34,969 bases of DNA from a virus. Position 1 is the stretch's first letter. Each line of letters begins with the position of its first letter. A program made the translations under genes and the position numbers. The notes beneath the pieces are model-generated. The model ran no database searches, was not told the DNA's origin, and saw only the letters and a program-made list of their open reading frames with translations. Shown here piece after piece: positions 1-34,969 of the stretch. The stretch covers positions 1 to 34,969 of the IMG/VR virus record IMGVR_UViG_3300046517_000742; one strand, 5' to 3'.

Positions 1-2
1 AG

Positions 3-497
3 ATCGTCAACCTGAAGATTGGCATGTTCCAGTCGGGCGGCAAGATCCATAACAAGATCGTCGTCATCAGCCCGCAGCGCATCTTCCTGCAAGCCCAGAT
101 CGCGAACATCGTGCAGGTCACGGCGTATCAGCGTCCGGGCGCGGGCACGTCGACCACGGCGAATGTCGCACAGGCCCAGATGCAAGAGGCCGGCGATGAT
201 CTCGTATGGTTTTTTGACGATTCCCTCATCGGGAAAGGCTCCGGCGGTTCGGATGCCGTCATTCTCACCATCCCTGAAGTCGAAGTGCCGGACATTCCTG
301 GCATCAACACCAACGCGTTCGGTGAAGTCTCGCCGTCGATGAAAGCGGTGAACGTGCAGTATGCGGCTATGGCTGCGCCGGCTGAGATTCCGACGCCAAC
401 CGAAGATGGCGCGATCACCACATGCTATGAAAATCGTATCTCCAGCGGGTGGAACGTGAGGGGTGCCGGACTTTATATCTTGAACGTCCCTCATTAG
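3..497 (+). CDS. Probable major capsid protein, C-terminal part (5' end outside window)
   Basis: The reading frame is open to the left edge, so this is the last 164 or so codons of a longer gene. The visible part reads through a segment typical of phage structural proteins and ends with a beta-rich C-terminus containing ISSGWNVRGAGLYIL. It lies directly upstream of head-completion and neck genes, the usual place of the major capsid gene. I do not recognise a specific capsid family from the fragment, so the call rests on position and general character. A decoration protein or another head protein is possible. The stop codon lies inside an 8-bp hairpin. Confidence 0.5.
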   Translation: MVNLKIGMFQSGGKIHNKIVVISPQRIFLQAQIANIVQVTAYQRPGAGTSTTANVAQAQMQEAGDDLVWFFDDSLIGKGSGGSDAVILTIPEVEVPDIPGINTNAFGEVSPSMKAVNVQYAAMAAPAEIPTPTEDGAITTCYENRISSGWNVRGAGLYILNVPH

Positions 498-556
498 GAT
501 GTCTTCCTAATGTAAAATGACGAAAGCCCGGATGGCTGTAACCATACCGGGCTTTC
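492..556 (+). terminator. Tandem hairpins after the capsid gene
   Basis: Two hairpins follow each other. The first has perfect 8-bp arms CATTAGGA (492-499) and TCCTAATG (505-512) with loop TGTCT, and overlaps the capsid stop codon. The second pairs GAAAGCCCGGATGG (522-535) with CCAT-A-CCGGGCTTTC (542-556), with one bulged A. Neither has a strong T-tract, so they may be attenuators or mRNA 3'-end stabilisers rather than efficient intrinsic terminators. Confidence 0.6.
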
Positions 557-585
557 TAACCAATCAACTTAAGGCGATAAGAAGA

Positions 586-1410
586 ATGGCTGACGGGATT
601 GTAGCATCAAAGATCTGCACGAAATGCGGGCTGGACAAGCCCTTCTCTGAGTACCACAAGAAGAAGCGCACCAAAGATGGCCTGCAGTGCCGGTGCAAAG
701 AATGCATCTTGGAAGAAAACGCGGCTTACAAGTCCGCGCACCGAGAAGAGGGGCGAGCTTACAACAAGACCTACTACGAGCAGAATCGCGAGAAAGTCTT
801 GGCTTACAGTTCGCAGTGGGCGAAAGACAACAAAGAAAAGGTCGCAGAGCAATCCAGGCGATGGCGAGAAAATAACCCGGAACGCGCTAAGGAGGTTCGG
901 GATCGGTACAACGCGGCCAACAAAGATAAGAATGCTGCCCGCTGCAAGCGTTATCGAGAAGAGAATCACGAAGCCTTTCTGGCTATGCTCTCAAAGTGGT
1001 ACGCGGCAAACAGGAAGCATGTCGCCGCCTACAACAGGGCTAAATACGAAGAAAACCGGGATGACAGGGTAGAAAGAACCCGGAAATGGAGAGCCGCCAA
1101 TCCTGATGCCGTGGCCTCTATGTGTCGACTCCGCCGAGCGCGCAGGTTCGCTGCTGGCGGCTCCCATACAACAGCAGATATCGAATTCCTGTTGATCGAG
1201 CAAGATCACAGATGTGCCAATCCTTATTGCCGAGCCGACTTAACGGCAGTGAAGAAAGAGATTGACCATAGGCAACCTTTGGCGCGTGGCGGCTCAGATG
1301 CCATCGACAATCTTCAATGGCTCTGTGCGCCCTGTAACCGGCGCAAGCACGCCAAACCGATGGACGAATGGCTAGCCGCAGAAGAGCGGCGAAGTCGTAA
1401 AGCAGCCTGA
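586..1410 (+). CDS. Free-standing HNH endonuclease with N-terminal zinc knuckle and helical repeats
   Basis: This 274-residue protein has three parts. An N-terminal zinc knuckle has C11-x2-C14 and C35/C37/C40. A long basic, helical middle (about 50-195) is built of repeats of roughly 18 residues resembling YxxNREKVxxxxxxW, probably a DNA-binding array. A C-terminal HNH domain has C210/C215, I226-D227-H228, N242 and CAPC (C247/C250), so the ligands and catalytic His-Asn-His signature are present. ATG 586 is chosen over the upstream in-frame 517 because it begins the zinc knuckle and lies downstream of the second hairpin. Such genes are usually mobile homing-type nucleases inserted between phage structural genes. 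Hairpins on both sides suggest it is expressed apart from its neighbours. Its target site cannot be read from this sequence. Confidence 0.85.
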   Translation: MADGIVASKICTKCGLDKPFSEYHKKKRTKDGLQCRCKECILEENAAYKSAHREEGRAYNKTYYEQNREKVLAYSSQWAKDNKEKVAEQSRRWRENNPERAKEVRDRYNAANKDKNAARCKRYREENHEAFLAMLSKWYAANRKHVAAYNRAKYEENRDDRVERTRKWRAANPDAVASMCRLRRARRFAAGGSHTTADIEFLLIEQDHRCANPYCRADLTAVKKEIDHRQPLARGGSDAIDNLQWLCAPCNRRKHAKPMDEWLAAEERRSRKAA

Positions 1411-1420
1411 CTGAATACCA

Positions 1421-1445
1421 AAGCCCGCCTAGTGCGGGCTTTTTG
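1421..1445 (+). terminator. Intrinsic terminator after HNH gene
   Basis: The stem AGCCCGC (1422-1428) / GCGGGCT (1434-1440) with loop CTAGT is followed by a T-run. It resembles other terminators at gene-block boundaries in this window. Confidence 0.8.
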
Positions 1446-1449
1446 TTTT

Positions 1450-1505
1450 GACCATGCCTAGGCTCCGGAGCCGAAAGCCCGTCCCCTGTGCGGGTTGGCA
1501 TGGTC
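1450..1505 (+). other. Three-way-junction-like inverted repeat upstream of next gene
   Basis: Outer 9-bp arms GACCATGCC (1450-1458) and GGCATGGTC (1497-1505) enclose two more pairing elements: the perfect palindrome GGCTCCGGAGCC (1461-1472) and a CCCG/CGGG stem (478-481 and 491-494 of the same kilobase). The transcript could fold into a three-way junction in the 5' leader of the following gene. Function unknown; it may be a remnant terminator or a structured leader. Confidence 0.45.
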
Positions 1506-1538
1506 ATCCGTACACAGGGATTTCACAGGGTTATCACC

Positions 1539-2051
1539 ATGACGATCATTTATTTGGCTAATGGGTCAAAGCAACGCCTGAAGTTCAACTACCGACTGCC
1601 CGAATCAAATCGCATTCATGAACTGGACGTGCATTCCGGTCGCCAAGAGCCTATCGGCGAAGGCTGGACGGATACGACCGTCGAGTACTTCATCAAGCAG
1701 CTAGAGCACGCGGGGTTCCGCCGCTCCCATGAAACGAACGGCCGGATGGAGAACTTCTCCGGCTTTATGTACAGCGTCGACAAGGCGACCAGCGAGACCC
1801 AGATCCGTAGCGGTCACGAAGCGCGTGTCGAAGCGCAGGAAAAGACCTCCGCCGTAGAAGCCCAACGGGGAGCCCTCGCGATGGATCAGGCAAACCGCCT
1901 TCCTGGCGACCGCCGCAAGCGTCTTGCTAAGGTCACGCAGGTTGAGGTTCAGCAGGACATCGACCCGCGCAAGTCGGCGACCGGCAACGAAGTGAACATG
2001 AGCGTGACAGTCGACGCAAGCGCCCCCGAAAGCGCTCAACTGGCGATCTGA
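1539..2051 (+). CDS. Phage structural-region protein of unknown function
   Basis: This 170-residue protein starts at ATG 1539, behind an AGGG about 9 nt upstream; in-frame upstream codons fall inside the leader inverted repeat. It has a mixed N-terminal half with many aromatic residues and a charged, probably helical C-terminal half rich in Gln, Glu, Arg and Ala. It has no signal peptide or membrane segment. I do not recognise the family. Position between capsid and head-completion genes suggests a virion or head-assembly role, which is inference from context only. Confidence 0.65.
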   Translation: MTIIYLANGSKQRLKFNYRLPESNRIHELDVHSGRQEPIGEGWTDTTVEYFIKQLEHAGFRRSHETNGRMENFSGFMYSVDKATSETQIRSGHEARVEAQEKTSAVEAQRGALAMDQANRLPGDRRKRLAKVTQVEVQQDIDPRKSATGNEVNMSVTVDASAPESAQLAI

Positions 2052-2053
2052 TC

Positions 2054-2332
2054 ATGAAAGCCTTCCGCCTTTCTGATGAAGCCCGCGCGGCTGTGGATGC
2101 TGCTGTTGATGAAGCCATCAATACGCCGGCCATGACGCGCGCCGAAGAGGTGAAAGCCCTGATGGCGAAGGGCATGAAGATCACCGTCACCGGTAAATGG
2201 TGCGTGTGGGCATTCGCTCCGCGCAAGATCGCGCAGGCCTTGGGCGCTCCGTTCATCGCCGCATTTCCGGCCGCCGCTGATCTGGCTGATTACATGAAGC
2301 TCGGCGGCGAGATCGTTACAACGAGGCCGTAA
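2054..2332 (+). CDS. Small structural-region protein of unknown function
   Basis: A 92-residue protein starts two bases after the previous stop, and its stop overlaps the next start (TAATG), so it is tightly coupled to both neighbours. The N-terminal half is helical (residues 1-45, with an EARAAVDAAVDEAI segment). The centre has a short KITVTGKWCVWAF strand segment. Not recognised; probably a small head or neck component by synteny. Confidence 0.6.
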   Translation: MKAFRLSDEARAAVDAAVDEAINTPAMTRAEEVKALMAKGMKITVTGKWCVWAFAPRKIAQALGAPFIAAFPAAADLADYMKLGGEIVTTRP

Positions 2333-2790
2333 TGACCTTTGCCAACCCTTCGACACCGAATCTGGCCGACTTCGCCGTCTTTTGCTATGCCCAGGGCGTG
2401 CCGGAGGGTGATCTGCCGTCTGGCTCCGAATACCTGCAATGGGCATTCGACATTGCAATGGGCATTGCCCTGATCCACCCGGCCGACATGCTGCCGATTC
2501 TTTATGTGCTCGCGGTCTACAACCTCGGCATGCATCAATTGCTGAAGATCGCACAGGATCAGTCCGGGCAGACATTCTTCGCCCAGCAGCGCACGGCATT
2601 CAAGATGCTGACGTTCCAGGCGGGTCCGGTCGGCGCGTCCGCTGACCAGTCGACCTCCAATACGCTCGTGGCGGCCGACTTCATCAAGGGTCTCACGATG
2701 CAGGGGTTGGATCTGCTGAATACGCCATGGGGACGGGAATATCTGGCGTATGCCCAGATGGCTGGTCCTAACGCGTTTGGAGTGAGCTGA
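2332..2790 (+). CDS. Probable head-completion / connector protein
   Basis: A 152-residue, mostly helical protein. Its C-terminus, TPWGREYLAYAQMAGP, resembles the end of head-completion (adaptor) proteins that sit between portal and tail in tailed phages. It overlaps both neighbours by one base (TAATG upstream, TGATG downstream), as expected in a structural operon. The assignment combines gene order (capsid, adaptor, neck, sheath) with weak sequence resemblance. I cannot name the family with certainty. Confidence 0.55.
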   Translation: MTFANPSTPNLADFAVFCYAQGVPEGDLPSGSEYLQWAFDIAMGIALIHPADMLPILYVLAVYNLGMHQLLKIAQDQSGQTFFAQQRTAFKMLTFQAGPVGASADQSTSNTLVAADFIKGLTMQGLDLLNTPWGREYLAYAQMAGPNAFGVS

Positions 2791-3257
2791 TGCCCAAGTT
2801 GATGCTCGGCGTGGTCGACGCGGCCTATTCGGATGGCGATGGCGCAAAGACCACTGGCGACGTCGCGGGCTTTCTCGAAGCCGAATATCACGTCATGCGC
2901 ACCTTCCTCGAGATGTACGAGGAACAGATCGGCGAGTTTCTGGCCGATGCAATGGTGGGCGAGATTGAATCGATGGCGCAGGGCAAGCCGGTCACGATCT
3001 TCGGCAAGGATGTCTCAACACACCTCGGCGATCGTGTGATTTCCGGGTCAAGCGTCAACGGGAAGATCGAAGAGGCGTTCCGCAATTACCTCGATGCGCG
3101 CGAATGGAAACAGGTGAGCGGGCAAACAATTGCTTCTGCAGAGCAAGGCGTCAGTTTGCGGAAGAAGCAGTCCACCCCCAAGAAGCCGAAGGCCCGTGCA
3201 GAATTTTTTTCGACGGGTCTCTACAGCGCCTCGTTTAGGGCCTGGTTGGAATCATGA
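2790..3257 (+). CDS. Probable neck / tail-completion protein
   Basis: A 155-residue protein. The acidic, helical N-terminal half (residues 25-60) is followed by a basic linker (KKQSTPKKPKARAEF) and a C-terminal FSTGLYSASFRAWLES segment of the kind seen in phage head-tail joining proteins. Start overlaps the preceding stop (TGATG) and its stop overlaps the next start (ATGA). The role is inferred from position between the connector gene and the tail genes. Confidence 0.5.
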   Translation: MPKLMLGVVDAAYSDGDGAKTTGDVAGFLEAEYHVMRTFLEMYEEQIGEFLADAMVGEIESMAQGKPVTIFGKDVSTHLGDRVISGSSVNGKIEEAFRNYLDAREWKQVSGQTIASAEQGVSLRKKQSTPKKPKARAEFFSTGLYSASFRAWLES

Positions 3258-4216
3258 GCATCATCAACGAAGCCGGATCCGCCCCGACCCAGCTACAGGC
3301 CGCGCTCGATAGTGGCCTTGAGCAGATCTCCAACAACCAGACCGTCACATTCCAGCAGTACACGAAGTACACGTTTTCGCAGGACGGCTATGTCTTCTGG
3401 GTGGCGACCGGATCGGCACTGTCATTCGCGGGCTCGCTGCACGTCCTTAGCGAGCGCAGGCAGGACGAGGACCAGACCATCGCCGCGAATCAAATGGTGT
3501 TCACGGCAGAGCAGGAAGTCTCGCAACTGAACAGCGTTGCACCAGATACGCTGTGGGTCGGCGCATGGCAGGTTGACGGAACGACCGTGCAGGTTGCGTT
3601 CTCCGCGACCGGCATGAACTATCAGCAGGCCGGCTTGTGGCATTACCGCGGCTTCGCTGTCTATCCCGCCCTCGCCTCGCAGCTGATCGACAGCGCGGCA
3701 GATCTGCCTGTTGGGCCGATTGTCTCGAACAGCCTGCCGATCTGGCTTGCGCAGAACAGCATGGCGCCGGTCTATGCATCATTTCTGGTGCCGGACAACG
3801 TCGTTCCGCCGTACATCACAGCGCACATCGACCCAAGCAACACGATTGCGCTTCAGGCGTTCCCGGTCTTCGACTGGTCTCAACGCGCGAATCCGAACGG
3901 CGATCCATCGCCGCTCTACGCGTTGCCAAGCTGGCAACTCATGCGCGACACGGTGCGCCTGACGATGTACGGCTTCACCAATCAGCAGGCGATCCAGTTC
4001 TATGCGTCGCTGATGGATTACTCGGTCAATACCGACAACTTCGGGTTCTGCAACTCGCCGGCCATCGTCGACGACAAGCGCACGCAGGTTGAAATCGCAG
4101 CGCTCGCGATGAAGAAGACGCTGACCATTCAGGCGTCGTATTACCAGGCGACGGCGGATGCGATTGCACGCCGGTTGATTCTCGAAGCAGGTTTCAGCTC
4201 TATCACCACCGTCTAG
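3254..4216 (+). CDS. Tail-region virion protein of unknown function (320 aa)
   Basis: A 320-residue protein without signal peptide or membrane segments, rich in Gln, Ser, Thr and aromatic residues and predicted mostly beta with a helical C-terminus, as in many virion proteins. It is coupled to the neck gene by an ATGA overlap and followed by a terminator, so it closes the head/neck block. In contractile phages with a DUF3383-type sheath a gene of this size commonly lies just before the tail block. I cannot assign it more precisely than neck or tail-terminator-region structural protein. Confidence 0.6.
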   Translation: MSIINEAGSAPTQLQAALDSGLEQISNNQTVTFQQYTKYTFSQDGYVFWVATGSALSFAGSLHVLSERRQDEDQTIAANQMVFTAEQEVSQLNSVAPDTLWVGAWQVDGTTVQVAFSATGMNYQQAGLWHYRGFAVYPALASQLIDSAADLPVGPIVSNSLPIWLAQNSMAPVYASFLVPDNVVPPYITAHIDPSNTIALQAFPVFDWSQRANPNGDPSPLYALPSWQLMRDTVRLTMYGFTNQQAIQFYASLMDYSVNTDNFGFCNSPAIVDDKRTQVEIAALAMKKTLTIQASYYQATADAIARRLILEAGFSSITTV

Positions 4217-4242
4217 CGGGCGCTCCCGACTTAGACATTTCC

Positions 4243-4266
4243 GCCCGCCATGCGCGGGCTTTTTTA
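4243..4266 (+). terminator. Intrinsic terminator between head and tail blocks
   Basis: Stem GCCCGC (4243-4248) / GCGGGC (4254-4259) followed by TTTTTT. A second GCGGGC copy lies at 4217-4222. Confidence 0.85.
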
Positions 4267-4281
4267 TTTCAGGAGCTTCAT

Positions 4282-4584
4282 ATGGCCCAGTACCCCTACG
4301 CTATTCCGCCCGGTGGCACCCAAACCACGCTCAACGTTACGGCGAGCACCGTCGTGAAGGCGGCCCCGGGCAAGGTATTCCGCCTCGTTTTCAACACTGC
4401 GACGACTGCCGCGCCCGCTGTTTATGACGCGACGACGGTTGGCGGAATCGGCGCAGCAAGCCTCATCTGGCAAGGCGCCGCCGTAACTGCCGCGCAGACC
4501 GTCATCACCCTCGAATTTCCGTGTCTCAACGGCATCGTCGTCGTGCCTGGCACGGGCGGCAACGTAGCTGTGTCTTTCGCTTAA
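4282..4584 (+). CDS. Small beta-rich virion protein, decoration-like
   Basis: This 100-residue protein starts behind a strong AGGAGC. The sequence alternates short strands (VVKAAPGKVFRLVF, AVYDATTVGG, GIVVVPGTGGNVAVSFA). The pattern of VVKAxPGxxxRVxV, VYDxxT, FPCxxGIVVxPGTGxxVAVS is a common phage family often found near capsid or fibre genes and thought to be virion associated. Position directly after a terminator suggests its own promoter or read-through. A capsid-decoration role is possible but not shown. Confidence 0.6.
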   Translation: MAQYPYAIPPGGTQTTLNVTASTVVKAAPGKVFRLVFNTATTAAPAVYDATTVGGIGAASLIWQGAAVTAAQTVITLEFPCLNGIVVVPGTGGNVAVSFA

Positions 4585-4602
4585 TCCCCGGAGTCCGCCC
4601 TC

Positions 4603-5937
4603 ATGGCACAAACAATCACACCGCAGATCGTCAATCTGACGGCGGTCCTCACGGTCGCGCCTATCCCGTCACAGCTTCAGCGGAGCGGTGCGTTTGTGTC
4701 CGTGGGCGGCACCACGCTGACGACTGGCACCTATCTGTATTGCAGCCAGTTGAGCGCACTCGAAGCCGTGCTCGCGACAAGCGGTTCGGGAAATCAGGCT
4801 GAACTTCAAACCATGGGCACGACGTTCTTCGCCCAGGGTACTTCGATCGGCGCGTATGTGCTCGAACTGGGTGTGCAGACTTCTGGCGCAGCCGGCATCG
4901 AAGCGCTGAACGCCTGGATCACGAACAATCCAGGCATCTTCTACGCCTATCTCGTTCCGGCTGCGTGGGACAACACATCCGAAGTAGTCGGTAGCGTCAT
5001 CGTCACCGCGGGCGGCAGTGGCTATACCTCTGCGCCCACCGTGGCATTCTCAGGCGGCGGTGGCGGAACTGGCGCAACGGCGACGGCAACTATTGCCAAT
5101 GGCGCCGTGACGGGCGTGACCATCACGAATCCCGGATCGGGCTACACCGCCGCACCTACCGTGACATTCACCGGTGGCAGTGGCACAGGTGCGGCGGCAA
5201 CCGCCAATCTTGCGTCCGAGCTCAACATCATTGCCGGCGAATATGCAAGCCCGACCGGACGCACGTACTTCTTCATCTCGACCACGGCCGCGAATGTCGC
5301 AACGTATCAGCCGAACAAGAGCGTGTACGCGTTCGTGCCAAGCCCCACGGCAACCTCGCAGGAATTCGGGGCTGCGGCGCACTTCTATCAGTGGCTGGTG
5401 AACAACCCGAGCGCGACCAGCAAACTTGCGCCGATGGCGTACCGATTCCTCAATGGCGTCACGCCGTGGCCGGCAACCGGCTACGCGAGCCAGATTCAGA
5501 CGGTCCTGTCGGCTTTCGGGAACATCAATCTCGTCCCCCCGCAGGGTGGCATCACGAATACCTGCATTTTCAAGGGCACGACTTCGGATGGCTCGCAGTC
5601 GTCGTGGTGGTACGGCATCGACTGGTATCAGATCACGGTCACGAATGATCTCGCTGACGAGGTCGTCAACGGTTCGAACGAGGAACCTCCTCTGCTGTAC
5701 GACCAGGACGGTATCAACCAGCTTGCCGGCGTTGCGAATCGCGACCTGAATACGGCGATTTCGTTTGGCTGCGCACAAAGCGGAACCGTTACTGCGACAT
5801 CTTTCGCAGCCTACACGGCGGCCAATCCTGCCAACTACAAGGCGGGGATCTATCAGGGCCTGGGCGTCAATATCGTGGGCCAGAACGGCTTCCTCACGGT
5901 TGGCGTACAGCTTGACGCGATTGAATTTGCATCTTAA
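4603..5937 (+). CDS. Tail sheath protein, DUF3383-like, with glycine-rich insertion
   Basis: A 444-residue contractile sheath candidate. The N-terminus ([11 protein letters not shown]...[15 protein letters not shown]), the [15 protein letters not shown] segment and the C-terminal [19 protein letters not shown]...[12 protein letters not shown] match the DUF3383 group, known as phage tail sheath or sheath-like proteins. It lies immediately upstream of the tube gene, as expected. Residues about 128-204 are an insertion of two tandem repeats of about 37 residues ([20 protein letters not shown] and [19 protein letters not shown]). On either side the sheath sequence continues smoothly (DNTSE, then [14 protein letters not shown]). 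The insertion probably forms a surface-exposed beta domain on the tail. Confidence 0.8.
4984..5217 (+). repeat. Tandem glycine-rich coding repeat inside the sheath gene
   Basis: Two degenerate in-frame repeats of about 115 bases encode the GSGYTxAPTVxF...GGxGTGAxATA motif. Repeats with this motif recur in phage and surface proteins; here they interrupt the sheath fold. Confidence 0.7.
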
Positions 5938-5949
5938 TAGGACGCCAAA

Positions 5950-6396
5950 ATGCCTACCCAAAATCCAGGTATCGCCCGCGGCGTCCTGAACCGCGTCAAG
6001 TGCTCGGTGGTCATCCCGAGCACGCCTTCGCTGAACGTCATCTCCGCGAACATGGGCCGCGCGCTGGCCCGCATCTCGTTCGAGGGGCAACTGGTCAATC
6101 AGATCCCGACCGGAACTGGTGTGGTCAATGCACCCGAGCCCTTCGTGATGGCGACAATCACCATCGCCCTGCTGCGCACGCAACCTATCGCGGCTGCGTG
6201 GTTCTCGCAGATCCTGAATGACAGCAATGTCGAGGATGCGACGATCTATAGCGACACGTCGACGTTCCCGCCGATCGCGCTGCAAAGCGTGGTCGCGAGT
6301 CACATGGATCCGGGGCCGTTCGATGGCACGAGCCCGGATTTCCAGCTCGTGCTCCGCGGAGCCTTGCCGATTAATAATCGCCTCTGGACCTTCTGA
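5950..6396 (+). CDS. Probable tail tube protein
   Basis: A 148-residue, beta-rich protein directly after the sheath and before the tail chaperone, the canonical place of the tail tube gene. It starts at ATG 5950 behind AGGACG. Its length and composition (strands such as ARISFEGQLVNQIP, FVMATITIALLR, SPDFQLVLRGALP) suit a tube monomer that stacks in hexameric rings inside the sheath. Its last codon overlaps the start of the next gene (TGATG), giving translational coupling. Confidence 0.7.
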   Translation: MPTQNPGIARGVLNRVKCSVVIPSTPSLNVISANMGRALARISFEGQLVNQIPTGTGVVNAPEPFVMATITIALLRTQPIAAAWFSQILNDSNVEDATIYSDTSTFPPIALQSVVASHMDPGPFDGTSPDFQLVLRGALPINNRLWTF

Positions 6397-7016
6397 TGCA
6401 GATCACCGATTCGCTGAATCTCGCGCTACCGGCGGGTGATGGGCTGACTGCCTATCACACCCCGATAAGTCGGAGCGTCTACGAGACGCACTATAGCGTC
6501 ATCAACGCCGTGAAAGCGGCGTTGTCCCGAAAGGGCATCCATTACCAGATGGGTTCCGGCCCGCGCATCGCCAATCTCGTGCTGAAGGACGAGGGCGAGA
6601 AGGATGCTGCCGAGCGCGATAGCTTCGACGCCAAGGGCAATGTGGTCGATGAGCGCACGCCCGCCCTGCTCGCGGAACTCAAGCGACTGACGACGATCCT
6701 CGCGCCTGGCACCAATGGCTATGACATGTTGCCTGTGGATGCCGCGATTTCGCAGGGCAAGATTGACGACGAGGACTATGCCGAGTTGGAGGCGGCGCTC
6801 GTTTTTTTTACGTGTCATGCGATGACGGCGCGCAAGACGAACCGATCGAGCATCGCGACCGCGACAGCTTCAGTCCTGAATGGGTCGATTTCACCGTTGG
6901 GACTTACGGGATACGCCGCTTCCTTGCAGACCTTGACGAAGACCGTCGCTACACCGAGCCAGGCATCATCGCAGCCTGTCTCAGATACGCCTCCCGCGAT
7001 GGCTTTTCCGATCTAG
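6396..7016 (+). CDS. Tail assembly chaperone, zero-frame product (gpG-like)
   Basis: A 206-residue frame starting one base into the tube stop codon. The first 138 residues are a well-formed, mainly helical, acidic protein (NAVKAALSRKGIHYQ, LLAELKRLTTILAPG, KIDDEDYAELEAAL), as expected for the phage chaperone that coats the tape measure protein. After the run of eight T at 6802-6809, the zero frame becomes low-complexity Ser/Thr/Ala/Pro sequence. The -1 frame carries the better protein instead. I therefore think the biologically important long form shifts frame at this run, like lambda G-T. Confidence 0.75.
   Translation: MQITDSLNLALPAGDGLTAYHTPISRSVYETHYSVINAVKAALSRKGIHYQMGSGPRIANLVLKDEGEKDAAERDSFDAKGNVVDERTPALLAELKRLTTILAPGTNGYDMLPVDAAISQGKIDDEDYAELEAALVFFTCHAMTARKTNRSSIATATASVLNGSISPLGLTGYAASLQTLTKTVATPSQASSQPVSDTPPAMAFPI
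6788..6809 (+). promoter_or_regulatory. Programmed -1 frameshift signal (SD-like element plus T-run)
   Basis: The slippery heptamer T-TTT-TTT at 6803-6809 is in the correct register (zero-frame codons GTT TTT TTT ACG). A Shine-Dalgarno-like GGAGG at 6788-6792 ends 10 nt upstream, close to the spacing that stimulates -1 shifting in E. coli dnaX. Slippage leads into the -1 frame that ends at the tape measure start. Confidence 0.65.
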
Positions 7017-7096
7017 CGGAACGGCACGACATTCCTTTCCATAGCGCCCGGCAGTTCCGGGAGCGTTTGATTCTTGAGGCGCTGCGCGGTCCATGA
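6809..7096 (+). CDS. Tail assembly chaperone, -1 frameshift extension (gpT-like)
   Basis: This frame is read after a -1 shift, beginning at TAC 6809 and adding 95 residues to the 138-residue N-terminal part, for a fusion of about 233 residues. It contains EWVDFTVGTYGIRRFLADLD, a helical middle (EPGIIAACLRYASRDGFSDL) and a basic end (RQFRERLILEAL). Its stop overlaps the tape measure start by ATGA, as expected for a genuine gene end. An independent GTG start at 6812 exists, but its nearest SD (GGAGG) is about 20 nt away, so separate initiation looks weaker than frameshifting. In lambda and many myophages the shifted form bridges chaperone and tape measure. Confidence 0.65.
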   Translation, partial: YVSCDDGAQDEPIEHRDRDSFSPEWVDFTVGTYGIRRFLADLDEDRRYTEPGIIAACLRYASRDGFSDLAERHDIPFHSARQFRERLILEALRGP

Positions 7097-8916
7097 GCAA
7101 CAAGCCAATCATAGAAATTGACGTTTCCGATGCGCAATTTCGCTCCTTCTACGAACTGTTCAAGCAGTACTCGGCTCAAGTCGAGGAAATGCCGGATGAC
7201 TGGAAAAAGGTTGCTGGCGCCACAAAGGAGGCCAGCGGATCAATGACAGACTTCGCAAAGCTTTCGGACTCGTCGAGGACGGCGCTGATGGTTGCCGCTA
7301 TCCAGGCTGATGCGATTGGCAAGGCGGTAAGCGATGCGGTTGAAGCGCAGAAAAGCTTCGCCAAAGAGACCGAGCGAAGCAGCAATCACATGAAGGAACT
7401 GAAAAAGGGCGTCAAAGAGTTTGCTCACGAAGTCTTCGGCGTTGGCAAATTCCTGATGAAGCTTGGCGCGCTCGGGCTTGGCACTGCCGGCATCGGCGCA
7501 ATCCTTTCAGGCTTGGGTCTGCGTGATCTTGCGCGTTCGGCCATCTCGACTCAGGGCGAAGCCCGCGGCATTGGCGTGACGCCCGGGCAACTGTCGGCAT
7601 TCCAGACGGACTTTGGTCGATATGTCGATCCGTCCATCCTGAATCGTGCCGCGGACGCGCAGTCGGATATGCGCAAGATTCCGTACGCGATGCTGGCGAC
7701 CGGGCAAAGCTTGTCGACGATCCAGAACGAAAGTCCGGACGAACTGTCTCTGCGCATGATGCAGCGCGCGCATGACTGGTGGAGCAATACACCGGTTGCC
7801 ATGCGCAACGCCCAGACGTTGCAAGGGACCGGCCTGAACCAGTTCATGTCGTACGAGGAAGTCCGCAAGCTTGGCGCAATGTCGCCGCAGGAGTTCTCGG
7901 AGGCGCAGGCGAACTACCGGAAGGATGCCCAATCCTTCAACGTTTCGGACAAGAGTACGGATGCGTGGTATGGCTTCGAACGCGAGATTGAGGCGGCCGG
8001 CAAGTTGCTCAAAACGGACCTAACCGACCGCCTCTCTCTATTGGCGCCCGACCTCCAGCACTTCGTGGACGTCTTCGGTACGGACGCCAAGAAGCTGGTT
8101 GACGATATTTTTACGCCGTCCAATCTTCAGTCGATCGAGAATGGAATCGACAAACTGACCGATTACCTAGGGTCGCAGCAATTTCAACAGGATCTGAAGG
8201 ACTTCGCCGGTCTGATCGGTCTTGTGGCCGAAAAGATGAGGGCGGCAGCGAAGTTGCTGGGGATTGATGCTGGCCCGGCTTTAAGCTCAGGCACCTCGCT
8301 CGATGCCAATGAAGTACAGCGCGAAACGCATGGCATGGTGCGGGATTTCACCGCAGCGTCCAATAGCAACGCGGCGAAGTATCAGGACCTATCTCCGACC
8401 TTCGCCGACAAGTTGGCCGGCACCGTCCAGAAGATGGGTGGCGAGCCCAGTTATTTCAGTGCATTCGAAAAGTCTCAGGGTCTACCGGCAGGCTCGCTGT
8501 ACGCTCAGGAAATGGTGGAATCGCGAGGGAAGATCGGCGCGGTTTCGTCGAAAGGCGCGATGGGTCCGTTCCAGTTCATGCCCGACACAGCCAAGCAATA
8601 CGGCCTTGACGATCCCTACAATCTCCACGACTCAGCCGCCGCAGCCGCCCGCGTGATGGGCGATCTGATGCGTAAGTACAAGGGCGACATCCGCAAGGCT
8701 CTGGCTGGCTACAACTGGGGCGCCGGAAACGTCGACCGCGATATTGCGCAGAACGGCGGCCAGTGGGAGTCGCATCTCCCGGCCGAAACCCGCAACTACC
8801 TGAACAAGATCACCGCCGCGATTGCGAAGTCCAAGGTGAATCTGAAGGTCGATGTGACCAACAACACCGCCGCGCGAGTGGCGGTTTCCACTAACGCCGC
8901 GGCGACCGGATCATGA
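7093..8916 (+). CDS. Tape measure protein with C-terminal lytic transglycosylase domain
   Basis: A 607-residue tape measure protein. A hydrophobic Gly/Ala/Leu segment lies near residues 110-150 (FLMKLGALGLGTAGIGAIL), with helical regions around it. Residues about 455-580 form a soluble lytic transglycosylase domain: catalytic E476 in MVESRGK, then GAMGPFQFMP, AGYNWGAGN and ETRNYL. The tape measure sets tail length, and the SLT domain is expected to open the peptidoglycan locally during DNA entry. At the usual 1.5 angstrom per residue, the tail would be short to medium, roughly 90 nm. It is coupled to the frameshift chaperone upstream (ATGA) and to the next baseplate gene downstream (ATGA). 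Confidence 0.9.
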   Translation: MSNKPIIEIDVSDAQFRSFYELFKQYSAQVEEMPDDWKKVAGATKEASGSMTDFAKLSDSSRTALMVAAIQADAIGKAVSDAVEAQKSFAKETERSSNHMKELKKGVKEFAHEVFGVGKFLMKLGALGLGTAGIGAILSGLGLRDLARSAISTQGEARGIGVTPGQLSAFQTDFGRYVDPSILNRAADAQSDMRKIPYAMLATGQSLSTIQNESPDELSLRMMQRAHDWWSNTPVAMRNAQTLQGTGLNQFMSYEEVRKLGAMSPQEFSEAQANYRKDAQSFNVSDKSTDAWYGFEREIEAAGKLLKTDLTDRLSLLAPDLQHFVDVFGTDAKKLVDDIFTPSNLQSIENGIDKLTDYLGSQQFQQDLKDFAGLIGLVAEKMRAAAKLLGIDAGPALSSGTSLDANEVQRETHGMVRDFTAASNSNAAKYQDLSPTFADKLAGTVQKMGGEPSYFSAFEKSQGLPAGSLYAQEMVESRGKIGAVSSKGAMGPFQFMPDTAKQYGLDDPYNLHDSAAAAARVMGDLMRKYKGDIRKALAGYNWGAGNVDRDIAQNGGQWESHLPAETRNYLNKITAAIAKSKVNLKVDVTNNTAARVAVSTNAAATGS

Positions 8917-9605
8917 CCACCAGTATCGCCAACACACTCGGGAACGCCGCGCGTGCTGCGTATGACGCCGCGTTCCAGACAAGCCCAATCATCCTGAGTG
9001 GCGGTCTATTTTCCTCCGCCCTGGGCGGGGTGATGACTTTGTCTGGACTGGTGTCGACTGTTGTCAACGATGTAACCGGGTCGGATGTGTTGCCAACGGT
9101 GCGGTATGTTCCGCTCCCGGGCGCCACGGTGATCAACAACACGGTGGCGACCTATCCGTTTGCAAATCAGGCCGTTGCCGGCAATGCGGTAATCCGCAAT
9201 CCGAAGAACGTTTCCCTTCTCATGATTGCCCCCGTCAACAGCGTTGGGGGCTATCTGCTGAAGATGGCGACATTCATGGCGCTGCAAAGCACATTCGAAG
9301 CGCATACGGCGGCCGGCGGCACGTTCCATGTTTTGACGCCGTCCTACCCGTATTTCGATTGCCTAATGACGACCATGACGGATGTCACGAGCGGCGAAGG
9401 GCATCAGCAGCAGATCCAGTGGCAGATTGATTTCGTTCAGCCGCTGGTCACCCAGCAACAGGCGCAGACGGCCTGGAACGGCATGATGTCGAAGATTTCA
9501 GGCGGCCAGCAGATCACGAGCTCGTCGTGGAATGCCGCGGCGGCGACTGCGGGCACGCCGGTTCAGGGCATGTCTGCGCTTATGGGCATCTTTCCGTCCT
9601 CATGA
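8913..9605 (+). CDS. Baseplate / tail hub-associated protein
   Basis: A 230-residue protein, coupled by ATGA to the tape measure gene and to the plug gene. It has a Gly/Ala-rich N-terminus and a beta-rich core (NVSLLMIAPVNSVGGYLLKMATFMALQSTF, TFHVLTPSYPYFDCLMTTMTDVTSG, QIQWQIDFVQPLVT). This layout is typical of the protein encoded between tape measure and plug in simple contractile baseplates, where it contributes to the central hub. No enzyme motif is seen. Family name not assigned. Confidence 0.65.
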   Translation: MTTSIANTLGNAARAAYDAAFQTSPIILSGGLFSSALGGVMTLSGLVSTVVNDVTGSDVLPTVRYVPLPGATVINNTVATYPFANQAVAGNAVIRNPKNVSLLMIAPVNSVGGYLLKMATFMALQSTFEAHTAAGGTFHVLTPSYPYFDCLMTTMTDVTSGEGHQQQIQWQIDFVQPLVTQQQAQTAWNGMMSKISGGQQITSSSWNAAAATAGTPVQGMSALMGIFPSS

Positions 9606-9877
9606 CCACGATCCCGTTTGTTCCATCGCCCACGCAGTCACCGCCGTTTCAGGTGACGGTGACGCTCGACAACGTGGCGTACAACCTCACGGCAATGTGG
9701 AATTTCGCAGCGCAGCGGTGGTATGCGTCGCTGGTCGATGCATCCGGCAACGTCGCGTGGTATGGCGCAATGGTTGGCTCCCCTCTGGGATATGACATTC
9801 CGCTCGCGCCGGGCATTTTCACGACATCCGTCATTTTGTATCGCGAAGACTCCGGCAATTTTGAGATCACACCTTGA
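9602..9877 (+). CDS. Baseplate plug-like protein
   Basis: A 91-residue beta protein starting at ATG 9602 (ATGA overlap with the previous stop). The pattern VTLDNVAYNLTAMWNFAAQRWYASLVDASGN, a strand pair ending in an aromatic RWY, followed by PLAPGIF and VILYREDSGNFE, matches the phage baseplate plug family (DUF6983-like), which closes the tube end in simple contractile baseplates. Gene order (tape measure, hub-associated, plug, hub, spike) supports this. Confidence 0.75.
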   Translation: MTTIPFVPSPTQSPPFQVTVTLDNVAYNLTAMWNFAAQRWYASLVDASGNVAWYGAMVGSPLGYDIPLAPGIFTTSVILYREDSGNFEITP

Positions 9878-10884
9878 GATTCTACGAAATCACGCTGTTT
9901 CCGCCAGGAAGCACGACGGCAGCGCGGACGTGGACATCATTTCCGGGCGGACAGTTCGACCCGGGCGCACTGAACGTCGAGTTTGACCTGACGGTTGCGC
10001 CCTACGGAACGCCGATCGGCGGCCAGTCAATCACGATTGAAGGGATTTCGATTGCCGACCTGATGCAGCCGCAGCAGTTCGCGCCGCGGATCGTCAATGG
10101 CGCCCTGCAGCCGGGAATGACCTTCGTACTGAAGGGCGGCATGGGCAGAGGCCTTCCCCTTGCCAACCCGGCCCAGCAGGGAACGTTGCTCAAGGGGCAG
10201 ATATGGCAGGCCTTTGGAAACTGGGAAGGCACGGAGATGACGCTTGATTTCGTCATCAACCCGGGCGGATATGATTCTGGAAACCCCGGCAATTTCGTGC
10301 TGAACTGGCAGGCCAGGCAACCTCTTGCGACGGCACTGCGAAACTGTCTTTCGGTGGCTTATCCCGCCGCGCCGCTGACGGTGAATATCAGCAACCAGCT
10401 CGTGCAGTCAGAGACGGAAGTGCATCATTGCGGCACCCTGGAAGAGATGGCGCAGTACATTCAGGGCATCACGAACGGCCAGTTTCTCGGCTCGAGCTAC
10501 CCGGGCGTGCAGATCGCCATGCAGGGCGGTGCGCTTTCGGTATTCGACAGCACATGGCAGCCGCCCACGGTTCAACTGAATTTTTCGGATCTCGTTGGGC
10601 AACCTACCTGGATCAACGTCAATACGCTTCAGGTGAAACTGGTGATGCGCGGTGATCTTCAGATCGGGACTGCGGTCAAGATGCCGGTTGGGCTGTCCGG
10701 ACAGGTGGGCCAGGTACTCACCTCCGGCAACTCCCTGCCGTCCAGCGCGAACTATCAGACGACATTCTCCGGCTCGTTCCAGATTAACGAGGTGCGCCAC
10801 ATCGGCAATTTCCGCTCGTCCGATGGCGGCTCCTGGGTGACAGTCATCAACTGCGTGCCTCTTACGCCCCCTTCGAATGGCTGA
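9874..10884 (+). CDS. Baseplate hub protein (gp27/gpD-like role), TTG start
   Basis: A 336-residue protein with no ATG near its beginning. The likely start is TTG 9874, overlapping the plug stop (TTGA) and giving translational coupling. It is beta-rich, with segments such as LNVEFDLTVAPYGTPIGGQSITIEGI and AQYIQGITNGQF, the latter recalling the field of hub proteins on which the spike sits. Position between plug and Gp138-like spike supports a hub trimer role. The initiation codon is inferred; no internal ATG is closer to the N-terminus with good support. Confidence 0.75.
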   Translation: MRFYEITLFPPGSTTAARTWTSFPGGQFDPGALNVEFDLTVAPYGTPIGGQSITIEGISIADLMQPQQFAPRIVNGALQPGMTFVLKGGMGRGLPLANPAQQGTLLKGQIWQAFGNWEGTEMTLDFVINPGGYDSGNPGNFVLNWQARQPLATALRNCLSVAYPAAPLTVNISNQLVQSETEVHHCGTLEEMAQYIQGITNGQFLGSSYPGVQIAMQGGALSVFDSTWQPPTVQLNFSDLVGQPTWINVNTLQVKLVMRGDLQIGTAVKMPVGLSGQVGQVLTSGNSLPSSANYQTTFSGSFQINEVRHIGNFRSSDGGSWVTVINCVPLTPPSNG

Positions 10885-11560
10885 TAACTTCTCCAAGCTC
10901 TGGCTCCAGAAAAGCCAGAACCAGCTTGCTATCAACCGGGCCGCGCAGGAAATCCAGAAACAGGGCCGCGCCCTTCCCTGCCGCGTAACAGCGGTGTCCG
11001 GGTCGGTCGTGACGGTCGAATTCGAGATGGATACGTCGCCGTGGACATTGCCGCCGGTCACGATCCCGAAGGCCGAAAGCAACTGGGTAAGGATGCCGAC
11101 GCAGGTTGGCGATCTTGGCTACACCGCGCCGGCCGATGTCTACCTGGGTGGAATCTCAGGGCTGGGCAAAGGAATTGCCCGATTCATCCGCCGCGGCAAC
11201 CTGTCGAACCTTGTTTTTACGCCGGTCAGCAATGCAAATTCTCCTCCGATCGATCCGAACGCGGCGCAAGTGCAGGGTCCGAACGGCGCAATCATCAGGA
11301 CGACGACCGGCACCACGTCATCGGTCGTAACGGACCAGAACGGCACGACGATCACGTTTGGCACGACAACATTCGTCCTGAACGCTACCGGCATTACGCT
11401 GACAGTTGGCGGCCAGACCTTTACATGGGGCGGATCCCATGCTGTCTCGACGCTTCCGATTCAGGCCCCGGACGTCATCCTGCCGAATGGCGCCGTGAAT
11501 CCGCACACTCACCCGGGCGTGCAGACAGGATCCGGAAACACTGGAACGATGACGGGTTAG
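10877..11560 (+). CDS. Baseplate membrane-puncturing spike, Gp138-like
   Basis: A 227-residue protein with an N-terminal OB-like domain (LPCRVTAVSGSVVTVEFEM, then ESNWVRMPTQVGDLGYTAPADVYLGG), typical of Gp138-type spike proteins. It is followed by a Thr/Gly-rich triple beta-helix region and a C-terminal tip with NPHTHPGVQTG. H210 and H212 form the HxH pattern that binds iron at the apex of P2-type spikes. It starts within the hub gene (8-nt overlap). Its stop overlaps the stop of a gene on the opposite strand, marking the join with a minus-strand cassette. Confidence 0.85.
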   Translation: MADNFSKLWLQKSQNQLAINRAAQEIQKQGRALPCRVTAVSGSVVTVEFEMDTSPWTLPPVTIPKAESNWVRMPTQVGDLGYTAPADVYLGGISGLGKGIARFIRRGNLSNLVFTPVSNANSPPIDPNAAQVQGPNGAIIRTTTGTTSSVVTDQNGTTITFGTTTFVLNATGITLTVGGQTFTWGGSHAVSTLPIQAPDVILPNGAVNPHTHPGVQTGSGNTGTMTG

Positions 11561-11958
11561 TTGAGCGGCTGAAAGGGCTTGTATTGCGGATCGGTTGTTT
11601 TCATGCATAGACCGAACATCTGGTCATGAAGTGCTGCGCCGCCAGCCACATCGAATCTCTCGTCGAAGAACACATCATTGATGATGTGCTTCAGTTCGCG
11701 CACTGGTACTCCACTTCTTGTCCAGAAAAGAAGGTATTGGTAAGACTGCTGCGGAGATAAGCCCGCGTCCCGATATTGCGCCGATGTTTTGTAAATTGTG
11801 GCCGTGTTCGCGCAATTTGTAAGCCTGCGCTGATAGTCAGCTTGAGTGGATTCCTGCTGTTGAGAATCCGTACTTGGCATTGAGAAGACTGGCTTCCCAA
11901 GCTGGGCTTGCGATAGAGCGGGGAAAAGAGTCAGACATAGGATGGCTTTACGAATCAT
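11557..11958 (-). CDS. Secreted periplasmic protein of unknown function (reverse-strand cassette)
   Basis: A 133-residue protein starting at ATG 11958 behind an excellent GGAGAAACC. The first 18 residues (MIRKAILCLTLFPALSQA) form a signal peptide with a probable SPase I site after SQA, so the mature protein should be periplasmic. There are two Cys in the mature part (NCANTA and FGLCMK), which may form a disulfide. It is the second gene of a two-gene minus-strand cassette in the plus-strand baseplate operon, coupled to the first by ATGA. A periplasmic lysogenic-conversion or superinfection-exclusion role is plausible but not shown. Confidence 0.75.
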   Translation of the reverse strand: MIRKAILCLTLFPALSQAQLGKPVFSMPSTDSQQQESTQADYQRRLTNCANTATIYKTSAQYRDAGLSPQQSYQYLLFWTRSGVPVRELKHIINDVFFDERFDVAGGAALHDQMFGLCMKTTDPQYKPFQPLN

Positions 11959-12608
11959 GGTTTCTCCTTTTTGTTTTTTACGAAATCGTCTGGATTGAAC
12001 CTCGGGCAAAGATCGCAGAATTTCTCGACGCCTTCAGCCTGTATCTGATCCCGTATCGATGATGGGTGATGCTCCTGCGCCTGAAACCACTGCAGCATGT
12101 GCTTGCAAGGGAACGTGTAAATCCCCTCGTCCGACTGCGCGGTGATGTGACGAAACATCGGGTGGATGTGGTCGAGTTTGAGTAGCGAGACGATCGGGTA
12201 ATACGGGCTGTCTATGGTCCGATGGCAGTGCGCCCGATAGTCGTCCGACAGGCAGGATTCGATGAAGCATTCAAGCACCGACTCCAGATAGTAGGCGTTC
12301 TCCAGTGAGCCGATGATCATCCGACCGTTTGCGTAGAAGTGAGTGCCTGTCCAGCCGCGGATGTAATGCACCAGGTCAATCGCTCGCGTGGCCCCCTGCT
12401 GGCTCGGTAGGAATCCCGCAACAAACACCCTCATCGACTCAAGGTCGCGCTCGAAGAAAAGATCGGCGCCGTTCGCCGACTGGATCGCAAGCGGAAAGGC
12501 CTCCGATCGGCTGCGAAGAAAAGCAGTAACCAGCAGGTACTTTCTCGAAAGCTCATCAAGTCCGCCTGGCGCGAAAAGATTCGCCGGCAGGTCATCTGGA
12601 TTTTTCAT
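11955..12608 (-). CDS. Protein of unknown function, first gene of reverse-strand cassette
   Basis: A 217-residue protein starting at ATG 12608, with a GAGAG upstream. The upstream in-frame extension is not chosen because it would overlap the divergent baseplate gene. It is soluble, rich in His and aromatic residues (YIRGWTGTHFYANGR, LDHIHPMFRHITAQS), with a C-terminal CDLCPRF pair and FPCKHMLQWF. Together these could bind a metal, but no known domain is evident. Its start is only about 12 nt from the start of the divergent baseplate gene at 12621, so the two initiation regions overlap. The cassette reads against late transcription. Confidence 0.6.
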   Translation of the reverse strand: MKNPDDLPANLFAPGGLDELSRKYLLVTAFLRSRSEAFPLAIQSANGADLFFERDLESMRVFVAGFLPSQQGATRAIDLVHYIRGWTGTHFYANGRMIIGSLENAYYLESVLECFIESCLSDDYRAHCHRTIDSPYYPIVSLLKLDHIHPMFRHITAQSDEGIYTFPCKHMLQWFQAQEHHPSSIRDQIQAEGVEKFCDLCPRFNPDDFVKNKKEKP

Positions 12609-12620
12609 CAAGGCTCTCAA

Positions 12621-12968
12621 ATGCGCGCGTGGGGAAGGACGTACAACGAAGACGGCACATATCAATGGGTCCAGGTGTCGACGGATTCGAACGGGCTGAA
12701 CGATGCCTTCTACGTTACCGCACTGGCCCAGTGTCTCAAGCTGAATCTCGGCGAAAGTCCGATATATGCGAACTCAGGCATTCCGCAAATTCAGACCATC
12801 GCAACCCAAACGTTTCCCGATTTCTACGTGGCCCGGATCCAGCAGAAGTATGCACAGTATTTCGCTTCACTGACCATTGCTCGTGTTCCGGGATCGCTCC
12901 CGCCTCAGTATAACGTGCGCGCCGTGACGCATTCCGGCGCGATCATCAGCCAGAACATCCCCACATGA
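12621..12968 (+). CDS. Baseplate wedge protein, gp25-like role
   Basis: A 115-residue protein with the conserved layout NGLNDAFYVTALAQCLKLNLGESPIYANSGIP, then QTFPDFYVARIQQKYAQYFASL. These are typical of the small gp25-like baseplate protein, which initiates sheath polymerisation. It is followed, with an ATGA overlap, by the J-like protein, the usual order. The start is taken as ATG 12621. The minus-strand cassette upstream separates it from the spike gene with which such genes normally form one operon. Confidence 0.75.
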   Translation: MRAWGRTYNEDGTYQWVQVSTDSNGLNDAFYVTALAQCLKLNLGESPIYANSGIPQIQTIATQTFPDFYVARIQQKYAQYFASLTIARVPGSLPPQYNVRAVTHSGAIISQNIPT

Positions 12969-14173
12969 CCCTTCCCGTCGTAATGACTGCGAGCGGCCCG
13001 GTGCCGAGCTCGCCGGCCGCGCTAAACAGCGACCTGATTGCAACGGTAGAGGCGGAAAACGCGGGCTTTACTGCAAACTTGCCCGGTCTGCTTCTCGAAG
13101 ATCTGACCTCTACCGGAACGGCCGCGCTCGCACAGATGGATCAGGCGCGCGTGGACGCCATCAACAGCGTTACACCGTACGGCGCGAATGCCTTTATCCT
13201 CGCCCAACAGGGCGTGGTGCTTGGCATCCCGCAAGGCAAGCCGACGAATACCAGCGTTAATGCGGTCTTCGCCGATACGCTCGCGCCAGGATACGTCATT
13301 GTGCCCGGCACCGTTGTTAGCGACGGCACATATCAGTACGTTGTGCAGGACGGCGGGATCATCCAAAGCAACGGCTCGACCGCCCCACTTTTCGCTGTGG
13401 CTAACCAAAGCGGCTCGTGGTCGGTTCCGGCTGGATCGGTCAATCAGATCGTCACGTCGCTGCCGAGCCCGTTCAACACGCAGATCACGGTTACGAATCC
13501 GCTGGCGGGGGTGGCTGGCAATCCGAGCGCCGAGTCGCCCCAAAGCTACCGCGCCCGCATCATGCAGGCAAATCAGGTGGCGGGGCAAGGCACGCCGGCC
13601 TACCTCCAAACGCTTCTTGAGGCGATTCCGGGCGTCACGCCGCGGCTCGTCTCGATCCTGCAAACGACGTTTGGCTGGGAAGTGATCTGCGGTGGCGGCG
13701 ATCCGTACGCCGTGGCCTTCGCGATCTATAAGGGCGTAATTGACCTGTCGACGATCGTCGGCTCGATCACGAGTTCGCGCAACGTTGCGGTGACGATCAC
13801 TGACTCGCCGAACCAGTATACGATCACCTCCGTCAACCCGCCCCAGCAGGTCGTGATGATCGACGCGATCTGGAACACGAACCTGCCGAATTTCACGGCC
13901 GGCGCGCAGGTCAACCAGCTCGGCTCGACGGCGATCCAGAACTACATCAACAGCATCATCGTTGGCCAGCCCATCAACATCTTCGCGATGGAGGCGGCGT
14001 TCCAGCAAGCCGTCGCGAGCGTGTTGCCGACGAGCAATCTGACGCGGATCGTCTTCGCGGTCACGATCAACGGCTCGGCGGTTTCGCCGGCGACCGGGAC
14101 GGGCGTTATCGCCTCGGACCCTGAAAGCTACATGTTCGTGTCTCCATCGGGCGTTTCGGTATTGCAGGGGTAA
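12965..14173 (+). CDS. Baseplate J-like protein
   Basis: A 402-residue baseplate wedge protein. Features of the family: NSVTPYGANAFILAQQGVVLGIPQ, the VFADTLAPGYVIVPGTVVSDGTYQY beta segment, NPLAGVAGNPSAESPQSYRARIMQ and the PGVTPRLVSIL segment. J-like proteins form the wedge ring that connects sheath contraction to the fibres. It overlaps the gp25-like gene by ATGA and is followed after two bases by the I-like gene. Confidence 0.85.
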   Translation: MTLPVVMTASGPVPSSPAALNSDLIATVEAENAGFTANLPGLLLEDLTSTGTAALAQMDQARVDAINSVTPYGANAFILAQQGVVLGIPQGKPTNTSVNAVFADTLAPGYVIVPGTVVSDGTYQYVVQDGGIIQSNGSTAPLFAVANQSGSWSVPAGSVNQIVTSLPSPFNTQITVTNPLAGVAGNPSAESPQSYRARIMQANQVAGQGTPAYLQTLLEAIPGVTPRLVSILQTTFGWEVICGGGDPYAVAFAIYKGVIDLSTIVGSITSSRNVAVTITDSPNQYTITSVNPPQQVVMIDAIWNTNLPNFTAGAQVNQLGSTAIQNYINSIIVGQPINIFAMEAAFQQAVASVLPTSNLTRIVFAVTINGSAVSPATGTGVIASDPESYMFVSPSGVSVLQG

Positions 14174-14175
14174 GC

Positions 14176-14949
14176 ATGCAGCTTGAGTCATTCGCAACGC
14201 AGCCTCTGCAGCAGACGGTGCCGGCCTACGTCTATGCACAGTACGCCGACGACCCCGACATCAGCGCGTTTTTCGACGCCTATAACAGCCAGGCTCAGGG
14301 GTATTTGCAATGGTTTCTCCAGACCCCGCTGTCCGTCTACACGTCCCCGAACATCAGTGGGCCTCTGCTGGACTGGATCGGCCAAGGTATCTATGGGATT
14401 CCGCGCCCCACCATCACGTCAGTCACATCGACGTCGACTGCCGGCTATGACACTGCGCCCTATAACACCGCGACTTACGGAGCACGCAAGGTCAAAAATA
14501 CTGGCACGGCCACCGTTGTCGACGATGACATCTATAAGCGCGTCCTGACCTGGCACTTGTACCTTGGCGACGGACGGCAAATGTCGGTTATGTGGATGCG
14601 ACGGCGTATAGCCCGGTTCATCTTCGGAGCGAATGGGGAGGATATCCCGGCCGACGATTTCCAGAAGATCAGCATCACGCAGTCCGCCACGAGCTTTGCG
14701 GCCGCGCTCGGGACTCAGATCTACAACACGCAGGCGTATAACACGCGTGTAGGGAAGCAGAACCTGACGCGTCATGCGATACAAATTGGCGTTCCCAATG
14801 GGGCAGTCGGAGAGAAATTCCAACTCCTGTTAAGTCAAGGCGATCTCGCCTTCCCATTCCAGTTGAAATTTAGCGTCACCTTTTACGGTGGCGGCCCGCC
14901 TTATCGCCTTGGCACCACGTTCATCCTGGATACATCGACGTTGAGCTAG
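14176..14949 (+). CDS. Tail protein I-like / baseplate wedge protein
   Basis: A 257-residue protein behind AGGGGTAA. The N-terminal half (FDAYNSQAQGYLQWFLQTPLSVYTSPNISGPLLDWIGQGIYG) has the pattern of tail proteins that follow J in contractile phages and link the baseplate to the fibres. The middle contains a WHLYLGDGRQMSVMWMRRRIARFI segment. A terminator follows, closing the baseplate block before the fibre genes. Confidence 0.7.
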   Translation: MQLESFATQPLQQTVPAYVYAQYADDPDISAFFDAYNSQAQGYLQWFLQTPLSVYTSPNISGPLLDWIGQGIYGIPRPTITSVTSTSTAGYDTAPYNTATYGARKVKNTGTATVVDDDIYKRVLTWHLYLGDGRQMSVMWMRRRIARFIFGANGEDIPADDFQKISITQSATSFAAALGTQIYNTQAYNTRVGKQNLTRHAIQIGVPNGAVGEKFQLLLSQGDLAFPFQLKFSVTFYGGGPPYRLGTTFILDTSTLS

Positions 14950-14971
14950 CAGGCGTCGCATTCTCTTTTAC

Positions 14972-14994
14972 AAGGTCGCCCGGCGGCCTTTTTT
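14972..14994 (+). terminator. Intrinsic terminator before fibre genes
   Basis: Stem AAGGTCG (972-978 of this kilobase) / CGGCCTT-type complement with one G-T pair, loop CCCGG, followed by TTTT. It lies 12 nt before the fibre ribosome binding region. Confidence 0.75.
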
Positions 14995-15006
14995 ATTGGG
15001 TCAACC

Positions 15007-15678
15007 ATGACGCAATATGTCATTGCAAACAACGTTAATACGCAGCTCGCCTCAGCTGCTACCCCTAGTGCCACGACGCTGACGCTTGCCAGCAGCACGA
15101 ACCTGCCGACGCTCTCGGCGGGCCAGATCATGCCGCTCTCACTCAACGATGCGGCGACCGGGCAAAGCTACGAAATCGTTTATGTGACGGCGATTACTGG
15201 CGTTACGTTGACGGTTACGCGCGCGCAGGAAGGCACGGGCGCACTCACGTGGAACGTGGGCGACTTTGCATTCTGCGGGCCGACTGCGGGCACGGTGGCG
15301 ACGGCGTTGGGCAACCCGAATAATCTTTTCGCGGTCGCCCCCGCCACGCAGAGCAACCAGGCGGTGAACCTTGGGCAGTTCGTCTCGTCCATCGGGCCCA
15401 ATGGGTATCAAAAGCTTCCGAGTGGCCTGATCCTGCAATGGGGTGCGGCTGCCATCCAAGCAAATCCAAGCGGCTTCACGACTGACATTACATTGCCCAT
15501 CGCATTTCCTACCTCAGCCCTTCAGTCGATTGTGCAGTATGGGGGAAATGCCCCCCCGACTGCTGCCAATTCGTTAGCATCGACCCTCCCGAACCTGAAT
15601 AGTGTGCGGATTACTGCGGTTAATGCGAGCGGGACGGTGTTTGCGACAGGGGTGACCTGGTACGCACTCGGAATATAA
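15007..15678 (+). CDS. Short tail fibre protein with gp53-like C-terminus
   Basis: A 223-residue protein. The N-terminal part (residues 1-100) is a beta domain with TLASSTNLPTLSAGQIMPLSL and VTRAQEGTGALTWNVGDFAF, a common baseplate-attachment segment. The C-terminal part begins GYQKLPSGLILQWG and ends in VTWYALGI, the pattern of the putative tail fibre gp53-like C-terminal domain. It is short for a fibre and probably forms a small receptor-binding trimer beside the larger tailspike. Confidence 0.8.
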   Translation: MTQYVIANNVNTQLASAATPSATTLTLASSTNLPTLSAGQIMPLSLNDAATGQSYEIVYVTAITGVTLTVTRAQEGTGALTWNVGDFAFCGPTAGTVATALGNPNNLFAVAPATQSNQAVNLGQFVSSIGPNGYQKLPSGLILQWGAAAIQANPSGFTTDITLPIAFPTSALQSIVQYGGNAPPTAANSLASTLPNLNSVRITAVNASGTVFATGVTWYALGI

Positions 15679-15687
15679 GGGGGAATC

Positions 15688-16107
15688 ATGGGTCAAAAAT
15701 TTGCAGCATACGATTCGACTGGCTCGATTATCGGGTTTTACGACAGCATCGACAGCCCGGCGCCGCAGGGAGCGCAGGTTATCGACATCACCGACGCACA
15801 GTGGAAAACATGCATTAGCAACCAAGGTTGGACGGTGATCAACGGCGCGCTCGTTGCGCCTGTGCAACCCACAGCGGCCCAGATCGCTGCGCAGCAGGCC
15901 GCCACCGCGTGGTCGTCCTACCAGGTCAGCGCCAAGGCCGCCCTAGACGCCTCGGACATCACCGTCTTGAGGTGCTACGAGAATACGGTAACGACGCCGG
16001 CAGCGTGGTCGACCTATCGCAAGGCGCTGCGCTCGATCGTCAGCGCGGCCTCGGGCGACCCAACGCAGCCCCTCCCAGTCAGGCCGGCATATCCCACTGG
16101 GACGTAA
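15688..16107 (+). CDS. Tail fibre assembly-like protein
   Basis: A 139-residue protein behind a GGGGGAATC ribosome site. The N-terminus (FAAYDSTGSIIGFYDSIDSPAPQGAQVIDITDAQW) is typical of fibre-associated small proteins in which a short strand domain precedes ISNQGWTVINGALVAP. The C-terminal half is helical and Ala-rich with YENTVTTPAAWSTYRKALRSIV, as in tail fibre assembly chaperones. It follows the fibre gene as expected. Confidence 0.65.
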   Translation: MGQKFAAYDSTGSIIGFYDSIDSPAPQGAQVIDITDAQWKTCISNQGWTVINGALVAPVQPTAAQIAAQQAATAWSSYQVSAKAALDASDITVLRCYENTVTTPAAWSTYRKALRSIVSAASGDPTQPLPVRPAYPTGT

Positions 16108-16170
16108 CGACTGCGAGCGAATCAGGATCACACCAAGCCGCCTCGCGCGGCCCTAGCATCCGGAGCAACA

Positions 16171-16212
16171 ATGCACCTCAAAGCGTTCCTCGCCGCTTTC
16201 CTGTTTTCCTGA
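16171..16212 (+). CDS. Possible 13-residue leader peptide
   Basis: A 13-codon frame, MHLKAFLAAFLFS, has a well-placed CGGAG 5 nt upstream and ends 25 nt before a terminator that precedes the tailspike gene. It is hydrophobic. It could be a leader/attenuator peptide or a chance frame. There is no homology evidence. Confidence 0.3.
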   Translation: MHLKAFLAAFLFS

Positions 16213-16237
16213 AACTGTTTTCCAGCATTCCAACCAG

Positions 16238-16258
16238 GCCACCTTCGGGTGGCTTTTT
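16238..16258 (+). terminator. Intrinsic terminator with TTCG loop
   Basis: Perfect stem GCCACC / GGTGGC with the very stable TTCG tetraloop, followed by TTTTT. Confidence 0.9.
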
Positions 16259-16284
16259 GCTTTATAGCGCACGGATATCAAACA

Positions 16285-18708
16285 ATGAGCGGTCCTTTTA
16301 CTCCCGGTCAGGTTCTTACGGCTGCACAGTTGAATGCCGCCATTCCCACAAGCATCGCAACGGCGACTTCCCCCGATGCGGGAGCGCTGACGGGCGCTGA
16401 GGAAATCACCACAAGTCGTGGCACGGGTGTTCTGCAGACAGCGTTGACGACGATCGCGCAGTGGGTGATCCAGACGTATCAGGGATTCACGCAGGGTGTA
16501 ACGGGCGCTGTTGCGCGGACGGTGAGCGAAAAACTTGCCGATTCAGTCAGTGTGGAAGACTTCGGCCTTGTTGGGGATGGCTCAGATGAGACCGCAAAGC
16601 TGACCACGGCCATTACCTACGCTGCAACGAACAAGCTTCCTTTGTACTGGCCTGCCGGAAAAACCTACAGTTTCACCAATATCAACGTTCTGGTCGGCGG
16701 CGGCCTGTTCAACTGGTTGGGGAGTTGCAACCTCAAGCAACTTTCTGCACGGAACCCGGCACTTCCTGCCGTGGAAATAGGCGGCGAGGTCATTGCCGAT
16801 GGCATGGCCGTCGCATCGACTCCGACATCTCAAAGCAGTATCGTGACGTTGAGCAGCGCGGCGCAGGTTCAGCCAGGCTATCTTCTCAGGCTGATGACCA
16901 ATCGGCTGGCCTATGGTGATCACCGGTTCGACCCGAACAACTGTTTCGGCCAACTGGTAAAAGTCCAGTCAGTGTCGGGCAACATAGTTCAGCTTCTTGA
17001 TACGCTCGTATTTCCGTTTCCCGTTGCGTCGATCACGACTGGCACCGCACAGGGCGGCACGAGCGGTACGATCACGCTCGCGGCTGGCGACGCGTCCACG
17101 GAAAACCAACTCAAGAATTACCTGCTGACCATCACGGCGGGCACAGGCGCAGGGCAATCGCGCTACATCAACACGTACAACGCAACGACGAAAGTTGCAG
17201 ACATCGGCACGACCTATACGGGTTTCCCGCAGGCGCCGTGGTCGGTCATCCCCGATAGCACGTCGGTCTACTCCGTATCGTCGACGGTCACCGCGCGGAT
17301 TATCCAGCCGGCGCATGTCAAGAGTCTCGCCAATATGGTTCTCGTTGGCTATCGTCAACCATCTGTTGTCAATTACGGTCTGCAGGTGGCATTCTGTGAC
17401 GGGGCACTCGTCCAGGGATGCGACATCTCGGAATGCAGCCAGATGTCGTTGTACACGTATCAGAGCTACAGAACGAAGGTGATCGGCAACCGGTTCAAGG
17501 GGGCAAACTTCGCGACCTCAGGCGGCGGCGGCGACGGGTTCGGACATGTCTCTCTTGGCGAATATGCCTGCGTGGTGATGGGCAATACGGCGGAGAACTG
17601 CCAGCACGGGTTCGAGAGCGTGAATGCCACGATGTACCTGACCCGCATCGGCAATACCGTTACGGGCGGCGGCCTCTCGTACGATATGGTGACACCGATG
17701 TGGCCAGCCAACGTCAATTTCTTGACCTCTGGATTGTCGAGCCATAGTGCTTCGTTTGGCGTGACTGATGTGGGCAATACGACCTGCGACGTGTACGACA
17801 ACAAGCAACGCGGTATGTGGCAGACATTCAGCGGAAACACAATGCGCGGGCGCATGGCCTACTGCGTCCAGCCGTCGTATTGTACGGGCGCGACCTATGT
17901 CGGCAACGTGTACGACGACGGCATGACCAACCAGCCGACTACAGGGCTGAATGGCGACGTGAACGGGAACGACGGTTTCCCGATCGTGACTGATTTCACG
18001 AATCGACCCACTGCGTTCATGAACATCCGTTACAACACGATGGTTCAGGACGCGACAGTCATCGCAAAGGGGAATGTCGTCAAGTGCGTCAATACCAGTT
18101 TCGCATTTATCACTGACTGTGCAGCAAATGCGAGCAACGATTCCCCGCTGAATCTGTCGCTCACAGTTACTGATAACGACACGTCTATCATCACATCGGG
18201 TTCCAGTGTTCTCGGCGTAGTGAAAGATGACGGAACGGGCGCGCCGAACCTGCTGAATTTCACTGCCTATCACAACATCCTGCATGTGGGAGGGGCGTCG
18301 CTGGGCTCGGTGAAGGCCGACAACATGAACAAGTATCCGTTCCTCGCGGATATGACTATCACGGTGCCGATGACGTTTCAGACCGGCGTGAACCAGTGGC
18401 TCTGTGTATTGCAGGCCAACACAATAACTGGCCTCCCGATAGCAGAAGGTCAGAACACGTTCAAGCTGACTATCTTCGAGAAAGATTCGGCAGTGCCGAA
18501 TTACTTTTCGGGGATCGTTCAGCGGGGCAATACGACCCCGATTGCCACCTTCAGCAACTCGGGAGTGTCGTTCAGCACCGGATCGCCGACCGGCACCGGC
18601 GGCACTGCCGGGAATCTGAACTTCTTCGTTCGAACCGATGCGATGTATCTGAACAATCAGACGTCCAGCACGGGTAATTTTGTCGTTCTGATCGAAGGTA
18701 TTCTCTAA
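16285..18708 (+). CDS. Tailspike with pectate-lyase-type beta-helix
   Basis: An 807-residue protein starting at ATG 16285; in-frame codons further upstream lie within the terminator. The first 85 residues form a virion-attachment region (MSGPFTPGQVLTAAQLNAAIPT). The segment VSVEDFGLVGDGSDETAKLTTAITYA is the signature at the start of the parallel beta-helix of pectate-lyase-like tailspikes, followed by LPLYWPAGKTYSF. Repeating strand sequences continue to about residue 560, followed by a C-terminal beta-sandwich. Such spikes bind and often cleave capsule or O-antigen polysaccharide. Active-site acids cannot be identified by eye, so depolymerase activity is likely but unproved. Confidence 0.85.
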   Translation: MSGPFTPGQVLTAAQLNAAIPTSIATATSPDAGALTGAEEITTSRGTGVLQTALTTIAQWVIQTYQGFTQGVTGAVARTVSEKLADSVSVEDFGLVGDGSDETAKLTTAITYAATNKLPLYWPAGKTYSFTNINVLVGGGLFNWLGSCNLKQLSARNPALPAVEIGGEVIADGMAVASTPTSQSSIVTLSSAAQVQPGYLLRLMTNRLAYGDHRFDPNNCFGQLVKVQSVSGNIVQLLDTLVFPFPVASITTGTAQGGTSGTITLAAGDASTENQLKNYLLTITAGTGAGQSRYINTYNATTKVADIGTTYTGFPQAPWSVIPDSTSVYSVSSTVTARIIQPAHVKSLANMVLVGYRQPSVVNYGLQVAFCDGALVQGCDISECSQMSLYTYQSYRTKVIGNRFKGANFATSGGGGDGFGHVSLGEYACVVMGNTAENCQHGFESVNATMYLTRIGNTVTGGGLSYDMVTPMWPANVNFLTSGLSSHSASFGVTDVGNTTCDVYDNKQRGMWQTFSGNTMRGRMAYCVQPSYCTGATYVGNVYDDGMTNQPTTGLNGDVNGNDGFPIVTDFTNRPTAFMNIRYNTMVQDATVIAKGNVVKCVNTSFAFITDCAANASNDSPLNLSLTVTDNDTSIITSGSSVLGVVKDDGTGAPNLLNFTAYHNILHVGGASLGSVKADNMNKYPFLADMTITVPMTFQTGVNQWLCVLQANTITGLPIAEGQNTFKLTIFEKDSAVPNYFSGIVQRGNTTPIATFSNSGVSFSTGSPTGTGGTAGNLNFFVRTDAMYLNNQTSSTGNFVVLIEGIL

Positions 18709-18817
18709 AAGAGGATCGGACGGCGGTGTCGTGTGCTTGTTCGCATCTCCAATTGCCCCGCCCTCCCGCATACACGCGACACCCGCAAGAACAGCCGCCC
18801 CGCGGCATCCCATCCCG

Positions 18818-18839
18818 AGCCCGCCCCGCGCGGGCTTTT
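18818..18839 (+). terminator. Intrinsic terminator after tailspike
   Basis: Stem AGCCCGC (18818-18824) / GCGGGCT (18830-18836), loop CCCGC, then TTTT. It has the same stem as the terminator at 1421-1445. Confidence 0.8.
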
Positions 18840-18858
18840 GCATTTCTTGACCACATAA

Positions 18859-18882
18859 GCCGCCATCGAGCGGCATTTTTTT
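18859..18882 (+). terminator. Second terminator before lysis genes
   Basis: Stem GCCGC / GCGGC with loop CATCGA, followed by A and seven T. Together with the previous hairpin it separates tailspike from lysis transcription. Confidence 0.75.
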
Positions 18883-18896
18883 CAACCGGGGCATCC

Positions 18897-19115
18897 ATGA
18901 CCATCGGCGACCAAGCCGCAGAACTCGCGCGCAGCGACATTGTTGCTAGCGCCGCGAAGGCGCTTCCTCCTGTCTCAGTGGCGAGCGCGACGCTGCTTGG
19001 CATTCCGTTAGCGGACTGGGTTCTTATCCTGACGGCGGTCTACACGCTGCTTCAGATCATCGTCTTTGTCCGCGACAAGTTCTGGCGCCAACGCAGGAAG
19101 CATAAGAAGGAGTGA
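18897..19115 (+). CDS. Holin (small membrane protein)
   Basis: A 72-residue protein starting at ATG 18897 behind GGGG. It has an amphipathic N-terminus, a moderately hydrophobic stretch (VSVASATLLGIPL) and one clear membrane segment (WVLILTAVYTLLQIIVFV), followed by a strongly basic tail (RDKFWRQRRKHKKE). The size, charged C-terminus and position 3 nt before the endolysin fit a phage holin that releases the cytoplasmic lysozyme. Confidence 0.8.
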   Translation: MTIGDQAAELARSDIVASAAKALPPVSVASATLLGIPLADWVLILTAVYTLLQIIVFVRDKFWRQRRKHKKE

Positions 19116-19118
19116 AGC

Positions 19119-19586
19119 ATGGATCTCGCCCTGCTCGAAGCTGAACTTCGCCGCGATGAAGGCGTGCGCTACTGGCCGTACAAAGATACCGCCAAACCGC
19201 CTCGCGACACGGTGGGGGTCGGTCGGAACCTGCAAGCCAAACCGCTCCCTGCCAACTGGGCCTACCCGCTCACGCCGGCACAGGTCACGCAACTGCTCGA
19301 GCAGGACATCGCAGACACGCTCGCTAATCTCGATCGCAACCTTCCCTGGTGGCGACAGATGGACGACGTTCGCATGCGCGTTTTGGCGAACATGGCGTTC
19401 AACCTAGGCATCGGGAAGCTACTCGGCTTCAAGAACACGCTTGCAGCTATGCAGCGCGGATCGTATGCCGTGGCGGCGGCCGGGATGAAGGCAAGCGACT
19501 GGTACGACCAAGTTGGTGCGCGAGCTGCGCGCCTTTGTCAGGCGATGGAGACCGGCGAAATGCCGGTTGCGGCTGACGTCGCTTAA
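19119..19586 (+). CDS. Endolysin, GH24 lysozyme (T4/P22 type)
   Basis: A 155-residue muramidase that cleaves the peptidoglycan beta-1,4 bond between N-acetylmuramic acid and N-acetylglucosamine. The catalytic arrangement is visible: E14 in RRDEGVRYWPYKD, D23 nine residues later (as E11/D20 in T4 lysozyme) and T31 in PRDTVGVGRNL. The helical domain with MRVLANMAFNLGIGKLLGFKNTL follows. It has no signal peptide, so export depends on the holin directly upstream. Length is normal for the family. Confidence 0.92.
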   Translation: MDLALLEAELRRDEGVRYWPYKDTAKPPRDTVGVGRNLQAKPLPANWAYPLTPAQVTQLLEQDIADTLANLDRNLPWWRQMDDVRMRVLANMAFNLGIGKLLGFKNTLAAMQRGSYAVAAAGMKASDWYDQVGARAARLCQAMETGEMPVAADVA

Positions 19587-19637
19587 ATCTGCCAGACAAA
19601 TATTCGGCAAATATCTGCCACACAAATAAACATTCCT

Positions 19638-19660
19638 GCCCGCCGCGAGCGGGCTTTTTT
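19638..19660 (+). terminator. Intrinsic terminator after endolysin
   Basis: Stem GCCCGC (19638-19643) / GCGGGC (19649-19654), loop CGCGA, then TTTTTT. A direct repeat of CTGCCA(C/G)ACAAATA occurs just upstream (about 19590-19628). Confidence 0.85.
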
Positions 19661-19666
19661 ACGCCT

Positions 19667-20098
19667 ATGAAAATCGCACACGAACATGAGCAGAAGCAAA
19701 CGCTGACGTTCTCGATCTTCTATCCAGACCACCCGCCCCGCACTGAGTCAGCCCTGTTCCGCAAGACAAAGCATCACCTTGTGGCCGTGCTAGATACGCC
19801 GTGCTGGGTTTGCGGAACGAAGGAAAAGCGCGAGGTCCACCACTGGCATGCCGAATGGGCGGACAGCGATGGTATCGACTGGGACAAGATGCGCACGCTG
19901 CATCCTGACTTCGATTGGTCAACCTTCAAGGAGCCGTCCGACTTCATCGACAGCGAATACAACATGCGGATTCTCTGTGAAAAGCATCACCGCGGAGTAG
20001 GGCATGGAATCCACATGATTCCGCTACCCGTTTGGGAAATGCAACGCATCAAGCGTGACGATTTTATTTTCAGCGAAGACGAACAGGAGCAAGCATGA
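19667..20098 (+). CDS. HNH-fold protein in the lysis cassette
   Basis: A 143-residue protein with a zinc/HNH pattern: C46-x2-C49, H58-H59-x-H61, N99 and C104-x2-H107-H108. This is consistent with a treble-clef HNH nuclease (His and Asn in place, two Cys-x2-Cys/His half-sites). It is acidic at the C-terminus. There is no clear SD, and the gene starts just after the endolysin terminator. Its stop overlaps the start of the next membrane-protein gene (ATGA). HNH proteins here may be mobile nucleases or packaging-linked cofactors. The lysis location is not informative about function. Confidence 0.7.
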   Translation: MKIAHEHEQKQTLTFSIFYPDHPPRTESALFRKTKHHLVAVLDTPCWVCGTKEKREVHHWHAEWADSDGIDWDKMRTLHPDFDWSTFKEPSDFIDSEYNMRILCEKHHRGVGHGIHMIPLPVWEMQRIKRDDFIFSEDEQEQA

Positions 20099-20298
20099 AC
20101 AAGGCAATCATCAGCGGCGGCCTGACGGTATCGGCCGCCGAACTCGTTCCAACGGTTGAATGGGCGCTCAGCGGTTTCCGTGGCCCCGTGCCGGCCAATC
20201 TGTCGGCGCTCATCGCTGGCGCAATCGTTATGTCGCTTCACGCTGGCTACAACTGGCTCGCGGCCCGCTCTGCTGCGAAGTCCGCTCCGGCTGCATGA
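20095..20298 (+). CDS. Small membrane protein, possible second holin or antiholin
   Basis: A 67-residue protein with two moderately hydrophobic stretches (GGLTVSAAELVPTVEWAL and LSALIAGAIVMSLHAGYNWLAA), the second a good membrane segment. It is coupled on both sides by ATGA overlaps: to the HNH gene before and to a lipoprotein gene after. Context suggests a holin-like or antiholin role, but the sequence alone does not decide. Confidence 0.55.
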   Translation: MNKAIISGGLTVSAAELVPTVEWALSGFRGPVPANLSALIAGAIVMSLHAGYNWLAARSAAKSAPAA

Positions 20299-20483
20299 TC
20301 CGCATCGCCCTTTGTCTGTTGCTCGGCGGCTGCGTCCAGGTGCTTCCCGCGGTCGATCAAAGCATGAGTGTCGGCTGTTGCATTGCCCTTATCGAACTGA
20401 GCAAGACCACGAACGGCAGCATCGAAGTCCAGAAGTCTCCGACTACTTGGTCCGTCTCGGCCAAGGTCCATCGCAAGTTCTAA
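20295..20483 (+). CDS. Small lipoprotein, Rz1-like candidate
   Basis: A 62-residue protein starting at ATG 20295 within the previous stop (ATGA). The N-terminus MIRIALCLLLGGC is a lipoprotein signal with lipobox LLGGC and lipidation at C13. The mature part is about 50 residues. Short lipoproteins here are often outer-membrane spanin subunits (Rz1), but it lacks the usual high proline content and no Rz-like partner is recognised. A different lysis or envelope role remains possible. Confidence 0.6.
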   Translation: MIRIALCLLLGGCVQVLPAVDQSMSVGCCIALIELSKTTNGSIEVQKSPTTWSVSAKVHRKF

Positions 20484-20505
20484 CCCTCTCCCTGAAACAC
20501 TCACC

Positions 20506-20973
20506 ATGAAGAAATTCGCCATAGTCCTGGCGGGCGTTGTTGCGCTCGCTCTCGTTGGCTGTGCTGGCGCACCGATCCAACTCAAGCCGATCTCACTCCC
20601 GATCATCCCGCCGGCGCAACTCGCCTCGCAGTTCTGCCCGATCGTGAAAGCGGATCTGGCCGTGCTGTCGACCTCGCCGCTGCTCTCGCAAGCGCAGAAA
20701 GACCAACTCAACTCGGTCGCGCCGATCAACGATGCGGTGTGCTCGGCTGCGGCAACGATTCAGTTGCAAGACTTGCAGGCCTTCAACGCCACGCTGTTTC
20801 CGGCAGTGACTGCTATCGTCGCGGCTGTTCCTGCAATTCCGAATCAGCCGGCGATTCTGCTCGCGCTTCAGTTGGCGCAGCCGATCGTGAATCAGGTTGT
20901 GACTGATGCGATTGCGGCGTCTAAGGCTTCGGCCCCTGTTGCCGCCTCTGCACCGGTTGCGGCGAGTCAGTAA
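20506..20973 (+). CDS. Lipoprotein of unknown function, lysis region
   Basis: A 155-residue protein with a signal peptide MKKFAIVLAGVVALALVGC and lipobox LVGC (C19). The mature part begins with a Pro-rich linker (PIQLKPISLPIIPPAQ), continues as Ala/Gln/Leu-rich helix and ends in an Ala/Pro/Ser repeat (APVAASAPVAAS). Two further Cys are present (FCPI and VCSA), possibly a disulfide. Location between the small lipoprotein and the lipase suggests an outer-membrane or spanin-like lysis function, but no family is recognised. Confidence 0.65.
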   Translation: MKKFAIVLAGVVALALVGCAGAPIQLKPISLPIIPPAQLASQFCPIVKADLAVLSTSPLLSQAQKDQLNSVAPINDAVCSAAATIQLQDLQAFNATLFPAVTAIVAAVPAIPNQPAILLALQLAQPIVNQVVTDAIAASKASAPVAASAPVAASQ

Positions 20974-21570
20974 ATGACCCCCCGCGACTTTGCCATCTTG
21001 GCTCAAGAGGCATATGACGCGGCTCCGGACATCGGAAAGGCAGATAGCGCTTCTCGCGCGATCGTTCGGCAGACTGCAGCCGGGTTGTGCATTGCCTTTC
21101 CGGGCACGGACAACGCGGATTGCTGGAGTGCTGACTTCGACGTTGTGCCGGTATCGGTTCCTGGCGCTGGAGAGGTGCACCGCGGGTTTCTGGAGGCGTG
21201 GCGCGCTATCTCGGTGCCGGTGCTTGCTGCCATCAAGGGGCGGCCCGTAACGCTGGTCGGCCATTCACTCGGAGCAGCGATTGCCCTGATGGCCGCAGTC
21301 GACATGACAATCTCAGGGAATCCGCCTGCCGCGGTGTTCGCCTTCGAGCCCCCGCGCCTGAGCCCTGATCTCGGCGTCCGTACGCTACTCGCCAAGGTGC
21401 CGGTGCATCTGTACAAGAACGGAAACGACTTGGTCGCCGACCTTCCGCCCGGCTGGCATCATGCCGCGCTGCTGACGCACATCGGCAAGCCGGCACTTCC
21501 GTTCCCGAATATCCGGGATCATGCTATCGGGAATGTCATCAATGCACTCGGATCGGGCGTACCAACCTAA
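20974..21570 (+). CDS. Class 3 lipase / alpha-beta hydrolase
   Basis: A 198-residue protein starting immediately after the lipoprotein stop. It is a lipase_3-type alpha/beta hydrolase: FPGTDNADCW near residues 42-51 (oxyanion loop), the nucleophile elbow GHSLG with S98, an Asp in NGNDLVAD (D152 or D156) and H183 in RDHAIGNVI complete a plausible Ser-Asp-His triad. There is no signal peptide. Substrate unknown. As the last gene of the lysis cassette it may hydrolyse outer-membrane lipid during lysis; similar lipases occur in other Burkholderiales phages. Confidence 0.85.
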   Translation: MTPRDFAILAQEAYDAAPDIGKADSASRAIVRQTAAGLCIAFPGTDNADCWSADFDVVPVSVPGAGEVHRGFLEAWRAISVPVLAAIKGRPVTLVGHSLGAAIALMAAVDMTISGNPPAAVFAFEPPRLSPDLGVRTLLAKVPVHLYKNGNDLVADLPPGWHHAALLTHIGKPALPFPNIRDHAIGNVINALGSGVPT

Positions 21571-21763
21571 CTCACTCGTAATCCCGCCCGTAGCGCGATA
21601 GGCTTTAACAAGCCACCGGTTGTAAACCGCTACAACAGCCTTGCCGCTGTATCCCGTCCGGGCTTCGGTCCGGGCGGCATCAGCCTGGCCGATCACAGCA
21701 TCGACGTGGTCGTGTCACGACTGGAAGCGTTGGCGGCGGTGCCAGTCATGCCGGCTGCGTAGA
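21571..21763 (+). pseudogene. Startless coding remnant after the lipase
   Basis: In frame with the lipase but after its stop, an open frame of about 63 codons has no start codon and ends at TAG 21761-21763. It carries FNKPPVVNRYNSLAAVSRPG, then GGISLADHSIDVVVSRLEAL. Codon use looks like a real protein C-terminus, perhaps a tail protein. It contains the left copy of a 20-bp repeat. It is probably the 3' end of a gene truncated when the glycosyltransferase cassette was acquired. Confidence 0.45.
21619..21638 (+). repeat. 20-bp direct repeat, left copy
   Basis: GTTGTAAACCGCTACAACAG matches the right copy at 24163-24182 in 19 of 20 positions, same orientation. This copy also forms a small hairpin (GTTGTA / TACAAC). 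The pair brackets the glycosyltransferase gene. Confidence 0.65.
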
Positions 21764-21775
21764 CCTTCCGTTCTA

Positions 21776-23881
21776 TCAGGCCGGGAGTGCGGCGATCGAT
21801 TCCTGCGATGCCCAAACAACGGAATCGAGTGTCCGCTGGTTCTCGACCAAGCCAATCAGCTTCGACTTTCTTTCCTCGTAATCAGGCATCAGATCGGAAG
21901 AAATTTTTTCCTTCACCAAATTCATAACGTGACGCGCAAAATCGTGCCACGCCTCAATCACATATTTCCCATTCGCATGCCCGGTCACGCTTTTGAAGGT
22001 GGATTCAAGAGCATCGAAAGCGCTTAAGCGGCGCTGATCGGAGATATGTGTGATCTGCGATTGAGACTGCTGTGGTTCAAATTTTCGATGAGTACAAACC
22101 ACCTCTTGACCATATCCAATATTGTTGGCGGCCAGAATGCTCTGCCAATGGAATGCAACATCGTTATTTACAGCAGTGCCACCGAAAAATATATCGGCTT
22201 CGTGCAGCAGCTCCGTCTTTATGACCCGATTCCATGGGTAATTGATTAGCGACGCCGCAATCGTCCGCACCTCGTTGTTGCTCTTGGCGTGCGCGAATTT
22301 ATCCCACAGCTTCTTGTCGGAGTGAAACAGATCCCGTTCCTCATTCTTCTCGTGGTATGAAATTTTGTACCTCATGAAGTACAGGTCGTTGTCGCGCTCC
22401 TTCGCGCGCAAGACTGCAGCGGCCAGTTGCTCGCCGTCAAAGAAATCGTCAGCGTCCAAGAAATACGTGTAAAGACCCGTGCTAAGAGGGATGACGGCAT
22501 TGCGTGCACGGCCGGCACCTTTGTTCTTCTGTTGGAAGAAGTGCAGATTTTCGTGTCTCTGCTCCAGTTCCAAACATATTTCTGCGGTCCGATCCTCGGA
22601 GCCATCATCCATCACGATGACGTTCGTTTTGATGCCGGGCACGTTGAGCGCGCAGTTGATAGCCTCTTCTACAAAGCTCTCACAATTGAACGCTGGGATG
22701 ATGACGGTTAGATCATAGTCCGGATATGCATCAAGGGACCTCTTGATCCATCCTCCGAAATTCTCTCGCAGAACCACTCCGGGCATTTTTGCCAGATTTC
22801 TCGAGACGACTTGGCCAAGCCGCTTGCTGATAATCGCCTTAACATCTTTGCGCTCTTGACGACTGGCAATCCACTGACTGCGTAAACTATAGTCGTAAAA
22901 CTCATCGACTATGACCTGATCTTCCGGGAGGTCGAGGGTGTTGCGCAGGAAGCGCGCGATCGTGTTCATGTGGCCACACATGGCAGCCAGTTTGAAATCG
23001 TTCGTTTCCATCGTCTGGCCTTCCCGCCCTTTACGGTGATAGGAGACGACTTCGTTGATCTTGACGAGCTTTCCCGTCGAGGCTACCGCGAACCAGTGAA
23101 ATGGAGCATCTTCAGTGAAGTAATCGCCTTCAGGAAAGGCGATCCTGTTCCGATCGATGAACTCGCGGCGATATAGGTTTCGCCATGGCACGGGCGAAAT
23201 TCGGACGACTTCAGGATGCGACCTACACGTGAAAATCTCGTTTGTCGGAAGCTTGTCGAACGCAAGTCTATCGTAGGCCTCAACCCGGTTTCGAGTGTCC
23301 TGAATAAACGTTTCAAAAGTGCCAATAACAATGTCTGCCTGATGGTGCTCGGCAACGTCTACCAACTTCGAGAAAGATGTTTGCGCTACCCAATCGTCGC
23401 TGTCGACGAAGACAATATAAGTGCCAGTCGCGGCTGCGATCCCGATATTTCGGGGGATGCCTCCGCCGCCGAGCGTATTCTTATCGAGATAGATCGGCCG
23501 GATTCGGCTATCAAGGTCGGCATGCAACGCGATGATTTCCTTGCTAGTGTCCGTCGATCCGTCGTCGATGAGGATCAACTCAAAATCCGCGAACGACTGA
23601 AAGCGAATGGATATAATGCAGGCTTCAAGATAGGCTGCCACATTGTAGACCGGCATAACAATCGACAGTGCCGGGCCACGACGAACGAGCTCTCTAGAAA
23701 TTTCGTTTGTAAGTCTCTTCTTGTCAGTAAGCTCTTTCTCGAGATGGCATTTGTTTGCCATTTCAATATTGAATTGCGCTTGACGGAATAACGGGCTGCT
23801 ATCGCTGATTTCCTCGTATTCGCTTATCGCGCGGTCGTACATTCCGAGCTTAAAAAAATTATTCCCCGATGCGATACTCAT
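21776..23881 (-). CDS. Two-domain GT2 glycosyltransferase (lysogenic conversion candidate)
   Basis: A 701-residue protein starting at ATG 23881 behind AGGAAG; an upstream in-frame ATG at 23908 adds nine residues and is less likely. An N-terminal TPR-like helix pair (NNFFKLGMYDRAISEYEEI) is followed by two GT-A fold family 2 domains. The first has LSIVMPVYN (72-80), DDGS (106-109) and DSDD (160-163). The second has LTVIIPAFN (391-399), DDGS (425-428) and DADD (476-479), the metal/UDP-sugar binding motifs. There are no membrane segments. Lower GC and more A/T-ending codons than its neighbours suggest recent transfer. It probably modifies host capsule or lipopolysaccharide and may block reinfection; the sugar is unknown. 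Confidence 0.88.
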   Translation of the reverse strand: MSIASGNNFFKLGMYDRAISEYEEISDSSPLFRQAQFNIEMANKCHLEKELTDKKRLTNEISRELVRRGPALSIVMPVYNVAAYLEACIISIRFQSFADFELILIDDGSTDTSKEIIALHADLDSRIRPIYLDKNTLGGGGIPRNIGIAAATGTYIVFVDSDDWVAQTSFSKLVDVAEHHQADIVIGTFETFIQDTRNRVEAYDRLAFDKLPTNEIFTCRSHPEVVRISPVPWRNLYRREFIDRNRIAFPEGDYFTEDAPFHWFAVASTGKLVKINEVVSYHRKGREGQTMETNDFKLAAMCGHMNTIARFLRNTLDLPEDQVIVDEFYDYSLRSQWIASRQERKDVKAIISKRLGQVVSRNLAKMPGVVLRENFGGWIKRSLDAYPDYDLTVIIPAFNCESFVEEAINCALNVPGIKTNVIVMDDGSEDRTAEICLELEQRHENLHFFQQKNKGAGRARNAVIPLSTGLYTYFLDADDFFDGEQLAAAVLRAKERDNDLYFMRYKISYHEKNEERDLFHSDKKLWDKFAHAKSNNEVRTIAASLINYPWNRVIKTELLHEADIFFGGTAVNNDVAFHWQSILAANNIGYGQEVVCTHRKFEPQQSQSQITHISDQRRLSAFDALESTFKSVTGHANGKYVIEAWHDFARHVMNLVKEKISSDLMPDYEERKSKLIGLVENQRTLDSVVWASQESIAALPA

Positions 23882-23970
23882 TTTACTTCCTGTTTTGTCA
23901 TCCCGCATAGGTCACCAAGACGCCCGAACTGCCTTCGTCACGTCTTCGTCACCTCCCCCGAAGTAGTTTC

Positions 23971-23989
23971 CAATAGAATTTATCTATTG
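23971..23989. promoter_or_regulatory. Perfect inverted repeat, operator candidate
   Basis: Arms CAATAGA and TCTATTG (7 bp each, perfect) with a 5-bp spacer ATTTA, about 90 bp upstream of the glycosyltransferase start and between it and the minus-strand TATAAT. The arrangement suits repressor binding over the transcription start region. Confidence 0.4.
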
Positions 23990-24162
23990 TTCACCTTCGC
24001 CCGATCCTCGTTTGCAAATTTTGCGAGATTATAGATCAGCCAATGGCAAATCTATCGCCGGCGATGTTCGCCATAAGTTGTCGTAGCGCATAAGAGACAC
24101 TCTAAGATTCAACCGAATCAGTTCGGTCAGGTTGAAATCATGCTCGGAGAAACAGGCTTGGT

Positions 24163-24182
24163 GTTGTAAACCGCTATAACAG
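24163..24182 (+). repeat. 20-bp direct repeat, right copy
   Basis: GTTGTAAACCGCTATAACAG, one mismatch from the copy at 21619-21638, about 2.5 kb away and in the same orientation. Confidence 0.65.
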
Positions 24183-24211
24183 GCGTTAGCCGATATTTAC
24201 TCTGGCGCTGT

Positions 24212-24256
24212 GGTCGGCCCTTCGTGGGTCGGCCCTTCGTGGGTCGGTCCTTGCCA
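24212..24256 (+). repeat. 15-bp tandem repeat, about 2.5-3 copies
   Basis: GGTCGGCCCTTCGTG occurs at 24212-24226 and 24227-24241, with a diverged third copy GGTCGGTCCTTGCCA. It lies just downstream of the minus-strand small-gene operon. Confidence 0.75.
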
Positions 24257-24263
24257 CTCGTGG

Positions 24264-24449
24264 TCAAGTTTTCCTTGTGGCAATGCAGCCCTCCGCACCC
24301 TCAATCACATCGACTTTGCCGCGCCCGGCGTAAGTGTCAAATTCCACCCCGCGCACGAGATAGATCGCCCCGAACAGATCGATCTCCGTCATCTGCTCGG
24401 CGGCTTGCTTGGCTGCGTAGAACTGCTCTTTCGTCGTAATCGGTATCAT
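24264..24449 (-). CDS. Small phage protein of unknown function
   Basis: A 61-residue protein starting at ATG 24449 behind a strong GGAGGT. Longer in-frame readings overlap the upstream gene in a different frame and are rejected. It has a helical N-terminal half (TKEQFYAAKQAAEQM) and a beta C-terminal half (DLFGAIYLVRGVEFDTYAG). It is the last gene of the minus-strand operon. Not recognised. Confidence 0.65.
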   Translation of the reverse strand: MIPITTKEQFYAAKQAAEQMTEIDLFGAIYLVRGVEFDTYAGRGKVDVIEGAEGCIATRKT

Positions 24450-24478
24450 CCCACCTCCCGCGCTCTCGCGCACATCAA

Positions 24479-24712
24479 TCAGCCCGCGTTCTGCGGCGCA
24501 TCTTCCAACTGTCTCAGCGTTAGCTCGACCGTACAAGGCTTTCCATCTCTCCATCCTGTCGATCCGTGTTTTGTGACCCGGAAATCGCTTATGGCCGTAT
24601 GGAAATGATGCAGTTCCCCATCCAAAATCACGCTCAGTATTACCCGCTCGCACTTTCTCGCCGCTTGCCAAAGCGCGTCTGCAGTTTCTGTTTCTACGTT
24701 CAGTTCAACCAT
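24479..24712 (-). CDS. Small phage protein of unknown function
   Basis: A 77-residue protein starting at ATG 24712 behind GGAGGGG, overlapping the previous stop by one base (TGATG). The sequence suggests an alpha/beta protein (ADALWQAARKCERVILSVILDGELHHF). No family recognised; part of the same operon as the ligase. Confidence 0.7.
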   Translation of the reverse strand: MVELNVETETADALWQAARKCERVILSVILDGELHHFHTAISDFRVTKHGSTGWRDGKPCTVELTLRQLEDAPQNAG

Positions 24713-25080
24713 CACCCCTCCAAATCAGCCCGCACTAGCGGCGCGTCTACCCTATTCCCAATCTCAGCAGCAGCCCGGACGATCGCACGTCGCGTGGCGG
24801 CGCAGTAATCGTTGAACGGTCCAACGCCTTCGCAAAGTGACTTTCGGGTATTGATGCCTTCGACCCAAGGATATTCCGCCGTCACCATCGCAAATTGCTG
24901 GCGAAAGCTAATATCGAGCTCTACGGCCAGCCGGAACGCTGCGCCATCATCTGTCAGCGGATTCCAGATCGTCGGCCCATCTCGTCCCACGCCAAGCACC
25001 AGTCCATCAGGGCTGTTCGTGCTCCAGTGATCAATTCCTGCCGCCTTCGCCGCCAACTCCAACAATTCCCTGTCGTTCAT
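24712..25080 (-). CDS. Conserved phage protein, NinX/DUF2591-like pattern
   Basis: A 122-residue protein starting at ATG 25080 behind GGAGAAGCG. The layout NDRELLELAAKAAGI, then WNPLTDDGAAFRLAVEL and YCAATRRAIVRAAAEIG near the C-terminus recurs in many temperate phages. DUF2591 (NinX-like) proteins share the 'NPxxDDGxAxxL...' and 'AxRRAxV' parts. Function is not established. It lies between the ligase and the next small gene with short gaps. Confidence 0.7.
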   Translation of the reverse strand: MNDRELLELAAKAAGIDHWSTNSPDGLVLGVGRDGPTIWNPLTDDGAAFRLAVELDISFRQQFAMVTAEYPWVEGINTRKSLCEGVGPFNDYCAATRRAIVRAAAEIGNRVDAPLVRADLEG

Positions 25081-25090
25081 CGCTTCTCCA

Positions 25091-25714
25091 TTATTTTCGC
25101 CCAAACCCCAACGCCGCGGGCCGATCATAGCCAGCATTCTTGACCTTGATCCAGTCGCGTGACCTGCCGCGCATATAGGGCGACGCCATGCGCTTGGCTA
25201 GCATGCCCTCAAATCCATAGTATTGCACCTGTTCGAATACCCACGTTCCAACGCCAACAACGGCATTGGAATAAACGAGCGTCGCCGTATCGTCGAATGT
25301 GTCGCGCAGACGACTCCTACGCTCGATGAGTTCCAGCCCGCGTAGGTCGCAGTCTCCCGCGGCCAACAGGTCGAACACGTAAAGCCGCGCCGGGCACGAA
25401 CGCACAGCGGCGCCGATGTTCTTTGGCAAGGTCGTGCGGGCCCGCTGCTGGAGCCGGTCAAATGACAATGGCCCCTTCCCGTCGCCCACGGCCAGTTCGG
25501 CATCCCATGTGAAGTCGCCCGGCACTGCGGCGACCGCATCAACGACGTCGGGAAATGATCGGTTGAATGGTTTGCCAGTGCGGCTGATCAGATCAACCTG
25601 CCCATGTTTTCGGACCAGGCATCTGAAGCCATCGTACTTCCACTCGAACAGCCATTCCTTGTCGGAGAACGGACGCGTCCTGAGAGTGGCGTGCATCAGG
25701 TCTGACGCATCCAT
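25091..25714 (-). CDS. Minimal ATP-dependent DNA ligase (adenylation domain only)
   Basis: A 207-residue protein starting at ATG 25714, overlapping the previous stop (TGATG); an upstream GTG is in frame. It contains the nucleotidyltransferase motifs in order: motif I EWKYDGFR with adenylated K26, motif III WDAEL with E73, IIIa YVFDLL (112-117), IV FEGMLAKR with E169 and V DWIKVK with K190/K192. The chain ends just after motif V, so the C-terminal OB-fold found in most ligases is missing. It may act as a minimal nick-sealing ligase or need a partner. The operon is preceded by an SOS box. The LigD-type ligase is the closest family I recognise. Confidence 0.82.
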   Translation of the reverse strand: MDASDLMHATLRTRPFSDKEWLFEWKYDGFRCLVRKHGQVDLISRTGKPFNRSFPDVVDAVAAVPGDFTWDAELAVGDGKGPLSFDRLQQRARTTLPKNIGAAVRSCPARLYVFDLLAAGDCDLRGLELIERRSRLRDTFDDTATLVYSNAVVGVGTWVFEQVQYYGFEGMLAKRMASPYMRGRSRDWIKVKNAGYDRPAALGFGRK

Positions 25715-25938
25715 CAGTCTGTCCACTTGACCGGCGCCAGCATCGGCTTTGTCGTGTCCACCCCAGCAGTCTGCAACGCCGCGTCAATCTCTGCCAGTTC
25801 GCCAGTGAAGTCCAGTCGCCAGGACTCGCCCTCGCTCGTGGCGGTCATGCCGTTGTGGATCACGAGGGTGTAGCGGGCGAGGAGCAGCGCCTTGACGAGC
25901 GGCGGCTTGTCCTGGTCATCGGTCGGTCTATCGGTCAT
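25714..25938 (-). CDS. Small phage protein of unknown function
   Basis: A 74-residue protein with start ATG 25938 behind AGGAGGCCACC. It has an acidic N-terminus and a predicted alpha/beta core (LLLARYTLVIHNGM, SWRLDFTGELAEIDAALQTAG). It overlaps the preceding gene by 11 nt. Not recognised. Confidence 0.7.
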   Translation of the reverse strand: MTDRPTDDQDKPPLVKALLLARYTLVIHNGMTATSEGESWRLDFTGELAEIDAALQTAGVDTTKPMLAPVKWTD

Positions 25939-26155
25939 GGTGGCCTCCTGTCTGGCGGGGAGCATCGCTCGTGCCTAGCTCGTCATCCGCACCGATGCAT
26001 CGTATCCACGCCGAGCATCCCCTTTCCGGGTTCGCCCTGACCTGCCGACGATTGCCGTCCAGACATAGAGCATGCATCCCGCCAGCGACGTCGCCACCCC
26101 AGCGCTCGCATCCTCGGCAAGGGCGATCGGATGAGGATTCGTTGAATAGGCCCAT
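25928..26155 (-). CDS. Small Cys-rich (zinc-finger-like) phage protein, first gene of SOS-controlled operon
   Basis: A 75-residue protein starting at ATG 26155 with GAGG nine bases upstream. The spacing CRGCERWGG...HALCLDGN...PERGCSAWIRCIGADDE gives four or five Cys that could coordinate zinc. This pattern occurs in small hypothetical phage proteins. It is the promoter-proximal gene of the minus-strand operon containing the ligase; a LexA box lies about 18 nt upstream of its start. Confidence 0.7.
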   Translation of the reverse strand: MGLFNESSSDRPCRGCERWGGDVAGGMHALCLDGNRRQVRANPERGCSAWIRCIGADDELGTSDAPRQTGGHHDR

Positions 26156-26172
26156 GGCGAACCTCGCGAATC

Positions 26173-26191
26173 ACTGTATGGATGTACAGTA
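26173..26191 (-). promoter_or_regulatory. LexA (SOS) box upstream of the ligase operon
   Basis: ACTGTATGGATGTACAGTA matches the gamma/betaproteobacterial LexA consensus CTGT-N8-ACAG exactly, with TA-rich flanks. On the minus strand it overlaps a candidate promoter (TTGCGG, 16 bp, TACAGT). The first gene of the leftward operon starts at 26155. LexA cleavage after DNA damage would then derepress this operon, as in prophage induction. Confidence 0.75.
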
Positions 26192-26261
26192 TGGCCGCAA
26201 AGTTTGACTTATTAGACAGCCCTTTCCGTGTCTAATAAATGCTCGCGGGTTGGCCGCAAAG
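26192..26261. repeat. Direct repeat TGGCCGCAAAG flanking a palindrome
   Basis: The 11-mer occurs at 26192-26202 and 26251-26261, symmetric around the 10-bp-arm inverted repeat at 26209-26238. It may contribute to a nucleoprotein assembly site. Confidence 0.6.
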
Positions 26262-26471
26262 CCGCGCCGGTTGTTGCCTCATTCTTCAGCAACGCATTAG
26301 ACAGCGATTCGCTCCAGAGCTTTCCCATGGCGGCTAATCAAGATGGCGAATCATCTGACGACGGAACAGAAAGACGATGGATTTTCAGCTTGCTTCCAAG
26401 CCAATCCAGGCAACCATTCCGTCGTGCGACATCTGTCCCTGTCTAATGCGCTGTCTAAGCGTTGTCTAATA
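26209..26471. other. Probable attP / integrase-arm or operator region with six TGTCTAA copies
   Basis: The heptamer TGTCTAA (or its complement TTAGACA) occurs six times: complement at 26212 and 26297, direct at 26229, 26440, 26452 and 26463. The first two form TTATTAGACA-N10-TGTCTAATAA; another pair reads GCATTAGACA (26294-26303) and TGTCTAATGC (26440-26449). The cluster ends a few bases beyond the 3' end of the integrase gene. Multiple short sites flanking a core next to int is the layout of phage attP arm sites, although repressor operators cannot be excluded. The core crossover site cannot be read without the host attB. Confidence 0.6.
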
Positions 26472-26482
26472 GATTGCTGACT

Positions 26483-27568
26483 TCACGCGCTACGGGGGAT
26501 TTTTAGACGCACCTTGCTGACCGGCACGGACCGCCGCTTGATGTAATCCTCGGTCTGCTTCGATGTCGAATGAGCCGCCGCTTCTTTCAGGTCTTCGATG
26601 TCGTAGCCGGCATTGCGCGCGTCGGTCAGTCCCTTGGCGCGGATCGCCTTCACCGTGTAGCCCAGCCCTTCAAGTTTCACCCGCTTCGCCGCCCTGAGCC
26701 AAGCTGCCCGGACTGCAGTGGCCCCGTACTCCGACCCGTCTAGTGCGTGGATAACGTTCGCCTCGCCGATGCGCTTCACCTTGCCGTCGATCTCCCGGAC
26801 GCGCGCGAGCACTGCGGCAATCTCCGGCGAGATAAGGATGTCCACGGCGATCCCGCTTGAATCCTCAGTCTTGGTCGGCAGGAAGTGAATCACGCCCGCC
26901 GCGTCGTCCACTTGCGACCACTTCAGCAGCCGGATCTCCGTCGAACGCTGCATGGTCAGGTAGCACAGGTCGACGAAGCATTGCATCATCGGCCCGGTGT
27001 TAATGTGGGCGGTCAGGGTCTTGCCCCGCCACGTGTACTCATAGCTCGCCATCGCCGCGCGGATGGCGGCGAAGTGATCGTCCTTGATGTAGACCTTGCT
27101 CGCCTTGGGCTTCGAAAGCTTAACCTCCCGGCATGGATTCGAAACGATCTTGTCCTCCTTGACGCACCACTGAAAGAATCCCGACAGGAACGCGCGCATC
27201 ACACGCTGCATCGGCAATTTGCCGGCGTACTTCGTCGTTAGCCACTTCTCCACATGCGATGGCCGGACGTCCCTGACGTTCGCGTTACGGAAACCGCTTC
27301 CGGCGTAATCTCCGTACCTCGGCCATGCCCGCTCCTTGTGCCCCGCTTTTTTCAGGCGCACGTACTCGTCGATCAGCGGGCGCATGTCGCCCATTCCCTC
27401 TGGCCGCTCGAAGCGCTTGCGTTCCTGTGATAGGCGCTCGAGCAACTTCGATTCGGGATCGGTCTGTTCGCACAGCCTGATCCATTGGCCGGTGCGTGGC
27501 TCGACCCAGTACCACGCACCGTGCTTCGGATAGACGCGCGGGTATTTCGCTTTTTTGCGCGGTGTCAT
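26483..27568 (-). CDS. int: Tyrosine recombinase, phage integrase
   Basis: A 361-residue site-specific recombinase. The N-terminal half has a core-binding (SAM-like) domain around 60-150. The catalytic domain shows R208 in MQRSTEIRLLKW, K233 in PTKTEDSSG, R310 in KAIRAKGLTDA, H333 in AAHSTSKQTE and nucleophile Y342 in EDYIKR. The usual His of the HxxR box is Lys (K307-x-x-R310), a known variant. Transcribed toward the att-like region, it ends the leftward early operon. A two-base gap follows the DUF4224 gene. Confidence 0.93.
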   Translation of the reverse strand: MTPRKKAKYPRVYPKHGAWYWVEPRTGQWIRLCEQTDPESKLLERLSQERKRFERPEGMGDMRPLIDEYVRLKKAGHKERAWPRYGDYAGSGFRNANVRDVRPSHVEKWLTTKYAGKLPMQRVMRAFLSGFFQWCVKEDKIVSNPCREVKLSKPKASKVYIKDDHFAAIRAAMASYEYTWRGKTLTAHINTGPMMQCFVDLCYLTMQRSTEIRLLKWSQVDDAAGVIHFLPTKTEDSSGIAVDILISPEIAAVLARVREIDGKVKRIGEANVIHALDGSEYGATAVRAAWLRAAKRVKLEGLGYTVKAIRAKGLTDARNAGYDIEDLKEAAAHSTSKQTEDYIKRRSVPVSKVRLKIPRSA

Positions 27569-27570
27569 CT

Positions 27571-27819
27571 TCAGTCAAAACAGAGTTCAACGATTCCTGG
27601 GGCATTGCCGCCAGTTGCGAGACCAACCTTTCTGGCCGAAAGCGCCTCATATGTCGACCAGGTCATGACGATACTGCGATCGTCCCGCTGCGTCACCGTC
27701 ACGCCAAACTGATGCTTGAACCACTCGGCCTGCTTCGAATACCGGCGTTTGCCGGTGATCTCAACCAGTTCGACAGGCGACATGAGCCGACTAGCCATCA
27801 TAGTCCCTTGTGCATTCAT
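27571..27819 (-). CDS. DUF4224 protein, excisionase-like candidate
   Basis: An 82-residue protein starting at ATG 27819 behind GGAGGTGGGG, with an ATGA overlap to a micro-ORF upstream. LMSPVELVEITGKRRYSKQAEWFKHQFGVTV is the DUF4224 signature: the ELxELTGxxRxxxQxxWLxxxG motif. Members lie directly before integrase genes in many temperate phages and are thought to act as excisionases or regulators of integration. Directionality control is inferred, not shown. Confidence 0.82.
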   Translation of the reverse strand: MNAQGTMMASRLMSPVELVEITGKRRYSKQAEWFKHQFGVTVTQRDDRSIVMTWSTYEALSARKVGLATGGNAPGIVELCFD

Positions 27820-27884
27820 TCCCCACCTCCCATCCACGCCCGTCGTGTAGTTTCAATTACCCGCTTTGCTTCTGCTTCGATCAT
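27816..27884 (-). CDS. Micro-ORF (22 codons) between rtcB and the DUF4224 gene
   Basis: A frame starting MIEAEAKRVIETTRRAWMGG whose start is in the rtcB stop (ATGA) and whose stop is in the next start (ATGA). Mutual 4-nt overlaps at both ends, and an amphipathic basic helix, suggest real translation, either as a micropeptide or as a bridge keeping ribosomes coupled. There is no homology evidence. A similar micro-ORF lies upstream of rtcB. Confidence 0.5.
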   Translation of the reverse strand: MIEAEAKRVIETTRRAWMGGGE

Positions 27885-29884
27885 GCGCCCTTCACACATA
27901 AGACTTGTTTGAGGACATGCACGACTTCGACCAGATCGCGCTGATTCTCCATCACGACGTCGATGTCCTTGTACGAGCCCGGTATCTCGTCCAGCACCGC
28001 ATCATCCTTACGGCACTCGACACCCTGGGTCTGCCGCTCCAGATCCGCAACCGTGAACGTGCGGCGAGCCTGCGCGCGGCTCATCTTGCGGCCGGCTCCG
28101 TGCGAGCATGAGCAATACGACTCCAGATTGCCCTTGCCGCGGACGATGTAGCTACGCTGCCCCATCGAACCGGGAATGATGCCAAGGTCGCCTTCACGCG
28201 CCCGGATGGCTCCCTTGCGCGTCACCCATAGGTTGCGGCCGAAGTGGTTCTCGCGCTCGACATAGTTGTGATGGCAATTATGTGCTATGATTCCATTAGC
28301 AAAATACCAACCGGAATCAGTCGAAAGGTTATACACATGCCCCGCCCAATGCCCACGCACGACATCAACGACCTCGTCCAGCGATACACCGATGGCGCTT
28401 CCGTTGAGGCCCTCGCCAAGCTGACTAAAATCAGCGCCCCCAGCATCACCAAACTCCTCCGATCCGCCGGAGTTGAAACCCGCAGTTGGAGTGGCGCCTT
28501 GCACGTCAGAATGCAATCCATGACCAGCGAGAACCGGCGCACTATCGTCAGCAATGCGAACATCGCGCGCCGCGGCGCTGTCGCATCCCCCATTGAGCTC
28601 GCTAAGAAGGCGATCACTAAAGCTGTCACTTTCAGCAAGGTCGGAGCCGAGGAGACCGAGTTCGCGGAACTGCTCAAGCAGCGAGGCGTGCTTACCGTAC
28701 CCCAGCATCAAGTCGGCGCCTACAACATCGACCTCGCGGTCGTCGGCCAACAGGTCAACGTCGCCGTGGAAATTCACCGACGAACCAACAATCCGACGAG
28801 CCGTGCCACTGACGCTAAGCGAATCAAAGAGCTTGGCGAACTCGGTTGGTTCGTCCTGTACGTCTGGATCGATCCCAGAAACCAATGCATCGGACCCACA
28901 AGCGCCGATGAGGCAGTCGCCTACATCAATCTCGCCCGCCTTGATCCAGCCGGCACGAGTCAATATCGGGTGATTCGGGGTGACCGTAAGCTTGCGGCCT
29001 GACTTCGTTGTAAGCGTGACCATGTCGCCGCTGTAGTACCGCTTGAATGCGGTTTTCACATCGGCGGCACTTACATCGGTATCGCCCGCAAAACAGTTCA
29101 CCGCCTCGTGCGTGATCGTGAACTTGACCGTGATATGCCGACGAAGCGCTGCGATGACTGCCTCCATCATGACCCGGCGATTCTCAAGCGCGTAGTCCTG
29201 CGCCCAGTTGACCGCTTCGACGTAGTCGTTGAAGTCGTCCGTGTCTTCCGGGAAGTAGGCCAGATCGCCGTCAGGCAGGCTGATGAAGTATTGCTCCATC
29301 CGCTTCTTGGCCTTCTCGATGAAGTAACGGCCAATCATGTTGCCAACACCACGCGAGCCCGAATGCAGCATCACCCATACGTCTTGGGCCTCGTCGATGC
29401 AAAGCTCGATGAAGTGATTGCCGGAGCCGAGTGAGCCGAGTTGGCGCTCCGCCTGATTCTTGGCCAGGACAGGATACTTATCCGACAGCGCTTGCAATCC
29501 TCGCCACATATCGGCGCCCGCGTTGGGCGCGCGTTCGGGCCGATGCGCCCCGCCTGCCCCAAGCGGAACATCCCGCTCGATCTGATGACGGATCGTAGCC
29601 AGGCTGTCGGGCAGGTCGGATGCCTTCAGCGACAAGCGCACGGCGTTCATCCCGCACCCGATGTCAACTCCGACCGCTGCCGGCACAATGGCCTTGTTCG
29701 TCGCAATGACCGTTCCGACCGTCGCGCCGATGCCAGCGTGAACATCGGGCATGCAGGCGACGCCATTGCCTGCAATGAACGGCAGGCGGGCGATGTTCTT
29801 CAATTGCGTCAGAGCCGAATCCTCGACCTCATCCGTCCAGATTTTGATCGGGCGTGCACCCTCTTCGTTGATGACTTTCTTCAT
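27881..29884 (-). CDS. rtcB: RtcB RNA ligase precursor interrupted by an intein
   Basis: RtcB joins 2',3'-cyclic phosphate (or 3'-phosphate) and 5'-OH RNA ends with GTP and manganese, as in tRNA splicing and repair. The 667-residue precursor is host RtcB residues 1-263, an intein of 273 residues (264-536) and RtcB residues 537-667; the spliced enzyme has 394 residues, near the 408 of E. coli RtcB. Key sites are present: D74/C77 (VDIGCGM), SGNHF (H157), LHSGSRG (H174), HE (H259/E260), CHHNY after splicing and SHGAGR (H322 in the spliced protein), the guanylated His. The intein lies between N263 and C+1 of NCHHNY, so splicing is needed for activity. Start ATG 29884 follows GGGAAA. Phage RtcB is expected to repair tRNA cleaved by host anticodon nucleases. 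Confidence 0.9.
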   Translation of the reverse strand: MKKVINEEGARPIKIWTDEVEDSALTQLKNIARLPFIAGNGVACMPDVHAGIGATVGTVIATNKAIVPAAVGVDIGCGMNAVRLSLKASDLPDSLATIRHQIERDVPLGAGGAHRPERAPNAGADMWRGLQALSDKYPVLAKNQAERQLGSLGSGNHFIELCIDEAQDVWVMLHSGSRGVGNMIGRYFIEKAKKRMEQYFISLPDGDLAYFPEDTDDFNDYVEAVNWAQDYALENRRVMMEAVIAALRRHITVKFTITHEAVNCFAGDTDVSAADVKTAFKRYYSGDMVTLTTKSGRKLTVTPNHPILTRAGWIKAGEIDVGDCLIGACGSDALVSGIDPDVQDEPTEFAKLFDSLSVSGTARRIVGSSVNFHGDVDLLADDREVDVVGADLMLGYGKHASLLEQFRELGLLGSDLAESDSFSDRLLSELNGGCDSAAARDVRIADDSAPVLAGHGLHSDVQGATPTAGFNSGGSEEFGDAGGADFSQLGEGLNGSAIGVSLDEVVDVVRGHWAGHVYNLSTDSGWYFANGIIAHNCHHNYVERENHFGRNLWVTRKGAIRAREGDLGIIPGSMGQRSYIVRGKGNLESYCSCSHGAGRKMSRAQARRTFTVADLERQTQGVECRKDDAVLDEIPGSYKDIDVVMENQRDLVEVVHVLKQVLCVKGA
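28283..28291 (+). promoter_or_regulatory. Extended -10 promoter inside intein block G codons
   Basis: TGCTATGAT is an extended -10 (TGn followed by a 5/6 match to TATAAT) on the plus strand, antisense to the Ile-Ile-Ala codons of block G. A rare ATA Ile codon creates the TAT. It lies about 46 nt upstream of the antisense endonuclease start, suiting an independent promoter. Confidence 0.5.
28337..29002 (+). CDS. Antisense homing endonuclease, Vsr-like (EDxHD type), nested in the intein
   Basis: A 221-residue protein starting at ATG 28337 behind GAAAGG; longer in-frame starts at 28244 or 28280 would begin in extein or at the junction. An N-terminal helix-turn-helix (residues 10-48; VEALAKLTKISAPSITKLLR) is followed by a Vsr-like/PD-(D/E)XK-fold nuclease: E108 in EETEFAELLKQRG, VPQHQVGAYNIDLAV with D132, VAVEIHRR with E145 and H147, and ELGELGWFVLYVW. 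The fold and residues suit the EDxHD homing family known from Dassa-type fractured genes and I-Bth0305I. Each codon is exactly antisense to an intein codon (endonuclease residue n opposes intein residue 254-n), so the gene contains no TTA, CTA or TCA codon. It lies entirely within intein DNA. Confidence 0.8.
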   Translation: MPRPMPTHDINDLVQRYTDGASVEALAKLTKISAPSITKLLRSAGVETRSWSGALHVRMQSMTSENRRTIVSNANIARRGAVASPIELAKKAITKAVTFSKVGAEETEFAELLKQRGVLTVPQHQVGAYNIDLAVVGQQVNVAVEIHRRTNNPTSRATDAKRIKELGELGWFVLYVWIDPRNQCIGPTSADEAVAYINLARLDPAGTSQYRVIRGDRKLAA

Positions 29885-29940
29885 TTGATTTCCCAGTATT
29901 CTCGCGTTTTCCCAGTAGCCTGCTCTGCTACTTCAATCAT
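29881..29940 (-). CDS. Micro-ORF (19 codons) upstream of rtcB
   Basis: Encodes MIEVAEQATGKTREYWEIK. The start overlaps the upstream stop (ATGA) and the stop overlaps the rtcB start (ATGA). It contains the TACTGGGAAA direct repeats (29889-29898 and 29908-29917 on the opposite strand), one carrying the rtcB ribosome site. It resembles the micro-ORF downstream of rtcB in size, start (MIE) and double coupling. Confidence 0.5.
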   Translation of the reverse strand: MIEVAEQATGKTREYWEIK

Positions 29941-30074
29941 TCCAAAACCACCCCACCCAAAACCGCCACCAAAGCCAGCGGCCACAACAACGCGAGGTCA
30001 ATCGATGGACGCGTTGGCGACTCGATGAGGTAGATGCAGAGGCCGATGAGGAGGTATAAGGTTAAGAATGTCAT
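29937..30074 (-). CDS. Small membrane protein
   Basis: A 45-residue protein starting at ATG 30074 behind GGAGG. Nearly all hydrophobic, with two membrane segments (TLYLLIGLCIYLI and LALLWPLALVAVLGGVV). It is ATGA coupled on both sides. Unknown function; it could be an early envelope-acting peptide. Confidence 0.65.
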   Translation of the reverse strand: MTFLTLYLLIGLCIYLIESPTRPSIDLALLWPLALVAVLGGVVLE

Positions 30075-30241
30075 GGGGTGGCCTCCGCTCCCGTTTTGAC
30101 CGCTTCGGCCTCGGCAATCACCATCCGTGATTCGTCGACATAATCGCCCCACTGTCTGACTATCTCTCGGGCGCGAATGACGTCGCACTCGGGGCACTTG
30201 TGCTGCCACTTCACGCCATGGCTACATTGATTGCCTAGCAT
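30071..30241 (-). CDS. Small CxxC phage protein
   Basis: A 56-residue protein starting at ATG 30241 behind GGAGG. The C-SHG-VKWQHKCPECD segment has a Cys/His pattern (CSH...CPEC) that may bind zinc, followed by a charged helix. Such short zinc-ribbon-like proteins are frequent in phage early operons. Not further recognised. Confidence 0.65.
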   Translation of the reverse strand: MLGNQCSHGVKWQHKCPECDVIRAREIVRQWGDYVDESRMVIAEAEAVKTGAEATP

Positions 30242-30474
30242 TGGGCCTCCAGCCATGCGTTCAGTTGCCGAACATACTCGTCGTGCGTAGGTTCGTCGGA
30301 CACGGTGAGCCAGTGCTCATAGCCAGATCCATAACCGCCACTCACGGAATGCGAAGACATTTCACGGCGGTCAACCATGATCTGCAGATTGAAGAGGGTA
30401 ATAGCAAGCTCATCGAGACTATCAGCTTGAATCTCAACGCGAAACTGTACTGCCCTTTTTGGTGACTCGTCCAT
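30235..30474 (-). CDS. Small phage early protein of unknown function
   Basis: A 79-residue protein starting at ATG 30474, one base after the upstream stop; an in-frame ATG at 30489 is an alternative. It has a strand-helix-strand layout (AVQFRVEIQADSLDELAITLFNLQIMV) and a C-terminal helix (DEYVRQLNAWLEAQ). Unknown function. Confidence 0.65.
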   Translation of the reverse strand: MDESPKRAVQFRVEIQADSLDELAITLFNLQIMVDRREMSSHSVSGGYGSGYEHWLTVSDEPTHDEYVRQLNAWLEAQC

Positions 30475-30475
30475 A

Positions 30476-30760
30476 TCATTGCCCCACATTGATTGCAAAC
30501 ACCCGCACTGGCTCAGGCCCGAAATGCGGGTGCTGGATGGTTCGTTCGATGTAGCCGCGCCACGGCTTGATGATGCGGCGCTCCCAGTCGTCGGCCTTGG
30601 GATAGCCAAGCGTCAGGACGATGCGGCCGTAGTGGCGATGCTCGAGGCGCTTGCGCCAGTAGTCGTTGACGAGCCGGTATTCCTCAACCTTCTCGCCGGA
30701 TCGGATCGCATGGAAGTATTCGGCCTTCAGGGGCAGGAATAATGTCGGCAGGCTGCTCAT
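30476..30760 (-). CDS. ASCH/PUA-like domain phage protein
   Basis: A 94-residue protein. LPLKAEYFHAIRSGEKVEEYRLVNDYWRKRLEHRHYGRIVLTLGYP is typical of the ASCH (PUA-like) RNA-binding fold: LxLxxxYFxxIxxGxKxxEYR, then GY. Such phage proteins may bind or modify RNA. ATGA overlap with the upstream gene. Confidence 0.78.
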   Translation of the reverse strand: MSSLPTLFLPLKAEYFHAIRSGEKVEEYRLVNDYWRKRLEHRHYGRIVLTLGYPKADDWERRIIKPWRGYIERTIQHPHFGPEPVRVFAINVGQ

Positions 30761-30960
30761 GCTGCCCTCCCTCTTCTCGGCTCCCGCACCACATTAATCC
30801 CATCCGGCAGCGCCACCGCTACCGGGCCCTCGAAGTCATCAGCCATCATCTGCGCGAATGCGTCACACAGGCCCGCTATCAGTTGCGCCGTGGGCTGTCT
30901 CGCTCGGGTGTAGGCGTAGGCGGAGTCCATGAAGGTGCGGCGGTTGACTAGCTGGTTCAT
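30757..30960 (-). CDS. Small phage early protein of unknown function
   Basis: A 67-residue protein with ATGA overlaps at both ends. It has an N-terminal basic, aromatic segment and a central helix (TAQLIAGLCDAFAQMMADDF). Not recognised. Confidence 0.65.
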   Translation of the reverse strand: MNQLVNRRTFMDSAYAYTRARQPTAQLIAGLCDAFAQMMADDFEGPVAVALPDGINVVREPRRGRAA

Positions 30961-31259
30961 GTAGGTTCCTCGAACATGTCTGCGGTCTTGTCGTCACGCT
31001 TGGGCGCGGGTGGCTCGGGCGGAGCAGGGAGCGGCATCCAGTGCGTAATATGCTGCGCATCGCCGTGCGGAGATGCGAACGCCTCCACGTACCCGTCACC
31101 GTCATCCAGCAGCGCACACCATTGGCCGAAGTCGACTCCGGAGCAATCTGATTCGAATGGACGGCCATCGTCATCCTCGCCATATCGAACGGCGCGCACC
31201 CACAGCAAGACCATCTGGCCGTCTCGCGGTATGCTCTCTATCGGTTGCCACTCAGCCAT
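30957..31259 (-). CDS. DUF551 phage protein
   Basis: A 100-residue protein with the DUF551 signature: WQPIESIPRDGQMVLLWV near the N-terminus and ITHWMPLPAPPEPP near the C-terminus. Start at ATG 31259. DUF551 proteins are common in phage early operons, with no known function. Confidence 0.82.
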   Translation of the reverse strand: MAEWQPIESIPRDGQMVLLWVRAVRYGEDDDGRPFESDCSGVDFGQWCALLDDGDGYVEAFASPHGDAQHITHWMPLPAPPEPPAPKRDDKTADMFEEPT

Positions 31260-31590
31260 TCGCCTTCTCCTTCGCGGCGTCGCACGCCTCCAGCGCGGCG
31301 ATAATCTTCGGATGCTTCTCGATCGTGTCGGCGTCCGGGTCAAGCAACTCGTTCTGCGGATCGAGCACAACCGCCATGCCGAAAACGACGCGGAACAGGC
31401 TGGTGTGCCGAGTCGCGTCGAGCAACATGCCAACGACCTTCTGACACTGCTCGGCGTCGTCTCGGTCGAAAAACTCGAGTTCTTCGCTGTCGTCGTCGGA
31501 CGGCATGTAGCGCCTATCCAGATCCTCAAGGATTCGGCTCACTTTGAGCGCGGCATCGATATCCGCTTCGGATGCGCGGGCCATTTTCAT
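31252..31590 (-). CDS. Phage early protein of unknown function (acidic)
   Basis: A 112-residue protein starting at ATG 31590 behind GGAGAATC. Very acidic in the middle (PSDDDSEELEFFDRDDAEQC) between two helical parts, suggestive of a binding or mimic protein. It overlaps DUF551 by 8 nt. Not recognised. Confidence 0.65.
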   Translation of the reverse strand: MKMARASEADIDAALKVSRILEDLDRRYMPSDDDSEELEFFDRDDAEQCQKVVGMLLDATRHTSLFRVVFGMAVVLDPQNELLDPDADTIEKHPKIIAALEACDAAKEKANG

Positions 31591-32093
31591 GATTGATTCT
31601 CCTTCGCTGTCTGCTCGATGGCGGCGTAGATTTCCCGCGCCCAAACCTTGTGGATATGCTCACCCTTGTGCTCGTCGGCGGCTGGGTTGTAGGTGCGCAA
31701 TTCGTGTGCGATGCGACGCAGGATCGGCAGCGCCTCACGCGGTGCGCACTCGTCTAGCTGGGCGGCGGCTTTAGCTTCATTCAAGGCATCGCGGACAGCC
31801 TCGACTGCGCATTCCATCGCGACACGCTCGGATTCTGCGTAAGGCTGCACGAGACCGGTATCCCAGTTGTTCTGATAGTCCGCGAGTGCACCGAGCGCAA
31901 CATCGAACCCGCGCGCCACCGCCTCACCCTTCCCGCCATCGGCTTGCGCATCGCTCGATGCGAGAGCGGCGCGGTAAGCGTTCATCAATGCGTGTCGTGC
32001 ATTAGCGCGCTCATCAAGCGTGCCGTCCTTCTGCGCGCACTGGTAGTCGTCGATCAGTTCGCCGAAAGCGGCGATGTCGATAGGCTTATTCAT
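31587..32093 (-). CDS. Phage early protein of unknown function (168 aa)
   Basis: A 168-residue, mainly helical protein with Ala- and Glu-rich segments and a C-terminal KVWAREIYAAIEQTAKE. It is ATGA coupled to both neighbours. No family recognised. Confidence 0.65.
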   Translation of the reverse strand: MNKPIDIAAFGELIDDYQCAQKDGTLDERANARHALMNAYRAALASSDAQADGGKGEAVARGFDVALGALADYQNNWDTGLVQPYAESERVAMECAVEAVRDALNEAKAAAQLDECAPREALPILRRIAHELRTYNPAADEHKGEHIHKVWAREIYAAIEQTAKENQS

Positions 32094-32263
32094 GCCGCCA
32101 CCCCATCAAATGCATAGTCCTCGTGATCCACCAGGTATTGCACGGCTTCGAGGTCGAGCGGAGTTGGTGTGTATCCGGGTCGCGCTTTGATAAACCCGCC
32201 ATTCCATCGGAAGTGGCCGGCGATCCACGAGAGGGCGGTTTCGGTGGTCCATGTCTGGGTCAT
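32090..32263 (-). CDS. Small phage early protein
   Basis: A 57-residue protein starting at ATG 32263 behind AGGAACCCC. It has aromatic-rich TWTTETALSWIAGHFRWNGG, then TPTPLDLEAVQYLVDHEDYAFDG. ATGA coupled to both neighbours. Function unknown. Confidence 0.65.
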   Translation of the reverse strand: MTQTWTTETALSWIAGHFRWNGGFIKARPGYTPTPLDLEAVQYLVDHEDYAFDGVAA

Positions 32264-32661
32264 TGGGGTTCCTGTTGTTTGGCTAGGGCGGCGAGCGCAT
32301 GCCGAGCCCGATTCTTCGCCCACGGCTCGAACTCTGTCGGGTCGTCCCATGCGACTGTGTCTGCGTTGGCGATGTTCTTCAACTCCTGCCGCAGCATTTC
32401 GAGCTGGGCTTTCAATCCATCGATTGACTCAAGGATTGGCTCGGCTCCGCCAGACTCATCGGGATCGATACCAAGCGCTTCGTCTATCAGACCGAGTGCC
32501 GAGCATGCCTCCAAGAACATGCGGTTCGTGCTCGCACGCTCCTTATCTAACTCGGCGATGCGGGCGTTCGCTGCTTCGAGGGCATCGGCGGCTTCGTCTA
32601 TCAGAATGCCAACACCAGTGGATGGCCCTATATCGCGTAGGGTACGAATCAGATCACTCAT
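32260..32661 (-). CDS. Coiled-coil phage early protein
   Basis: A 133-residue, mainly helical protein. The N-terminal ADALEAANARIAELDKERAS and the later LKAQLEMLRQELKNIAN segments have heptad patterns typical of small phage coiled-coil proteins. ATGA coupled at both ends. Confidence 0.7.
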   Translation of the reverse strand: MSDLIRTLRDIGPSTGVGILIDEAADALEAANARIAELDKERASTNRMFLEACSALGLIDEALGIDPDESGGAEPILESIDGLKAQLEMLRQELKNIANADTVAWDDPTEFEPWAKNRARHALAALAKQQEPQ

Positions 32662-33875
32662 GCTTTGTCCCCACTTGCGAGCACTTTTCTAGCCGCATCA
32701 AGTGCCGGAACGACATGTCTCTCGAAGATGCCGCATTCGATCTCTGAGGCTAGAACCGCGGCGATTTGGTCGATGCCCGTCAGCGCCCGCTCCGTCTGCA
32801 CTGGCTGCGTCGCCGTGGCTTGCGGGGATGCGGCGCGGGCTTGCCATGCCTTCCACATCAAATTGGCATACTGTCCAGCGTACGGATACCCTTCGCATCC
32901 ACGCATCCACGCCTCAAACGCCGCCCGCTCATCGTGCAGCACCACGGCAGAGGGAACTGAGTAGGGCGGATGATTGCCGCGAGCTATCAGGGTGTCGATC
33001 ACGGCAACGGCAATCTGCTCTGCAATATCTCCCGATACTCCGTAAGTGCGTTGGACCGCATCAGCCGCCGCCGAAATATCAGCCGGACTGATTGGGCGTT
33101 CGTCACGATCTCGAGCATTGGCGGCTGTATTTTCAATGGCATTCAAAGCACAGTTACGCAATTCTTCAGCGGTGGCGATCATCGCCTCGGGCTCGCCCTC
33201 GGGACTATTGCGATCGGGGATTTCACACACATTCGTCAGGAACGTGTCGAACCACACGGGCAATACTGGGTCGCCAGCTTCCACGGGCTGGGATGGTTGC
33301 GGGGCGGCAGCACGCAGCGTCGGACCAAATAGCCAGCAATTCCAGCCGCGCCCCTCGGCGTTGGCGAATGCCTTACGCGCTTCCGCCTCGGTGTCGAACA
33401 TGCACGAGTTGCGATCCGCGTCGTCGAACGTCAGTAGCCACCTCGGTTCGCTCTGGTCCCCTGGCTGGCAGAGCCGACCTATGCCAGTCGTTGCCGGATC
33501 GTCCGGCCACGCCACCGGCTCACCCGATTGCGCTGGCGCGGCTGCTTCGTCACGCTGTGCACGGTACAAATCGACTTCGATGCGAAGCACCTGTGCAGCC
33601 CTCTTGACCCGCTCGATTGCATTGAGCGATTCATCCTCTTGCCGCGCGTCATCGCCGATGATGGTGCCGTAGACCTCTGCCAACGTCTCAGTCATGCGCC
33701 GCGCAACGTACGCGTCCTCACCCAATGCTGGCGCGGCAGGGGGTGCGGCGAGCATGGCGATCCGTTGAACCATGGCGCGCGATGGCATTTCGCCTTGGCG
33801 GAACTGTTCGCGGATGGAGTCAATCTGCTCGGTGGTCAACGCACTATTTCGCGCCTCGTTGTTGGTTGCAGTCAT
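32658..33875 (-). CDS. Large modular phage early protein of unknown function
   Basis: A 405-residue protein starting at ATG 33875 behind GAGGACGGA. It appears as a mosaic of motif blocks used in many small phage proteins: ALTTEQIDSIREQF, DRNSCMFDTEAEARKAF, EERAAFEAWMRGCEGYPYAGQYANLMWKAWQARA-like C-terminal block and Ala/Pro linkers. It looks like a fusion of several early-gene modules. Function unknown. Confidence 0.7.
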   Translation of the reverse strand: MTATNNEARNSALTTEQIDSIREQFRQGEMPSRAMVQRIAMLAAPPAAPALGEDAYVARRMTETLAEVYGTIIGDDARQEDESLNAIERVKRAAQVLRIEVDLYRAQRDEAAAPAQSGEPVAWPDDPATTGIGRLCQPGDQSEPRWLLTFDDADRNSCMFDTEAEARKAFANAEGRGWNCWLFGPTLRAAAPQPSQPVEAGDPVLPVWFDTFLTNVCEIPDRNSPEGEPEAMIATAEELRNCALNAIENTAANARDRDERPISPADISAAADAVQRTYGVSGDIAEQIAVAVIDTLIARGNHPPYSVPSAVVLHDERAAFEAWMRGCEGYPYAGQYANLMWKAWQARAASPQATATQPVQTERALTGIDQIAAVLASEIECGIFERHVVPALDAARKVLASGDKA

Positions 33876-34480
33876 TCCGTCCTCGGAGAAATGTCGCCAG
33901 CCAAAGCATCGCTGTGGGCCTGCTCGCTTTGCCGCGTACCATTGAAGCCATTCCAAGGGCGCGAGCCCTGAAAACCATCTTCGTCTGGCCCGTCTTCGAA
34001 GTCGGGACCTCCTTCGTCGGCATTCTCTGCCGCCGACTGCGCATCATCGCCACCGCTGCGGGCGCCGAGAGCGCGCTTAAGCGCAATGACGCGTCCGGTG
34101 TAGCCTTCGCCAAGGAAGGCATCGAGCAATGGCAGTACACGCTGGGCCTCAAGGTGGCGGCCCGGACATTTGGCGTTCGGATCGGTCATCGTGGAAATCA
34201 ATTCCCGGACGTCTTGAAACATCGTTGCATTGCGTGCCGCTACCATAAACTCGGCAGCTTTTGCCTTGGCGTCGTCATCCGCCCGCACCGCCTCTGCCTG
34301 TACAGCGGGAGTGGGGGCGAGAGCGGCGCGCAATCTTTCACCGGCTGCGATGATGGCGTCGCGCTTCTCAACCGAGGGTGCCCGGATGATCACCGTCGAA
34401 TCGCCTTGCGTCAGGTTGTGGAACTGGCGCGCCGCTTCACGCAATTCGCTCGGCACTGCATCTTTATTAGGTGTGGTCAT
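33872..34480 (-). CDS. Phage early protein of unknown function (202 aa)
   Basis: A 202-residue protein starting at ATG 34480 behind GAGGTCAAG. It has a helical N-terminus (ELREAARQFHNLTQG) and central helices, a C-terminal disordered, acidic stretch (DEGGPDFEDGPDEDGFQ). It leads the chain of ATGA-coupled genes as seen here. Not recognised. Confidence 0.65.
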   Translation of the reverse strand: MTTPNKDAVPSELREAARQFHNLTQGDSTVIIRAPSVEKRDAIIAAGERLRAALAPTPAVQAEAVRADDDAKAKAAEFMVAARNATMFQDVRELISTMTDPNAKCPGRHLEAQRVLPLLDAFLGEGYTGRVIALKRALGARSGGDDAQSAAENADEGGPDFEDGPDEDGFQGSRPWNGFNGTRQSEQAHSDALAGDISPRTE

Positions 34481-34649
34481 CTTGACCTCGAAAAAGAGCC
34501 GCACATACTGGCCGGCCAATCACACGCAACTTTCGAAGGGCGCCTGGAATGTGCGCCTTCAAGAGTGTTGCTGGGGCGCGCCCATCCAGACTGACAGCAG
34601 AGATCAGCGCCGTTAGGCTTCATCTGATGCTGGGTGGGCGCGTGAGGGG
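34481..34649. other. Intergenic region, no gene seen
   Basis: About 170 bases separate the coupled chain from the gene at the window edge. It holds an imperfect hairpin (GAAG-G-GCGC 34535-34543 / GCGCCTTC 34553-34560) without a T-run. It may contain a promoter for the leftward operon, but I cannot identify one with confidence. Confidence 0.5.
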
Positions 34650-34967
34650 CTAGGCGGCTTGCGCGAGGTCCTGAGCCGCCGCCTGGATATGGTGGACCAA
34701 CGCAGCGCAGATCAGCGGGAACGAGGACTCGTGATAAAGCTTCGCGGACTTGTCTGTAGCCGCATGTGCAAAGCCAAGGCTTGCCAGTCCATCAGCAGAC
34801 AAAGCGATCGGAGCCAAGCGCTCGTTGATCTGGCCGAGGCGAAGAGTGGGGGCGCCGCTGGGCGTGGCGGGTGCGACCCATGGTGCGGTCTGCACTTGCT
34901 TTGCTGGCGCGGCGACTGGCGCTAGCTGCGCCGCAACCGTTGCTACCGGCGTCGCCCGGGCCTGCTC
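34650..34967 (-). CDS. Phage early protein, 5' end outside window
   Basis: The frame is open to the right edge; only the C-terminal 105 residues are visible. An Ala/Pro/Val-rich linker precedes LRLGQINERLAPIALSADGLASLGF and CAALVHHIQAAAQDL, a layout I associate with small phage proteins that begin 'LGxInxRLxPIxLtadGL'. Any GTG internal start is less likely, because coding runs on to the edge. Function unknown. Confidence 0.65.
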   Translation of the reverse strand, partial: EQARATPVATVAAQLAPVAAPAKQVQTAPWVAPATPSGAPTLRLGQINERLAPIALSADGLASLGFAHAATDKSAKLYHESSFPLICAALVHHIQAAAQDLAQAA

Positions 34968-34969
34968 CT

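What the first reader, a model, noticed from the sequence alone, without database searches (positions are those of the whole stretch)
26173..26191. Near-consensus SOS box controlling a ligase-containing phage operon
ACTGTATGGATGTACAGTA is a perfect CTGT-N8-ACAG 18 nt upstream of the first gene of a six-gene leftward operon. LexA control of a phage DNA-ligase operon separate from the main repressor circuit would link DNA repair/circularisation genes to the same DNA-damage signal that induces prophages.
Basis: partly seen in the sequence, partly recalled or inferred. Interest (0 to 1): 0.62.

Follow-up and report, generated by a model that had tools for sequence, protein, structure and literature searches.

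The report
LexA-controlled DNA-ligase cassette in Burkholderiaceae phages
A temperate phage of Paraburkholderia-type bacteria carries next to its attachment site a switch that matches the host's own DNA-damage alarm system, placed so that a small DNA-ligase gene cluster should turn on when DNA is damaged; the same switch sits in front of the same first gene in dozens of otherwise different phages.

Summary
In detail: CTGTATGGATGTACAG (26174-26189) is the window's only exact CTGT-N8-ACAG, 18 nt before a leftward run of six small genes, the third an ATP-dependent ligase domain. The bare 8-base core would occur about 0.5 times per window by chance. The case rests on three other results. First, a 20-bp matrix built from lexA and recA boxes of ten Paraburkholderia/Caballeronia genomes scores the site 25.1 bits (host sites 19.4-26.7; 0 of 200 shuffled windows). 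The identical 20-mer precedes a umuD gene in Caballeronia. Second, homologues of the first gene lie behind such a box in all 15 intact host-genome loci and in 29 of 37 non-redundant upstream groups, where only the box is conserved. Third, in a P. panacisoli prophage with the same integrase and att core, it is the only strong box in the 80 kb searched, ~180 bp inside attR and ~55 kb from a CI-like S24 repressor. Host LexA control is therefore well supported but not shown by binding. The function is inferred: a LexA-gated accessory (moron) repair cassette, often with a divergent SRAP gene. The ligase lacks the OB domain. LexA-controlled prophage operons are known; this cassette appears undescribed.

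The parts
26172..26191 (-). LexA operator (SOS box); read in the operon's direction TACTGTACATCCATACAGTG
   Evidence: 25.1 bits against the host lexA/recA matrix; identical 20-mer before umuD in Caballeronia
26188..26193 (-). probable -10 element CATACT overlapping the operator (family consensus TATACT)
   Evidence: 36 aligned sites, T23 A28 T29 A33 C36 T36; the simple sigma-70 scan found no full promoter, so inferred
25928..26155 (-). first gene, 75 aa, new small family with four invariant cysteines (C13, C16, C31, C47)
   Evidence: no Pfam, PHROG, NCBIfam or PDB match
25714..25965 (-). second gene, 83 aa, unknown; recurs in 7 of 40 box loci
25091..25726 (-). ATP-dependent ligase adenylation domain, 211 aa, no OB domain
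   Evidence: PF01068 1.8e-26 covering profile positions 16-204 of 204, no PF04679; conserved KYDG, EGM-AK and W-K motifs
24712..25137 (-). fourth gene, 141 aa, phrog_5086 (unknown function)
24479..24715 (-). fifth gene, 78 aa, GTG start, unknown
24264..24449 (-). sixth gene, 61 aa, unknown (start chosen by me)
26354..26369 (.). attP core TCTGACGACGGAACAG, flanked by TTAGACA-type repeats (26212, 26229, 26297, 26440, 26452, 26463) that look like integrase arm sites
   Evidence: the same 16 bp flank the P. panacisoli prophage at 132847 and 200790
26483..27568 (-). tyrosine integrase, 361 aa
   Evidence: PF00589 4e-10; 85% identical to the P. panacisoli prophage integrase
27571..27837 (-). excisionase
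   Evidence: phrog_1266; 90% identical in the P. panacisoli prophage

Best explanation
The 20-bp palindrome is an operator for the host's LexA repressor. In a lysogen LexA should sit on it, over the probable -10 element, and keep the leftward six-gene operon off. When DNA damage makes RecA filaments, LexA cleaves itself and the operon is transcribed from the end of the prophage that adjoins attR, independently of the phage's own repressor. The operon is best read as a host-responsive accessory (moron) cassette: a small four-cysteine protein, an adenylation-domain ligase and several unknown small proteins that help DNA ends survive damage in the lysogen or during excision and early replication. 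Shown by sequence: the operator, its match to host LexA sites, its conservation, the operon layout and its position beside attP. Inferred: LexA binding, damage induction and the repair role.
For: Host class: in the GTDB genome set the first-gene family was found only in Paraburkholderia and Caballeronia, and beta-proteobacterial LexA uses CTGT-N8-ACAG (PMC3323433). Host lexA promoters carry two such boxes (e.g. TACTGTATAAAAATACAGTC and ACCTGTTCATCCATACAGTG) and recA one. Matrix score 25.1, 0/200 in shuffles. A Caballeronia umuD gene has the identical 20-mer. All 15 intact host-genome homologues have a box; 29 of 37 non-redundant upstream groups do, as do the named phages AP3 and IPK. In 36 aligned sites information is essentially confined to the box and the overlapping TATACT. 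In 149 kb of host-genome loci 14 of 16 sites scoring >=17 are the box before this gene; 200 kb of other loci have none. Repair context: ligase in 15 of 40 box loci, including an independently acquired 324-aa LigD-type ligase with OB domain. SOS-associated SRAP (PF02586) is divergent from the box in L052, L102, L008, L047, L098, L108 and in phage AP3; in L039 SRAP has its own box. SRAP with Ku, ATP-dependent ligase and zinc-chelating domains is an established SOS neighbourhood (PMC3765255).
Against: No binding or expression data. The hosts that were scored are those of relatives; the host of this metagenomic record is inferred. Eight of 37 upstream groups of the first gene lack a strong box, one of them a 16-member group, so LexA control is not universal. 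No -35 consensus was found. The ligase lacks its OB domain and the first gene has no assigned function or usable structure model.
Confidence: 0.85

Rival explanations
1. LexA controls the operon, but its point is prophage induction: the small first protein is an antirepressor, as with Tum of phage 186 or GfoA/GftA of the Gifsy phages.
For: Small first gene, LexA box outside the immunity region and far from the repressor; the same layout is documented for Gifsy, 186 and N15 (PMC3121763).
Against: The nearest prophage encodes a CI-like repressor with an S24 autoprotease domain that should be cleaved directly. The first-gene family is shared by phages with different backbones, including P2-like AP3, and its partners are ligase and SRAP. 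No antirepressor family match.
Confidence: 0.15
2. LexA controls the operon, and its use is lytic: early ligase supply for circularisation, repair and replication of the excised phage genome after induction, with little effect on the lysogen.
For: The operon lies next to attP, integrase and excisionase, and the record itself carries a joined attP.
Against: Many box loci have no ligase (25 of 40); neighbours such as SRAP point to damage tolerance. Neither observation excludes it.
Confidence: 0.25
3. The palindrome is the operator of a phage-encoded LexA-like repressor, not of host LexA.
For: Phages can encode LexA homologues (phage GIL01, PMC6182141), and the related prophage has an S24 repressor.
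Against: Only one strong box in 80 kb covering the prophage and none near its repressor; the box matches host lexA, recA and umuD boxes.
Confidence: 0.04
4. Chance palindrome.
For: The 8 fixed bases alone are expected about 0.5 times in a window of this size.
Against: Score far above shuffles and conservation before the same gene in 29 unrelated upstream groups.
Confidence: 0.01

Closest known systems
LexA-controlled antirepressor operons of Gifsy-1/2 (gfoA, gftA), 186 (tum), N15 (antC)
   Same: LexA box in a temperate phage, outside the immunity region, driving a small-gene operon separate from the repressor
   Different: Those encode antirepressors that induce the phage; here the gene products look like repair functions and the related prophage has an S24-type, probably self-cleaving repressor. 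No antirepressor family was matched
SRAP/ImuB-C SOS neighbourhoods with Ku, ATP-dependent ligase and zinc-chelating domains (2013, PMC3765255)
   Same: SOS-associated combination of SRAP, ligase and a small cysteine-rich protein; that paper notes SRAP in SPBc2 and in a B. thailandensis prophage
   Different: Here the cassette is phage-borne, shares a LexA operator and no Ku was seen; this window has ligase and cysteine protein but no SRAP
Phage 437 of Paraburkholderia terrae (PMC5567305)
   Same: Mitomycin C-inducible Paraburkholderia phage with a DUF159 (SRAP) gene and a 216-aa LigD-like ligase
   Different: LexA control was not described there; its sequence was not examined here
Burkholderia phage AP3 (KP966108) genes 0003-0004
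   Same: First-gene homologue with a 28.9-bit box and adjacent divergent SRAP gene
   Different: P2-like phage, no ligase in the cassette; its paper does not mention LexA or SOS

Membership tests
LexA (SOS) regulon of beta-proteobacteria | CTGT-N8-ACAG palindrome matching the host's own lexA/recA boxes | tested here: met
LexA (SOS) regulon of beta-proteobacteria | Site overlaps or lies next to the promoter of the first gene | tested here: met
   18 nt before the start codon; TATACT overlap across 36 sites; no -35 found
LexA (SOS) regulon of beta-proteobacteria | Site conserved before orthologous genes | tested here: met
   29 of 37 non-redundant upstream groups; 15 of 15 intact genome loci
LexA (SOS) regulon of beta-proteobacteria | LexA binding and RecA-dependent induction by DNA damage | not testable with these tools
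   needs gel shift and RNA measurement
ATP-dependent DNA ligase | Adenylation domain with nucleotidyltransferase motifs | tested here: met
   PF01068 1.8e-26, conserved KYDG, EGM-AK, W-K motifs
ATP-dependent DNA ligase | C-terminal OB domain | tested here: not met
   211 aa, no PF04679, while L100 and L102 ligases have it
LexA-controlled prophage antirepressor | LexA box outside the immunity region | tested here: met
   related prophage only
LexA-controlled prophage antirepressor | Product inactivates the phage repressor | not testable with these tools
   no family match

The most novel reading that the evidence does not exclude
Burkholderiaceae temperate phages share a mobile, LexA-gated DNA-damage cassette whose constant element is a new four-cysteine protein, joined in different phages by an OB-less ligase, a LigD-type ligase and/or SRAP: a phage-borne repair or end-protection system that joins the host SOS regulon upon lysogeny.
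Probability: 0.4. Interest if true: 0.65.

Novelty: new variant of a known kind. Interest (0 to 1): 0.5.

Why it matters
It shows many different phages keeping a host LexA operator in front of the same small gene while everything around it changes, so lysogeny would add genes to the host's SOS regulon. It also gives a concrete, testable set (new cysteine protein, OB-less ligase, SRAP) for what prophages contribute to DNA-damage survival.

Tried and rejected
Exact E. coli consensus TACTGTATATATATACAGTA with 3 mismatches: no hit; the right yardstick is the host's own boxes. DNA-level phage match: none. First-gene search in plasmids: none. Structure models: first gene pLDDT 44, ligase 53, both too poor to use, so no fold search was run. 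Sequence profile of the first gene against PDB, NCBIfam and Pfam: nothing significant (one member hits DUF3716 at 0.032, ignored). Sigma-70 consensus scan: no promoter found. Considered and rejected: chance, and a phage-encoded LexA as the binder.

Full report
OBSERVATION. The 19-mer is at 26173-26191 and the CTGT-N8-ACAG core at 26174-26189. It is the only exact core in the record. The core alone is not remarkable: about 0.5 exact sites are expected in a window of this size and composition, and 1-mismatch sites are at expectation. So I tested the full site against independent standards.

HOST. The window is an IMG/VR virus record, linear and incomplete, with no close match in the phage collection. 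The family of the first gene behind the box (75 aa, four invariant cysteines) was found in 50 viral loci and, in the GTDB genome set, in 18 loci that are all Paraburkholderia or Caballeronia. A P. panacisoli genome carries an 85% identical integrase on the same contig as ligase and first-gene homologues. Beta-proteobacterial LexA recognises CTGT-N8-ACAG (PMC3323433).

COMPARISON WITH HOST LexA SITES. In ten of these genomes the lexA promoter has two boxes and the recA promoter one. A symmetric 20-bp matrix from the 13 distinct lexA/recA boxes gives the window site 25.1 bits. The host sites score 19.4-26.7, the second-best place in the window 12.6, and 200 simulated windows reach at most 20.7. 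A Caballeronia umuD homologue has the identical 20-mer, TACTGTACATCCATACAGTG, before its start.

CONSERVATION. All 15 intact host-genome homologues of the first gene have an exact box upstream. Grouping 300-bp upstream regions (80% identity over 120 bp) leaves 37 groups; 29 have a box scoring at least 16 within 80 nt of the gene (the group tally was made by hand from that output). Burkholderia phage AP3 (28.9 bits) and Paraburkholderia phage IPK (23.0) have it too. In 36 aligned sites the conserved columns are the box and the overlapping TATACT, which would be a -10 element. The loci were chosen for an exact core, so the fixed 8 bases are conserved by selection of the sample; the N8 pattern, the flanks and the lack of conservation elsewhere are not. 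In 149 kb of host-genome loci, 14 of 16 places scoring >=17 are this box; 200 kb of other viral loci have none. Eight groups lack a strong box, including one 16-member group with a different shared upstream sequence.

POSITION. The P. panacisoli prophage is bounded by a 16-bp repeat, TCTGACGACGGAACAG, at 132847 and 200790. The same 16 bp lie at 26354-26369 in the window, between integrase and operon, so the window carries the joined attP. In that prophage the box is at 200607, about 180 bp inside attR, and is the only strong site in the 80 kb searched. A CI-like repressor (HTH-like N-terminus by eye, Peptidase_S24 8e-26) lies near 145 kb with no box. I identified no repressor in the window itself, so separateness from the repressor is established for the relative only.

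CONTENT. The operon's first four genes overlap, consistent with one transcript. The third is an adenylation domain (PF01068, 1.8e-26) with the expected motifs but no OB domain. A ligase is present in 15 of 40 box loci; two (L100, L102) are 324-aa LigD-type enzymes with OB domain, so ligase was probably joined to this box more than once. SRAP (PF02586) is divergent from the box in six loci and in AP3, and in L039 has its own box. SRAP, ATP-dependent ligase and zinc-chelating small domains form known SOS neighbourhoods (PMC3765255). A mitomycin C-inducible P. terrae phage carries DUF159 and a 216-aa ligase (PMC5567305), but LexA control was not described.

MECHANISM. Most likely: LexA repression in the lysogen, derepression on RecA-stimulated LexA cleavage, expression of a repair-type accessory cassette. 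The operator identity is well supported; binding, induction and function are inferred. The stated confidence (0.85) is for LexA control of the operon with an accessory role; the repair role alone I would put near 0.5. Antirepressor and lytic-use readings remain open and are listed as rivals; they share the LexA step with the main explanation.

KNOWN OR NEW. LexA-controlled prophage operons are known (Gifsy, 186, N15: PMC3121763; CTX phage: PMC3323433). I found no description of this cassette or of the cysteine-rich family; the paper library is incomplete, so absence there is weak evidence. I rate it a new variant of a known kind.

Noticed in passing
27881-29884 (-): RtcB gene interrupted in frame by an intein (PF14890 at aa 269-536 between the two RtcB halves).
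   Followed up: no
26354-26369: Joined attP core with TTAGACA-type repeats on both sides: the record represents an excised or circular form, not an integrated prophage.
   Followed up: partly
21776-23908 (-): 710-aa protein with two glycosyltransferase family 2 stretches between the tail genes and the ligase operon, possibly a surface-modifying moron.
   Followed up: no
L053-L075 (16 loci), upstream of the first gene: Relatives of the first gene without a LexA box share another upstream sequence, e.g. GCAGAATTAGTATTTGCTTTGCAATTCCGCTGTGGTATC, perhaps a different promoter.
   Followed up: no
L037:3723-3993: Three LexA-type boxes in a row before the first gene (17-19 bits each).
   Followed up: no
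L039:4910-4929: SRAP gene with its own LexA-type box, 25.4 bits, separate from the first-gene box.
   Followed up: partly
window vs P. panacisoli contig C103: Integrase, excisionase, attP and the box operon are shared while most tail genes are not: the att-side block moves as a module between phage backbones.
   Followed up: partly
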